In this document: positions 1-64,000 of the stretch, one piece after another
Numbering within the stretch: position 1 is the stretch's first letter
How the letters are laid out: the number at the start of each line of letters is the position of its first letter
Assembly (NCBI GenBank): GCA_010093705.1
Contig: MU006106.1
Coordinates: forward strand, 523,086 to 587,085
Origin: Patellaria atrata CBS 101060
Lineage: Eukaryota; Ascomycota; Dothideomycetes; Patellariales; Patellariaceae
Length of the DNA: 64,000 bases
Direction of reading: 5' to 3'
The notes under the pieces: model-generated
What the model was told of the DNA's origin: nothing
Seen by the model: the letters and a program-made list of their open reading frames with translations, nothing else
Database searches by the model: none
Translations under genes and position numbers: made by a program

Positions 1-3000
1 GCAATATTGGAAGTATCAGCCTTGAATTCTCTCGTCAATGCTAGAGCAATGATGAGTTTGTAGATGAACCGTTGAATGGCAACAACCGTGATCATGCCCA
101 GGAGAGCTTTCGAGAAATCCCATCCTTCAAGGAAGAACATGACTTCGAAGAAAACGAAAAGCATGATAACAGCAATGGCGTGAGCAATAGCGGCTAAAAC
201 AGCACCAAACTTCTTGCAGCACATGCTCAGGAGTGGGCCCATACAACATGCCATCAAGAAGAAAATACCAGCGACACCAGCGTTGACCGCGATAGGACCA
301 AAGGCGCAAAGTGCAACACGGATGAGAGAGTGAGTAGGCCTAAGGTCCTTGCCATCATTGTTCTCCTCAATAACACCCACCTGTGAGTTGATGAAAAGGT
401 AGGGCACAAGGGTGACGGCAACAAGGAAGAGAGGACTGATGATCTCACTGAATAGCACGTTCCTAAATCGGGCACGCGGAACATCGCCGGAAAGCTTTGA
501 TGATGGATCGCCCAGGGCCTTGCGCTTGTAACCGGTAATGCGAGTACGCGAAAGACGGCAGAATCCAATCCAGGACGCAGCATGAGACCTTGTGTTACCA
601 CGGGACAGCCACCTGAGGAATTCGCGGTAGTCGATGAAGAAGTCATTCCAGGCAAACTGGTGCGGGTTGAACATGAAGGGGGAGATGCAAAGTGAGAGCA
701 GCGAGGCCCAGAAGTAAAGCAGTTCAGCTCCCCAGATGGTTATTGTGCCGAAGAGCAACATCATCAAGGATCTAGCACCGAGATAGATTGAAGGACCGGC
801 AAACCGTGAGTACAAGATACCAAAGGGGATACGAGCAGTTGCGAAGCCACGTCCAGTACCAATGTAACGAGCACCACCGAAAGCCAAATCATTGTGGAGT
901 GAGTTCGCGTAGATTTGACAGACGAAGATCTCGAACATGGGCGACAAAGAGGAGAAGTGCTTTGCCAGACGAGTAGCTGCTCGCCAGAGACCACGTTCTG
1001 TAAGTTCTTGGACGACCAAAGGTACGAAAGAGATGAAGAAGACGATGAAGATGGAGACAACACAACGCTCAACCCAGTCGAAGATGGGATTGAGGTTGGC
1101 GCAACCAGTGGGCATTAGTGGATCGGTCTTCGGAGCACCCTTCTTGACATGGCAGAGTTGAGTCTCGTGTCGCAAAGCTCCCAAATTGATCAGTACGAAC
1201 ATGAAGAACTGTACCGACAAGATGATGAACAGGTTATTGATGTGGAACCCAGGGTGAGCGTAATAGAATGACAAGAAACGATCAAGAGGAAGCTGTGTAC
1301 CAAGGTAGTAGTATTCACGAGACAGCATTTGTTCGCCCATGCCAGTACCGATCTTGGTGGTGAAGTTGAGAATGGAGCCAAAACCAAGATCACGACCTTT
1401 ACCGCACTGGTAGTATTCGCAATGCTTTATCCTACCGCCGCGGATAAGAGCATTCATACCAGCGTAGATATCCTCGTTGAGATGCAAGCCCTTTTGAGCT
1501 TTGGAGACACCTCCACGAGTAGTCATGAAAATACCGTTGAGGAAATCCGGATGACCGTAATGCAATTTACCACCGATTTGGGCCAATGAACGAGCAAACA
1601 TAGTACCAAACGTCTGTTCTTTACCAGCTGCGACATCACCGAGCATACCAATGTTCTCAGAGAAGATGTACTCGCGAGCTCCGAGAATAGCAACGGGGTT
1701 GAAGTTGGACGGTTGAGCACCTGGTGCATACGGCGATACATTGTCGGTGGTCATCTCCTCGAATTCAGCAAGCACACTTCGAATCTTCAAGCATTCTTCG
1801 AGATAGTTGTCCTGGTTGGCATCGATGAGCTGGATGTACTCTCCACGATAGAAGATGATACAATGATTTTGATTGTCAGATTTACCGTCACCGAGGATGG
1901 GATTACCAGAGAGCTGAATTCGGAATTTAGGGCGACGCATGCCATTCTCCATCAACTCGGAGTGACCGTCGATGAGCGCAGAGTACAAGCGCGGATCTTC
2001 ACCTTCGTTGACAGGCGGTTCTTCATCGAGGTAAGCGATCTGAAGATCTGGGTAGGCACGAAGCAGGAATTCCGTATTTTCGCGCTCTTCCTTTGAGAAT
2101 TTGGCATAGCGTTGCATGGAGACCACGATCTTGTACTTGCGACGGGCCATGCGTTCCAATTCACGCTCGAGCTTGTCAGAATTTCCACCGAACATTTGAA
2201 CCACTTCGGGATTCTCAACTCGATAAAGTAGCTTGATCGCACGGCTGTAGTTCATAAAACCAGAGATAGTACGGTACAGAGTTTGAGAGCGGAGAGAAGC
2301 CCAGATACGCGTTCGGAGTGTATATTCTGGAGCAGCAGATTTGAATCCAATGCAGTAGAAAGGAAGATCATCAATCTTGCTCTTCTGGGCATCCTTTTCA
2401 GATTTCTCGTAGTCACCGTTGAATTGAGACGTCTCATCGGCCAGAATTTTTGTATCTTTCACAAAGCAATCCCATTCGTGAGGATGAAGTTGCTTGAGGT
2501 ATTCTAGAAGAGTGACGCGGGAGTAAGGTTCATCTTCACGGATGATCTCACGAAGAGACAGTAAAATCTTCTCGCTGTAGTGAGGGATCAGAACTGTGAA
2601 AGTAGGCATGTTGTCAACCGGGAGAGGCTCCGGAATCGGTGTGGACAGAGATTGTGCAAAGAAGGAGATACGACGCTCGGCCTCGCTGTGAACCGGAAAG
2701 AACTCAGTCTTAAAGGAATGATCTTCTTGTGATACGAAGAAAGTTGGAGCTCTAAGAGTTCTCTTTCCCTCTTGTTCAGATGGGACCTGGTGATAGAGCA
2801 GCTTTTGTACGTGGTCAATACCTAAGAGATGTTCGCGGTACATTGAGATAACAATCGCGTTCCAGATTTGCGAGATCAAAACCTTAGGCTTATACTTGAT
2901 TTCCATGTCTGTGGTGGCGAGAATCTTAGAGTAAATACGCTTTGGCAGGCGAGAGAAGATGTTACGCCAGGGGGTCCAGATCGAAATACCCAGGTAGAAT

Positions 3001-5370
3001 GATCGCGCAACTGAGAAGAACATGTTCAGAATGATGTACCAGAGATAGGTATCCAAGAAGAACAGCATGAGACCGGTGAAAAGCATCAATCCGAGCACAA
3101 CCTTGGGCTGGTGAGGGCACAACATATCCTTCAGGATAACATCACCCATGCAGTTGTGAATCTTCATCGTATAAAGGATCTCGATGGGATCTTTCATGGA
3201 AAGAACCAAGAAGACGTAGGATTCGATCAATTTAGCAGCGAAGACAAGGACCCAAAGACCGTAGGACATCCACATGTCGTTGCCATGAAGACGGGGATAA
3301 CTAGCGGTGAATGTCTGACTAGCAACATATTGACGCGTCTTCTTGGTCAGATAGCTCCCAAAAAGACCACCAAGAGGCATGACCGAGAAGAAGAAGAAGG
3401 TAGCAAGAGCAACGAAGAATTGCACGATACCCAAGATGATAGCTATTTGACTGGTTTGCGATACAGCAAAGATGTATATGCTAGGACCGAGGTTGACGGC
3501 GAAGACAGCGAGCAGGAAAAGTAGCCTCTTGGTTAAGTGCTGTGCACCGGTCCATTTCCGAGGTACGTACGCCCATTCAGCAAGAGTAGCGAAGATCATA
3601 ATAAGAGTAGCGAGAGTCCCACCAAGAGCAACAGCGGACCATGTTGCAGCGCGGTTTGGTTTGTTGTTCAACTGTTGTTGATAGTTCTGGGTGTAGAGTG
3701 GTTGGGCGTTGTAGGCGACGTAGAACCAGTAGGATCCTATGTGGATGACCCAGATACGGTTGAAATTGACCAGCATATGGAACCAGGATCGAGTTTCCTT
3801 GTAGGTTTTGAAGAATACCTTCTTCCACGCTACATCCTTCAGCTTCTCGAATCGCTCTGCAGGCGGAAGGTCGACGATACGAGACTTGTCTTCCATGACG
3901 ATTCGCTCTATACCCTCTGGATACCAGAATAACTGATTGATATCATCGTAACCAATGATTTGCGCATGATCACGTTCGCGTCGAATGTACTTTCCGTCTT
4001 GGATCTCGTAACCTTGATCTCTAATATATTGGTAGAGCGGAGTAATAACGTTGTTTAGGTATGTGAATTCCTCGACCGGTTCGACGCGATTCTGGCAGGC
4101 TGGGGATTGATAGTAGTCATCTGCACACTTGAAAATGAAGCAAAGACATTCGGGCATGAATCGCACTTGGTTGGCTTCGCCCCAGCACAGAAGGTAAAGA
4201 GCGATTTGACGGACACGATCGTGCTGAGACATTCGGTTCATACGGGTTCTCCATCGGTATTCAGCGGCCTCCAGGCTATTGTCTCCTTCTAGTGCATCCA
4301 GGGTCTGTTCTTCGTTCTGGGGATTTTCGGTTGCCTTCTTCTTTGCGGCCTTGCGAGCTTTACGCGTTCGTCGGTTGGCTTTTCCAAGCTTCATATTTGC
4401 AAATCCGACGGCGTCGTCAAGGTCAAGATGAGCGGCGAAATACCATCTTCGGTAGTTTGCGTTCTCTCCTCCGATATAATCCGCATGAAGAGAGAGGAGT
4501 GCTTGGTTGGGGGACATTCTCGAAGCACGAGAGTCGAGAAGAGTCATTAAATGATCGAACATATTCCGCATGCTGTCCCGCTGGAAACCAAACTTTGCTG
4601 TCAAATCCAAGAAGATATCCTCAATCTCTTCCTTTGATAAAGGAATTTGAGCGTCAGATGTCCACGCAGGGTAGGGTTCCCTGGAGCGTTGGCCAGCTGG
4701 GAGAGCATTGTTGTACTCCATTCCATAGATTGGGGTTGACGCTCCGGATGATCGGTTCCCGCCATAAGAGATTTGAGATGAAGGTGGCCTATAACCACGA
4801 CCGTTGTATTGACCCTCTTGATAGCTATTGTACCTCTCATCACCTCGACCGTAATAGTCCATCTCAGCAGCGCGAGCCATATCCGATCTCATGGTGAAGT
4901 CACTGAAGGTCTCTGAATCTTCCTCAGAATCGTTTCCACGACGGCGAGGTTTACCACCGCTTATCATCATTAGACCTCCATATTTGGAAACGTTGAAGAA
5001 TGAAACTCACTTGTAGCTATTATGCCCGTATTGTGGCTGCTGTCCTGCAGCGGGAGCGCCTTGATCATAGTACTGATCATTGTAGTACTCGTCTTGATAG
5101 CCTTGGTTATTGTCATAATAGCCATCTTGCGCGTATTGACCTTGTTGTCCATTGTTGTAGTACGACCTAATGAGATGTTTAGTGCTTGAAAACTTCTTCC
5201 AATGATCGTTGTACCACATACTGTTCATCGTAATACGCGTCACCAGCGTGCTGTCCATTGTAATCTTGATCGTAGTACGCTTGATTGTTATCATCTTGAT
5301 AGTAGGAATCCTGGCCCTGATGATGGTTGTAGCCATCATCATACTGGCCTCCCTGCGGATGCCCCGACAT
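1..5370 (-). CDS. FKS1: 1,3-beta-glucan synthase catalytic subunit (partial, 3' end outside window)
   Basis: Plasma-membrane GT48 enzyme that polymerises UDP-glucose into the wall beta-1,3-glucan; the echinocandin target. Model: exons 5370..5222, 5166..5011 and 4959..1 (open at the edge), with introns of 55 and 51 bp in GT-AG form and phases that match. The N-terminus is a Gly/Tyr/Asp/Gln-rich disordered tail ([20 protein letters not shown]), followed by [14 protein letters not shown], which is conserved in fungal Fks proteins. A first membrane cluster follows, then the long cytosolic catalytic region (for example [20 protein letters not shown] and [20 protein letters not shown]), then a second membrane cluster. 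Hot-spot 1 reads FLVLSMKDP (F685-P693) and hot-spot 2 reads DWVERCVVS (near residue 1396). No internal stop was found in about 1,750 codons. The last membrane helices and stop lie beyond base 1. It is divergent to the GH72 gene at 8793. Confidence 0.97.
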
Positions 5371-8300
5371 GATGCGAAGTAATTATTAGGGTCTATCGAA
5401 CAGGGAATAATCAGCAATTGTTGGAACTTTGCAAGAGGGTTTGTTGATGAAGAATGTATTGAGAGCCGCCTCGGAAGATAAGAAGTTCTGAAACGCGAGC
5501 GGAAGCAATCTCGTTACAAGGGGACACTCACATCAAACGACTGTAAGCATTACCGAGTGGCGGTGCTAGACAGTGACAATTGACAGTATTAAAGGCGTGA
5601 AAGGCCGTTTTAATTCAAAACCCAAGATGGAGTATACCGACACCTCGTTCTTGACGTTGAACGAGCGTTGTTGAGTGAAGTGAGTGACTGTTGGGCGTGA
5701 CCCGTAATGTTGTGTAAAGAAGTAGAATGACAGAGAGCTTGACCGTGGTCAATCAACTCAATGAGTAATTATTAAAGTGTGAGGAAAGTGTAAGTCGAAA
5801 TTTTCGAAACTGAGCGAAAGGAAGCGGTGGTGTTGAGTTCGGGATGTCTTTTGGATGGTGCTGTGTTGCTGTGGGCGACGCGCGGATTGAATTTGGACGA
5901 GGTGCTGCGGCGGCCAAGCTTGATTGGACTCTCCCCTCCCTTCGCCGAATGCACTATCTTTTCTCCTGCGGCTAACTGACGCTTCCAGCACTCTGCTGTT
6001 CGGACAGCTGTTTTCCTTTGGGACGATTCTCTCTCACAGGATTGAGGCGAGAGGAAAAGGGAAAACAACACAAAGAACGAAAAAACGAGAGTCGGGGTAA
6101 GAAGTTGGTTGTTAGTGTAGGGAGAGCGAGTGAAAGATTTTTGAGGAATGGGCAGGTACAAAGAGGGAAAGGGAAAGGGGCAGCTGGAAATGGCACAGCG
6201 GGCTTGGAAGTTTGGGAAGGATGTGGGATCACTAGCAGCAACTGTAACGGCTTCTGGGCATTTTAGAGGTCAGTGGAGCAGGTTTCCCTTTCTTACGGGG
6301 GGTTTCCTTGGGGGGGGTTGTCTGGTAACTTTTGCCAGGTTATTGCTGGTCAAAGATCCGGCTTGAGCCACCGCTAAACCTATAGCTGCTCACGGCTTGT
6401 TTCGCTTCTGAAGCAAGTTAAGCAACTTAGAAGGGGATTCTTTGAACTTGCACAACTACTGGTAGAAAATTGCAGGTTGAGTGGATCTCACAAAGATTAC
6501 GACCGAATTTGGATGCAGGGCCTAAAGTGCCATCGTGCAAGCCTTTCCAACGCCTTTTACAAGCAGCAAGCATCGTGGCGACTGGCGACTGAATCCATGC
6601 CATTCTTACGGAGGAGGCACCTCAAAAAAGCCTAGAGAGCACGACAGCCTGTAACCAGGAACTCGCCGTACGCAATCATACATTGATGTCTTTATCCACG
6701 CTATCCGCCTATTAGCTAGCAACTTGTTCATTTCAAGGTTTCCAGCAATTCGCCTCCGACATACAATATGCATGAACACCACCATAGCAATTCAAGAATT
6801 CGGCAAACAGTAACAGAAAACATCTTTAGGAAAGAGATCAGCTTCTCTTTGAATCTCGACGCTCTTTTCGTTCATCAGCTGTCTATAAAAGACACTCTTT
6901 CTAGCTCTAGATGAGCTCTCCCCAGACTGATTTTCACCTGTGGCAAAATCTTGCTTCTAATTTTACATTTTCTGCTTCGGATAAGGAGTTCTCCTCAACT
7001 GCCTATCCCGTTCAGAGCGACTGCCGCGCTATCGAAATCGTCACGCAACTATTTCCTCGAATATTATCGTTTTAGGTTACAGCTCTTCTGAAACCTACAT
7101 TCTAACACCTTTTCTGGTCTTCGAAGTAATTTGTTCTGTTGCTGTGGCTGTACCTCTTTCTCAATAGTCGTGAGAGTTCTCGTTGTGCATCCTATCGGAA
7201 GACTTGGGTCTCACGGTTCTTTCATCACGTCACGATTCCTCAAGCTTTGATACTAGCCAGCGCAGCGTTAAGAGGGATCTTCGCACCATCGTGGATCCTA
7301 GTTTTTATTAATTACTGTATTATTATGGAGTACCAACTGTACAGTACCGGCCCATGCATCTTTAAATTTGTCTTGGATTTTTGTACTTGGAAGTCCGGTA
7401 AGGTAGCACTTCGAAGCTTCTGATAAACTTGATAAGGAGGCAACTTATCGAGATCCCCTGAGGGTGGCGTTTAAAGTCCCTGTCAAGCGGCTCGGTGAAC
7501 GGATGCAATTGTGTTCCAGAAGAAAGGGGCGATATTCTCCAATCAGCCAACATCATGAGATCTGCTTCGAAGCAATCCCATCAGTCTTCGAGAGGATCAT
7601 CTAAAAATATCTTATATCAGGTATAGATATTATTGTCAACTTACAGTACAAGTCTCCTCCAGATCTCAATTGTTTAACGGAAATTGTTTTGACCGAAGAT
7701 AATTATCTTCAACCTATTCAATTGGTAAGCACGAGGCACATTTGCATGAAACCGCGACAGTAAGCTCGAGCGCGTTTCTGCAAGGTACCAAATCCTCGCC
7801 TACAGCAATTAATATCTCCTGCTTCGATTGTGATGATCTGCTAACGCCGAGCTGTTATAATATCATCTTAGCCATCGAATAAGACCGACTTCATCATAAT
7901 CTGTAGAAAACCAATCGAGATGGATAGTTCAGATGTGTATGGGAGGTTCTTCAAATCTCCGGTGCATTCCTTTACCTACCTACATGTAGATACAGCGATG
8001 ATGGGTATAACAGCTTTGTCGAAGGGTCTAGTCAGTCCGTTTTCAGTCCAGTTTCTTAAAGGGGACTGTCCTTGTAAAACTACATTCTACTACCGAAGGC
8101 TTGAGTCTAAGAACAAGCACTGGTGCTCCTGAAATCATGGAACTTGTAGGATGGTTTCATAGCAAACCGGTCATTATTAGATAGATCCATCACTCGTAGC
8201 AGGAAACAAGCCTTTTTTCCTTTATGACGATGTACCTACGATATTGATATATTTTGCCCCCTCCTCTGTCCCTCACTCTCTGTCTGCCTCGTAACTTTGT

Positions 8301-8792
8301 AAAACACGAGAGTACAGATCTATCCGAGGATTATGGTGAGCGCCAAACGTGACTTACGAATTCGAAAATTGATTGCGCGTCTCAGAAATCGGGTTAGGCC
8401 TGTTTCGGCTAGTTTTACTCGGTCTATTTACTGACACGCATTGCCGCGACTTTTTGCATCCCCTGAGACTAAAGAGGGAGAGGACATTTCTCTGGGCAAC
8501 CTCAAAACTTTGCCCTTCTCTCCAACAATCATTCACCTAGTCGAACAACTTTGATTGTTCTTCCCTATTCCGACGTTCCTACTAATCTTAGTTTTAAACA
8601 CCTTTTCTCGACACTCGTTACCACAGCACATTCCATTAACTCCTTCGTTGGCTTTTGATCGCCAGGGTCTCCCTTTCCCGGAGAAAGAGCTCGACCTCGA
8701 CATTCCTCACGCCACATCCCAGTGCTACTACAAAATATTTCTCTGAGCCTTAGTACTACTTAAAATATTATAATATCGGGTGAACGTCTGCA
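5371..8792. other. 3.4 kb divergent intergenic region between FKS1 and the GH72 gene
   Basis: No credible gene is seen on either strand; the open frames here are short and lack domain-like composition. The two ends presumably carry the leaders and promoters of FKS1 (leftward) and the glucanosyltransferase (rightward). Pyrimidine-rich stretches occur near 8255-8290, before the GH72 start. A GTACAGTAC word lies at 7339-7347. The shared control of the two wall genes is inference from arrangement only. Confidence 0.6.
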
Positions 8793-10519
8793 ATGAAAAC
8801 TTTTTCAACTTTTGCGGCCGCTGCCGCCATATTTGCGACTGCGAACGCGGCTGTTGACCACATTGTGATCAAGGTTTGTTCAGTTCGCCTCATCGTCATC
8901 GTCTTGCTCCGATTGACAGTGTGTTTCTAGGGTTCTAAGTTCTTCTACGAGGGCAATGGCACTCAATTCTTCATGAATGGTGTCGCATACCAGCAAGATG
9001 TATCCACCAACGGAACCCTTTCTGGTAACGATGAGTATACCGATCCTCTCGCCGATCCCAGTGTCTGCAGGCGCGATATCCCATTCCTAGTACAACTACG
9101 AACGAACACCATCCGTGTCTACGCTTTAGATCCAGAGAAGAATCATGATGATTGTATGAACCAGCTTGCGGACGCTGGCATCTATGTCATCGCAGATCTG
9201 TCACAACCTGGCCAATCCATCAACCGCGACGATGCTTCGTGGACTGACGACCTTTTTGAGCGTTACACCAGCGTTGTAGACATGATGGCCAAGTATGATA
9301 ACACTTTGGGATTCTTCGCCGGAAACGAGGTTTCCAACCAAGCAAACAACACCGTAGCATCTGCTTTCGTGAAGGCTGCCGTCCGTGATACCAAGGCTTA
9401 TATCAAGCGTCAGAGATATAGACCTCTTGGCGTTGGGTATGCTACCAACGACGACAAAGACATTCGTGAAGATCTCGCTGCCTACTTCAACTGCGGTGAC
9501 CCCGACGATGCCATTGACTTCTGGGGTTACAACATCTACTCGTGGTGCGGTAGATCCTCCTTCCAAAGATCCGGCTTTGATGTTCGCACTCGTGAATTCG
9601 CGAGCTACTCTGTTCCTGTCTTCTTTGCCGAATACGGTTGTAATGAAGTCCAACCCCGTCTCTTCACCGAGGTTGGTGCTCTATATGGTGATGAGATGAC
9701 AGACGTCTGGTCTGGTGGCATCGTCTATATGTACTTCCAAGAGACTAATGATTTCGGTACGTTAAAAAAAAACCCCCCCACAACATCGTGACGTAGATAA
9801 TCATACTAATTGTCCCTCTAGGTCTCGTTGAAGTGAACAACAATAGAGTCAGCACCCTCGCGGATTTCGATAACCTCTCATCCCAAATGGCCCGAATTGA
9901 CCCCACCGGTGTCAATATGGCGGATTACAATCCCACCAACACCCAGCCCGCTGACTGCCCGGCCGTTAACCGCGGTTGGCGCGCTCAGGCTACTCCCCTC
10001 CCACCAGTCGCCAACAAGGAGCTCTGCGAATGTATGGTCAACTCTGCATCGTGCGTTCCCGCAGACGATCTTGACGAGGATGACTACGGAGATCTCTTTG
10101 GCACCGTCTGCGGTCTTGAAGACGGCATTTGCGCTGGTATCGAGCACAACGCTACTACTGGAAGTTATGGTGCATACAGCATGTGTAATCCCAAGCAACA
10201 GCTTGCGTTCGCCCTTAACGCGTACTTTCAGAGCCAGAACAGACGTCAAGATGCCTGTGATTTCCGAGGTCAGGCCAAGACTCAACGTTCCTCGGATGCG
10301 TCGGGTAACTGTGAGCGTCTGATGGATCAAGCGGGCGAGGACGGTACCGGTACCGTTACCTCCGCGCCTACCGGAACCGGTGCCGCGGCCGGCTCGGCAA
10401 CTTCCTCGGGAGCTGCTGTTGGCGCCGTCACCGTTCCTAGAATGGAGACCGGTTTGATGCAGTTGGGTCTCTATGTTGTCGTCGCCATGTTCAGCGGTGC
10501 GGGTATGTTGCTGCTTTAA
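8793..10519 (+). CDS. GPI-anchored 1,3-beta-glucanosyltransferase, GH72 + CBM43
   Basis: Gel/Gas family wall enzyme that cuts beta-1,3-glucan and rejoins the fragment to another chain, elongating and branching glucan at the cell surface. Exons 8793..8873, 8931..9756 and 9822..10519 give 534 aa. Residues 1-19 form a signal peptide ([19 protein letters not shown]). The GH72 domain spans about 22-330, with the acid/base Glu160 in FFAGNEVSN and the nucleophile Glu261 in [10 protein letters not shown] cysteine-rich CBM43/X8 module (from KELCECMV, about 375-465) places it in the Gas1/Gas2-type subgroup that has this module. A Ser/Thr/Gly/Ala linker and a hydrophobic tail ([18 protein letters not shown]) form the GPI signal. 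The start is chosen for the signal peptide and the phase-0 intron. The family is certain; the paralogue (Gel4-like versus others) is not. Confidence 0.96.
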
Positions 10520-12212
10520 GGGAATCTTCTTTTCTGCATAGGACTGGGGTTTGATTTTTTCCTGTTTACCTAGGTTTGTAGACTAGATGTTATATTATTG
10601 GCTGTTTCTGAGCGGAAAAGAGGTTTAAGTCTTACATTTGTTAGCGGGGATTTGGGAAGGGGAGGGTAGGTAGATGAATTGATGTGGATTCGAAAAAAAA
10701 AAAAAGATTTGGTTCATGCTGTGAGTGATATGCTCCTCCGTTGATTTCCTACTTTGTACGTCCTTCACCCTTACCCTTTTTAGAACTCACTCTTGCCATT
10801 TCCAAGGTACAGTACCTTACCGAACCCCAGGTCCCGTCTGGTCTGACGAGTTGCTATTTTTAATCCAATAATACCGCATTCCCTGCTCAGTCTTGCCGGT
10901 TCTTCTGTCCCGCGCGGTATTGGTGAGTCTAATACTGAATCTACTGATACCATAGAGGAATGGGAGATGTTGGAGCTAGCACTTTAAGGACGTTCATAGG
11001 TTATCATACTACGGACTTTGATTTTTTGTTTACAGTACGTAACGGGTTGGGTAAGGTGGGAATTTGGGATGAGTATCGACGCAGGGGGAATACTGTATAC
11101 GGGTATCGCTATTTAAGAGAAGTAAAAGGGGGATGTCTAAATATGAAGCTATCCGTCTAACTAAATCCATCTAAGCTGAATCGACCTCTTCCCCCTTCCC
11201 CGGTATGAACTAATCTTCGTTTTCTCCGTTTTGTTCTGGGTGTTTGATAGGTTTGACGGTGTAGTAAGAATCCAGAATCTCGATGTCTCTCTAATACACA
11301 TAAGATGCTTGGATAAGACTATCTCGTCTTAATAGCTATAACATCTCCCTCTCATATATACATATTGTCCCTCCTCTGTCTCTCCTCCTCCATTACTTTA
11401 GTCCGTCACACTTCTCTCTTAATATCCCCTCTCTCCCTTTTCCCCCAATCACCGCGAAGCATGCCCTCTGCTTTTTTTTTCCCTTAAACTGACACGCAAT
11501 ACCACCACCCCCCCCCCCCTTCCCCTTAAACTAGTCGATACCATCATCTCGAGTGCGACCATTTCCGCTGGGATCTAGAAATAAATTACAACCAGAGAAC
11601 TAAGCGCAATACTTCAGATATTTAACGTAGATATCCTAAGCTCTTTATAGATACGTGCCGTTGTCTCCGTTGGTGGTTTTAGCACCCGGATCGTAACGTT
11701 CTACTAATAGCCGTCATTTACGCTCTTTCAGCGAGTTCTATGAGAGGGAGGTCGGGATTAGGTGGTGCGGTTTTGGGTCTGGTATGGTCGGTCGCGGCAA
11801 CATGTGTAGGGGATGATTAATAGGAGGAGTTTAAGTTAAGAGACAAGGGTTCAGTGAAATGACGGAAGAAAATCGTCCAAGTAGAGTATTTGTTGGTAGT
11901 TTACTTCTTGTTTGGTTGGACGATCATTCCGATGTGTATAACAGCGTGGTTAACTCTAGACTATATGGGTTTGAAAAAGTTAGCGGGAGAGTAGGTCTTT
12001 CAGCACCTTGGGGAGAAGTATGTGTACGTACCGGGTCGTATGCGATCTAGTCATTCAAATACTCACAGTACACAATAATACGATAGACCATAGACATAGG
12101 CTATATGTACATAAGTAATTAAGCTATTTGAACTATGAGTGGAAGTGCCAGAGTCATACCGATCAAGAGTACGGTCATCACAAACTCTCCTCCTTTTGTA
12201 CAGAACTCTCGC
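10520..12212. other. Intergenic, no gene seen
   Basis: Holds the 3' flank of the GH72 gene with an A-run (10693-10706), a near-palindrome around GGTACAGTACC (10804-10818), and a strongly pyrimidine-rich stretch at about 11340-11530 including a C-run near 11507-11519. Short open frames at 10960-11160 and 11859-12050 have no supporting features. Confidence 0.5.
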
Positions 12213-13259
12213 TCAACCATTCTCTCGTTCGACCTGATCCTCCGCTTCGTACGGATCAGCGAAGGGATCATCGACCCCCGCATCCTCATCATACTCTCCG
12301 TCAGACTCATCCTCCGAAGCCGTACACCAAGCATTACCCCCCTCCTCACCAACAGGGTCAGAAAAGGGATTCTCAGGCGGCAAAGTCGGACTGTCCATCC
12401 CCTCTCCCCTCTCCCCATCCAACTCCCCTTGTATCCCTTTACCCAACCCAAACCTGGTCGATCCACCCAACCATCCTGCTCTCTCACGCAACCACCGCAC
12501 TCGCATACCCCTCCGGCTCGCCAACCCCTCCATCCCCCTTTCCCCAGTCCGCTCTTCCGCCCGTGGGTACAGCCTCGGCCAACTTTCTATACTGCTCCGC
12601 TCTTTCATACTCGACGGCATAGTGTGCGAAATGCGCCGTGTAACCCCTCGTACGGCGGGATTTTGAGCAGCAGTTTTGTTGACGGGACTCGCGAAGCGCG
12701 TTACCGGGATGTCGAGCGTATTGTAGCGGGCGATGTAGCCGCGGACTTTTTCGAAGCGTTGTTCGGCAACGTCCGCGAGTTTGAGACCCTCGGTTAGCGT
12801 GATGAGTTGGTCGTCGTGTAGGGCGGGGGTGGATGATGATGGGGGGTTGGTGTGGGTATCAGACGTGCGGATGGAGGTGGGGGGGGATGGGGATGGTGGG
12901 GGTGTGGTGATTGGAGTATGGCTATGTGGGTATCGAGAGGGGATGCGGATGCGAGATGAGGAGTGTTGAGGTGGTGATTGTGAGATGGAGGAGGGTTCTG
13001 CGCGCGTAGGGGCGCGTTTACGGCGTAAGAGAGGGAGATGGGGGGGTTTTGGTAGTATGTGATTACACCTGAGGCCGTCTGGTTTCAGTAATGGGTCATT
13101 CTTCGGGGGTCGATATTTGGGGTTTCCCATTTGTGGTACAGAGTCTGGTATGGGTGGTGATGATCGCAGGGGCGGTGTCTGGCATAGGAAATTTTTATTC
13201 GCGTCTCCGGAGTCCTTGTTGTTTACTTTTATTTTCCCTAGGAAATTAAAGGGAGACAT
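12213..13259 (-). CDS. Hypothetical proline/serine-rich protein with NPF/DPF motifs
   Basis: Single-exon frame of 348 aa with an ATG start. I do not recognise a domain. The N-terminal half is rich in Pro, Ser and Arg and looks disordered. A more ordered central segment includes ITLTEGLKLADVAEQRFEKV and RGYIARYNTLDIPVTRFASP. The C-terminal part is acidic and carries two similar blocks, ENPFSDP and DDPFADP, of the NPF/DPF kind that EH-domain or AP-2-type adaptors bind; any endocytic role is inference. An antisense frame at 12135-12797 overlaps it. The minus strand was preferred because its composition has an ordered core and alternating charged segments. It could be a lineage-specific gene. Confidence 0.6.
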   Translation of the reverse strand: MSPFNFLGKIKVNNKDSGDANKNFLCQTPPLRSSPPIPDSVPQMGNPKYRPPKNDPLLKPDGLRCNHILPKPPHLPLLRRKRAPTRAEPSSISQSPPQHSSSRIRIPSRYPHSHTPITTPPPSPSPPTSIRTSDTHTNPPSSSTPALHDDQLITLTEGLKLADVAEQRFEKVRGYIARYNTLDIPVTRFASPVNKTAAQNPAVRGVTRRISHTMPSSMKERSSIESWPRLYPRAEERTGERGMEGLASRRGMRVRWLRERAGWLGGSTRFGLGKGIQGELDGERGEGMDSPTLPPENPFSDPVGEEGGNAWCTASEDESDGEYDEDAGVDDPFADPYEAEDQVERENG

Positions 13260-14574
13260 GTTTGTGTGCCTTTTCTTTGTCTCTCTTTAATGAGGTTAGT
13301 TGTGTCTTTTGTCCAGTCAACAAGCGAACCTGTACCGTGTGGTGTCTTTGTGAGGATTGTTATGGTGGTAAGCGGACTGGAGAAATTTCTGGAGCATTAA
13401 GAGTAAAAAGTAAGAAAAAGACAAGACATATACAGAGAAACAAAATTGTGAAATTGACTGAGAGTTGTACTGTAACCCATTACGTTTTTAACGGATGGAT
13501 GCTGTAGGATAATGGATCTGCGACTAATCCTTTTCTCCACGTCGAATTGTTTTAAAACTAAGAACCTTCAACGAGTTTAAAGTTAACGGGCTAAAGGGGG
13601 ATGGATTATTGGACGATTAGAAAGTCGCTGGTATGGTATCTTTGTACTCTTCACTACGAAAATATATGCTTTCCTTGGATGGGAGTATGCATCAGTAAAC
13701 CAACTATGGTGCCTATAATCTTATAGCCTCTCAGTTGTGCTATCTGGTCTACGATATAAACGATGTTTCGATGGATGATTGGCTCCATTATCCGTTCGAA
13801 TGCTGTGATGTGATGCTAAAGATTGTGTCATATCCTTTGTGTTTCGTTCAATGCTTACAATTACCACCGTGAGATCAGGTATCGATGCACAACCATCCTG
13901 TGATCACAGAATTAAGCGTTTATAACAACTAATAGCATATATGAACAGAGAGCAAACAATTGTCGTGTAAGGTAGAGTTTTGAAGGGCGGTTGAAAAGGG
14001 GTTAGCACTGTTGCCAAGTCTTGATCACTTTTGCCTTGTTTCAACGGTGCTTTTTACATCACAGCCGTTCAAGTTGCTGGTATTTGGATCTTCATGGCTC
14101 ATTCTCTCCGAAATACCACCTTATATTAACAGAGGTTAATTGATGCTTTTTTTGAGTCTTGATAATCTTCACTTTGGCCAAGCAATCGGTGTTCAACAGC
14201 ATATTACAGTCAATTAGTTAAACAATTTAAACTGTTTCCTACGTTTAATTCTTCATTGACCGGTTAGTTTTGGGAATACGATGGAGTTTCCTGTACTCGA
14301 GGACTTGTGCTCCCATGGCATCTGCTGTGCTTGTGTTCTTTAGCCAGTTCAAGCTCTTCTTTGGCTTGATCTTCATAACCAATATTCCAGGCACTTATTC
14401 CTCTACCGTATGCAATAGAATGCTGTATGTTTGCTTTAACATACCTTTCTCATTGATGTCTTATTTGAGACTCGATTTGCTTCACTACTGCTACATTCGT
14501 ATCTACTACAAACAAGAATAAGCAGCAACCCTCGCTTCAAAAACATATAGGCTGTTGAATGTAATCTGCATACA
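13260..14574. other. Intergenic, no gene seen
   Basis: Lies between the divergent NPF-motif gene and the ankyrin pseudogene. It is AT-rich towards the right end. The short open frames (13262-13507 and 14270-14521) show no domain, conserved motif or plausible splice extension. Confidence 0.5.
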
Positions 14575-17500
14575 ATGACGGACACTAACAATAAGGAGCT
14601 CTCGATCAACCTCTTTACGGATATAGCGCCGTAAGTTTCCCAAATACTAATACAGTTCAAAATGCTGATGCAACCTTAGGCTCCGAGCACTATTCGGCGA
14701 ACAATTTGCAAAGCAGTTTATGAGCGAAACTCTGACATGGCTCGATCATATTATCTTCGCGATGGCTCCCCTGGGGATTCTGACTGTAATTTCAGCTGCA
14801 ATACGAGTTTCAGATCCTGAATGGGCGAAAGCTATGATCGGTAGAGCACGTGAAAACAGGGGCTCAGGCGGAACTTGAACTTATGTCTTCCACATCTAAA
14901 GAGGTATGTGAGGTCTTCAATTGCAAATCTATTGTGCGCACAATGAGTGAACCACAGCTCAAACAATTAATCTTGTTTGTAAATGGCGAGAGCTAACTCG
15001 AGCTTCATACACTGGAAACCGCCTCTAGCAAGAAACTTATCACAAAGTATATCAATCACATTCTCGCAAAGAGCCATAGCGCCACTTTGCATAATGTTTA
15101 GTCTACCGTGATCCGCTTAGCAAATTTCTTTTAAACTATCCTAGAAGGATATTGTCTGATGTAGTACATACCGCATTAAGGCCTGACTGCGAAAGAGGAA
15201 CTAAGGGGCCGAAACGACTCTTTCCATTTGGACGTTTTCCGGAAGAACTGCAAGGATCCGCTCCAAATCTGCAGTTAAACTCCACAAGGGGCTCTTCTTC
15301 AACTCAACGCCGATCTATTCATTTGTATTCTGCTGCGTTAAGGGCTATACTAATCCAAGCATCGGCGTAGATAGTCTCTGGAGCTACCGTTTACAATAAA
15401 CCGCTTCGCGAACGCATTGGTTCGGAAATCGCAAATTATGGATTTCCTATGTTTTTTTGTGGTTTCCTTCTACTTGTTGTTGATCTGCTCATGGGTCATC
15501 GAGAGAAGTACAAAAGAGTTCTCCTGGTGTCATAGTGATGGGTCAGAAAATCTACGGTCTCCTTTAGCTCCAGCGTAATCATAGGGTCAATGAAGTTGTT
15601 CAATGGTTACGCCCTCTTCGGCGGAGAAACGGAGCAGATTGTGACTTCCAGCAGGATGGAACCGACGAAAAAGGTGAGTAATGGTAGTGCATAACTATGC
15701 GCTAATATGGACTGACGGTTTGAATAGGACCAATGGTTAGCCATGATCGGGCTTGCAGTTGCGCTGTCGGATTCATCCTGCAATTCCAAGGCCTTCATGG
15801 ACTTAGTTGGCCCTCCCCGATAGGTCAACTTCTAGCTATAGCTCTTCTGGCAATTGTAAGGGCCATTTTTGCAGTAGTTTAGGTAAGGCGCCTTTTAATG
15901 AATCAGCACCGACGGGCTATGAAATGGACTGGCTTGAGATCCGAATTTTCATGTTCCCAGAAGTGCTACGAAGGCCCTAAGATACCGGATTTCGAACCGT
16001 CAAAGGTCGTACCTATACACCTGGCGCCCCATTTTACTGGGGAGTATCTTTGGCGAGTCCAAGTTCTGAGGAGAGAAAGGTTACCTATAAAGAAACAATA
16101 GAGCCAAGGGTTGTTTCAATCCCGATAGAAAGCACTAACTAACACTCACGTATTCTCTAGACTCGCGAAAGCTAGGAGAACTCTGCAGGTGTACTGGAAA
16201 GAGCTTCGAAGGAGCCGGCCGCACTTTGTGACGCTATTGGAATATTCATGACGGAGTTCCTAACAACGTCTAAATTTAACGAGTTCCGATGGCCGCTTGA
16301 AGCAATCCTTGAGAGCTATGAAACATACCTAGATTCAGGCAAAGTTTGGTTCACTACGAAGAAGAATGACAGGAAATGGGAAGTCAATCTCACTGAAATA
16401 GACGCGGCACTTTCATTATGGGTTTCTTTCACGATGAAGTAAGGCGACCGGAAGAAATGAGTAGAGCATCGGACTGGCTACGACTTGAGTCCGGTATCGA
16501 AGTCGACTACTCTCGCATTCTTAGCGATTTTTCAAAAACCCATCCCTGAAGTACGATCTGACATGGTGGGCGGATGAATTCATTGTGGAGGAGAGCGCAA
16601 TATAAACGCCTCATATTTTTTTACCAGCCCGGAGGGAAAAAAACACTTCGTAATCGGTTTTCATGGACTGGAGCATGACAGTAAGTAGATCTACATGACC
16701 CTTCCTCCCCTATACCCTTCCTTAGTAACGAGTCAAAACTTTCCAAAAACTATACCCGAGGATGAAGGCACGAATACATGGTACATCAATTCGAGAGCAC
16801 CACTCTCTACTGTTCTTGCGCAGCATATATTTTCCGGATATATCTGGTCAGTCATGCCATTCCTCCCAACTGATGCGTTAGAAGCCACGAGAGTAGAGAA
16901 TCTGGACCATTTCGTACCTCCTGAATCAGCAACCTCCTGGAATCGACCAAATCTCCGTTGTCACCGCCTCACTAAGATCGTAAGCGCAATAGAATCGAGT
17001 GGTGTAGGAACGGCAAGAGACCTATTACTCACGATCATTCCCCCACTTAGCTCTAGGAATTTGTTACATGATGAGGCTATGATAGAAATTGTGCGAAAAA
17101 GAGCAAGTGAGTTTGAAGGTTCTCACAACTGGGTTCGGGCCTCAGATCTTTACTACCACTTGTTGGAACAAGTTGTTCCTACCTACCCGACACTCTTGTT
17201 TCGTCCTTGGTATGGTTCTAGAATTTCTATTCCTAATGAACGAAATCTTCGCAAATTATGTGAGTGAAGAGATAGGTAGTAAAAGTGCCGCGAGTTTGCG
17301 GGATATTATTAAGCGCTTGATAGGTTTTATGATGAAAACAGGTTACCTGAAGATAGCACAAAGGTTAAAAGGATTTTACGAAACATAACGCCGTCGTCTG
17401 ATCTTGAAAACTTACTTCGTTACGTGAACGTCGATCCGCAAGATCCCTGGCTTATAAAATCCGAGCACCTCTGGCTTATTTTAGAACTCACTACAGAACA

Positions 17501-20500
17501 TATTGCAGCATCCAGATATGAAAATGCATCCGCGGAAACATTGTTGGAAGACAACTCATCTTGTGCACGCGAAATTTTCGGATGGAACCCATTCCATTAC
17601 GCTTTCATATCTTACTCTAGGCTGCTCATAAATCAGTCTGTGCGTTTGGTTCGAACATGAGTTCAGTAAGCATGTCCTAGGATCTTGCTGGAAGAACCTT
17701 AGTGTATTACTGTGCATTACACAGTGTGAAGGTGGAATTAACGAAAGACGAGCAGTTTATGAAACGACTTTTAAACATCGTGGACTGGCATGAAATGCTC
17801 CCCATTCATTTAGCCGCTAAGTTAGGTAATCTGAGCTTCATGTCAGATTTCTTGGACTACACTGAGAACTCGTGGGTGCGTGACCGTTGGGGAAGGACAG
17901 TCTTCTACCTAGCAGCTTGTAGAGGCCATGAAGGTGTTCTTCGGTGGCTAATACATAAGAAATTGACAACCAAAGACTTGATTTGTGGCGATGAGTTGTC
18001 ACAAAGGTCACCGGCACACTTTGCTGCACTGTATGAGCACAAGGATTCATTTAATCTTATAATGGATCATTATGGACTTGACCGTATTCTTGAATAGGTG
18101 GATTTGGAAGGGCTCAATCCTCTTGACTTAGCAATCGTCCAAAACAAGCAAGATATTCTAGAGGTAGCTTGCCGATCTCTCGAAGAACAGGAGCCGAATA
18201 AGATAACCGTAACTGCACCGCTGAGTCCCAATCCTGAAGATAAAAATGATGTGGATCATAAGTTATTGAGGAAGATGGGGACAAGTCTCAGACACATTGT
18301 TAACAACGATTATGGAGAGCTACTAGAAATCATCTTCAATGGAGTAAGAGAGAAAAGAAGCCTAGCACAGTCCATTTTATGAAAAGAGATTTTGATCTAT
18401 ATGTGTGAGCAAGGGAACCATAGGGTTCTTCAACTTCTTTTATCCTTGGTTCAAGAGCCTTCAAATCTGCAAGAGCCTCCTTCTGCACGAGCAATCACCC
18501 CCTGAAATAGTACAGATCAGTGTCCAGACATACAGCTCAGCTCACAAAACAAACTACTTTACGACGACTCCGAGAATGGTAGAATGAAACACATGACTAA
18601 AAGCAGTTCGCGAACTGAATTTTTAGTGGTTGTAGCTAAGAAGAGCGGCCAAAGCGAATTAGACTCTGGTATTGGATTGGATGCGCTTCATAAGCTGCTT
18701 ATTCCATGTGAAGATCCACAATTCTTGAAGGAAGAACTTCTACATCGAAGTATTCTACTTGGGCGAACGGAGATCGTCAAAGTCCTATTGGAATACAATA
18801 TACCTCTAGATAAGGCCCCCTGGAGCGTAACTACTTTACATGTCGCAGCATCTGTTGGTAATGTCGAACTTGTGCGATTAATCTTTTCCAAAATTCCAAC
18901 CTCTATCTTCGAAAGACATGACCTGTATCAACCTCATACGCCAGTTGGGGTTGCATGTAATCTGGGGCGTAGGGAAGTAGTACGAATGCTTTTGGAGCTT
19001 GGTCAGAGCTCAGAAACGGCTTTGCCAGCGAAGCTACTCTAGAAATTAAGGACGGTTCTCACCACGCTGCCGCCTCAGGTAATTACACTCGGGTGAAACG
19101 GATAGTGGGCGCGTTTCCGGGAGTAACAAGTCTTACAACAGAAGATCACAGAAGTGCCTTATCTTTACCAGTTAAAAGTGGTTCTATTGCCTGTGTCAGG
19201 GTTCTCATGGAACATGAAGAGATGGACGCAAATATACGCGATGATTATGGGCGAACCCCTTTATGGTACGCGTTGAATAATCGCGATTTATCAATAACCA
19301 CGGAGCTACTGAAAATCTCGAAGATCCAAGTGAATATCAAGGACAAGAGAGGCTAAAGCGCTCTTCATATTGTTTCGCGGGCATCAGGGGCAGAAAATCC
19401 TGCGATTCGCGAACTGCTAAAACATTCAAACATTGATGTCAATGAAAGGAATGGAAACAGAATGACAGCTTTGGCAACTGCATGTCGAATTAACCATCGA
19501 TATATCGAGCCCTTACTCGACGATAAGCGAGTACAAAGAAACGTAAGGGATTATTATGGTCACAGTATCTTCTTCTTCGTACTGGCTGATAAAGAGGCTC
19601 TAATGGTACTGCTGAAGCACAAGATTCATGAGGAGAACCCAGTTGATTTTGCCATTGCTTTTCATACAGCGGTAGAGCTAGATTATCACAAGATTCCTGA
19701 TTTTGGAGCTGTCCAAACACTAATGGAGATGCAAATAGACCCTACAGTTCTGGATGTTAATAACTGATCATGTTTGGATTACGCCGAGCAATACGGATCT
19801 CGCGACTTGTTGGAGCATTTTCGAAGGTATATCGAGAGATGGCCACACCAGATGGAAAAAATACCATACAAATCGCCATCTTCATGGCAAACACGTGATG
19901 CCTCTTCTTTTATCCATATCGAGGGATGCTGGCATGATGACTGCAGTGCATTTTCGAGTAAGTTCATATTCCCGAACTTTACCCTGCCCATGGAAAGGAA
20001 CTAATATCTTCCAGCAATTCGGGTGTGTGGTACTGGTATGGTTTCAGAAGATTACATTATACGCTCAGACTTCTGTATTCCTCCCAGAATTCCATGGTAC
20101 TACTTTGAGACCAAGATGTCAGAGCAACGAAGGTCGGCAATTCAATTTTGGAAGTTCAACTATCCCTTTCGGGCTAACTGTATCTAAATATCTCAGCTTG
20201 GGGTGGTGCAGTGATTGGTGCGAGATTTACGCCTCTCTCAAAGATATCCACCCTTACGACGCTTGCTCTTATTCATCACATGACGGAGTTGTCCACTTAA
20301 AGCGTCATCAAAATATCCGGGTTGCGAAACAGGGTGATACCATAGGATGTGGGGTAGACATGGAAACGCGGCTTGGATATTTCACATTGAATGGCGAAAG
20401 GATCGGCATCTCAATCTTGGTGCTCACTACGTCAGTATACTAATTGGTATAGGTTGCCCTTTCCCGATCTTCTCATGGCGTCGAGTCTCCTGTCATTGGG

Positions 20501-20740
20501 GTTAAAACAAACGAAGAGAATATTGGGCTGAAAATCGAGGTAAACCTGGGTGGAGAAAAACATCCTTTCCTTTACCAGGGGCCGCATAATGTGACTGTGG
20601 ATGAAGTTACGGAAAACTCAGGAGATCAGGATGTAAGTGATATGAGTTGGTATAGATTGCTGCTAGTAAGGACGGAGCGAAAGCCGAGGATGAGTATGAT
20701 CGTGAGGGTTACAGATTGAGTTGGAAGAAGAGTGGGATTT
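14575..20740 (+). pseudogene. Decayed large fungal membrane/ankyrin-repeat/SPRY protein gene
   Basis: Fragments in all three frames follow the order of one large protein. At 14575 there is an ATG and a short first exon (MTDTNNKELSINLFTDIAP), a GTAAGT intron, then LRALFGEQFAKQFMSETLTW and a hydrophobic segment (DHIIFAMAPLGILTVISAA), a start typical of very large fungal ankyrin proteins. This frame is lost near 14860, where the next frame resumes with AELELMSSTSKEVCEVFN. Further pieces lie near 15150-15370, 15430-15830 (hydrophobic), 16248-16442 and 16695-17388. Ankyrin-like repeats run from 17702 to about 19770 (for example LPIHLAAKLGNLSFMSDFL and WSVTTLHVAASVGNVELVR). A SPRY-like domain (GDTIGCGVDMETRLGYFTLN) follows at about 20000-20440. 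At least ten frameshifts or stops interrupt it, so it is not one working gene. It may be related to signalling or incompatibility receptors, which is inference. Confidence 0.85.
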
Positions 20741-21428
20741 AACTAGTTCTTATTCTAAAGTATCTCCTGATGGATGATAATGTAACGAAATCTTGGTACA
20801 ATAACGACTTACGAACTTTAACTTTAAGCTCTCTATTATACTCTTACTAACTGCATCTCGAAGTATTGAGTGATCATGGGATGTCTGGCAAATGATCAGC
20901 GAATCAGCTATGGCTCGAGCAGAGTGCGAAAAATTCCTTTCTTATAGGATAACGTCAAGATAGAGGGAGAAGACATCCGATGAGTTGAGGAACTGTTCAA
21001 TAAAAAGGGGTAAGGGGTGCTTTTGGAAAAGGATAGAGGTACATTTAGACTTCTTGCAGACACTAACTAGAAGTAGTAGTAGCCGCAGTGTTCACTTATA
21101 ACCCGCCGATAAAGTTGGTCCGTGAACTAAAGATTACGTTTTATCGACGACTCGAGGGATTATTCATCTCTTAGACTATTTCATGCTCGTACGGTATTGA
21201 TATATTATATCATATATACTGTGAACCGATTCACAAGCAACTGGATTTGCTCCAGTTTCGAAATCTACTAAGATTACGCTGGCGGTAAAGAACATTTCCC
21301 ATCATCGAATCCTGAAACAATCCCCCGCTTATGGTACAGCAGTATAGGCACGCTGCCTTATTAAAGAACTATCCGACTCCTCTCCTGTCGTTCCCCTCTT
21401 CAACGTCCCTCCACCCAAAAACCCATAA
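20741..21428. other. Intergenic, no gene seen
   Basis: Separates the ankyrin pseudogene from the F-box-like gene. AT-rich with a TATATTATATCATATATAC stretch near 21199-21220. No feature can be supported beyond the likely promoter of the gene at 21429. Confidence 0.45.
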
Positions 21429-22286
21429 ATGCCATCCCTCCTCTCCCTCCCCCGCGAACTCCGCGACCTCATCTACCACTCCCTCCTCACGAGCCCTCCC
21501 CCCTCGTCCCCAAGATTCCTCACCCCTCCCTCCCCTTCCTGCCCACTAATCACACCTCTCCCCCCACCCGGCCCCTCCGCCCTCGCCTACCCCCTCCTCC
21601 TCACCTCCCACCAACTGCACACCGAACTCAGCACCCTCATCCACACCCTCTCAACCCGCCAGCCCCCTTCCTACACCCTAACCCTGCACATTATTTCCGA
21701 AACCCACATCCGGCCGCACTGGACGCACGTGCCCTTCCTCAGCTCCCACCTCGAACGCCTGTCCATCACGATTGCGCAGAGCGGCGCGCGCGACGGAGAA
21801 AGCCGCAGCGTCTTCATGCCCGCGCGCGGCACGCCGGCCACGAGCGCCACGTTCGTCTCGCACTTTTTGGCCCTCATGCGCGCTATCCTGCATACCGCCA
21901 CGATCGGAACCCTCGACATCAGCATCCCGCTCCCGTCTCCCCTACCCCCGGGCGGCTTGATACCCGCGCATCCGATACGAAGGAGGTTGGAGCCGAATCG
22001 GGGCGCGCTGGTGCACCCGAGGATTGTTGGAGATGCGCTGAGCGTGAATGTGGATTATTTTCTGCAGAACCCTACGGGGCGGGAGGAGGAGGAGGAGGAG
22101 GAAGAAGAGGAGGAGGTGGTGGAGGGGTTGGAAGAGTGGAGGACCAGACAGAGGGTTTGGGAGGAGGAGTGGTATTTAGGCATGAGGAGAGTTTTCGAGC
22201 GTGTCGAGGGCATGAGGATGGTTGGCATGGGGGGGGTGGAGAGGGAGTGGGATTTTTTGAGGTTGGGAGGGGGGAGGGGGTGAGCG
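21429..22286 (+). CDS. F-box-like hypothetical protein
   Basis: Single-exon frame of about 284 aa. The opening residues LLSLPRELRDLIYHSLL (about 4-20) match the short F-box-like leader of a large fungal family whose members begin LPxELRxxIY and are thought to bind Skp1 in SCF ubiquitin ligases. A proline-rich stretch follows, then a region with hydrophobic periodicity (YTLTLHIISETHIRPHWTHV, FVSHFLALMRAILHTATIGT). Near the C-terminus is a run of about eleven glutamates encoded by GAG/GAA repeats at 22083-22115, then an amphipathic tail. Coding GC is markedly high at third positions compared with its flanks. The substrate is unknown. Confidence 0.75.
22083..22115 (+). repeat. GAG/GAA trinucleotide run (poly-Glu)
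   Basis: A near-pure (GAG)n/(GAA)n tract inside the F-box-like gene encodes an uninterrupted glutamate run. Such tracts vary in length between strains. Confidence 0.85.
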
Positions 22287-23098
22287 GTGGGCATGATTTG
22301 GGGGGGATTTGGAGCGAGGGTCTGGTGGGTGTGGTTCGTGTTTGATGTTGGATACTGGGGGTGGTGGTGGTGGTCTCTATTTCTGAGCGAATGGAGGAAG
22401 CTATTCTCGGTTTTGTGGACCGCGAAACGGAGAGCTCCTCGAGTGAGTGAAAGTAAGATCGTATCTACCTCTACACACCGACCGAGCCGCCTAGCCAGTC
22501 TTCGTGGATGTATGATACTACACCAGCAATACTCTCCACTTCATCTACAAGCCTGCACGCCACCCTACTTGGTTGCCTGCTCACTTGCTGCATACAACAT
22601 GCCCTAGGTAGAAGAAACTGTACGAACAGGCAGACACCGCACTCGGAACAACCCAATATCCACAGCGGCTCCCCCTCATACTCGCTATATAAACATCTCA
22701 CAAGCAGCAGAAGAGCGGTAGTCATAGAGTATACACCTCGTCACTGGTTACGGCTGCGTTGATGGCTTTGTGGAGCGTGCGATTCCCGTACTGTACTGTA
22801 CATCACAGGGATTTCTGGTGTACAGGTTTTTCCTAGCGGCTGTGCTGGTTGGGTATGGGGTAGTTCATACCGTACCGTACTGTACATATCACACGGTGTA
22901 GCAGAAGTCACGTTTTGACCGAACAAGGCTCCAGGCCATATCCAGTTTGACATTCGAAAGTCGTACTCAGACATCCAACTCACGCAGCATGGCAGTATCA
23001 TTGAAACCGAGATTCCAAATATTCACGGAACCCAGATACCATTCCACACCATCCTACTTCTACCTCTCCCCCCTTTATTTAACTAACCCCATCTCCCC
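22287..23098. other. Intergenic with GTACN-pentamer repeats
   Basis: Between the 3' ends of the convergent F-box-like and acetylxylan esterase genes. It holds two overlapping GTAC-word clusters, GTACTGTACTGTAC at 22788-22801 and GTACCGTACTGTAC at 22872-22885, and an orphan CTATATAAAC box near 22685-22694. No gene is seen. Confidence 0.5.
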
Positions 23099-24147
23099 CT
23101 AAACGAAACCAAAGAACTTCATATCCTCATTCCCCTGAATCGGCACGCTATGCCCAACATTATTCGCCAGTATGCCCTGCAACTTATCCCCCCACGTCGT
23201 CCTCGTATACCCGCTCAGCGGCGAATTGCTCGTCTTGGTCGCGGGCGCGTTGTAATCGTACCCGAACACGTCCGCCCACTGCTTGCACGTCTCGTAGTAG
23301 TTCTGCGTGCGGAGCGTGCTGTCCGCCGTGCCGTGGTAGATCTGCATCTTGGGCCGCTCGCCCTCGTAGCCCGGGTACATGCTGCGGACCATGCCGCCCC
23401 AGATCGCCGGCGTCGAGTTGATCTGCCCGTTGGCGGAGGACGAGTTCCAGGCTGCGACGCCGCCAGAGGTGCTGTAGAAGCCGCCGGCTGGGACACCGGA
23501 GTAGACGGTCCCGGCTTTGAAGATGTCGGGGTAGGTGGCCGCGAGGACGTTCTGGAAGGCGAAGTTAGAGCCTCTGTGTGCAGTTTGGTATTAAGGGGTC
23601 AGGTAGCTTACGGTCATCATGGCACCGGAACTGGTGCCGGTGACGAAAACTTTCTCGGGGTCGGCGGTGTACTTGCCGATGGTCCACTTGACCATGTTGG
23701 CGATGGCGTTGCTGTCACCGCCGCCGTTGTGGGTGAGGGTAGCTTTGGAGCTGACGTCCCAGCATGTGCCGCTGTGCGGGCTGCTTGGGTAGATGACGAT
23801 GAAGCCGTATTGCTCAGCGAGCTGCCTGTATGGGCTGCCGCTGAAGTATGCTTGTGCGGTACCGGTGCAGTAGTGGCTGTTCGGAAAGGTAAGAAAATGG
23901 GTATATAGAAATCCACGAGGATAGGATAGAGAGCTTACACCGCGACAACGATACCAGGACTGGTCACCTGCTTGTTCGGGACATAAATGTAAAAGGGGAC
24001 GTTAGCGGACCCGGTGTTGTTGTAGTTCGACACCTGTTGGAGAGAACCCCGAGATTGACGCTTCCAGATGTTGACTGGGTCAATTGGGGTCGCAACAACG
24101 ACAGTTGCTAGAAGGGCGAGAGTCGCCGAAACGGAAAAGCGAACCAT
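23099..24147 (-). CDS. Secreted acetylxylan esterase, CE1 (PHB-depolymerase-like fold)
   Basis: Removes acetyl groups from xylan, helping xylanases degrade plant cell wall. Exons 24147..23939, 23876..23612 and 23551..23099 give 308 aa, the usual length. Residues 1-19 are a signal peptide (MVRFSVSATLALLATVVVA), followed by a Kex2-like KR. Core motifs are FIVIYPSSPHSGTCWDVSS, the nucleophile Ser152 in GTSSGAMMT, GTADSTLR and NVGHSV with the probable catalytic His near the C-terminus. No cellulose-binding module is present. The third exon was placed at TTCCAG|AAC because that gives GAMMT-NVLAATYPD, as expected for the family, and keeps phase 0; the nearer AG choices break the frame. Feruloyl esterase of the same fold is the main alternative. 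Confidence 0.93.
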
Positions 24148-25022
24148 TGTGGAATTATTGAGGAGCGATTTGACAACTTCTCAGGTCTCTTAGCTGGCGA
24201 AATCAGCGCGGGGAAGGAGTAGCTTTTAAGGCGGCTCTTTTCAGTATACATGATTTCCTATGGTCTCCGCATGATTCCATCCTTCAGTCCGCAATTAATT
24301 ACCAAGATTGATACGCCAGATTATGCTGGAAATAGATTACGAGGGCTCCTTTGATCCGGGTCCGCACATCTCAAAGGGGATATATACCAGGCACTAAAAT
24401 CCAGTAAGGAAACATGGAGATGGATTCTATATTATTCACCTGACATTTAGGGTCCATATAGAATCAAAATGGTCACGGAAGAGACAAGCTTTTCCAATGA
24501 TGGGGTGGACATTAACAAGGTACAAGTGGACATTGAGGAGGGGTTTAACCGGTTCTGAGGACGACATTTGAAACTTCAATATGAATAGATTGTATAGACC
24601 AGGCGCAGAGAAAAAGAGACGTTTAGATTGGCTTGACTCTTTTGCGGCTACCGTATCGGAAGTTGATCGGACGGCACTCGTTTATTTAACCAAGCGAAAT
24701 CCGGGGTAGTTCCTAGCTTGGACCTTTGTATAAAACTAAAAATCACTGACATCGTTCTGACTTGAGAAAGGTAGAACAAAAATAGAAAATAAATCTGACT
24801 GAGTTATACAGTAAGAGCATAAGTAGTTGGAGTTTTGCTATCAAACTGGATGACTTATCAACGAACTGCTACGACCGGGAATATCTTCGAATAAATGTTC
24901 TTCTGAATAGACGTTGAAAGGTTACAGTGGATTTATTTCCCTTATAATATAGAATATACATTTGCATCGGATTGATTGACAAGACTGGTTGAATGGAAGC
25001 CGATGGTCTAGAATCTGTCCGC
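24148..25022. other. Intergenic, no gene seen
   Basis: Upstream region of the acetylxylan esterase gene and 3' flank of the carboxylesterase gene. A GATATATACC box (about 24377-24386) lies some 230 bp upstream of the esterase start. Nothing else can be supported. Confidence 0.45.
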
Positions 25023-27240
25023 TCAACGGCCGCCTTCCAGATAATAACTCACCGAGTAGTTCAGAAAAGCGCACTGAGGGACGTCGATGAAGCTGGATGA
25101 ATAACTAGGGTAATCAAAAAGCTTGATAGGGCCTTCAGCACCTTTGACTGGAAGCCACGGTCCAGTTCGTTCAATTGCGTTCAACGTGGTAGTATAACCT
25201 CTTGCACGTAGGTATGACTGTTTGGGATTCGGTTGTCGACTTCTTACATATTCTGCAAAGTAACCTGCAGTAAGTTGAATGGAGTAGAGATCATTTGCAT
25301 CACGCAGCGTTGACAATGTTCCGAAAAGCCAGGGCATATCGGAACCATGCAAGCGGAAATAAGGTAGATTTGGATTGCCGTTCGGATACCCGGGAGTAAT
25401 GGGCGGACCACCAAGGTTGTTGGGATCGTAACCGCCATAAGACCTTTCCATCTGGTAATAGTATGCTGATTGGAAAGCTCCTGACTTTGAACCTGCGTAA
25501 ACAGTAGCTTGGTCGATACAGCGAAAGGTCTTGTCAGTAGCGACCCTTTGAGACACATTAAACGAGTCAAATGTTACGTTGCCGGTATCGTAATAAGGGA
25601 AGAGGCCAGAGTCAATGATACTTTGGGCATATGACGCGGAGATTCCAAGTGCAGCCTGAATGCCCTCTACTTCGGTCGTTACGGGTGTCTTCGGATATGT
25701 GGAAAACGAAGCTCCATCATCACGTGCTACACCTATATAACATATTAGTAACACTGATATATTTTAATAAAAAATAGGGAGACTCACCAAAGATAACGGG
25801 GATATGTGCAGTACTGGCGTTCTTCTTAGACACTATGAGCTGAGCAGTGTTGACGTAGGTGCCATCTTGGACAACATAGCGAGCGACAGAAGAGAGTCGA
25901 ATGAGGTCGAGCGCAGGAACAGTTTCTAGGCAAGATATCTGTTCATCCAGTGTGTTTTGAGTACACCCGGCGGCCTGGAAGATATTCTGACCTGCAACAG
26001 CATAAGACTGTGGGATACTATAATAGGTACTATAGGTAGTCCCGTAGTCACCGCTGAGCCCTAAAGTGACACCGCCTCCCAGACTGGACATTGCAATAGC
26101 ACCTTGAAATTTACCTATCGCCTTCGGTGACCCGAGAAGTGTACGAACGGAGCCAGCACCAGCAGACTCGCCGGATATGGTGATCTTCTTTGGGTCTCCG
26201 CCAAATTGTGCGATGTTTTTGATCGTCCACTAGAAAGAATAAGCCTTGTTTAAATCTTTGGGACTCGTAAGGTAACTTCAATTACTTACCTCAAGAGCGG
26301 TGATTTGATCTTGGATACCGTAGTTTCCCTTGATTGATGTTCCCGGAATCGCCAGAAAGCCTAATGTGGAAAGCCTGTAGTTGATTGTCACCACAACGAT
26401 ATCCTCACGACTTGCTAAGTCACCACCATCACTCAAAGGATCAGCGCCTGTACCACCGGTGAAGCCTCCTCCATGAATCCAGAACAATACTGGCTTTAAA
26501 TTCTTGCGGGAACCTGATTTTGGAATGTACGGTGTCTGAATATTTAGGGAAAGGCAGTCTTCGCTTCCACCACCTCCCTGAGCACATTGAGGACCATAAG
26601 AAGTGGCCTGAATAGTCTGACCTCTAGGAGAGTAAAGGGCAGAATATTGCCATCTCTTGGGGGTATCCGCATATGGTATGCCCTGGAAACGGAACGATTT
26701 CTTATTCCTAAACCCTACGAACGTATTACCTTGCGACGCTACAGATATTTGGTTGCTCGCACTTGCAGTAGCATTCGCGAAAGCGACTTGTGTTGACTGA
26801 GTGCATAGCACTGGAAGTCGAGAGAAGCGTGCAATATTTGGCTTAAACGCAAGGTTGTTGAAGTTTCCAGTAGTAACTACCACACCTCCATTGATGTGGT
26901 ATGATTGGACAGAACTGGATCGGCCTGAGTAAGCTAGATAGGAGAATTGTCGGAGGAAGTCTGCTCTATGTGCACGTATGGTAGATTCAGATATCAACGT
27001 TTCGCTCAGGGCGGCGCATGCGCTGGCAGCTTGCGATTGAGGGAGTGGATCGAGAAGTATAGCGCTGACATGGCTAGCACTATCCGAGAGATTGAAATTG
27101 TTTTGGTATAGTAGGGTGAGAGAAGTCTCACTATTTGAGAGAAAGGGCCTTGAATCGACAAGAGGGTTGGCTGTTAGGGTCGGGACGAGAAGAGCAGCAA
27201 TGACAAGTACAAGGAAAGATACAACTGTTCGGCCCGCCAT
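25023..27240 (-). CDS. Secreted type-B carboxylesterase/lipase
   Basis: Alpha/beta hydrolase of the cholinesterase/carboxylesterase family. Exons 27240..26290, 26229..25788 and 25732..25023 give 700 aa. The start at 27240 was chosen over the in-frame ATG at 27363 because it opens with a clear signal peptide (MAGRTVVSFLVLVIAALL). Some 190 residues precede the family's usual start (NTFVGFRNKKSFRFQGIPYA). Landmarks are EDCLSLNIQTP, oxyanion HGGGF, nucleophile Ser339 in GESAGAGS, RDDGASF at the acid position, and the His in RLHGSDMPWLFG. The acid position carries Asp where the family usually has Glu (DEG). The long N-terminal region contains Cys residues and looks extracellular. The substrate cannot be told. 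Confidence 0.92.
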
Positions 27241-27882
27241 GGCCTCGGGGGTGGCGGAAGAGAGCTGGTGCACGGACCACCTTGCTTCAATCGGATCGAG
27301 AGCTTTCAACTTTCGATTCTCTGGAACTTCGAGAAGATTATCTTGATCTCTCTGGGTATTCATCGCCCTCTTATTTCTGTATTCTTAATTTACAAAAGTA
27401 CATCTCTCTCGACTAGTCAAGGATATCGACCCGGCTCCTGGTTGAATCTGCTTTTCATTCCCAGGTTTTAATCAATATGGCTCTTGAACTTTCACAAAAC
27501 CTCCCAGCTTTCAGGCTATATTCGTATCGCTCTAAAACGAATGAAGTAATTGAAGATACAGTCTACAGGCATCTCTTATCCGCGTTTCCGGGTGAGAGTG
27601 GAGTAGATCTGGATCTGGAACTTAGATCTCCAATAAACGGCGGCTGAAATGCTTGATTTTGATATCCCGTCACATTATTTCCGGTTCTCACCTCCAACTC
27701 TACTGATTCTATACCGGTAGTTGGGTAAACCTCAACCTGACTGAAGAATGACTGAACATTTTAGCAAAGTGTATCACCCCTCATGCAGAATAATGCAGCT
27801 ATGACTGTAGTAGGAATAGACATGTCATTCATGTGGCAAACGCCCGCGCAAAAAGCATTGCCCTATCCTAATTCAGAACGGC
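27241..27882. other. Intergenic, no gene seen
   Basis: Upstream region of the carboxylesterase gene and short 3' flank of the F-box/YccV gene. An upstream in-frame ATG at 27363 could give a 41-residue N-terminal extension with no signal-like character, so it is probably 5' leader. Confidence 0.45.
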
Positions 27883-29736
27883 CTAGTCATCAGGATACTC
27901 ATCTCGGATGTTGCTAACAAAGACCTTTCGATCCTTGTCCCATCTCTTGAATTGACGACCGGCAATGGCCATCAAGCTTTTGGAAGGTTCCTGATCTATC
28001 AGCTCAATATTTTCTTCTGCGACATATCGAACACTCCTATCATCAGCCCTTCTGATTAGTTAGCCGTAAAAGTCCCCTGAGTAAGGTTCCGAGCAAGAAG
28101 GGCCTTATACGTACAGGATATGATAGAAACTTTGGGTGCGGCCTCCTGGTAGGTTGTCAATCTGCATCTGCTGAACCCACTCATCATTTGCTGAGCAACA
28201 AGGATCCCAACCTGTAATAACGCCTTCATAACCATATCGCTTGTGCCTGAAGAGCTGTCCTACGTAATATTTTACGCCTGTTGTAGTTTCATCTCGTCTG
28301 ATAACATTCGGTGCTTTCTCGTCCCGTGTCCTAAGGGCAGATACCAATTGCAAAAGTACGTAATGTTCGGGTCGGCCCTGGAATAAGGGAGAGACATGAT
28401 TTCTGAGTAGAGAAGCATCCCATGGAAAGTGGGTCTGGAACTCCTCTAGAAAGTAAGGTAGTACCCTCTTCCTTTCCATTGCCACGGTGTCTTCGGGTCC
28501 GTCGAAGAAAAAAAGCATGGCCCACAGGGCACAGTAGAACGCGCTCTCCTGATCGACTATACTATCTACTTCGACAGAAGGATGAAGGGGATTCTGTGCG
28601 GCTCGTCGCGTATTTTGAACAGCTCTCGTGATGTTTATCCCAATTCTGTAACCTAGATCTAATATTGAACGATTTCGCATAATAACATTCTGCTCAGATG
28701 TCGCGACACCGACGTGGCGAAGCTGTGCTCTAATGTCCTGCTCGGGGACTGGTTCCGGAGATCTAAAGGGATCAATGAACATGAGATCATTTGCGATATC
28801 GTCCTTAGGTGTGTATTCAGAAGATCTTTTGACCTCCGGAAGGTGAATGGCACCGTACACGTGGAACGGAAAGCCTGCTAACGGATACGCATCAATACCT
28901 AACCTTCGAGCAACGCAACAGTAGATAGCTACGGATGTGAGAGGTAGTGAGTTGTGCTCAGGGTCTTGAAGAGTAACTCCGATAAAGCTATGCTCAAGCG
29001 AACCATAGTTACGTTCATCTCTTACACCACGAAAACCCTTAGCCCATAAGAACTGAAGTAGATCTCTTGCTTTCTCGGCGGTTGGAATGTCATCGAAAGT
29101 CTCCCGATCGATGGACTTCTCACTGAGAAAGCCTGATGCTAGTTGATCCAGTGTGCTTCGAATATATTTCCCGTCTGTATCTCTTGTGCCAAGTACGAAG
29201 GTGTCGTAGGCTATGAGCATGTCCTCCAGGCAATCATCATCGTCTAGATCTAATTTCATCCACGCCTCGACAGCAGCCTGTCTTCGAGTAGCGCCCAGGA
29301 CAGCATTTCCGTAATACCTCCTCGCCAGAACATCTTCAACATCATCTGCAGCATTGCAGAACTCCAGTAAGGTTTCTCTCGCGTCTTCACCCAAGTAAAG
29401 TATGCTTTCCACCTTGTGAATTCGACCTTGTTGGCTTGATAACATACTCTTTAGGGTCTCGGTTGTGAACTTATTCTGCAGGCATCGCAATTTGAACGCA
29501 TCTCGCCACACGGTCTCTGTTATTGGTGCCAGCAGCCTATTTTCAATCTTATGACGCGGATGCCAATATTTGAATCTAGAGAGACAGAGATTGCGCCAAA
29601 GGATATCTTCGCGTGCAAGGGCAAAGCCGCGTTTGCATGTGAACTGGAATGCTATAAGTGTCTCAGATGGTAGGTAGGATAGAATCTCAAGCAGGAGTTC
29701 GTCGGGGAGTGCAGTCAGAGGGGAGTGAGATGCCAT
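27883..29736 (-). CDS. F-box / transglutaminase-like / YccV-domain protein (FBXO21-like)
   Basis: Exons 29736..28115 and 28051..27883 give 596 aa; the join (YHIL|RADDRSVRYVAEENIELI) completes the C-terminal domain. The F-box is at about 7-50 (LTALPDELLLEILSYLP), expected to bind Skp1 in an SCF ubiquitin ligase. A transglutaminase-like 'SirB1' region lies at about 220-330 (HNSLPLTSVAIYCCVARRLG, FPFHVYGAIHL). The last 100 residues match the hemimethylated-DNA-binding/HspQ-like YccV domain (YYVGQLFRHKRYGYEGVITG). This three-part order is that of animal FBXO21 and its fungal relatives. The start at 29736 puts the F-box at the N-terminus; a 66-codon upstream extension to 29934 is open but looks like leader. 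The substrate is unknown. Confidence 0.92.
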
Positions 29737-30465
29737 TGTGACCGATTGAGGACAAGCTAGGTAGAGATCTTTTGCATATCCATAGAGGGTGGATCTTAGA
29801 TTGTTGTAGAAACAGGTAAGGTAGGGTGTTGTCGTAAGAAAAGAAAGCGGCGTTAGATGCCACAAGTTGCTTGATTCGGTCCCCGGAGCTTCGGTCCAAG
29901 CCGCGGTTCGAAATGACAGGGTCACGTGAAGCAATTTGTTTGTTGATTACCTCAGCGATGATGAAGGTGTCCACCAGGGCAGGTCACAGCTAATGATACA
30001 GGATTGCAGTTATGTTTTGGTGATCTCATTAATTTCGTCAATTCCCACTGAAATCCTACCTAAGCTCGATGGCGAAATTGAAGTAGGTATCAGAACTGCA
30101 CTGTCCGTAGAAAAGAGGTTCCATAGGTCTCTGAATCGAGTATTTTTTGAGTTCTAAAAGGGCGTGATTTTTTGGTCATTTGCTTAACGATTATGATACA
30201 ATAAATCTACACAATTATCTATATCTCGTCAAAAAATCTTTGTGATTCATGTGCGATATGTAATTTTGGGGAATGTGGTGTGAAGTGAAGTTTCTTGAAA
30301 GAACAGACGGGAACTAGGAAATTATTCACTCCACCGGAGGATGGAGGAGCGGAGTATGACTAAGGACTACGCCAAGTCTTTTCCGCCACAGTCTCTCATA
30401 AGGTAGCCGCCGCCGTATCACTCAGTGATCTCATCGGGTTTCAGCTCCAGATATATTAACCTTAA
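29737..30465. other. Intergenic left of satellite, no gene seen
   Basis: Leader of the F-box/YccV gene and the approach to the 12-bp satellite. Nothing else is recognised. Confidence 0.4.
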
Positions 30466-30753
30466 CAGTTATAGTTATTATTATAGTTATTATTATAGTT
30501 ATTATTATAGTTATTATTATAGTTATTATTATAGTTATTATTATAGTTATTNNNNNNNNNNNNNNNNNNNNNNNNNNNNNNNNNNNNNNNNNNNNNNNNN
30601 NNNNNNNNNNNNNNNNNNNNNNNNNNNNNNNNNNNNNNNNNNNNNNNNNNNTTATAGTTATTATTATAGTTATTATTATAGTTATTATTATAGTTATTAT
30701 TATAGTTATTATTATAGTTATTATTATAGTTATTCTTGTAGTTATTCTTGTAG
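30466..30753. repeat. 12-bp AT-rich tandem repeat (unit TTATTATAGTTA) interrupted by an assembly gap
   Basis: Perfect copies of the unit flank a run of 100 N on both sides, with two slightly diverged copies (TTATTCTTGTAG) at the right edge. The array continues in phase of type on either side of the gap, so the gap is probably unresolved array. Any frame through it reads Tyr-Ser-Tyr-Tyr, which is an artefact of the unit. Confidence 0.95.
30552..30651. other. Assembly gap (100 N)
   Basis: Exactly 100 ambiguous bases, a conventional placeholder for unknown length, within the 12-bp satellite. Confidence 0.95.
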
Positions 30754-31188
30754 ATATCGCATTGATGTTGGGACGGGGAGAAGTAGAAGCCTGATAGCCT
30801 CCAACCCGACGAAGCTGTTCATTATCATTAGGTTACGGCCTCATAGATCCTCCAACATCCGGCGCCCTACGCTATCAAGGGTCAGAGGCTCCCTTTGCCC
30901 CAAACGAACGCCGGTATTTCGGCTCTCGCAGCAACCAGAGGCCGGTGCGGCGTCAATGATCCAGAGTCAACCTGGAAATGTCTCTGCTGACTTAATACTT
31001 TTATAAGTAAACAACACCAACCTCATCCTAAGTATACCTTGTAAGATCAAATACTCATATCTGTGAGCCATTATTCTTCTCTTCTGAATTGAATTGAATT
31101 ATATTGCATTGCTTTACCTCACCTTTACCTCTACTCCGAACAACTCCCCTCATCCCCCCCGCATTCCTCTAAGTCCCGCGCCGCCAAA

Positions 31189-33103
31189 ATGGCCGGTACT
31201 TCCGCCAATGACTTAAAGAAGATTGAGTCTTTCCAATACCCTGCTGCTCACTTAGGCCATCTTACAGAAGCACAAGAGCATGCTTTAGAGGAGTTTAAGA
31301 AGGTGTGTCAGGAGTCTGGTTACTATAAACCTGCAGGACTGGGCGGCAGCAAGGAACCAAGTCATGATGACGAGACACTACTGTAAGATTTGCTACATTA
31401 TATGGCATAGCCGTAGTATAAACTGATAACATTATCTTTAAAGACGCTATCTGCGAGCACGTCGGTTTTCGCCGCCTGAAGCGTTCAAGCAGTTCAAAGA
31501 CACGGAAGATTGGCGCAAGGAGAACCACTTAGCAGAGCTTTATGATACAATAGATATACAGGAGTATGAAGATTGCCGTAGGCTTGTAAGTCTATCACAC
31601 ACGGATAACAACCTACAGTCCTCTGACAGCTGTTTGTAGTATCCACAATGGACAGGACGCAGAGACAGACGCGGTATTCCCGTCTATGTCTTTGAGGTTG
31701 GCCATCTCTCTTCGAAGAACGTGGATGCGTACACCAAATCAACAGCCATGAAGGGACAACAGTTCTCCTCCAAAGTGCCGGTGAAGATGCTCCGTCTTTT
31801 TGCCCTATACGAGAATTTATGTCGCTTCGTATTGCCCTTGTGCTCAGGTATTCAGGACAGAGTGCACCTTGAGACACCCGTATCCCAGAGTAACAACATT
31901 GTGGATATCTCGAAAGTGGGACTGAAGCGTTTCTGGGATCTAAAGGGGCATATGCAGGATGCGAGTCAACTTGCTACCGCGCATTATCCGGAAACCCTAG
32001 ACCGCATTTTTGTATGATATCTCTATTCCTCTGCCCGATCCCCGAATTAACTAACTGAAATCCAGATCATCGGCGCACCCGCCTTCTTTCCCACAGTCTG
32101 GGGCTGGATTAAACGCTGGTTCGATCCCATCACCGTCTCCAAGATCTTCATCCTCTCGTCGGCTGACATGAAATCCACCCTCCAACAATACATCGACCCG
32201 GCCAACATCCCTAAAAAATACGGTGGCACTCTTGACTGGGACTTCGGCAACATGCCTCACCTCGAACCTGGCATTGCGGACACCTTAACATGGCATCAAC
32301 CACTGAGCGAAGCTGGCCACCGCACAATTCCCACCGGACCTATTAAGTGGGAAGAGAGCGAGAACGGGGACATGGTCGCCGTGGCCGTCGGATTCCAAGA
32401 CGGCAAGCCCAGAAGAGAAGTCATCGCGACCCTCCCGAAGAGCGCGAAACTCATGCATGGTCAAATCCATCTCGACAACCCCATCACCGCCGGCGACGGC
32501 CTCACAACCCCGGGAACCCTCACCCAAACAATCGAAGAAGGCGACCTTTTTGCCGGCCAAAATGAGCCCTCCCCTCCCTCCTCCGGGACCGCTACCCCTC
32601 AAGTCCTCCCTATACGCTCCGAGGACGCAGCGACCGCAGCAACCGACCAACAAAACACCGTCGAAGCCGAATCACAGCGAACCCCGCAAGCTACTGCCAA
32701 TCAGGCTAAGGAGGAAATGCGCACCGGAACCTCCGACGCCAAGTTCGAGCAACAGGCCGCCACGCACGCCGAGGGCCAACTCGCGGACGGCACACCCGCC
32801 GTCAACGACCACGGCCACGGCGACAAAACGGTCACTATGGAGCCCAGCACCGTCGGTCAGGCACCCAAGGACAAGACCGTCCACCCGCCCGAACCGGCAT
32901 CCGATGCCAGTTACGTCGGTCAGGCTAAGGCTGCCGTGGGCGGTATGGTCGGTAGTGTGCTTGGCGCTGTGGGTATGGGAGGGAAGGCTGAGGAGGTCAA
33001 GCCGGATCCGGTGGTGGAGAAACGGGATGAGAGGGTCGAGAACGCGGATGATGTTAAGGTTGAGGCGTTCTTGAGGGAGAAGAGCAGGACTGCGGATCCG
33101 TAG
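31189..33103 (+). CDS. Sec14-like CRAL-TRIO phospholipid-transfer protein
   Basis: Exons 31189..31382, 31444..31585, 31640..32011 and 32066..33103 give 581 aa. CRAL-TRIO N-terminal helices lie at about 25-105 (HLTEAQEHALEEFKKVCQES, TLLRYLRARRFSPPEAFKQF), then the lipid-binding domain at about 113-290 (GIPVYVFEVGHL, LATAHYPETLDRIFIIGAPA, FILSSADMKSTLQQYI). LPKKYGG-like closure (IPKKYGGTLDWDFG) and the YPE motif are typical of Sec14 proteins that exchange phosphatidylinositol with phosphatidylcholine and support Golgi signalling. The C-terminal 250 residues carry a small beta-type segment and a long Ala/Thr/Gln/Glu-rich tail ending with a Gly-rich patch (AAVGGMVGSVLGAVGMGG). Yeast Sec14 is about 300 aa, so this is the long filamentous-fungal form. 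Lipid preference is unknown. Confidence 0.93.
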
Positions 33104-33506
33104 TCTGGGTTTGGGTCTGTGTATGGGGGGGTAGGTAAAGTAAGAGGGCTGGGCCGGGGAGGGGGGGAATGTACTTATACGGTTACTCTGGTAAGGTCAT
33201 AGGGAGGGGATGGGGTCAGCATTTCCCTAGAACTTTGATATCTATATCGTGGTATCCGTATCACCTCAGTATCCGGTATCTATTGGATTAGAAACAAATG
33301 AATAGAATTTAAGACTATCCATTGTGGGTAGTAGTTCCAACCGCTAGGGAACGAGAGAAATGCTTCGGGTACCGCACGTAAAAAGACTCTTTGCTGCGCT
33401 ACACTTAATACAATCCAACAGCTAAAATCCAACAACCACCATCGACTCACTTTCTCCTCCAAGAAACATACCTAAACGCCACCCAATGCACCCCCCTCAA
33501 ACCACT
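33104..33506. other. Convergent intergenic, no gene seen
   Basis: Shared 3' region of the Sec14-like gene (rightward) and POM152 (leftward). G-rich at 33115-33170, otherwise featureless. Confidence 0.45.
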
Positions 33507-36500
33507 CTAATACGTCACCAACTTCCCACCCCCCTTCCCCCTCCCCTCCGGCCCGGATCTACTAACCCCACACCAGCGATCCCGCACAACAACAACCTCA
33601 TAAACGCCCTCCGAGCCCACGTGAACCCTCTCACTAAATCTCTCGGACCTAATCGTCTTCGTCTCGAGCACTTTCGGCTTCCGCCCCTTCACGATCTCGC
33701 TCCTTGTATACGTGACCTCGAACGGCGGGGCACCCGTCATCTCAAACAACAGTTCCGCCTCGCCGCCCTCATGGATATCGACGCGCGTCTCGCGGCCCTT
33801 GCTTATCTGCGCGGACGGGAGGGCGTGGATGTGTTTCTTAAGCAGAGTGGCGTAGGCGCAGTGGGACGCGGCGTCGGACACGGACGTGATGGAAAAAACG
33901 CCCGGTTGCTCTGCGAGACGGCGGAAGGTGGTACCGGGGGATGTGGCTTTGCGGTCTTTGTTTTGGAAGGTGTAGTGGACTGTGAAGGGGGGGACGCCGG
34001 TGAGAGCAAAGCCGACGTGGTCGCCGACGCAGAGGTCTGTCGAGGACTCGAGGGGAACGATGGTGGGGGCGTCGTGGACGGCGAGTTGGACGCGGGGTTG
34101 GGTTGCGGGGGCGTCGAAGGTGCGGGAGCAGCCGCGGGCGTCTCGGACTTTGCGGATGATGAGGGCCGAGTTGCCGTTGTTGAGGGAAGTGTGCGGGAGG
34201 TGCAGGTTGTGCGAGGTGGAGGCTATGGAAGGGATGTTGAGGATCTCGGGGCGGCCGGAGCCGTGGTGTTTGATTTCGACTTCGAGGTGGAAGGGTGCGA
34301 TGCCAGTGAGGGTGATGGGGATCACTTGGTCGCTATCTTCGTCGCCGAAGCAGTAGCTGAAGGTCTTGCCTGGGTTCTTGAATTGGGCGTCGGGTCGGGG
34401 GTTAACGCGCTGTTCGAAGATTACCGGAGTATGGTGTTTGGCGTCGTGGTCATAGTTGGAGTCGGCTAATTCCCTAAAGATGTATTCGTAGATGCCTGAT
34501 TGTTTGGTCTCTAACCGGATTGAGGCTTGATTGAGAGGAGTGTGCAGTTGTTTGACACTCATAGCTTTATTACCCTTTACAGGTTTGTAGTGTTGTTCGT
34601 ATTTGATGTCGTATGGGGGAGTACCTGCAAAAGATAATTAGCAAGATGTAAGTAGTAGTAGTACGGAGATTAAGCATACCAGAAAGAGTGATCTCCGCAA
34701 TATCTTCATCTCCTTCACAGACTTCCCTCTTAATAAAACGATTTCCAGTCCGTTCGATCAAAGGATTCTCCACTGCATTCATTCCCGGGCGAGGTATCCA
34801 GCTGATGTCAAAAGTATTTGCCGTTGTGTCTATGGTACCAGGACATATGGCGTCACTAACACCGGTGAGCTCATATGTACCAGCTTTCTTGATAGACAAC
34901 CAATCGTTTGATCCTTTGACAGTTATGGTGCGTTCTTGAGAACCGTCTGTCGTACGATATGAGAGTTTCCATGGGCCTTCACCGGTCAGGCGAAGTGGGA
35001 TTTCGACCTCTCTCTTCCCCTCAAGAGTGCGGACGGCTCTCTTTCCCTCGAGCAGACCGAAACTGGCTTTGGGCTTCTGATGTCGAACGTTAATCCTCGC
35101 TTCTTCCTTCAGAAACTCTTTACACCCCATACGGTCTGTAACGCTTGCTAGAGATAAGGTGTACTCTCCGCCATTCTTTAGTTTATCCGTAGTAATCGTA
35201 TAATACTCCGTCTCAATATCTGACACTTTGTGTTTGGATCGCTTGCCTCCGTGCACCAATTCATACTCGAGAGACCAAGGACCCTCACCTTGGAGCTTAA
35301 TATTAAAGCTTACAGGCTCGTCAATACAAGATTGTCTCTTGTAGCCAGAGTCGAGGAAATGAGCAGAGGCGGACGGTTTGACGTCTTGTTCAATAGTGAG
35401 CCCTGGGCCTAATAACGAGAGACCCCGGTATACTGCATCGCTAATAGAATTGAATTTATATGTGTAATGTCCTGCATTCGCTGGGGTAAGTTCAAGCTGA
35501 CCCCTTAGACCTGGAACTCTAAAGTGCTCGATCTTCTGTTGTTTCGCACCTCGCTGTGAGACAAAGTACTCAATGTCGAATGGTGGCGTACCAATAAGAT
35601 CGAGGTCGACTGTAAGACCTACTGGGTTGCTAGAACATTTATCAAAGATCTCTGACGTCGATATCGAAAGGTCCGGTTCCGGGGGATTTTGCAGAAGACA
35701 GGAAGTAGGCTCGAGAACTTCTCCGGAACAATATTCAGTAGATACAGATTCTAGAGTATATAGTCCAGCCTCTCTAACCGTCGGTCGATCTCGTATATTT
35801 TTAGCCTCGAACTTTTTTTGCTGCGCGTCGGGGCTGTGCTCGCCACTTGGAAGCAATCCAGCCTCTGGTGTGAAACGATAGTCTATATTATGCGGTAAGT
35901 TGATTGCCCCTTTACCTGTTGAGTCGTAGAAGACCGGTAAGCCAGCTGGATAGCCTTTCGCAACCTGGAGAGGTCTTTGAGCGTCGCAACCACGGAATGA
36001 AATTTTGGGACGCTCATGAACCGTAAAGGATTGCTGTATCTGGGTATCTCTCGTTTTTAAATTATCGCCTTCATCGTACCGATTGGCATAACTGATGGTG
36101 TTCCCAAGTGCATCCTGAACTTTGTCAATGGAATAGATCCACCGACCACTGGAGCTAATAATCTCATTCAGGGGCACAGTAACCTGGTGAGAACGAGCCC
36201 AAGCTACTTCAGCCTCGTTGATGAGAACAAGCTGCCCTCCCTCAGTAGATTCCAGTGGATTTGTAGAGAGATACTCTTCCGGAGCGATACTCTGGTAGGT
36301 AGATTTGTGTTCTACACCATTAACTGTTTTGCGGTATTTGATATTGAGCGGTGGTGCGCCTTCAACTTCTATGGAAACATCGGAAAGATCGCCCCGACAC
36401 CGATTTGCGCTAGTTTGCTTAATTCGAGCTTGCGGACATTGCACAACAACGACTTGTGACTTTCTTCTTTGGACCTCTAGTTTAGACTCATCTAAGACCT

Positions 36501-37449
36501 TTTGAAGCTTATAGAGTCCCGTCTTCTTAACAGCGTATCGGAGGATAAGCGGTCCATCCTGCTCCTTAGACTTGAGAGAACTTTGTGCAGCTTTCCTTAA
36601 TTTCTTTGCTGCTGATGAAGAAATCGTGATAGTTTCATTCTGCATAGTTTCGAGGTCTATCCGGAGCAGTTCGATAGATATTGGGATGGTTTGATTTATC
36701 TGGATGGGAATGTGAATCTGCGTAGTGGTACTATCGAGGCAGAATGACTCTTTATTTGGATTTAGCAAGGCCGATCTATAATTATTCGTTAGGATTATAT
36801 CTATTGGAATAGGTGAAGATACAAGCGTACCCCTCTGGAAGAATATGAATAATCTGTCTTCCCAATAGTAGAGAAGCATTATTGTAGATATCCGAAGCCT
36901 TAACACTGCGCTCTGAAATGGCTATTTCTCTATCATAAAAAAATTTGGTTAATCCAATGAAGATGACGCTGAAGGGTATCTATGTTCTCGTCAGCATTCC
37001 CGAATGAATTCATGTCTATCTTAACCTACCGGGACCCTGAACATAAGAAAGTAGTTGAGCAAAGAGTGACCGGCTATCAGTGCCATAAATACAGCAGTCG
37101 ACCACTCCAGCCATGGTATCCTGAATAGAGGTACTCCGTAGAGAAAGACTGTGTCCATAGCCACCCATTTTAAAAAAAGCCATAATGACTCCGACTCATC
37201 TATTTGCAAATTCCAATAATCATATAAACGCCATGACATTAAGAGAACCCAGAATGCGAACACATAGAACCGTTGATTCGGTGCATCGAGAACATCGAAG
37301 GGTATAAGAGGCGGTTCCTCCAGTATTTCAGTCTTCAGCTGTGCTTCTGGAAGAGGTGACCGGATCTTGGTGCCGTTCTTGGGTGTGCCATTTGGAGGAC
37401 TTCGAGGTGTTGATGGGAAGGCAGAGCGCAATTTTGGAGTGCTGTCCAT
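33507..37449 (-). CDS. POM152: Nuclear pore membrane protein POM152
   Basis: Pore-membrane nucleoporin whose luminal Ig-like domains form the ring around the nuclear pore. Exons 37449..37030, 36979..36831, 36775..34680 and 34624..33507 give 1,260 aa, as usual for filamentous fungi. A nucleoplasmic, Pro-rich N-terminus ([20 protein letters not shown]) is followed by hydrophobic segments ([75 protein letters not shown]), then a long luminal region of repeated Ig-like units marked by GxPPFxIxY blocks ([40 protein letters not shown]). Exon 2 starts at ACATAG|ATACCC because that yields MFRVP-IPFSVIF in phase; the nearer CAG breaks the frame. Large antisense frames are shadows. It is divergent from the UCH gene with 423 bp between starts. 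Confidence 0.95.
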
Positions 37450-37872
37450 GGCATCTTTTGGGAGTAAAGAACTGCTATCAAGGCCGCATGAGTTTGATTT
37501 ATCGGATTCCGATATTAGGACAAATCGGCCTCTTAGAAAACTAGAAAAGTTTTTGTGTTAGGTTTTCCTGAAAGCTATTAGGAAAAGTTGATATCAATCA
37601 ACAACGCGTTTGGTTCCTTGGCGCGCATCTGGGGTTATAGCTAGGATTAATACGCCGGAGTTATTCCGCGCTATGGAGGCCATATTGGATAAGGTTACGG
37701 TATAAAACAGCATCATTCATACAGTACTTTATCCATGAGATTTCAACCAAAACATTCTTCACGTTACTGACAGTGTGGACGGTTAGTCATACATTTAACA
37801 ATGTCAGTTTCTCATAATGGATAGTGATCTTATAATGATTCTCCCTACCTTAGCCACCGTGGTATCTTTTGT
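37450..37872. promoter_or_regulatory. Divergent promoter region, POM152 / UCH37-like
   Basis: Only 423 bp separate the two start codons, so both leaders and promoters must lie here. I see no named binding site that I can support. Confidence 0.5.
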
Positions 37873-39368
37873 ATGATGGTTCGTCCAACGAAGAGGCTTA
37901 GGCGACGGTTGAACAGAGCAACTGATCAGGATGATGGAGAGGTTGACCAGACAAAGCACTTTCCGAATCCTCCCACTGCCCCAGCTACCGATGAGGATAG
38001 GCGGAAATGGGGAGGCTATTGCGAGATCGAGAATGATCCATCCTATTTCAATGTGATGCTGAGTGAATTTGGCGTGGAAGGAGTCAAGGTTCAGGAGGTT
38101 TTTGGATTAGATGAGGGTTCGCTATCATTTCTACCGTATGATTATAGCATCCTCTGATATCGGTGCTTTCACTAACGAACTACTAGAAAGCCGGTCTATG
38201 GTCTCATATTTCTATTCAAATACCGAGAACTGAATGATCCGGACGAGCAAGACGATGAATGTCCCAAGCATGTCTGGTTCGCGAACCAAGTGAGTACTTT
38301 TCTTGATATTTACCTTACGTTCACTGCTAATATTGAGTAGATAGGCGTAAATTCCTGTGCTAGTGTTGCACTAATCAACATTGCTTGCAATATCCCTGGT
38401 GTTGATTTAGGTCCGGCTATCCAGAGTTACAAGGAATTCACGCAGGAGATGGATCCTTTCATGCGTGGTTATCAATTAGCTAATTTCGAATTTGTGAAGC
38501 ATATTCACAATTCGTTTGCTAGGTAGGAGTAGAATATCCTTTCATCTAATCGTTCCTATACTGATTATAGCAGAAAATCAGACATGCTAGCTGCCGATCA
38601 TGCGATGCTGCAAGATTTCAAAGAATGGAAGTCGAAATCCAAGAAGCGGAAGGCCAAGACTAAGGAGGTTGAAGAGCATGCGTTCCATTTCAATGCGTAT
38701 ATGCCTATCCAGGGTGAGATTTGGAAGCTTGATGGGCTTGATCATCAGCCTCACAATCTTGGTAACTCCGTTCTACTACTAAACTTTCTGTATTCGAAGC
38801 TGACTGTCTCACCTTAGGACCATCCAAAGAGGATAATTGGATGGATATCATTGCACCAATACTAACAGCAAAGATGCTGGAATTGGGCGAGGAAGAAGTA
38901 CAGTATTCCCTGATGGCTCTTGTCAAGGACCCGATCATTGACCGCAGAGCCGAGCTTTCAGCTAATGTCAAAGCGATCCGAACCATTGAGCGACGGTTAA
39001 CAACTGTCGATTCGAATTGGAGAAACTTCGTGGACTCCGCCGAGAGTGGTAGTATCTTGAGAGGCCCTGATGACGCGATGGGTATTTTCTTTGAGACCAT
39101 TCATAGTGCTGTACTCCCTGACGGTCTATTTGAGAAGATTCAGAAGGATGACGATGTTATGACTTTACTTGACAAGCGGGCAAAAATTATTACTGAGCAA
39201 GCTGGCTTAAAGAAAGCTGTCCAGGTCGAGAAAGATTCTTGGGCAGAAGATAAGCGCAAAGCCGCTCTTCGTCGCATCGATTGGATTCCATTTATACGGA
39301 AATGGCTTGGATTTTTGAATGATAATGGTGTCCTAGAAGGTCTAATAGAGAAACACACGCCGAAATGA
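37873..39368 (+). CDS. Ubiquitin C-terminal hydrolase (peptidase C12, UCH37/UCHL5-like)
   Basis: Cysteine protease that removes ubiquitin from chains; the UCH37 branch acts on the proteasome. Exons 37873..38135, 38187..38289, 38341..38522, 38571..38761 and 38818..39368 give 429 aa. The catalytic set is visible: oxyanion Gln122 and nucleophile Cys128 with the family spacing (QIGVNSC), His222 in AFHFNAYMPI and Asp237 in WKLDGL. WGGYCEIENDPSYFNVML near residue 46 is the usual domain start, and a helical C-terminal extension (RKAALRRIDWIPFIRKWLGF) is typical of UCH37. A basic N-terminal leader (RPTKRLRRRLNR) may be a nuclear signal. Exon 4 has a tandem acceptor (TATAGCAG), so one Ser may be gained or lost. 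Confidence 0.92.
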
Positions 39369-39845
39369 TTGAGATATGATAATCATATAAGGCGTAAACT
39401 ATCTTATGGTTGCAAGTGGTCTCGGATCTTCGAGTCACGGTTCCTTTGTTATTTTCTTTGACTGGAGTCATTTCTATCGATATGGGAGGAGATTTGAAAA
39501 CAGCGGCATGTTTCCTTTGTCAAATACCCCAGTACTCCTAGATTACCATAATATTATCTCCCGTTTGTCCTGGCGCTGTCTTCCCGTTTGTTGTGTTGAC
39601 GATGATGAAATAATTCACTTACCTCTAGTCTCTCACTCACGCAACATCTATCGCCAAACTGTCAACGTTAGAGGTATTTCTTCTTTCTTCTAAAAACCAA
39701 CACAACACCACACCATCTTTTTGTTATCAACGTAATGGTCATTTAGCAGCAATCCATCGCGAGATCAAAACATTCACTTCAACGCATATCACGACAACTT
39801 GTTCACGCGTCAAATTCCACCCTCTATCCGACAAAATTGAGTATC
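39369..39845. other. Intergenic, no gene seen
   Basis: 3' flank of the UCH gene and pyrimidine-rich 5' leader of the small membrane-protein gene. Nothing further can be supported. Confidence 0.45.
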
Positions 39846-40151
39846 ATGTACGTCAAAATCAATAATCCCCTCAAAGACCCTCTCGCTCTTGGTGTCATGA
39901 TCGGCGGGGTGATCTTGCTCGTCCTTGTCTTAATTCTAATTACATTCCTTTTGTGCTGCTACCGCGAACCTCATGAGCGCTTTTGCTGCTTCCGCACCGG
40001 GGGCAGCAAATGGTGGCGTCTTTTCGAAACCAGACCTGGAACTGGACAATTAGGCCGGAACACGGACGATGAGGAGAGGGCCACTTACGTCGAGTTAGAG
40101 AGTTTGGGAGGAAGCAGCGCCACGGTTAGTATGATTGATGGTGAAGAGTGA
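39846..40151 (+). CDS. Small single-span membrane protein, with in-frame downstream extension
   Basis: A 101-residue frame from ATG 39846. A short N-terminus (MYVKINNPLKDPLAL) leads into one strong transmembrane helix, about residues 16-38 (GVMIGGVILLVLVLILITFL), then a Cys-rich juxtamembrane patch (CCYREPHERFCCF) that could be palmitoylated, and a charged cytosolic tail. The family is not recognised. The frame ends at TGA 40149, but the same frame stays open for 48 more codons to TGA 40296 and reads like protein (RRVSRADLASASVMGTVNLV). A GTGAGT donor-like sequence overlaps the first TGA and an AG 24 nt downstream would restore the frame, though 24 nt is too short for an ordinary intron. The true C-terminus is therefore uncertain. 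Confidence 0.6.
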   Translation: MYVKINNPLKDPLALGVMIGGVILLVLVLILITFLLCCYREPHERFCCFRTGGSKWWRLFETRPGTGQLGRNTDDEERATYVELESLGGSSATVSMIDGEE

Positions 40152-40298
40152 GTAAATAATACGAGTGGTAGGAGAGTCAGCCGTGCGGATCTGGCGAGCG
40201 CGAGCGTCATGGGCACAGTTAATCTAGTATTCAAGCAAGAAAATGGTTCGAAGAGTCCATTGGATAAGAAGTTACCTTCCATGCCAATTGTCAGGTGA

Positions 40299-41090
40299 AT
40301 TGGTGCTAATTGTAGGTATCTTATCCTTGAGTATCTCTATGCTTAAGAGGTTCACTGACCCGACTGTATAGGACATTGTGATCTCATAACTGGTTGGACT
40401 TTATGGTATGGTACCGTCCGTACGACAAGCGTACGGAAAGAGAAGATTTTCAGGATGACAAAGGAGGTCATAGTGAAGCTGTACAATTATATCAAGCACG
40501 TGGATAACCCCTCACGACAACCTCATATTGCATCATATGAGCAATCTTGGTGGCAGGATGGACCGTAATGATTTTCAAAACATTCACGATACACCTACAT
40601 ACAAGATCTTCCGAACCGTATTCCTCAACGCATCCAGCCAAGCGACATGATACAACAAACAACCTCCAGGACCCACACATTGTTTTGTTCTCAATGTGCA
40701 AAACATCCCGTCTGTATCTCTAGGAGCACGCATCAACTTCGGAACATTTGTCTAGAGTGCTTTACAGAAAACATTGTGCTGCGCCCAGTATCACCGTTCT
40801 GAATACATCCCGCTTCTTCACGAAAGTCACGTTCGACAAATGGCCTTTTGAGGGACGAACATAAAACATTGTACTCCACCTAAAACTTAAGTTCGAAATG
40901 TTCGCGTACAATGTCATTCGGCTACAACTACCATCCTCCGCATAAATCTCAACCTCATACCCAATCTTCCACTAAACCTCAAACTAAATTCTGCCAAACC
41001 AAATTCTCACAACACGATCACACCTCAACGTCCCATATCCAATCAGCTAAACTGCACAACTCCACCACAAACCTTCGTACAAACCGCACA
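40299..41090. other. Intergenic, no gene seen
   Basis: Contains overlapping GTAC words (around 40410-40437) and a CA-rich stretch at 40920-41085 that is open in the frame of the next gene but has leader-like low complexity. Confidence 0.45.
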
Positions 41091-41414
41091 ATGGAGTTCC
41101 TGACTCACATCAATCTCGCCGAAACCTCTATGCGCGCCAATCGCTCATACCCCGATTCTAGTACCACCACCACAAACCCCACCGAAGCTTGCGCCATCCA
41201 AACCACGCACACCTGTCCTCTCTGCAAGCATACCGCGACTCTCCCTCTCCTCCTAGCCACGATCCCTACCTTGAGCACTTCCCCCTCATCTGCGTCGTCA
41301 GCGGAATCCAACACCAACGTCGAGATCCACAAGACCGCGCACCAATGTCCCAATTGCATCAAGACCTGGAGTGGCAGTTGGATTGGTAGCTTTGGGAGAA
41401 TTTTCTCGATGTAA
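41091..41414 (+). CDS. Small protein with paired CPxC motifs (possibly LITAF-like)
   Basis: A 107-residue frame from ATG 41091. An upstream in-frame ATG at 40911 would add 60 residues of His/Gln/Ser/Thr-rich sequence that looks like translated leader, so the inner start is preferred. Two motifs stand out: THTCPLCKHTATLPLLLAT and HKTAHQCPNCIKTWSG, separated by a mildly hydrophobic then Ser-rich stretch. CPxC, a hydrophobic segment and HxCPNC in that order is the plan of LITAF zinc domains, which sit on endosomal membranes, but the hydrophobic part here is weak and the spacing loose, so this is only a suggestion. It could equally be a small zinc-binding or spurious frame. Confidence 0.45.
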   Translation: MEFLTHINLAETSMRANRSYPDSSTTTTNPTEACAIQTTHTCPLCKHTATLPLLLATIPTLSTSPSSASSAESNTNVEIHKTAHQCPNCIKTWSGSWIGSFGRIFSM

Positions 41415-42762
41415 GAGAGTTTGAGTTGAAGGATTGAATTATCAGGGTTTGGCTGAGGCTTTCGGAATACCGGGAGTATCAATGAGAGGTCACTATATCA
41501 TCTTAGAGAGCAAGCGCTTGTTTGATTCGAATATGATGGCAGTTTGAAGCTGCTATTTTAAGTGAAATCCATTCACATTTAGTTTAAAAAGTGATGTCCT
41601 ATTAAAATATTGCGAAATGACGGGTGAGTGATTAAACATCACTCTCAATATTGTCTTACAGACACTAAGACTAATCTATATAAATGGACATGAGTTTGAA
41701 AGAAATTTGTCTCACTTAACTGGATTTAAGAATATGTGGACTCATATCTCAACAGAGCTCAGCCCAAATCAGCTTCTGGTAATGACAGAGGTGATAAGAG
41801 ACGAATACTCATATAACTGAACTTTTCGTCTAAAGTAATAATGAGTCGATTTCAGCGCTGGTTCAATCATATTCGTGTCATAACAGACCGCCAACGCACT
41901 CATCTGATACATCCAAAGAGCCTCATCTCCAGTCACGCTCCAAGTCATATCTGACATACCCGCGATGACTAAAGTGATATAGGAGTGACGCGAACCAGGT
42001 ACATTTCAATACCTATAACATCTTCCTTTGCCTCATAGCTTTATCTTCCATCAACCATCATCATCAGAAGTCTCTCACCATCTGCATAGACGACAGACAT
42101 CGAACCCCCCCTTTACCCGAGCAACGAACAGAAACTTCAAACAGACGCGCCTACCCGTGTAGCCAGCACGTGAAATCGAAACTACAAATCATCATCATCA
42201 TCGCTACACCTCTCTGTGGAGTGGACTAGAACAGTTGAGAGTGAATAGATTGAGTCATCGAACGAAACAAACGGACACTATGGGTTCGGTTTAGGGCGCG
42301 AATATAAAAGGGCAGTCGTAACCCATCTCCTGCTCCAAGCCCTTCGTGTGTGATTCATCGCGAGCCGTTCCGATCCCGCGAAAAAAGGAAGAACGTAACG
42401 AGCCTTTCACAAGAAGGAAAGAACGAATAGGGGTTCTCTTCATATTTAAGATATCCCCTCCCCCGCACACTTAGTTTCCCGTCGTCTCGTCGGCACCTTA
42501 ACCTTAAGGTATCTTTGTTCATTGCTGTGTCTTAGAAATACTGAGACATAGATTTCCAATTGCAAAGGTCCACTGGAACGGTCCTGGAATTCCAACGTAC
42601 TTATGTGGCTCGAAAGGATCCGTTACGAGAGTCGAAAATCAAGGTACAGATCTAATTGCTGAAGACGCACGCAAGTTTCCACGTACTTCTAAAGAAACTA
42701 AGGTCATTACCAAACAAGTTCAAAAAGTAGTTTGCCAAGAAAGAAGACCCAAAAGAGTGACC
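41415..42762. other. Intergenic and 5' leader of the zinc-finger gene
   Basis: No gene seen. The right half is pyrimidine-rich in patches (42456-42500) and holds a TATA-box candidate (42303-42310). Confidence 0.5.
42303..42310 (+). promoter_or_regulatory. TATA-box candidate for the zinc-finger gene
   Basis: TATAAAAG in a GC-rich setting (GCGCGAATATAAAAGGGCAG), about 450 bp upstream of ATG 42763, with a CT-rich tract downstream at 42456-42500 of the kind that often precedes fungal transcription starts. Position and sequence only. Confidence 0.4.
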
Positions 42763-43718
42763 ATGTCTGAAGAAGAGGTGGATCCAATAAACAAAGTTCC
42801 TTATGGGAGCTTTTGGTCCCAGTCGCGTAAGTGTCATAGCCCTTCAGTTTCCTCTACAAATACTTACAAAATCTAGCTGCAATACAGATCAAAACCGAGT
42901 GGACCAATTCCGCGGATATTCTATCGTCCCCAGTCAAGGTCGAATACTCACAGGATGCTAGTCAAATCACGCTCTCCTTGTTTAGCATACCGGATATTCG
43001 AAGGAGCGAAAACAAGCCTGATGAGCAATGTCGCTACTGTGGTGAATACCTTCACTATAACGATATGGATCATCATATAGAAGAGATGCATCGAAACGGG
43101 TCGAGAATCTGCCCAAAATGCCGTAAGACCTGCTACTCACATGTGGAGTTGAAGAATCATATAAGGGCGTGTCATCCCGGGGACAATCCATTCGTCTGTC
43201 AGTATTGCTCCAGTGGAATATATTCAGATATTGAGTTCCTGTACAAGCACTGGAAGGAGAATCATGCAGATCTGCTACCTTTCATATGAAAACCGTGCAA
43301 TCTTCGTTTCAGGACGGCGCAAGAACGCACGAAGCATTCGAAGCATTGCTTCAAGCAGAGGCAGATGTTGAAGAAAGAACCCTCGGTTTCTCAGGGCCTT
43401 AATGTGGAATGGAATTTTCCAGTAGTTAAGAAAGAGGAAGTAATTGGAACGGTGGCTAAGCGTCCCAATTCATGTTCACCGGAACCGATCGCAATCAAGA
43501 TGGAGCCTACCCACTCGCCGATGTCAAAAACTCCGAAGCGTTCAAAAGCGAGCCCTACAAAAGGACGGCGTAAGCCTGATTCTGGGATTCTCACTGGAGC
43601 AACTATGGCTGAAACGAATCACGCTGCTAACAGTGTGTTCCGTAGTAATCCCTGGGATGCTTGGACCTCTATGGAAGCGGGTAGCACCAAAGAGAACGAG
43701 AAGATTATTTGGGAGTGA
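42763..43718 (+). CDS. C2H2 zinc-finger protein with in-frame TGA at the first Cys of its fourth finger
   Basis: Exons 42763..42826 and 42877..43718. Three fingers are read directly: CRYCGEYLHYNDMDHHIEEM-H, CPKCRKTCYSHVELKNH-IRACH and CQYCSSGIYSDIEFLYKH-WKENH, so a nucleic-acid or protein-binding role is likely. After PFI the frame meets TGA (43287-43289, codon 159) and continues unchanged with KPCNLRFRTAQERTKHSKHC. If the TGA position were Cys this would be a perfect C-x2-C-x12-H-x3-C finger, with the usual F-x before it. The frame then stays open for 142 codons with a basic, Pro/Ser-rich tail containing several VKKEE/IKMEP-like sequences that resemble sumoylation sites. Product: 158 aa if TGA stops, 301 codons if it is read or is an error. 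A recent nonsense mutation is the simplest alternative. Confidence 0.7.
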
Positions 43719-43987
43719 GACGTGGGAGTAGGCGGGTTTTCTTGGTTTGAGGAATCCTTAACAGAAATAAGATTTGGACGTGCAGTGATGTGGTAAGGTG
43801 TTTTTGGCGTTACTTGGTCCAGAGTTGATTAAGTAGACCAGGATGAACTACATCTACACATTTCGAGTTATCAGCATGTGGGTGCAGGCACGAGAAGAAA
43901 CATGTATATTCCTTACTGGATAGAATCTCATCTCAACTGATTTGGCGTTTTCCTCGACTGTTGGGATGAACTTCAGGGGAACTCAAT

Positions 43988-44815
43988 TTATAGCCTTCGC
44001 CCTTTCAACCTAATAAACCAGTATGCCGCTCCAAATAGCGCTCCACCAATGTGACCAGCGTGGGCTGTTCTTGTTCTAGGATCATTCATGTAGAACCAGT
44101 CGACTGCGAGGTATCCAGAAACAGCGAGCCACAATGGAGCTGGAATGAAGAATATGAGGATCTGCGTCGATGGTGCAAGTAGAGCTGCAGTGGCTCCAAG
44201 ACCCATAACCGCACCGCTAGCGCCCAAGGCAGTGTGAATCCTTCTATCTCCTTGAGACCGACGGGCGTTGAGGGCTTCATTGATAACAAACCCGAGTGAC
44301 CCTACTATGCCAGATCCAATATATAAGGTCAATAGTTGTGGTCCTGTAATACCACGATATCTCAAAATCGAGGCAAAGGTGTGGAATGTAACCATATTGA
44401 AGACAAAATGTCCAAGGTCACGGTGAGAAAACGTCGATGTAAGGAGGGTATACGCCTTTTCGGGATATCTTGTAAGAACCGGGATGGACACGGTGAAGTT
44501 TTCGTACATAGTCTGGATCAAGGTTTTGCTTGAAGAGGTTGACCTAGGTTGACCATCAACATAGACCCCTAAGGGCTGCGACGTGGCCCTCTCATTCCTT
44601 GCTGCCTGCCATGCTAGAAATACTGCTGTGTTCGCGCTAATCAATGTCCAAATAACTCTTCCAGAAAACTTAAAGGTATCGATGCTTTGACGTGACGTGG
44701 AGTACTGCCTTTGAGGGAAGCTCTGAACTCGATTTCCCAATGGGCGGACACGAAAGGACCGCATCCATGATGAAGTCTGGAAAATAGGCGGCTTCAGAGC
44801 ACCTACAGAAGCCAT
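43988..44815 (-). CDS. Rhomboid-family intramembrane serine protease, probably mitochondrial
   Basis: Single exon, 275 aa. The N-terminus is Arg/Ser-rich with no early acidic residues (SSWMRSFRVRPLGNRVQSFP) and reads as a mitochondrial presequence. Several hydrophobic spans follow. The rhomboid signatures are present: HRDLGHFVFNMVTFHTF (first conserved His/Asn loop), the nucleophile Ser200 in ALGASGAVMG, and His255 in AHAGHIGGALFGAAYW. Yeast Pcp1/Rbd1 (mammalian PARL) is the mitochondrial family member, which processes Mgm1 and Ccp1; assignment to that orthologue rather than a related fungal rhomboid is inference. It is divergent to DHH1 with 844 bp between starts. Confidence 0.9.
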   Translation of the reverse strand: MASVGALKPPIFQTSSWMRSFRVRPLGNRVQSFPQRQYSTSRQSIDTFKFSGRVIWTLISANTAVFLAWQAARNERATSQPLGVYVDGQPRSTSSSKTLIQTMYENFTVSIPVLTRYPEKAYTLLTSTFSHRDLGHFVFNMVTFHTFASILRYRGITGPQLLTLYIGSGIVGSLGFVINEALNARRSQGDRRIHTALGASGAVMGLGATAALLAPSTQILIFFIPAPLWLAVSGYLAVDWFYMNDPRTRTAHAGHIGGALFGAAYWFIRLKGRRL

Positions 44816-45659
44816 ATGGGTTTAGATCTAGTCCGTGACAATGGTTTACATTTGGTGATTGTTTATGAGAAAGCTATAGAATCGAGCTGTGTCACCTCAC
44901 TGACGGACTGAGTTCAAGCTCCAAGCCAACAGATAAAGGTTAGGGAGAGCTTGTGGAGGCAAGGAGAGAAAGGTGAGAAGACGACGGTTTATTCAGAATA
45001 CAGTATCAATGGTCCCTGCTTGATTGTGTGACACTTTGTAACCTTGTGCCTGATGTACAGATGTCGGCAAGTTTCCCACCTGCATCACGTAGAGCTACTT
45101 TATGGTCTGTGCGTCGGCTACTCCATGTCTCTTGTCTCGACTTCAGTTTCACTCCACTGCCTTGAACCTCACCTGCTTGCAGACACTTTTCCCCCCACAC
45201 AACTACATTCAGCACAAACTGAGTTCGCATCTCTGCCCTGCAGTTGGATTTCGCTGACTACAACCCTCGATAACACTTCTTCAGCTATCACTCACTATCG
45301 CACATCCACACATCCTAGATTCAGACTCGTACAACCCACTGTCTCAAAGCGCTCTGCTTGCCCACCGATAATCCAGCTCTCTCCAAGGAATAGAGTCATT
45401 GCGATTTACAACTTGGCCACCTACTCACCATACTAGTCATTTTGACTCAATCTCCAGTGCATTGGTCAAAGCACCTGATCGAACCTTTTTCCAGCCTTTA
45501 GAAACGCAGCGAAGCGAGTGTGAATCACCCTCTAACGTTGTAAAGCTGTCAAGCAGCTTTAACCCTGCATTTCACCCTTGAGAACAACCGCTCCATACCG
45601 GAGTCTACTACGTGACTGGCCTTTTCATCCGTGCAGGGGATTGCACAAGACTTTTCAAA
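44816..45659. other. Divergent intergenic region, rhomboid / DHH1
   Basis: Pyrimidine-rich leader DNA of DHH1 on the right. A 130-codon open frame at 45044-45436 has leader-like Ser/Thr/Leu/Pro composition and is not considered a gene. Confidence 0.5.
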
Positions 45660-47331
45660 ATGACAACAGATATCACAAATCAACTAGCAGCTACTAAATT
45701 AGGGTGGGTAGACATTTGCTCCCCAGATATATAAAATTTCATTAACGATCATCATAGAGAATCTTCAAAACATGAGGGTAATTGGAAGGATGGGCTCAAG
45801 GCCCCATCAAAGGACTCACGCGTCCAGACCGAGGTATGATATGAGGAGGAGCGTCATGCACGCTGTTACTAATGAAAATACCTTTCTGATAGGACGTCAC
45901 AGCAACAAAAGGATTAGAATGGGAAGACTTTTACATTAAGCGAGAATTGATGATGGGCATTTTCGAGGCTGGGTTTGAAAAGCCTTCTCCTATCCAGGAA
46001 GAGACTATTCCCGTCGCACTTACAGGTCGTGATATTCTGGCGCGAGCGAAGAACGGAACGGGGAAAACTGCAGCATTTGTTATTCCTACACTCGAAAGGG
46101 TCAATCCGAAGCTCAATAAGACCCAGGCTTTGATATTAGTACCAACGAGAGAACTGGCGCTACAGACTTCGCAGGTATGCAAGACATTAGGGAAGCATTT
46201 GGGACTCAATGTTATGGTAACAACTGGTGGCACTGGCCTTAAGGACGATATTATACGGTTAAGCGAGACGGTACATATCATAGTAGGAACGCCTGGCAGA
46301 ATATTGGATCTTGCGAGTAAGGGTGTGGCTGATCTTTCGACCTGCTCAACTTTCGTTATGGATGAAGCAGACAAACTTCTCTCGCCGGAGTTCACACCTG
46401 TCATTGAGCAGCTTTTGGCTTTTCATCCAAAAGACCGCCAGGTCATGCTGTTCAGTGCTACATTTCCTATCATAGTAAAGAGTTTCAAGGTCAGTCAAAT
46501 GTCCTATTTTACACGGAGTGAATTACTGAAACAAAACAGGACAAGAACATGAACTCCCCTTATGAAATTAATCTGATGGACGAACTCACGCTTCGTGGTA
46601 TTACCCAGTATTACGCGTTCGTTGAAGAAAAGCAGAAAGTGCATTGCCTCAATACGCTGTTCAACAAACTGCAAATCAATCAATCCATTATATTCTGCAA
46701 TTCAACAAATCGTGTTGAGTTGCTTGCAAAGAAGATTACGGAGCTTGGCTATTCTTGCTTCTACTCCCATGCGAAAATGATGCAGCACGCTCGTAACCGC
46801 GTTTTTCACGATTTTCGCAATGGAGTTTGTCGAAACTTAGTCTGTTCTGATCTTCTAACTCGAGGCATAGATATTCAGGCTGTCAATGTTGTCATCAATT
46901 TCGATTTTCCAAAGAATGCTGAAACGTACCTGCATCGAATCGGTCGTTCAGGTCGTTTCGGTCATCTGGGTTTAGCTATCAACCTCATAAATTGGGACGA
47001 TCGCTTCAACTTGTATCGCATTGAGCAAGAGTTGGGGACTGAAATCCAACCAATTCCACAAGTCATCGAGAAGAAGCTGTATGTCTATGAGTCCCCCGAG
47101 AATATCCCCCGACCCATTTCCAGTGCCCAAACTCCGCGTGAGGAGCAAACCGAGGATACCCAACAGTCCCAGCGATCTTCCTCCAATCGTCAAACTTACA
47201 CCCGAAACCAGCGCGGTGGAGGATATCAAGGCCAACGTAGGGGAGGACAAGTACAAGGCACTCAAGGTCGTTCGAATGGCTATAATGGACAACGCAACCC
47301 AAGGACCTCCGCGCCAGCGACTCAGGCTTAG
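45660..47331 (+). CDS. DHH1: DEAD-box RNA helicase DHH1 (DDX6 family)
   Basis: Cytoplasmic helicase of P-bodies that promotes decapping and represses translation of mRNAs. Exons 45660..45703, 45758..45833, 45893..46489 and 46540..47331 give 502 aa, the usual fungal length. The RecA-1 motifs are Q motif GFEKPSPIQ, motif I AKNGTGKT (92-99), [19 protein letters not shown] (197-200) and SAT (228-230). The RecA-2 motifs include [37 protein letters not shown] and [30 protein letters not shown] is close to the Dhh1/DDX6 consensus. The C-terminal tail is rich in Gln, Gly, Arg and Asn ([20 protein letters not shown]), like the condensate-promoting tails of fungal Dhh1. The short first exon was joined on phase and protein fit. 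Confidence 0.95.
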
Positions 47332-50300
47332 TCATAGGTCAAGAAGGGAAGCAAGAGAGTCAGACATATCATTTTGCATTTATTCCCACTAGCTGACCCT
47401 TTGCTCTCCTATCTTAGCCTGCTTGGCATAATTTCCTTTGTTCTGCTTTGATCTCTGTTATTCTGCAGCTATATTCCCTTTCTCTCACGACTTCGGAAGC
47501 GGCTACGATACCTGGTGCTTATTTGGTGTAATGGAACCATTTCTGGCGTGCCTCGGGTCTTTAACCCTTGGCTTTCTGGCTTTTTGTACAATACTCTCGG
47601 ATTGGTCTTCCTCGTCCCTGATGGATCCTTTCTTGACATCCGTCCTTTGCCGTCTTTTAATGCCGTTATCTTGGAACAGCATCTTGTCGGCGTACATTTC
47701 AGAAAAGTTACACGACTCTCTTAAACGGATTTCATCCCAACTCCATAATTCGGTCCAGACGACTTGTTCCCCACAACCTCTCTTATGTCTCTAATGAGCA
47801 TTACGCCGATCACCTGACGACTTTCCTGAGGCTATTTACCTTACCTTTCTGTCCTCTGCTACGCTTGTGGCATTCTCCACGTCATCCTATCACCTCGCTG
47901 AAGCAAATGGTCATACTGGACCAACTTATGAGCACATGTTCACCGCTCATGTCATCGTTGATCATCGCTGTCTCTGGCAGCGGCCAGATCAGTCTGGACA
48001 AGTTCTGATTGTTACATCGTGAATTGATCGTTATCTACTCTTTAGATATAAGGTCGTTTATCGCATGAGTACAATTGATCTGTCTGGTAGAAGAAAAATT
48101 TTTTTAAAAAAAAGCAATGGAGGCATGATTGGATGGTAACAATCAATTGTACGGACGATCTAGAACCGGTAGTTGTAGTTATTTCAATTGACAACATCTC
48201 CTCTTTCTTGCTGTGCGTTGTCATCGGCGCACACTCTCTTAGTTGTCACAGGATGTTCTTGCGGTGTGATGTGGGCTTGTTGCTGACGTGTCCTGGCAGG
48301 AAGGAAACCTATTTATGTCCCTTCCTCCTCTCAAATCTGCTTCCCTATTCTTCCAACAACCAAGCAAACCAACAGATAGATTCAATTCCAACTATTATTA
48401 GTGGGACATGGTCGCAGCAACGCTTCTAATGAGTGCTCTAGCAACCAATAGTCTACATGGAACATCCATTTTACCCTTAAGTTCCTTTTTTGGATCCCAT
48501 ATTCCTTAGAAGTAGTTATAGTCTCTCATTCGACATATCGCCCCTTCTAGTCCAATTGTCAGACCACCTACTGACTCATGCAGATCCAATTCCCAGACCG
48601 CTTCATCATGGCAATTCATTTCCATCTGCAAGAGTATTTTCAATTCGTGTCGAATCTAGAGGTGGCACTTAGATGTTTACCATCATCATCAACCCTCCTA
48701 GACAGAACGGTCCTCCTCAGCATGCAACTAGCATATACATTCGCACCACGTAGCCCCTGACCTTAAATGGAAAATACCATGCATAACACAGCTCCAACTG
48801 TCGCTAGTTTTAGACCTTGAATGTTAGTTCCAGAATATGGAAACGCGCATTTATCGGATTCTGCGAGTTTTCGCTGCGGAGGGATCAAGTTTTATTCTTC
48901 TCTCCGCTCGTAAATCCCAGTAGGGGGCCTATTTCTTGTTCTCCGCTCCCTCTATCCAAATTCAACGATTCGGATGGCTCGTGTATGACCAACGTCATTT
49001 GTACAGTTGACCATTTCCTTGGACGCTTCGTACTAGAGGCGCTACCCAGCTGCGAAAACGCCCCAATTCTGCTGCTCCACGTTCGATAAATGGCCATAAT
49101 ATCTTCCTTCCTTGTCCGATTATTTAACAGAACTATCAACATTACGCCCATTCCCCGCCCAAGATATATTCGGATTCTGCACGGAAGAAATTCGGCGAAA
49201 TAGACTCTATATATTTGGCTATGTTCGGGCTCAGCGACTGATTAGCGGTTTATTGCTCGGATGCAAGCTCTCTCATACTCTTCTCATATACCCCTTTTCT
49301 ACGAGTCACTCACAAATATTTATGGTTCCCGCGGCCTGGTATTACAGAAGAATGGAGATTACTGCAGGATTATTGAGAACTAGTGATGAACCCAAACAGT
49401 CGGAACTTTTACTACTGTGTTGGTGTTTCCGGAAGATACGTGTTCATTGCTCTCTTTGGTACCTTTCCAAATCCGCAAAATGAGATTGTCGCGAACATCA
49501 TTGTGGCCGCTAGATTCAGATGCAAACAGAAGCATGGCAAGTTTCAGTAATCACCCTTACTTTGTGCTCAGCCTAGAGCAGAATTACCCCAGGACTCCCT
49601 GTCTCGATAATCTGGCTTGATAGATACCTATTCTCTCCTGCGTGGACTGGCTCCACCTTCAGTACTACTGGCAACTCTTCAGTATCACACATCTATACAT
49701 AGAGAAACGTATTGCTTTTTCTTCGATTGGAGAGTAACATATCTCAGCCTTTCCGTTTATCTCTGCATTGGAATGCAGCTGTTAGAGTTCTCTTCTATTT
49801 ACGCTGATTAATACTGACTCCAGCTTATACCATATCCTTTTATCTAAACCTTCCGCACAGAGCATTTCGAATTTAGGGCTACAGGAGCAGCTTTTGCGAG
49901 ACCCTCTCCGGCCCTAACAAATCAGAACCGAACGAACAACTTCATTTTCTTCCTCAGCGCCTTAGGTATTAGTCTAGGAGACAACAAGCCTTTTATTATT
50001 CCGTGTGAACTGGAGAAGAATTGCCGCGTCGTGAGCGCAAACATCTATTGAAGAATCGGGCGAGACACTGCATCGAATGAAATCTGGTCCACTATTCAAC
50101 CATTTAGGATGGGAAATTTCTTTCGGATCCATTCTGTTGTAGGATTCAGTTCTGCTCAACTGGTTGTTCAGTGAAGCCAAGTTTTGTATCTCGCTTCCCC
50201 TAAGCGGCATCGTCCGTTGCGGCGAAAAGTATTGACTATTTAAGAGTCCATCTCATCAATGTGTTCACATTCTCGACGCGGTCTTAGACTACTAGTTCAT

Positions 50301-53290
50301 TCATTACCCCAGGAAATAATGTTAGTGCTTAACGGGGGAACTTCTGGCTCGTTTGGACCTCCAGGAGTTGCGGTATATCACAATTATCGGTCGCGAAACC
50401 GAAAACAACCATTATCATTCAAATACTCATTAGGGATGTTCCCGCTGGCCGCATCGGTTCGAACTGATTTCTTTAGCCTCGCATTGGGGGACAAGATCAA
50501 TAAAGGGATTTGAAATGATTGTTTCGCTGGTGGCAAAGTTAACATGCTTGAGACTATGGAATCGTCATAAAGCTTAGAGATGGCCAGAAGGAGTTATTCA
50601 GTCAGCATCCTCTCAGCTCCGGATAAGGCTGAATGCGTTCGCGAACCGCCTGATTGATTTCAATATGCGCCGATTTGACCATGGTATACACACCTCCCTA
50701 GGCTCGATATCTCGGCCACAACTTTCATACAAGATTTGTTTTTCTTTCAGTAAATCATTTCATGGACGGCTCTAGATGCGCAATACGACTTTCATTGTCT
50801 TCCTACCACTGTAGCGAACCAGTTCTCGGGTATTTATTACCCTCTTACCCATAACCGAATGGCGGTGGGAGATTTGAGATTAGCAGCAAATGTCATATTC
50901 ATGAACACCCACTGTTCCCTTTGTGGGCCTAGACTCCGTCAAGGAATTGGATTCCATAAAGACAGAAGACTATTGCTAGCCCTAGTGGGAGTCTTGAAAA
51001 TTTGATCGTGGCCATGCTATTATGATAGCGGTTTGGAGATACGATTTGTGATTTCTGCGACTTGCTTCAGACATTCGGTCGAGTGGTTGAAAGGGACCGG
51101 AATTCGAGTTGGTCTATGATCTTGAGCCCCTCAAATTGGGTTTAAGACAAGACAACGTTAGATGACACGGGTTACCTACGGAATATTTATGCCGTTTGGA
51201 GGCGCGCAGTCATCTCTCAAACATTTACATATTTACATTGTTAAAAACACACTTCCGTCCCGTAAGAACTGGAAATCACTGGTCAATTCTCGTTCGGGGT
51301 TTAGATGCGAAATTGGCAGATTCCTAGTTCTCTCCCGTCTTGTGGGGACTATCACATATATTTTCTTCCTGGGGCGGAAACAGAGATGTAAGCTCGTCGC
51401 GGTTAGGGGATCGCGGACTGACTGATAACTTTTTGGCAATTCCATTCTGTGAGTGGTGACTATCCCTATAGTTTTTGAGATCAAGAGATTCAGTACTCAA
51501 CCAATTTGGATGCAGGGAACTTTACTGCGTTCCCTCTTGCAACTGTATAATCGCTTGTTCCCGAAATGACCAAAATAACGGCTCACGAGTGTGTCTCAAG
51601 AGCTATTGGGAGGTTTTAGTCCAAAGAATGCGGCTCTACGAGAGCTATATTTCCGCGAGATGAGACTCTATGAAGCCGCTGTGTGAACAAGACCATCAAA
51701 AAGGAACGACTTTTACAAGACTTGGGGATGTGTATTTTCCCGAAGGATTCGGATTTAATCATCATCGCGGCGGCCAAACTTACACATTAATGTGATCATT
51801 TAAATGAGGTGTTAAGATCTGTATCCCTAATTTGTTTGAAAGATCCGCCGTTTTTCGCTAATAAACAAGTAAGTGGAGCAAATAGTAGGAGGTGCCACTG
51901 AGTACGAAAAATAAGTAAGGTTATCGAAAGAAACAGAGGGGAAGGAGAGTGGTTTTAACGTCGAAGATTGCTGCTTCTGTAATTTTCGGAGTCTATGGAA
52001 TGTGAGCGGCCTCTAGTAATTGTGTTCCAACTATCTAGTCCAGATGCTATCTACAATCAAGATAAAGAAGAAGAGAAGAGTCTGAAGGCAGGTTTGAGGA
52101 AAATATTACTGGCTGATCTTCGGATGCAGGGCGCGCTCATACCACTAGGCTCTAGCCTGTTACATGGAACAGTTAGCTTTCTTGTTATCTCCCTTCGGTC
52201 TTGGTAAAGAATTGATATTTCCGTATGACCCTGTATCGAATTGGATAATAAGTTAAACGACCCGATTACCTCCAGAAGCCAGTCCTTCAAACAGTGTTGC
52301 TAGGCAAGGTCTTTTCGCAAAAATAGCTCTTCCTTTCAAGATGTCTTCCAGTCATTACCGATTCGGTCATTCACGTATATTCCTCAACTATCCCCTCAAC
52401 AACGTGATATGTGTTCCGGATCGGATCGGAATGACATGGCGCAGGATTCTGGAGTTGTTGCTATCATTTGCATATACTTATCTCAGTGCGAGGCCTGTGT
52501 CATCGTAGCTAACCTCTCAGCTTCGAAGCTAGGGTGAGATTCACCCGTTTTTGTTTAACCGAAACATCGCAAATTGGATTCTTCTTTCTAGAAATATATG
52601 CAGGAAGTGGGTCTCGTTCTCTTGATGTCATGGCCTAGCATTGTACTGCACTACCCGCAAGATACATGAACGGGTCATTCTCTTTCTGGTTCTCCTTAAC
52701 CACAGAACATTCTCAATCATTTACTGTCTCTCGACGGTTAAAGTATTGTCATAAATACACGCATGTTGAACAATATTCATCGGACTCGTTTAGGAAGTTA
52801 GAAGACCTTAGAACATGGGTTCAGAGGAAAAGTGACACCAAAGAAATATTGCGGAGCAGTCGCGGAGACGGTGAAAGAGATTCTGATAAAGAAATATATC
52901 TTACTCAAAATCCTCCTCTGGATATTTCAACTTGGCTGGGTCGGCCCGATTCCTGGGAACATGTTACCGTAGCTATCTCAAGGCATTCGCGAGAGGGATA
53001 ACATGAGGAAACCGGCCATTTTGGGATTCGGCCAACTTTTCCCAACACTACGTTCGGGAATCAGGACTGTAGCAAAAACTTCCCAAAGTTCTAAAGAGCG
53101 AAGATTTTTATGCCAATATTCTTCGAACAGTGGCTTGCCTGAATCTAATTCTCTTCTTGGAGCGCCAGTCTCTAATCAATCTACCCTTCTCAATCTCCAT
53201 TTCTTAGGAGATATTGTCCAACGCACAGGGCTCGGGATTCAACATATTCTAGGGCGCTGGACATTGGTGAAATTGAGGGTCACGCAAGGT

Positions 53291-53330
53291 GGCTGGATAT
53301 CAGATGGCTGGATATCAGATGGTTGGGGAC
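53291..53330. repeat. 15-bp tandem duplication
   Basis: GGCTGGATATCAGAT occurs twice in a row, exactly, and starts a third imperfect copy (GGTTGGGGACCAG). Confidence 0.85.
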
Positions 53331-56300
53331 CAGGATAAGTGAGATGGTTAAGCAGGCAATACTATAAAATAGCACAGGCACCCACTCCAGATAGTAGACA
53401 ATCAATGAACACTCTTACCCTTCTATCTACTACCTTAGCTCATCCCTGTGTGGATTTTATCAGACATTAATTGAGATGATCCTCGTAATATGATCTCTGT
53501 TGACAACTGTTCTTCAGATCAACCGTCTTATTCCTACTAATATTGCTCAGTTCAACTGGCAAGTATTGCTTGAAATTACCGCTTTGGAATTGTGTCTCTA
53601 TTAGAACGGAAATACCGTGAGATGAAACCAAATAACAGAATCTATTGATAAGCATGGGTATCAAAAATAACCAGAGTTTGTTTCTATGACAGGACAATGG
53701 CCCCTCATTCTCGGAAAGCTACACACTCAAAACGCTTCCTGCCCTTTAAGCTAGGGTTTAGTATCCCCTGGTGGAGTTAGTTGTTATGGTTCAACCTCAG
53801 ATGGAAGCTGAAAGGTATATTGCTATATGTGCATGAAGCTTAAACTTAAGGAAAGAAAGTGTTAAGACAGCATATGCTGTTCTGCTAAAGTATAGTATGA
53901 CTAAGCCGCTGGATCATCCAAGGCACTTATACCTATCGGGTCTAACCCGTGACATTGGTCACTCCTACTGTGAAACGGAGCAATCGCTGGTGTAGAACAA
54001 GGATAGAATAAATTACGAAACCACCTGTTTTCTAAGAGGACTCCACAAATAATGACTTAGATTACAAAGTCTGCCTTCAAAACATACCCTAGACAGGAAA
54101 TATTTTCCACTCTGGTCCTTCGGTTATCATTCGAATCCAATTCTCCGGTTTCTGGTCTCGCGGTTTCTATGGGGAGAAGAGGCGCATTCCTTCACGAGGT
54201 TATTCCTATTGAGCATGTTACTTCTCCTTTTCGGGATCTGTTGTCCTGTTCCTTCCTTTCGGGCCTCCAATCCCAGGAAGAATATGTGTTTACCATAATC
54301 ATGATTATTATCCGCTGACTACGATATCATTGGACCTTTACTCATAACTGATCGACATACTAACACAATTATTCTACTTCAATATCCACCACGAATTCTT
54401 CTCCACAATATATTGTTCCGTCTTTGAATCACGGAAGTAGCATGAAAGTATTCGTTTCCGCATTTGGAATAATATCCCCCCCCTCCTCGCGACTCACCCC
54501 GATCCGTATGAATGTATACCACGGCCTATTCCCAGCGGATCAGTGCCGCCGAAGTCAGCTAGCATTCTTCCACTCTGCTAATCTTATAACCTCTGCTCTC
54601 ACCGTTCTCCTGTTGATTCTGGTTGCGGAATTTTTAACCGCAACAACATTCTCGGAAGGCTCGAGGTTAATTGGTAGGGTCTCAGTTCTCTTACTGAGCT
54701 TAAAGACCATTACTGTCCTGTACATTGACGGACATTCGTATTGTCTAACCTTCGTGCTGTTCGTCCTGGTTATTCCGTCAAGGTTTTATTAAGAAGCTTT
54801 AAATGTGTTGAAGCAACGAAGTATTTGCATTGAAGAGCTCTTCTCGTCCGCAGATCCCTAATTTTTTCGGCCTTTAGATCATACCTTTCTCCTTATACAC
54901 AGCTACATACCTATCACACGATTAGGCATCCACTAATTGCGAGCATGGCATTGCATGAGATGTGCCTCGCACTTTGCTTGCAATTCTCGTCCTTAAATAC
55001 GGTGTGCCAGAGAGTTCGTATCGGCTATACTGGAAAGTCTCTATTATTGTTCAACTCATATCTGTGCTATTGGAATATTGAAAAGAATGTGCTCGGCCAT
55101 CGCACTCTTTCCTTTCTCCAGGAAATGAACTTTAGAAGAGAGAGAACTGAATTAACACCCCTAACGGATCAGGTGTTCCATTGCTCTAGTTCAGCTTGAG
55201 TAGCACTTAGAGGTTTAGGAAGGAGAACACAGAAATAGGATCCTAGCCCATTTCTGTTGGGTTTTCTGCCCTTTTACTCTCCCAGGAAAATAGGAAATAT
55301 TCCGTTTGAGTATAAAGTGATAGATAGGTCCGCTCGAAGAGTTGCGTGAATGTGGCTTTCAGAACAATACAGAGAAGGGAGAATCTCGTGCTGAGTACCT
55401 CCATACTTTGTCCGTTTCAAAGGAGAGAAACGTACGTTCTAAACTCCCATTATGAGCAACGAAGAGTAGCACAAATGTGGGACCCATTGAGACAACCCAA
55501 CCAGACCCGTTCCGCGTTACGGAAGAGTCCGGCGCGAAACATAAAAAAGCTTTTCTTTGAACTTATTGCCACCTCTGCGTGCTGGATTGTTTGAGCCTAG
55601 CAACACATTCCCTCATACAGAATCATTGGTAGTGATTAAAGATCTGGCGACTCACAACGACTACAAAAAGAAATTGTGGTGTGGATGAGGGCCTAGCTCT
55701 GGAGATTTCATTCATCAAGGTTTTATTCGGCGAACGAGTGGTGAACATACAAGAAGAGACAACAAGTTAACTATATTCATTCTTCCTGCGTGCTAGAGCT
55801 TTCGAATCCTAGAAAGACCCCTCTATTCTCGAATTATGTCGCGTGATGGTTATATCCGTCTGGCCCCGGGGAGGTGAAGATGACATAGGCAGATACTTTT
55901 ACACAGCAAACATTCTCCGCTGTGAGGGAAACCTGATACAAAATGGCAGATTCTCCGTCCCGTCTATTAGATCCTCAAAATTCCTACCTTCGAGCGTTAT
56001 TCTCCTTATCCATTGCCATCAGCGCTTTCCACTTACCATATTCATGCAGGACGCGGTATGAACGTATGAAAGATAACCAAGAACGTCTCTGATTCTCTAG
56101 GATGAGGGAGGTCTGAGAAAAAGAGTGTTAGAGAGACAACAAGAGAAGTTATACTTTCTATTCTCCCTGCCGGATTCTCGGAAGTCTAGCACCATAGACA
56201 GACATAATTTTCGATTCTCCGTGGATCAAACTAAATCTATTCCTGTCCTCGGGTAGCTATCCGATGCATTTTCTGGATGCCTCAACCATGAGCCGGTATC

Positions 56301-56371
56301 CCATCTCGGATCTGTGTATTCCGTCCCTGTGCGGACTGTTACATTAGAACTCAATACCACAAAATCAGTGG

Positions 56372-56461
56372 TTATCATTGGAGCTCATGTGCGTTCAACT
56401 CATTGACCTCCAATCATCATCATTGGGGCACTTGCACACCCAACTCATTGGCATCCAATCA
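56372..56461. repeat. 45-bp imperfect tandem duplication
   Basis: Two adjacent 45-bp units (56372-56416 and 56417-56461) share TCATTGG at the left, CAACTCATTG in the middle and TCCAATCA at the right, with scattered base changes. The units also contain the inverted pair ATTGG/CCAAT. Confidence 0.75.
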
Positions 56462-57302
56462 CATTCCGGTACCAACGTCAAGAGCCGCTTCATTCCACGA
56501 TTCGTGATTCTCTAGGGAGAAAACGGCATCCATCAACCTCCCGGAGATATTGCGGGGCTCCATAGAGACACAGACGTTGAGGTGATTTTGACCCCGTGCG
56601 CCGCAGCACCACCACCCCAGCAAGCCATTGTTGGGAGAGAAAATTCGAGACGTTCTATTGGCGAAAGTTGATTACGGCATGGCCATTGAGATCGGGGGGA
56701 GTTGGACGGAAACTCTGTCCCTAGCTTTTCAACACCATTTCGGGGTTGAAGAGAAAACCGCCAACAAAGCTGAGAAGTGAGCATTCGGCATTCTTTACAT
56801 TCAAGATGATCAGGGCCGTTGAACACGACGTTAGGTTAAACCTACGCTCACCTTATCATTTTGCCCCGTGTGTCGCTGGAGCCAGTGTCAATGAACACAA
56901 CCAGCACATTGAGAAATTATCCCGTCCGCTCCTCACAGATTTCATGGAATAGTAGGGGCTTCTAGATCTCGTATTGTGGTGGTTCTTTAATGCTTGGGAT
57001 TCACACCAATCAGCCCTGGGATGCACTGGGAACTGAACGGTGCTGGCCGCGTAGGGCCTATTGTCCCCCTGGAGCTGACGCATTGCGCCGTACATATTGC
57101 GGATAATAGCGTATTGAACAATATGTCATTCATTTGGAACATCACCTTACTTATCGATATCTCCTCCGCTAATTAGCATGAGAAAAGCTTTAGAAATATA
57201 GCATTTCCAAAGAACCAACTGAAAGAACTTAAATTGATACTCAAAACCGGCAGCAACTTCATTAATCCACATCACACCTCGCTTTCATACGCACAAGGAT
57301 AC

Positions 57303-58568
57303 CTATTCCCACTTTAGCTCCTTCTTCTTCAACATATCCATTCTCCCCTCTTCAAGCATCCTCTTGGCGGTAACCCTCGTCGGGTAGTTCCGCATAAACA
57401 TATTCGTAAAATGGGTTCCATAATGGATCCCCTCCTCCTCCGGCCGCTTCAATGGTCTCATTACCGCCGAGAAGTTCGGTTCGTGGAAGTAGGCAAGAGC
57501 GAAGCGTTCGCGAGTATTGAGGCCGACTTTGTGAGGAGTCGAGGGGAGGTAGGAGTCGGTAACGTATTGCATCATATCGCCTGTGATGGTGTAAGAAAGC
57601 TATAGTCTTGGGAAATGTTTCATTACATTTGGGGAGATGCTATTGGACGTACCTGGAAACACAGTAAATACGCCTGGAACGGGAGGGACGTAGACCCATC
57701 CCTCGTCGTCCTCCTTGAGGCCGGCGGCACTAGTTTCCCAGTTCGCGACTTTCTCACCGTCGTAAGGTGGTCTGATGTACAGTCCCCCAATATGCTCTTG
57801 CGCGGCGATAACGAGCAATCCGTAGTCTGTGTGACTCCCGATTCCGCGGCCGGTTTTCCCTTTGCCGTTCGTCTTGTCAATTTGCGGGAAACGGAGGACG
57901 CGCATGTGATGCCAGCCATCTCGAGTAAACTTCGAAAAACTATCTATTGGTATGTTCAGACCTAGGGCGATGAGTTGAAGGATTTTCTCGCCTCCGTCGC
58001 CGAGGTAGGCCATGTATGCATTCATGGTATTCTGCATTTCCTCGGATGGCCAGGGGCATGGACCATGGCAAGGCCACTTCTGCTGAACTCGGGGATCGGA
58101 GAGAGGTAGATCCTTCGTCACCGTAAAGATTTCGGAATAGTCGGCGACGCCATCGGTAATCTCTTCTCCAGAGGCTATGTACCCGGAGAAGCTTTGATCA
58201 TCAACATATTTCTCCTTTTCACGACAGGGACGGGCGAAGAATTGTTTGCTGGCGTTGAAAGCGTTGTCGGCGAGGATTTGGTCCACTGGATCCATAGCAA
58301 CTTGTAAAATTCCATCTTTGTGCCAGGCGTCAATCATAGATTTAGCGAGCGCTTTGTCTCCTGGTGTTCCTTCGACGACTTTGGGGAGCACATATGTCTC
58401 AAAGTTTCCCACAGTGGCCTTATGTAGAGGAGGCATGTCCAATAAGTAATCAGTCTTAGTCGCGAAAGATCTAGTCCTTCTAGAAAGGGATAGGGGAAGT
58501 CGTGCGAATAACGCTGGCGACCTTAGCCGCACGTGGAGAGCCGACATAGGTAAAATTCCGGAGAACAT
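57303..58568 (-). CDS. efe: 2-oxoglutarate Fe(II) oxygenase of the ethylene-forming enzyme (EFE) type, with probable mitochondrial presequence
   Basis: EFE turns 2-oxoglutarate into ethylene and CO2 and also hydroxylates L-arginine. Exons 58568..57653 and 57580..57303 give 397 aa. From residue 55 it follows the Pseudomonas EFE end to end. Landmarks are SGYIASGEEIT, DYSEIFTV, WPCHGPCPWP, DGWHHMRVLRFP, GIGSHTDYGLLVIAAQ, GGLYIRPP, STPHKVGLNTRERFALAYFHEPNF and HYGTHFTNMFMRNYP. Iron ligands are His246, Asp248 and His322; 2-oxoglutarate Arg331. Residues corresponding to the arginine pocket are kept (Glu136, Thr138, Arg223, Tyr249, Phe337, Arg369), with Ile137 for Val. Residues 1-39 have six Arg, no acidic residue and an RSF|AT cleavage-like site, a typical mitochondrial presequence. 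Met45 would start a form without it. Activity is inference: some fungal homologues may only hydroxylate. Confidence 0.9.
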
Positions 58569-59618
58569 AATGTATCTTTCTCACTTAGTGTGCCCCTTGA
58601 TAATTGAGAAGTTAAAATCTTTGAATCTTTCTACTCGTAGGTCTCAAGTTGTTTAAAACGAAGTGTGCCCATGGGCGCAGTTCAAGCATTTGAAATAGCT
58701 TATCAACCCCTGACCACACCCTTCGCAGAGTCGGTATCCATCCCTAAGACAACTCTCTTGGCCTCAATAGGCCATTCTCGCGTTCTGGGAAAGATCTCCA
58801 GGAAGAAGGTTGCACATTATCCTCCATGAACACATCGTGATCATAGGCTCCAGAAACGTGGCTGGTATAGATCGTGCTGGGGAGGGCAAAGAAAATGATC
58901 TATGATATGGTTCAGACCTCATGGCTCTTACGATGCATTCAACCACAACTCGGTAAATGAGGTGATGTTAAGACATGAACCTGTCGATGTTTGAATTTCA
59001 ATATCTTGGAAACGTACAAATAACAGGTAGGAGAAGCATTTCGCATGTAGGCGAGGCTGAAAGACTATCTTCACACATCCCTCCTTCGATATTCTGTTCT
59101 CCCCATGGTTGGAGATATTTAAAATGTTTTCTTGAATAACCAGATGCAACAGCTAAAAACGAGATGGGGAAGATGTTTTGTGGCTTGGACAAGAGGGGAA
59201 GATGGTAACTAAGCAAGATTCTATCACGCTCGGTATCTTTCTGTAGCACACTGAGGGTGAGGTTGAGAATTATACCCTCCTTTGGATTAACTTTGCGGGC
59301 AAGAATCAACATTGCCTTAGAGAACTACTTTGTCATCTGCGGACCATGGCACCCGGACGCCCGGCGTGTAACAGGAAAATGATGTTAGTTTAGAGATAAG
59401 TGATCGACGAGGTGAAGTCGAATTAGAACTAATAGGCGAGAGAAAGCGCCATCATGTGACGTCAATGAGCGCCGCATCTATAGCTTGGAGAGCTCTGAGG
59501 TAAGGTATACTCACCTTGAAATTCTCAAGTCTCAACTGCATGCCCTACAGATGGTCTACACTCCTCCCGGTCCTGTATATATCTTTATTCAAAATTTTCA
59601 CTTTATATCCTTACCGAC
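58569..59618. other. Divergent intergenic region, EFE-type oxygenase / PAF-AH-type lipase
   Basis: About 1.05 kb between the two start codons. No gene and no named site that I can support. A CCTGTATATATC box lies near 59572-59583, about 40 bp before the lipase start. Confidence 0.45.
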
Positions 59619-61411
59619 ATGCTATGCTCTCTTCGTTTTTCTAATCTGAAAGTGCGTTTCACACTTCGTAATATCCTTATCGTCCTCTTGTCTCTTTCCC
59701 TCTTGAATTACTTCTTTATCAATATGCCACTTTTGACCTCTAGATTACCTCCATACTCTGGACAGTATGAGGTCGGGATCATAGATCTGGAGGCTGAAGT
59801 CCTTGAACCCCGTGTCTTTAGCGATGCTGTTGGAATTAAGGGAGATCCTGTGCTAAAGGTGAGCCAGTACCCTTTTGAGCATCACTGTTCTCCCTGGCCA
59901 TACGACCAACGTCTCATCCTAGCGTGGATGGATGGTATCTACACGGAACATATTCCGTGCTATCTATCATCGTGACATATCCGATTCTAAAAATGACCCA
60001 GCTCGATACCGTTTTCTTCACCCTCTTCTATCCAGCTTCCCACCACCGGGCAGCCGCCAATCGTCCACCCCACCTCTGGCTTCCTCGCCCTATCAGTCTC
60101 GTCGGTGAAGGGTATGCACGCTTCGCTCACATCTACTCGAAGGTCATACATCGTATCTTTACGTTTTTCTTATGGCTGATGGTTGGCTCCACCGAAATCC
60201 CCGCGCTACCTGATGCCCCGATTTACAAGCCCCTCTCGCCGAAACTGACGGTGAATGACGATACTTCTTCGTTCTCCAATATTGAAAGTGGCGATTGCCC
60301 AAAGTTTCCGGTCGTTGTGTTTTCTCACGGGATGGCCGGTATGCGGACGAGTTACACACACTACTGTGGAGAAATTGCAAGTCGCGGGTACGTCGTTGCG
60401 GCCATTGAACATCGAGATGGAAGTGGGCCGGGTTCTATCGTCAGATTTAAAGACTCACCGGATAGGAAAGTGTTGCACATGAACAAGGAAGACCTTCTGT
60501 ATATCATGCTCTATGGTTCCTCTTTCTTTTATGAATATTGACCTTCTGACGTATTGCAGTCGCGAGCCGCCCTTGCTAGATTCAGTAGTCAAGCAGCAAG
60601 AGCTCGCATTCCGCCAAGCTGAAGTCGAGGAAACAATCAGAGTACTCAGAGACATCAATGACGGCCACGGTGCTCAGATCCAACGGGAAAACCCGCGTCT
60701 TGAAGGCTTAGGCTTTCCAGACTGGGAGGGGAGGCTAGATTTGACCCAGGCGGTTATTGCAGGTCATTCCTATGGCGCGACACTTGCGCTTCAAACTCTT
60801 AAGGCCGGACCAAACAAACTGCGGCCGTTCAGAGGTGCGATTATCCTAGATCCGTGAGTTATCCTTTCCCGCAGAATACGCTTGGTTGCTAATTTCCTCA
60901 CTCCAATAGAGGAAAGGCCAGTGGACCGTTAAACCACGATATCAATGTTCCCACTCTCATCATTAACTCAGGTACCTGGACAAGTCGTCAAACAGACTTT
61001 TATGGAAAGCCGCACTTCCAAGCAGTCAAAGACCTTATCCAAGGTGTCATCAGTGGTGGCAAAGCTGCGTGGTTCGTTACATTGTGTAAGCAATTCCAAT
61101 CCCGCCTCGTCATAAGCATAAGACTGAATAAGAATCTAGTGGGCACATCCCATCCTTCCTGTACCGATGCGCCGATCATTGCGAAACTGCTTTTGAAATT
61201 GGTTACTAGCACTACCTTGGGTTCTATGAAAGCATTGCAGAAGTATGTAGAGATATCATATGACTTCATGCAGTTTTTAGACGACGGCAAGAGACGTAAT
61301 GTGCTTACTGAGAACGCTACGAGCCCTGATGGACCGCTTGGTGAAGATAGAGGAGAAAGAGGTAAAGACGTGACGGGCTTTTGGCAAATCCATGTCGCTC
61401 CTGAAAGGTAA
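59619..61411 (+). CDS. Platelet-activating-factor acetylhydrolase-family lipase, membrane-anchored
   Basis: Alpha/beta hydrolase of the plasma/intracellular type-II PAF-AH family, which releases short or oxidised acyl chains from phospholipids. Exons 59619..59858, 60002..60498, 60560..60853, 60910..61085 and 61140..61411 give 492 aa. An N-terminal signal anchor lies at about 13-36 (RFTLRNILIVLLSLSLLNYF), so the domain probably sits in the lumen or outside. Family blocks are TVFFTLFYPA, FPVVVFSHGMAGMRTSYTHY, GYVVAAIEHRDGSGPGS, the nucleophile Ser316 in IAGHSYGATLAL, and RGAIILDP with the acid Asp. The expected histidine lies in the last exons (GTSHPSCTDAPII fits the family's GxxHxxxxD block). 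The splice sites were chosen on phase and family fit. The 143-bp first intron is the longest in the window. Confidence 0.88.
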
Positions 61412-64000
61412 CATGATTTGTAGATGTACATACTGTAAATATGAAAAATGAGATGAAATGGCATGTGTTGCGAAACTTCAATCATTGACAGTTGAGCAAG
61501 ACATTGAATATATACGAGAGAATTAGTGATTAATATCAACAAAAGCGCGGAATAAAAACCCGGATATGCAATGTTTCGAACTAGATTATCTATGAATTAA
61601 TATATTTCAGTACAGACGTTAACAGTATCCTAGGATTTATGATGGAAGTTAAAAATGAAGAATATAGAATCACCTTTTATCATTTAGGCATACCTTTGAT
61701 TATTGAGTTTACCAGACTGATTCAACAACAACCTGATATTGATACAGATGGTAGGTCATCATTCTACACTTTGCGGAATCTGGTTTGGGACGTACCTTGG
61801 GAAAACGATGTAAACCTTTCTGTATGAAATGCACAGAGCAGCTATATCCCGAAGTAGGATGACTGCAGAACAGTTTTCGGCAAATGGTAGTTGTTACTGA
61901 AGCTTGTGTTTAAAATGAAAAGTTACGTCAGCTATGGCCTTGAAACTTCTATAGGAATACGGCCCGAATTTTCCGTAGAGGCCAGCCAGCTAGAAGCATA
62001 GAAGGTAATCTAGTTGAGATCATAGAGAGTTCCATTGGAAGGCCTGGTGAGACAAATTAATCCGACCTTCCTAAGCATTGATCGACGTAAGCAGCTTTTT
62101 GAGTCTGCTATCCATGCGCAAGGTAATGATACGGTAGCTGTGGCCTTACAAGAACACCTGACTCACGAAAGGTTCCGTCACTGCCACACTGTAACCAGAA
62201 CTTCTGGTGTCGCATTGACGACTCGGCTATGAATGCCTATCGACCAGAATCTGGGTACGGTACGGTAGATGGGGTCGAACTAACTCCCCGCATTGAGATC
62301 TAAATCTGCCGGTTTAAAGTTTGAAACCAAGTGCTGCATCTTGAAAAAACACTGTTCTTATAGATGTTCGTTGATGATATTGCTATAATTTGATGAGTTA
62401 TGAGCTTATTAACCTAGGATTGGACGGACATCGCGGTCGCTCCCGGTCCTGTAGAACGAAGCTTGGACAATCTGATGGCATTTGATATTTCGCATTATCA
62501 TAGCAGTAGCTTGTGAGACAAACTACCGTAACCGGGGGCTTATTTGCTAGTTATTGGACGCCCAAGGATGTCTGGATAGAATAGTACGAAACGCACTTCT
62601 TCACTGGGGAGTAGGGACCGACATACTTGATAGATTCTACGCAGGATGAGCTTCTGCAAGCCGTTTTGTGAAGGTGTGAACAAGAGAATTGGCAGCAACT
62701 AGAAAGGATTCCAGCTTACTCTACTGCAGGGAGACCAAAGTTTGCAGACTCACACGTGTTTGCGTATCGGTTGATAAGTTTCAACGCCAGTTGTCATTCT
62801 TTGCATAGCTAGTGAGTCGCACCAGAACGAATCGGTTGCTTGCGGTTTCTGTGTAAGGTCATGATGTCTCTTGGTCCTTATGTGAGAATGTGAGTAACGA
62901 TGCTGAAACTTTGATCATCGGGAGGTTGAAGAACGGAAGGTAAAAGACATATCCGACAAGATTTGTAGTGGTTTTTGGACGCACTCGACGCGTCTATGAA
63001 CACCACTTGGCCGTTCATCAGATCTTCAAATTCTGCCATTTTCCTACAGGGTAGTAGATGAGTAAATTGTCATGATTGGTCAAAATATTCGGCAGATGCA
63101 GAATTATGTAGAATAAACGTGGCAGCCACTCATTGCTTTTGGAAATGGCAACGGTATGGGTATTTTGGCAAATCAGCAATAAGAATTATTGCGATTTTAT
63201 ATCATTTTAGCATGATTTACTCCACACTCAGGAGTAAAGACTAGACAGGCCCAAGGACTTTTGACGATGAACAGCCGGATAGAGTTCTTGATGAGAGACA
63301 GCGAGGAGTCGTGAAGTAACTACTGCCGGTTATTGATGTCTCGACGATAGGCTTGTTTCATGATATGTATTGTACTCCCAATTGTGCCTTCACGGCGCGA
63401 ATTCCACCAAAAGGAGTAATCCGTTATGCTGTCTCAATACTTTCGTGAACGCAATTCGCCCTGGTTACTGGGTCTCTTTTTCGGTGACTTGTGCTGTACC
63501 GCGCTATTGAGGTCTCAATTATCACCCATTCCTATGTCCTATGCGGATGGTATAGTACAGTATATAGTCTGCCTTGACGATTCGATACGTAGAAATAAGT
63601 GTTGGCTTGACACCGTTGATGTATGACTTGATTCATGAGTTGTCCTAGAGATTTAAAGAGTTCCTAAAGGTCGTAGGGCCAAGGGGCGTTTTGGGGCCAC
63701 CTTTTGGCGTGATGGGGCCAAGTGGGCGTCCCTGGCGGTACCTTGCTTTGGCTCTCCTTGGCCGATCTTTTTGGGTCATTCCCCTGTCTCGCTCGCTCTC
63801 CTGAAACTGAAACACCACGCTCGCTTCTTTTTTGGAGAGAGTGAACTGTCACTCCACTACCCCATATCCCACTGTGCTCCCACCGTCCCGATCGATGTTG
63901 TTGTTGACCTCGTCCGGTGCACACAGCAGTTGACAGGACCGAGAGGACGATAACGGGCAATTCCATTCTCCTTAGATCTTTGGACTACCCTCAACGAATT
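61412..64000. other. No gene recognised to the window end
   Basis: Open frames here (for example 61639-61827, 62035-62232, 63426-63626 and the minus frame 63664-63966) are short and lack domains or splice partners. A GTACGGTAC word lies at 62255-62263. A composition change to GC-rich, pyrimidine-patterned DNA after about 63670 could be the leader of a gene that begins beyond the window. Confidence 0.4.

Follow-up and report, generated by a model that had tools for sequence, protein, structure and literature searches.

A gene of the ethylene-forming enzyme family in a fungal genome

Within the window, which is the whole 64,000-nucleotide stretch of Patellaria atrata DNA analyzed here, we found an intact minus-strand gene whose product is a member of the ethylene-forming enzyme (EFE) family, retains the iron- and substrate-binding residues of that family, and starts with a presequence-like N-terminus. 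On the whole, it is quite probable that the protein is a fungal EFE, the counterpart of EfeA of Penicillium digitatum, that resides in mitochondria and makes ethylene. Its entry into mitochondria, its binding of the substrates, its formation of ethylene, and the ratio of ethylene to P5C are inferred from the two characterized enzymes, those of P. digitatum and Pseudomonas strain PK2, which are reported to convert 2-oxoglutarate (2OG) to ethylene and CO2 with L-Arg and to hydroxylate L-Arg at C5, giving guanidine and P5C (PMC12060275). The sequence-only reading had proposed either an ethylene maker or a relative with arginine hydroxylase activity, and both are activities of EFE itself according to the same report.

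In the proposed mechanism, an N-terminal address would take the enzyme into mitochondria, where H246, D248, and H322 would hold the Fe(II) that binds 2-oxoglutarate together with R331 and R223, while a pocket formed by E136, T138, and R369 would seat L-arginine, as the conserved contacts suggest. O2 would then be used to fragment 2-oxoglutarate into ethylene and CO2, and in a minority of turnovers L-arginine would be hydroxylated at C5, yielding guanidine and P5C together with succinate.

Gene structure and genomic neighborhood

The gene runs on the minus strand from an ATG at 58568 to a stop codon ending at 57303, and its spliced product has 397 amino acids. The sequence-only reading had the same limits and the same spliced length, and the strand and the intron, which it left unstated, are now placed. 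Exon 1 (57653–58568), recognized from its open reading frame, the splicing, and homology, runs from codon 1 through codon 305 and ends after one base of codon 306; it is followed by a phase 1, GT–AG intron of 72 nt (57581–57652; GTACGT...CACAG) with an in-frame stop, and by exon 2 with the stop codon (57303–57580), which encodes the third iron ligand, the 2OG arginine, and the C-terminal part of the L-Arg site. Because 72 is divisible by three, the two exons share a frame, and the unspliced frame hits the intronic stop; in the ORF list, the gene appears as two pieces. Splicing yields FPG-DMMQ, which lines up with FPG-DIMQ in P. digitatum EFE and FPG-DILQ in PK2 EFE, the junction lying inside the FPGD..Q motif, and nothing in the relatives corresponds to the 24 codons of the intron. 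A chance match or mis-splicing was ruled out by this homology spanning the exon junction.

Among the ORFs tried, the nearest domain-bearing neighbor was a PAF-acetylhydrolase-like gene on the other strand (59879–60854, plus strand). Nine ORFs out of 33 listed for 47.3–57.3 kb and one out of 12 listed for 61.4–64 kb were searched against Pfam at E 0.01, none with a match, and no ethylene-linked gene cluster was seen among the ORFs scanned. The approximately 10 kb 3' of the EFE gene (47400–57300) looks gene-poor, and the longest repeat in 48000–64000 was a 43-nt pair at 56374 and 56419 (77% alike). Elsewhere in the window, other genes include those with POM152 nucleoporin and GH72 glucanosyltransferase domains, which together with the intron mark the DNA as fungal. 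A 12-nt tandem repeat (TTATAGTTATTA; 30469–30757) flanks a 100-base run of N (30552–30651) on either side, which is an assembly gap inside the repeat array. The tRNA and Rfam scans were empty.

Family membership and phylogeny

When the spliced protein was searched with phmmer against solved structures, the best match was P. digitatum EFE (9eir; E 2.2e-163), followed by nine Pseudomonas-type EFE chain sequences (E 6e-119 to 1.5e-116) and, after a sharp drop, by 9ovh (6e-34), a chain also named EFE, and PaIPNS (6jyv; 9e-29); ACC oxidases matched at approximately 2e-4, over a C-terminal stretch only. Similarity to bacterial EFE had been described in the sequence-only reading as starting at NFETYVLP; the likeness stands, and in the phmmer alignment to P. 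digitatum EFE it begins earlier, at residue 24. The Pfam domains DIOX_N (77.6 bits) and 2OG-FeII_Oxy (48.6 bits) both scored above their cut-offs, and no NCBIfam family was matched at E 0.001. In the core, the window protein was identical to P. digitatum EFE at 221 of 341 positions (64.8%) and to PK2 EFE at 184 of 331 (55.6%), and the two proven enzymes were identical to each other at 187 of 332 (56.3%), so the window protein and P. digitatum EFE are about equally near to PK2 EFE, and the window protein is nearer to P. digitatum EFE. With solved relatives at 56–65% core identity, the EFE fold of the predicted protein can be considered safe, and its membership of the EFE family is, on sequence grounds, almost certain.

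For comparison, a scan of bacterial and archaeal genomes yielded 47 loci, of which two with discontinuous frames (L045 and L046) were dropped from all alignments and trees. The remaining 45, together with PK2 and P. digitatum EFE, made up 47 EFE rows, to which six plasmid genes were added as the outgroup (53 sequences in total). The start codons of the bacterial rows, assigned by a script, are approximate, and two loci (L013 and L040) were used from after the last stop in the matched stretch, ahead of the conserved part. The two omitted loci are EFE-type genes of Streptomyces stelliscabiei and Erwinia mallotivora, in which the matched stretch is not one continuous frame. Ten Lentzea genomes carry EFE genes (L001, L003, L004, L007, L008, L014, L015, L017, L019, and L021), as do Frankia, Myxococcus, Pyxidicoccus, several cyanobacteria, and Hahella, and the iron, 2OG-arginine, and main L-Arg-site residues are present in the EFEs of all these groups; none of them is known to be a plant pathogen. 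In a plasmid collection queried with exon 1, all 217 records had <60% identity and none covered 80% of the query in one place, and among viral contigs, none of the 30 stretches that fitted the two peptide patterns used encoded a relative.

The window protein retained 86 of the 90 positions that are invariant in the 47 EFE rows, departing at PK2 positions 4, 257, 324, and 327. Leave-one-out controls on six of the 47 rows gave 86/90 for P. digitatum EFE, 86/88 for L029, 86/87 for L005, and 86/86 for PK2, L009, and L042; as the 86 are kept by construction (invariant in 48 rows), only the departures are informative, and the four in the window protein equal in number those of P. digitatum EFE and outnumber those of the five bacterial rows tried (two in L029, one in L005, and none in the other three). 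An HMM built from the 45 bacterial EFE rows and PK2 EFE scored the window protein at 501 bits and P. digitatum EFE at 499, whereas among the outgroup rows it gave 365 bits to that of Streptomyces clavuligerus and from 109 down to 53 to the other five.

The maximum-likelihood tree joined the window protein to P. digitatum EFE at 100/100 and split 49 rows from five outgroup rows at 100/99, and the fork that excluded the S. clavuligerus row was at 88/38. The outgroup branches in this tree were very long, and four AU tests did not formally reject a position of the window protein beside the outgroup rows (p 0.101, 0.463, 0.128, and 0.186), so the tree by itself is not decisive. The last three p values were obtained from trees without L044 (a partial locus with unread stretches), L049, L050, and L053, the second of these trees also lacking L051 and L052. 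When the fungal pair was constrained to group with the S. clavuligerus row, in a tree without L044 and L049–L053, the result was slightly better than that of the free search (AU p 0.583), and fungal EFE may be either nested within the bacterial sequences or basal to them. The S. clavuligerus row itself is an EFE-like gene on plasmid pF1D35B (L048:2992-4116) that adjoins a globin-domain gene and an Rrf2-type regulator; its first half is identical to PK2 EFE at 77 of 168 positions, and it has a proline at the position of the first iron histidine and several other pocket changes. It may possibly be a non-catalytic or re-purposed relative of EFE. The comparisons proposed in the sequence-only reading (alignment to the Pseudomonas and P. 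digitatum enzymes, comparison of pocket residues, and a tree) thus upheld its placement of the protein as an EFE homologue: the scores, the pocket residues, and the best tree all agree on it, with the AU tests not decisive.

Active site and substrate pockets

Alignment to solved EFEs located the first two iron ligands in H246-T-D248 (57825–57833, minus strand, as are all the codons given here), the third in H322 (57531–57533), the arginine for the 2OG carboxylate in R331 (57504–57506; R277 in PK2), the L-Arg-binding lid loop in E136-I137-T138 (58155–58163; E84-V85-T86 in PK2), and the arginine for the L-Arg carboxylate in R369 (57390–57392; R316 in PK2, whose role is reported in PMC12329707). 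The residues that the sequence-only reading had named were all found, namely, the iron triad H246/D248/H322, R331 and R223 for 2OG, and E136, T138, Y249, F337, R369, and Y371. Numbered as in PK2 EFE, these sites of the window protein read H189, D191, H268, R277, R171, E84, I85, T86, D91, Y192, F283, M313, F314, R316, N317, and Y318. Of these, E84, T86, D91, R171, Y192, F283, M313, F314, R316, and Y318 are identical to PK2 EFE (10/10), and we take D91, Y192, F283, and Y318 to belong to the L-Arg site. The other residues of that site have been named in published work (E84, T86, M313, F314, and R316 in PMC12329707; R171 in PMC12060275). Across 11 L-Arg-site positions, nine have the PK2 letter and the remaining two, I137 and N370, have that of P. 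digitatum; the change N380C in P. digitatum EFE, which introduces the PK2 letter at position 317, is reported not to have altered the ethylene/P5C ratio significantly (PMC12060275).

The hydrophobic 2OG pocket, which an ancestor study found to be needed for effective ethylene formation (PMC12329707), is identical in the window protein at all five positions (F175, V196, A198, A279, and A281). Four of these (F175, V196, A198, and A281) are invariant in the 47 EFE rows and occur in one, none, none, and one, respectively, of the six outgroup rows, whereas position 279 varies within the family (Ala in 23, Thr in 21, and Ser in three of the 47 EFE rows). Position 280 is Leu in the window protein, Cys in PK2 EFE, and Phe in P. 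digitatum EFE; Leu280 was also found in the rows from Scytonema sp. NIES-4073 (L005) and Nostoc sp. ATCC 43529 (L009), which are taken to be the genes for those strains' EFEs that were purified and measured for ethylene kinetics (PMC12060275).

Fungal loop insertion and N-terminus

From R171 to H189 (PK2 numbering), the window protein and P. digitatum EFE each span 24 residues, whereas the remaining 46 EFE rows span 19 or 20. A five-residue insertion in the loop before the first iron ligand is thus common to both fungal rows and absent from the 46 bacterial ones; in the window protein, this loop contains KTNGKGK (residues 232–238; 57855–57875, minus strand). The longer loop is the one described in the P. 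digitatum EFE structure (PMC12060275).

The N-terminus, to which the sequence-only reading had not drawn attention and which we add here, resembles a mitochondrial presequence. Its probable extent is residues 1–36 (58461–58568, minus strand), as judged from composition and from the published P. digitatum counterpart. The first 40 residues contain seven Arg/Lys and a single acidic residue, at position 40, and the most amphipathic 18-residue N-terminal stretch starts at residue 21, with a value reached by four of 379 stretches, itself included. The R-S-F/A at residues 34–37 resembles a mitochondrial processing site and is a possible cleavage motif. In P. digitatum EFE, a mitochondrial presequence was predicted by MitoProtII with a score of 0.95 (PMC4202696), and that enzyme is also described as mitochondrial in PMC12060275. 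By analogy, the window EFE is probably sent to mitochondria.

Ethylene output and alternative explanations

Johansson and colleagues compared two ethylene makers with a homologue from Penicillium chrysogenum that is strongly similar to P. digitatum EFE and made no ethylene in yeast, and identified ten differing positions (PMC4202696). At seven of these, the window protein has the maker's letter (L22, V172, A199, D213 as in P. digitatum, E235, F278, and I304), and at three it has the non-maker's letter (Y for V212, M for I254, and V for I322); among the 47 EFE rows, V322 occurs in 19, whereas neither Y212 nor M254 occurs in any. In PK2 EFE, A199G, I304N, and the V212Y/E213S double change were reported to lower ethylene, and I254M and I322V to have no significant effect on it (PMC4202696). 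The ten positions do not decide ethylene output, since placing all ten letters in the inactive P. chrysogenum enzyme is reported not to have conferred activity (PMC4202696). On balance, the window protein is likely to form ethylene, as P. digitatum EFE does in vitro, with a reported kcat of 25–32 per min; for PK2 EFE, the reported ratio of ethylene to P5C is 3.8 (PMC12060275). Trace output alone would not prove EFE function, because trace ethylene was reported in one study for the distant relatives PaIPNS and Din11 (PMC12329707).

The precedent of the similar but inactive P. chrysogenum homologue lends some weight to a reading in which the protein, although of the EFE family, no longer forms ethylene and acts mainly as a mitochondrial L-arginine C5-hydroxylase (yielding P5C and guanidine) or as an uncoupled 2OG decarboxylase. 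The three non-maker letters fit such a loss, in particular position 212, which belongs to the double change that lowered ethylene in PK2 EFE. Against it, the seven maker's letters include A199 and I304, at which the non-maker swaps lowered ethylene; I254M and I322V alone had no significant effect in PK2 EFE; the 2OG pocket is still hydrophobic; and all active ancestors kept both activities in the ancestor study (PMC12329707). We regard such a loss as rather improbable. A related possibility is an in-between fungal form with a full EFE pocket and several non-maker letters outside it, in which the balance might be shifted toward P5C and guanidine in mitochondria. We hold this to be fairly unlikely; if true, it would imply that fungal EFE is arginine-catabolic in some lineages and would show where ethylene output is lost.

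Two further readings, a decayed or unexpressed gene copy and a different kind of oxygenase, carry much less weight. Exon 1 has a weak codon bias (0.771 in frame versus 0.729 and 0.749 in the other frames), as a decayed copy might, but the measure is itself weak in this window, where two of the eight reference stretches used to make the table score no better in frame. The spliced frame is without a stop, the intron is canonical, and 86 of the 90 invariant positions are intact, so we consider decay or silence of the gene very unlikely. Domains of the DIOX_N and 2OG-FeII_Oxy type are common to other 2OG oxygenase families, and these domains and the AU tests, which were not decisive with their long outgroup branches, would allow an isopenicillin-N-synthase-, homoarginine hydroxylase-, or ACC oxidase-like enzyme that merely resembles EFE. 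However, PaIPNS and the ACC oxidases scored at 9e-29 and approximately 2e-4 versus approximately 1e-118 and 2e-163 for EFEs, identity to the five distant outgroup rows was only 26.5–28.1%, and where PaIPNS and Din11 depart from PK2 EFE in the L-Arg site, the window protein follows PK2 EFE, except at 85 and 317, where it agrees with P. digitatum EFE. On the scores and pocket letters, these families were ruled out, and we give this reading almost no credence. The preferred reading thus remains a mitochondrial, ethylene-making fungal EFE.

Comparison with known systems

The closest known system is P. digitatum EFE (EfeA; PDB 9EIR/9EIS), which shares with the window protein the iron triad, the 2OG arginines, Ile85 and Asn317, the loop insertion, and a presequence-like N-terminus, and whose stretch GYIASGEEITDG.ADYSEIFTVTKDLPL is identical in the window protein except for one residue. 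The two differ in that the window protein has Leu for Phe339, near the 2OG pocket, is five residues shorter in the stretch 284–304 (PK2 numbering), and has Y269 and M308 versus A274 and I313; in addition, the window gene has one intron, whereas the P. digitatum gene has four predicted exons (PMC12060275). PK2 EFE of Pseudomonas savastanoi/syringae (PDB 5V2Y and others) is alike in the iron triad, the 2OG arginines, and nine of the 11 L-Arg-site positions, but it has no presequence, a loop shorter by five residues, and V85, C317, and P93 versus I, N, and S. The Scytonema and Nostoc EFEs share the pocket residues and Leu280 but are bacterial, lack a presequence, and have approximately 56% identity to the window protein. 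The PaIPNS-like and plant homoarginine hydroxylase-like enzymes are reported to have Lys or Thr at position 316 and a less hydrophobic 2OG pocket (PMC12329707), whereas the window protein has R316, F175, A279, and A281 and does not show this altered site.

In published work, the P. digitatum enzyme is called the first characterized eukaryotic EFE (PMC12060275), a tree of 105 fungal EFE-type sequences placed Penicillium beside Aspergillus and Colletotrichum, with Fusarium and Verticillium in another clade (PMC7558865), an EFE-type enzyme is predicted from a gene of Cladosporium fulvum, and one paper mentions a described EFE in Fusarium oxysporum. With fungal EFE homologues already published in number, the window EFE is not a new kind of thing; a literature search for EFE with Leotiomycetes found nothing. 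Ethylene is a plant hormone, and whether the protein makes it would matter for possible effects of this fungus on plants. Another source of ethylene, the KMBA route, depends on light and methionine. In P. digitatum, an efeA knockout made no ethylene above background in culture, and EFE is reported to supply most of the ethylene in culture and during late infection, without being needed for infection itself (PMC7558865), so a virulence role should not be assumed for this fungus. If the presequence-like start is real, a mitochondrial location, beside 2-oxoglutarate and P5C metabolism, would not be peculiar to Penicillium.

The other fungal reference is the inactive P. chrysogenum (rubens) homologue XP_002562422, which starts at a position homologous to the P. 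digitatum start (PMC4202696). Compared at the published positions only, it has Y212, M254, and V322 in common with the window protein and differs in M22, T172, G199, S213, D235, Y278, and N304 (L, V, A, D, E, F, and I, respectively, in the window protein). The window EFE has the whole pocket, yet approximately one-third of its core positions are unlike those in P. digitatum EFE and its letters at the ten positions are mixed. Its activity would test pocket residues as predictors of ethylene formation, and it offers a test case between an active and an inactive fungal homologue.
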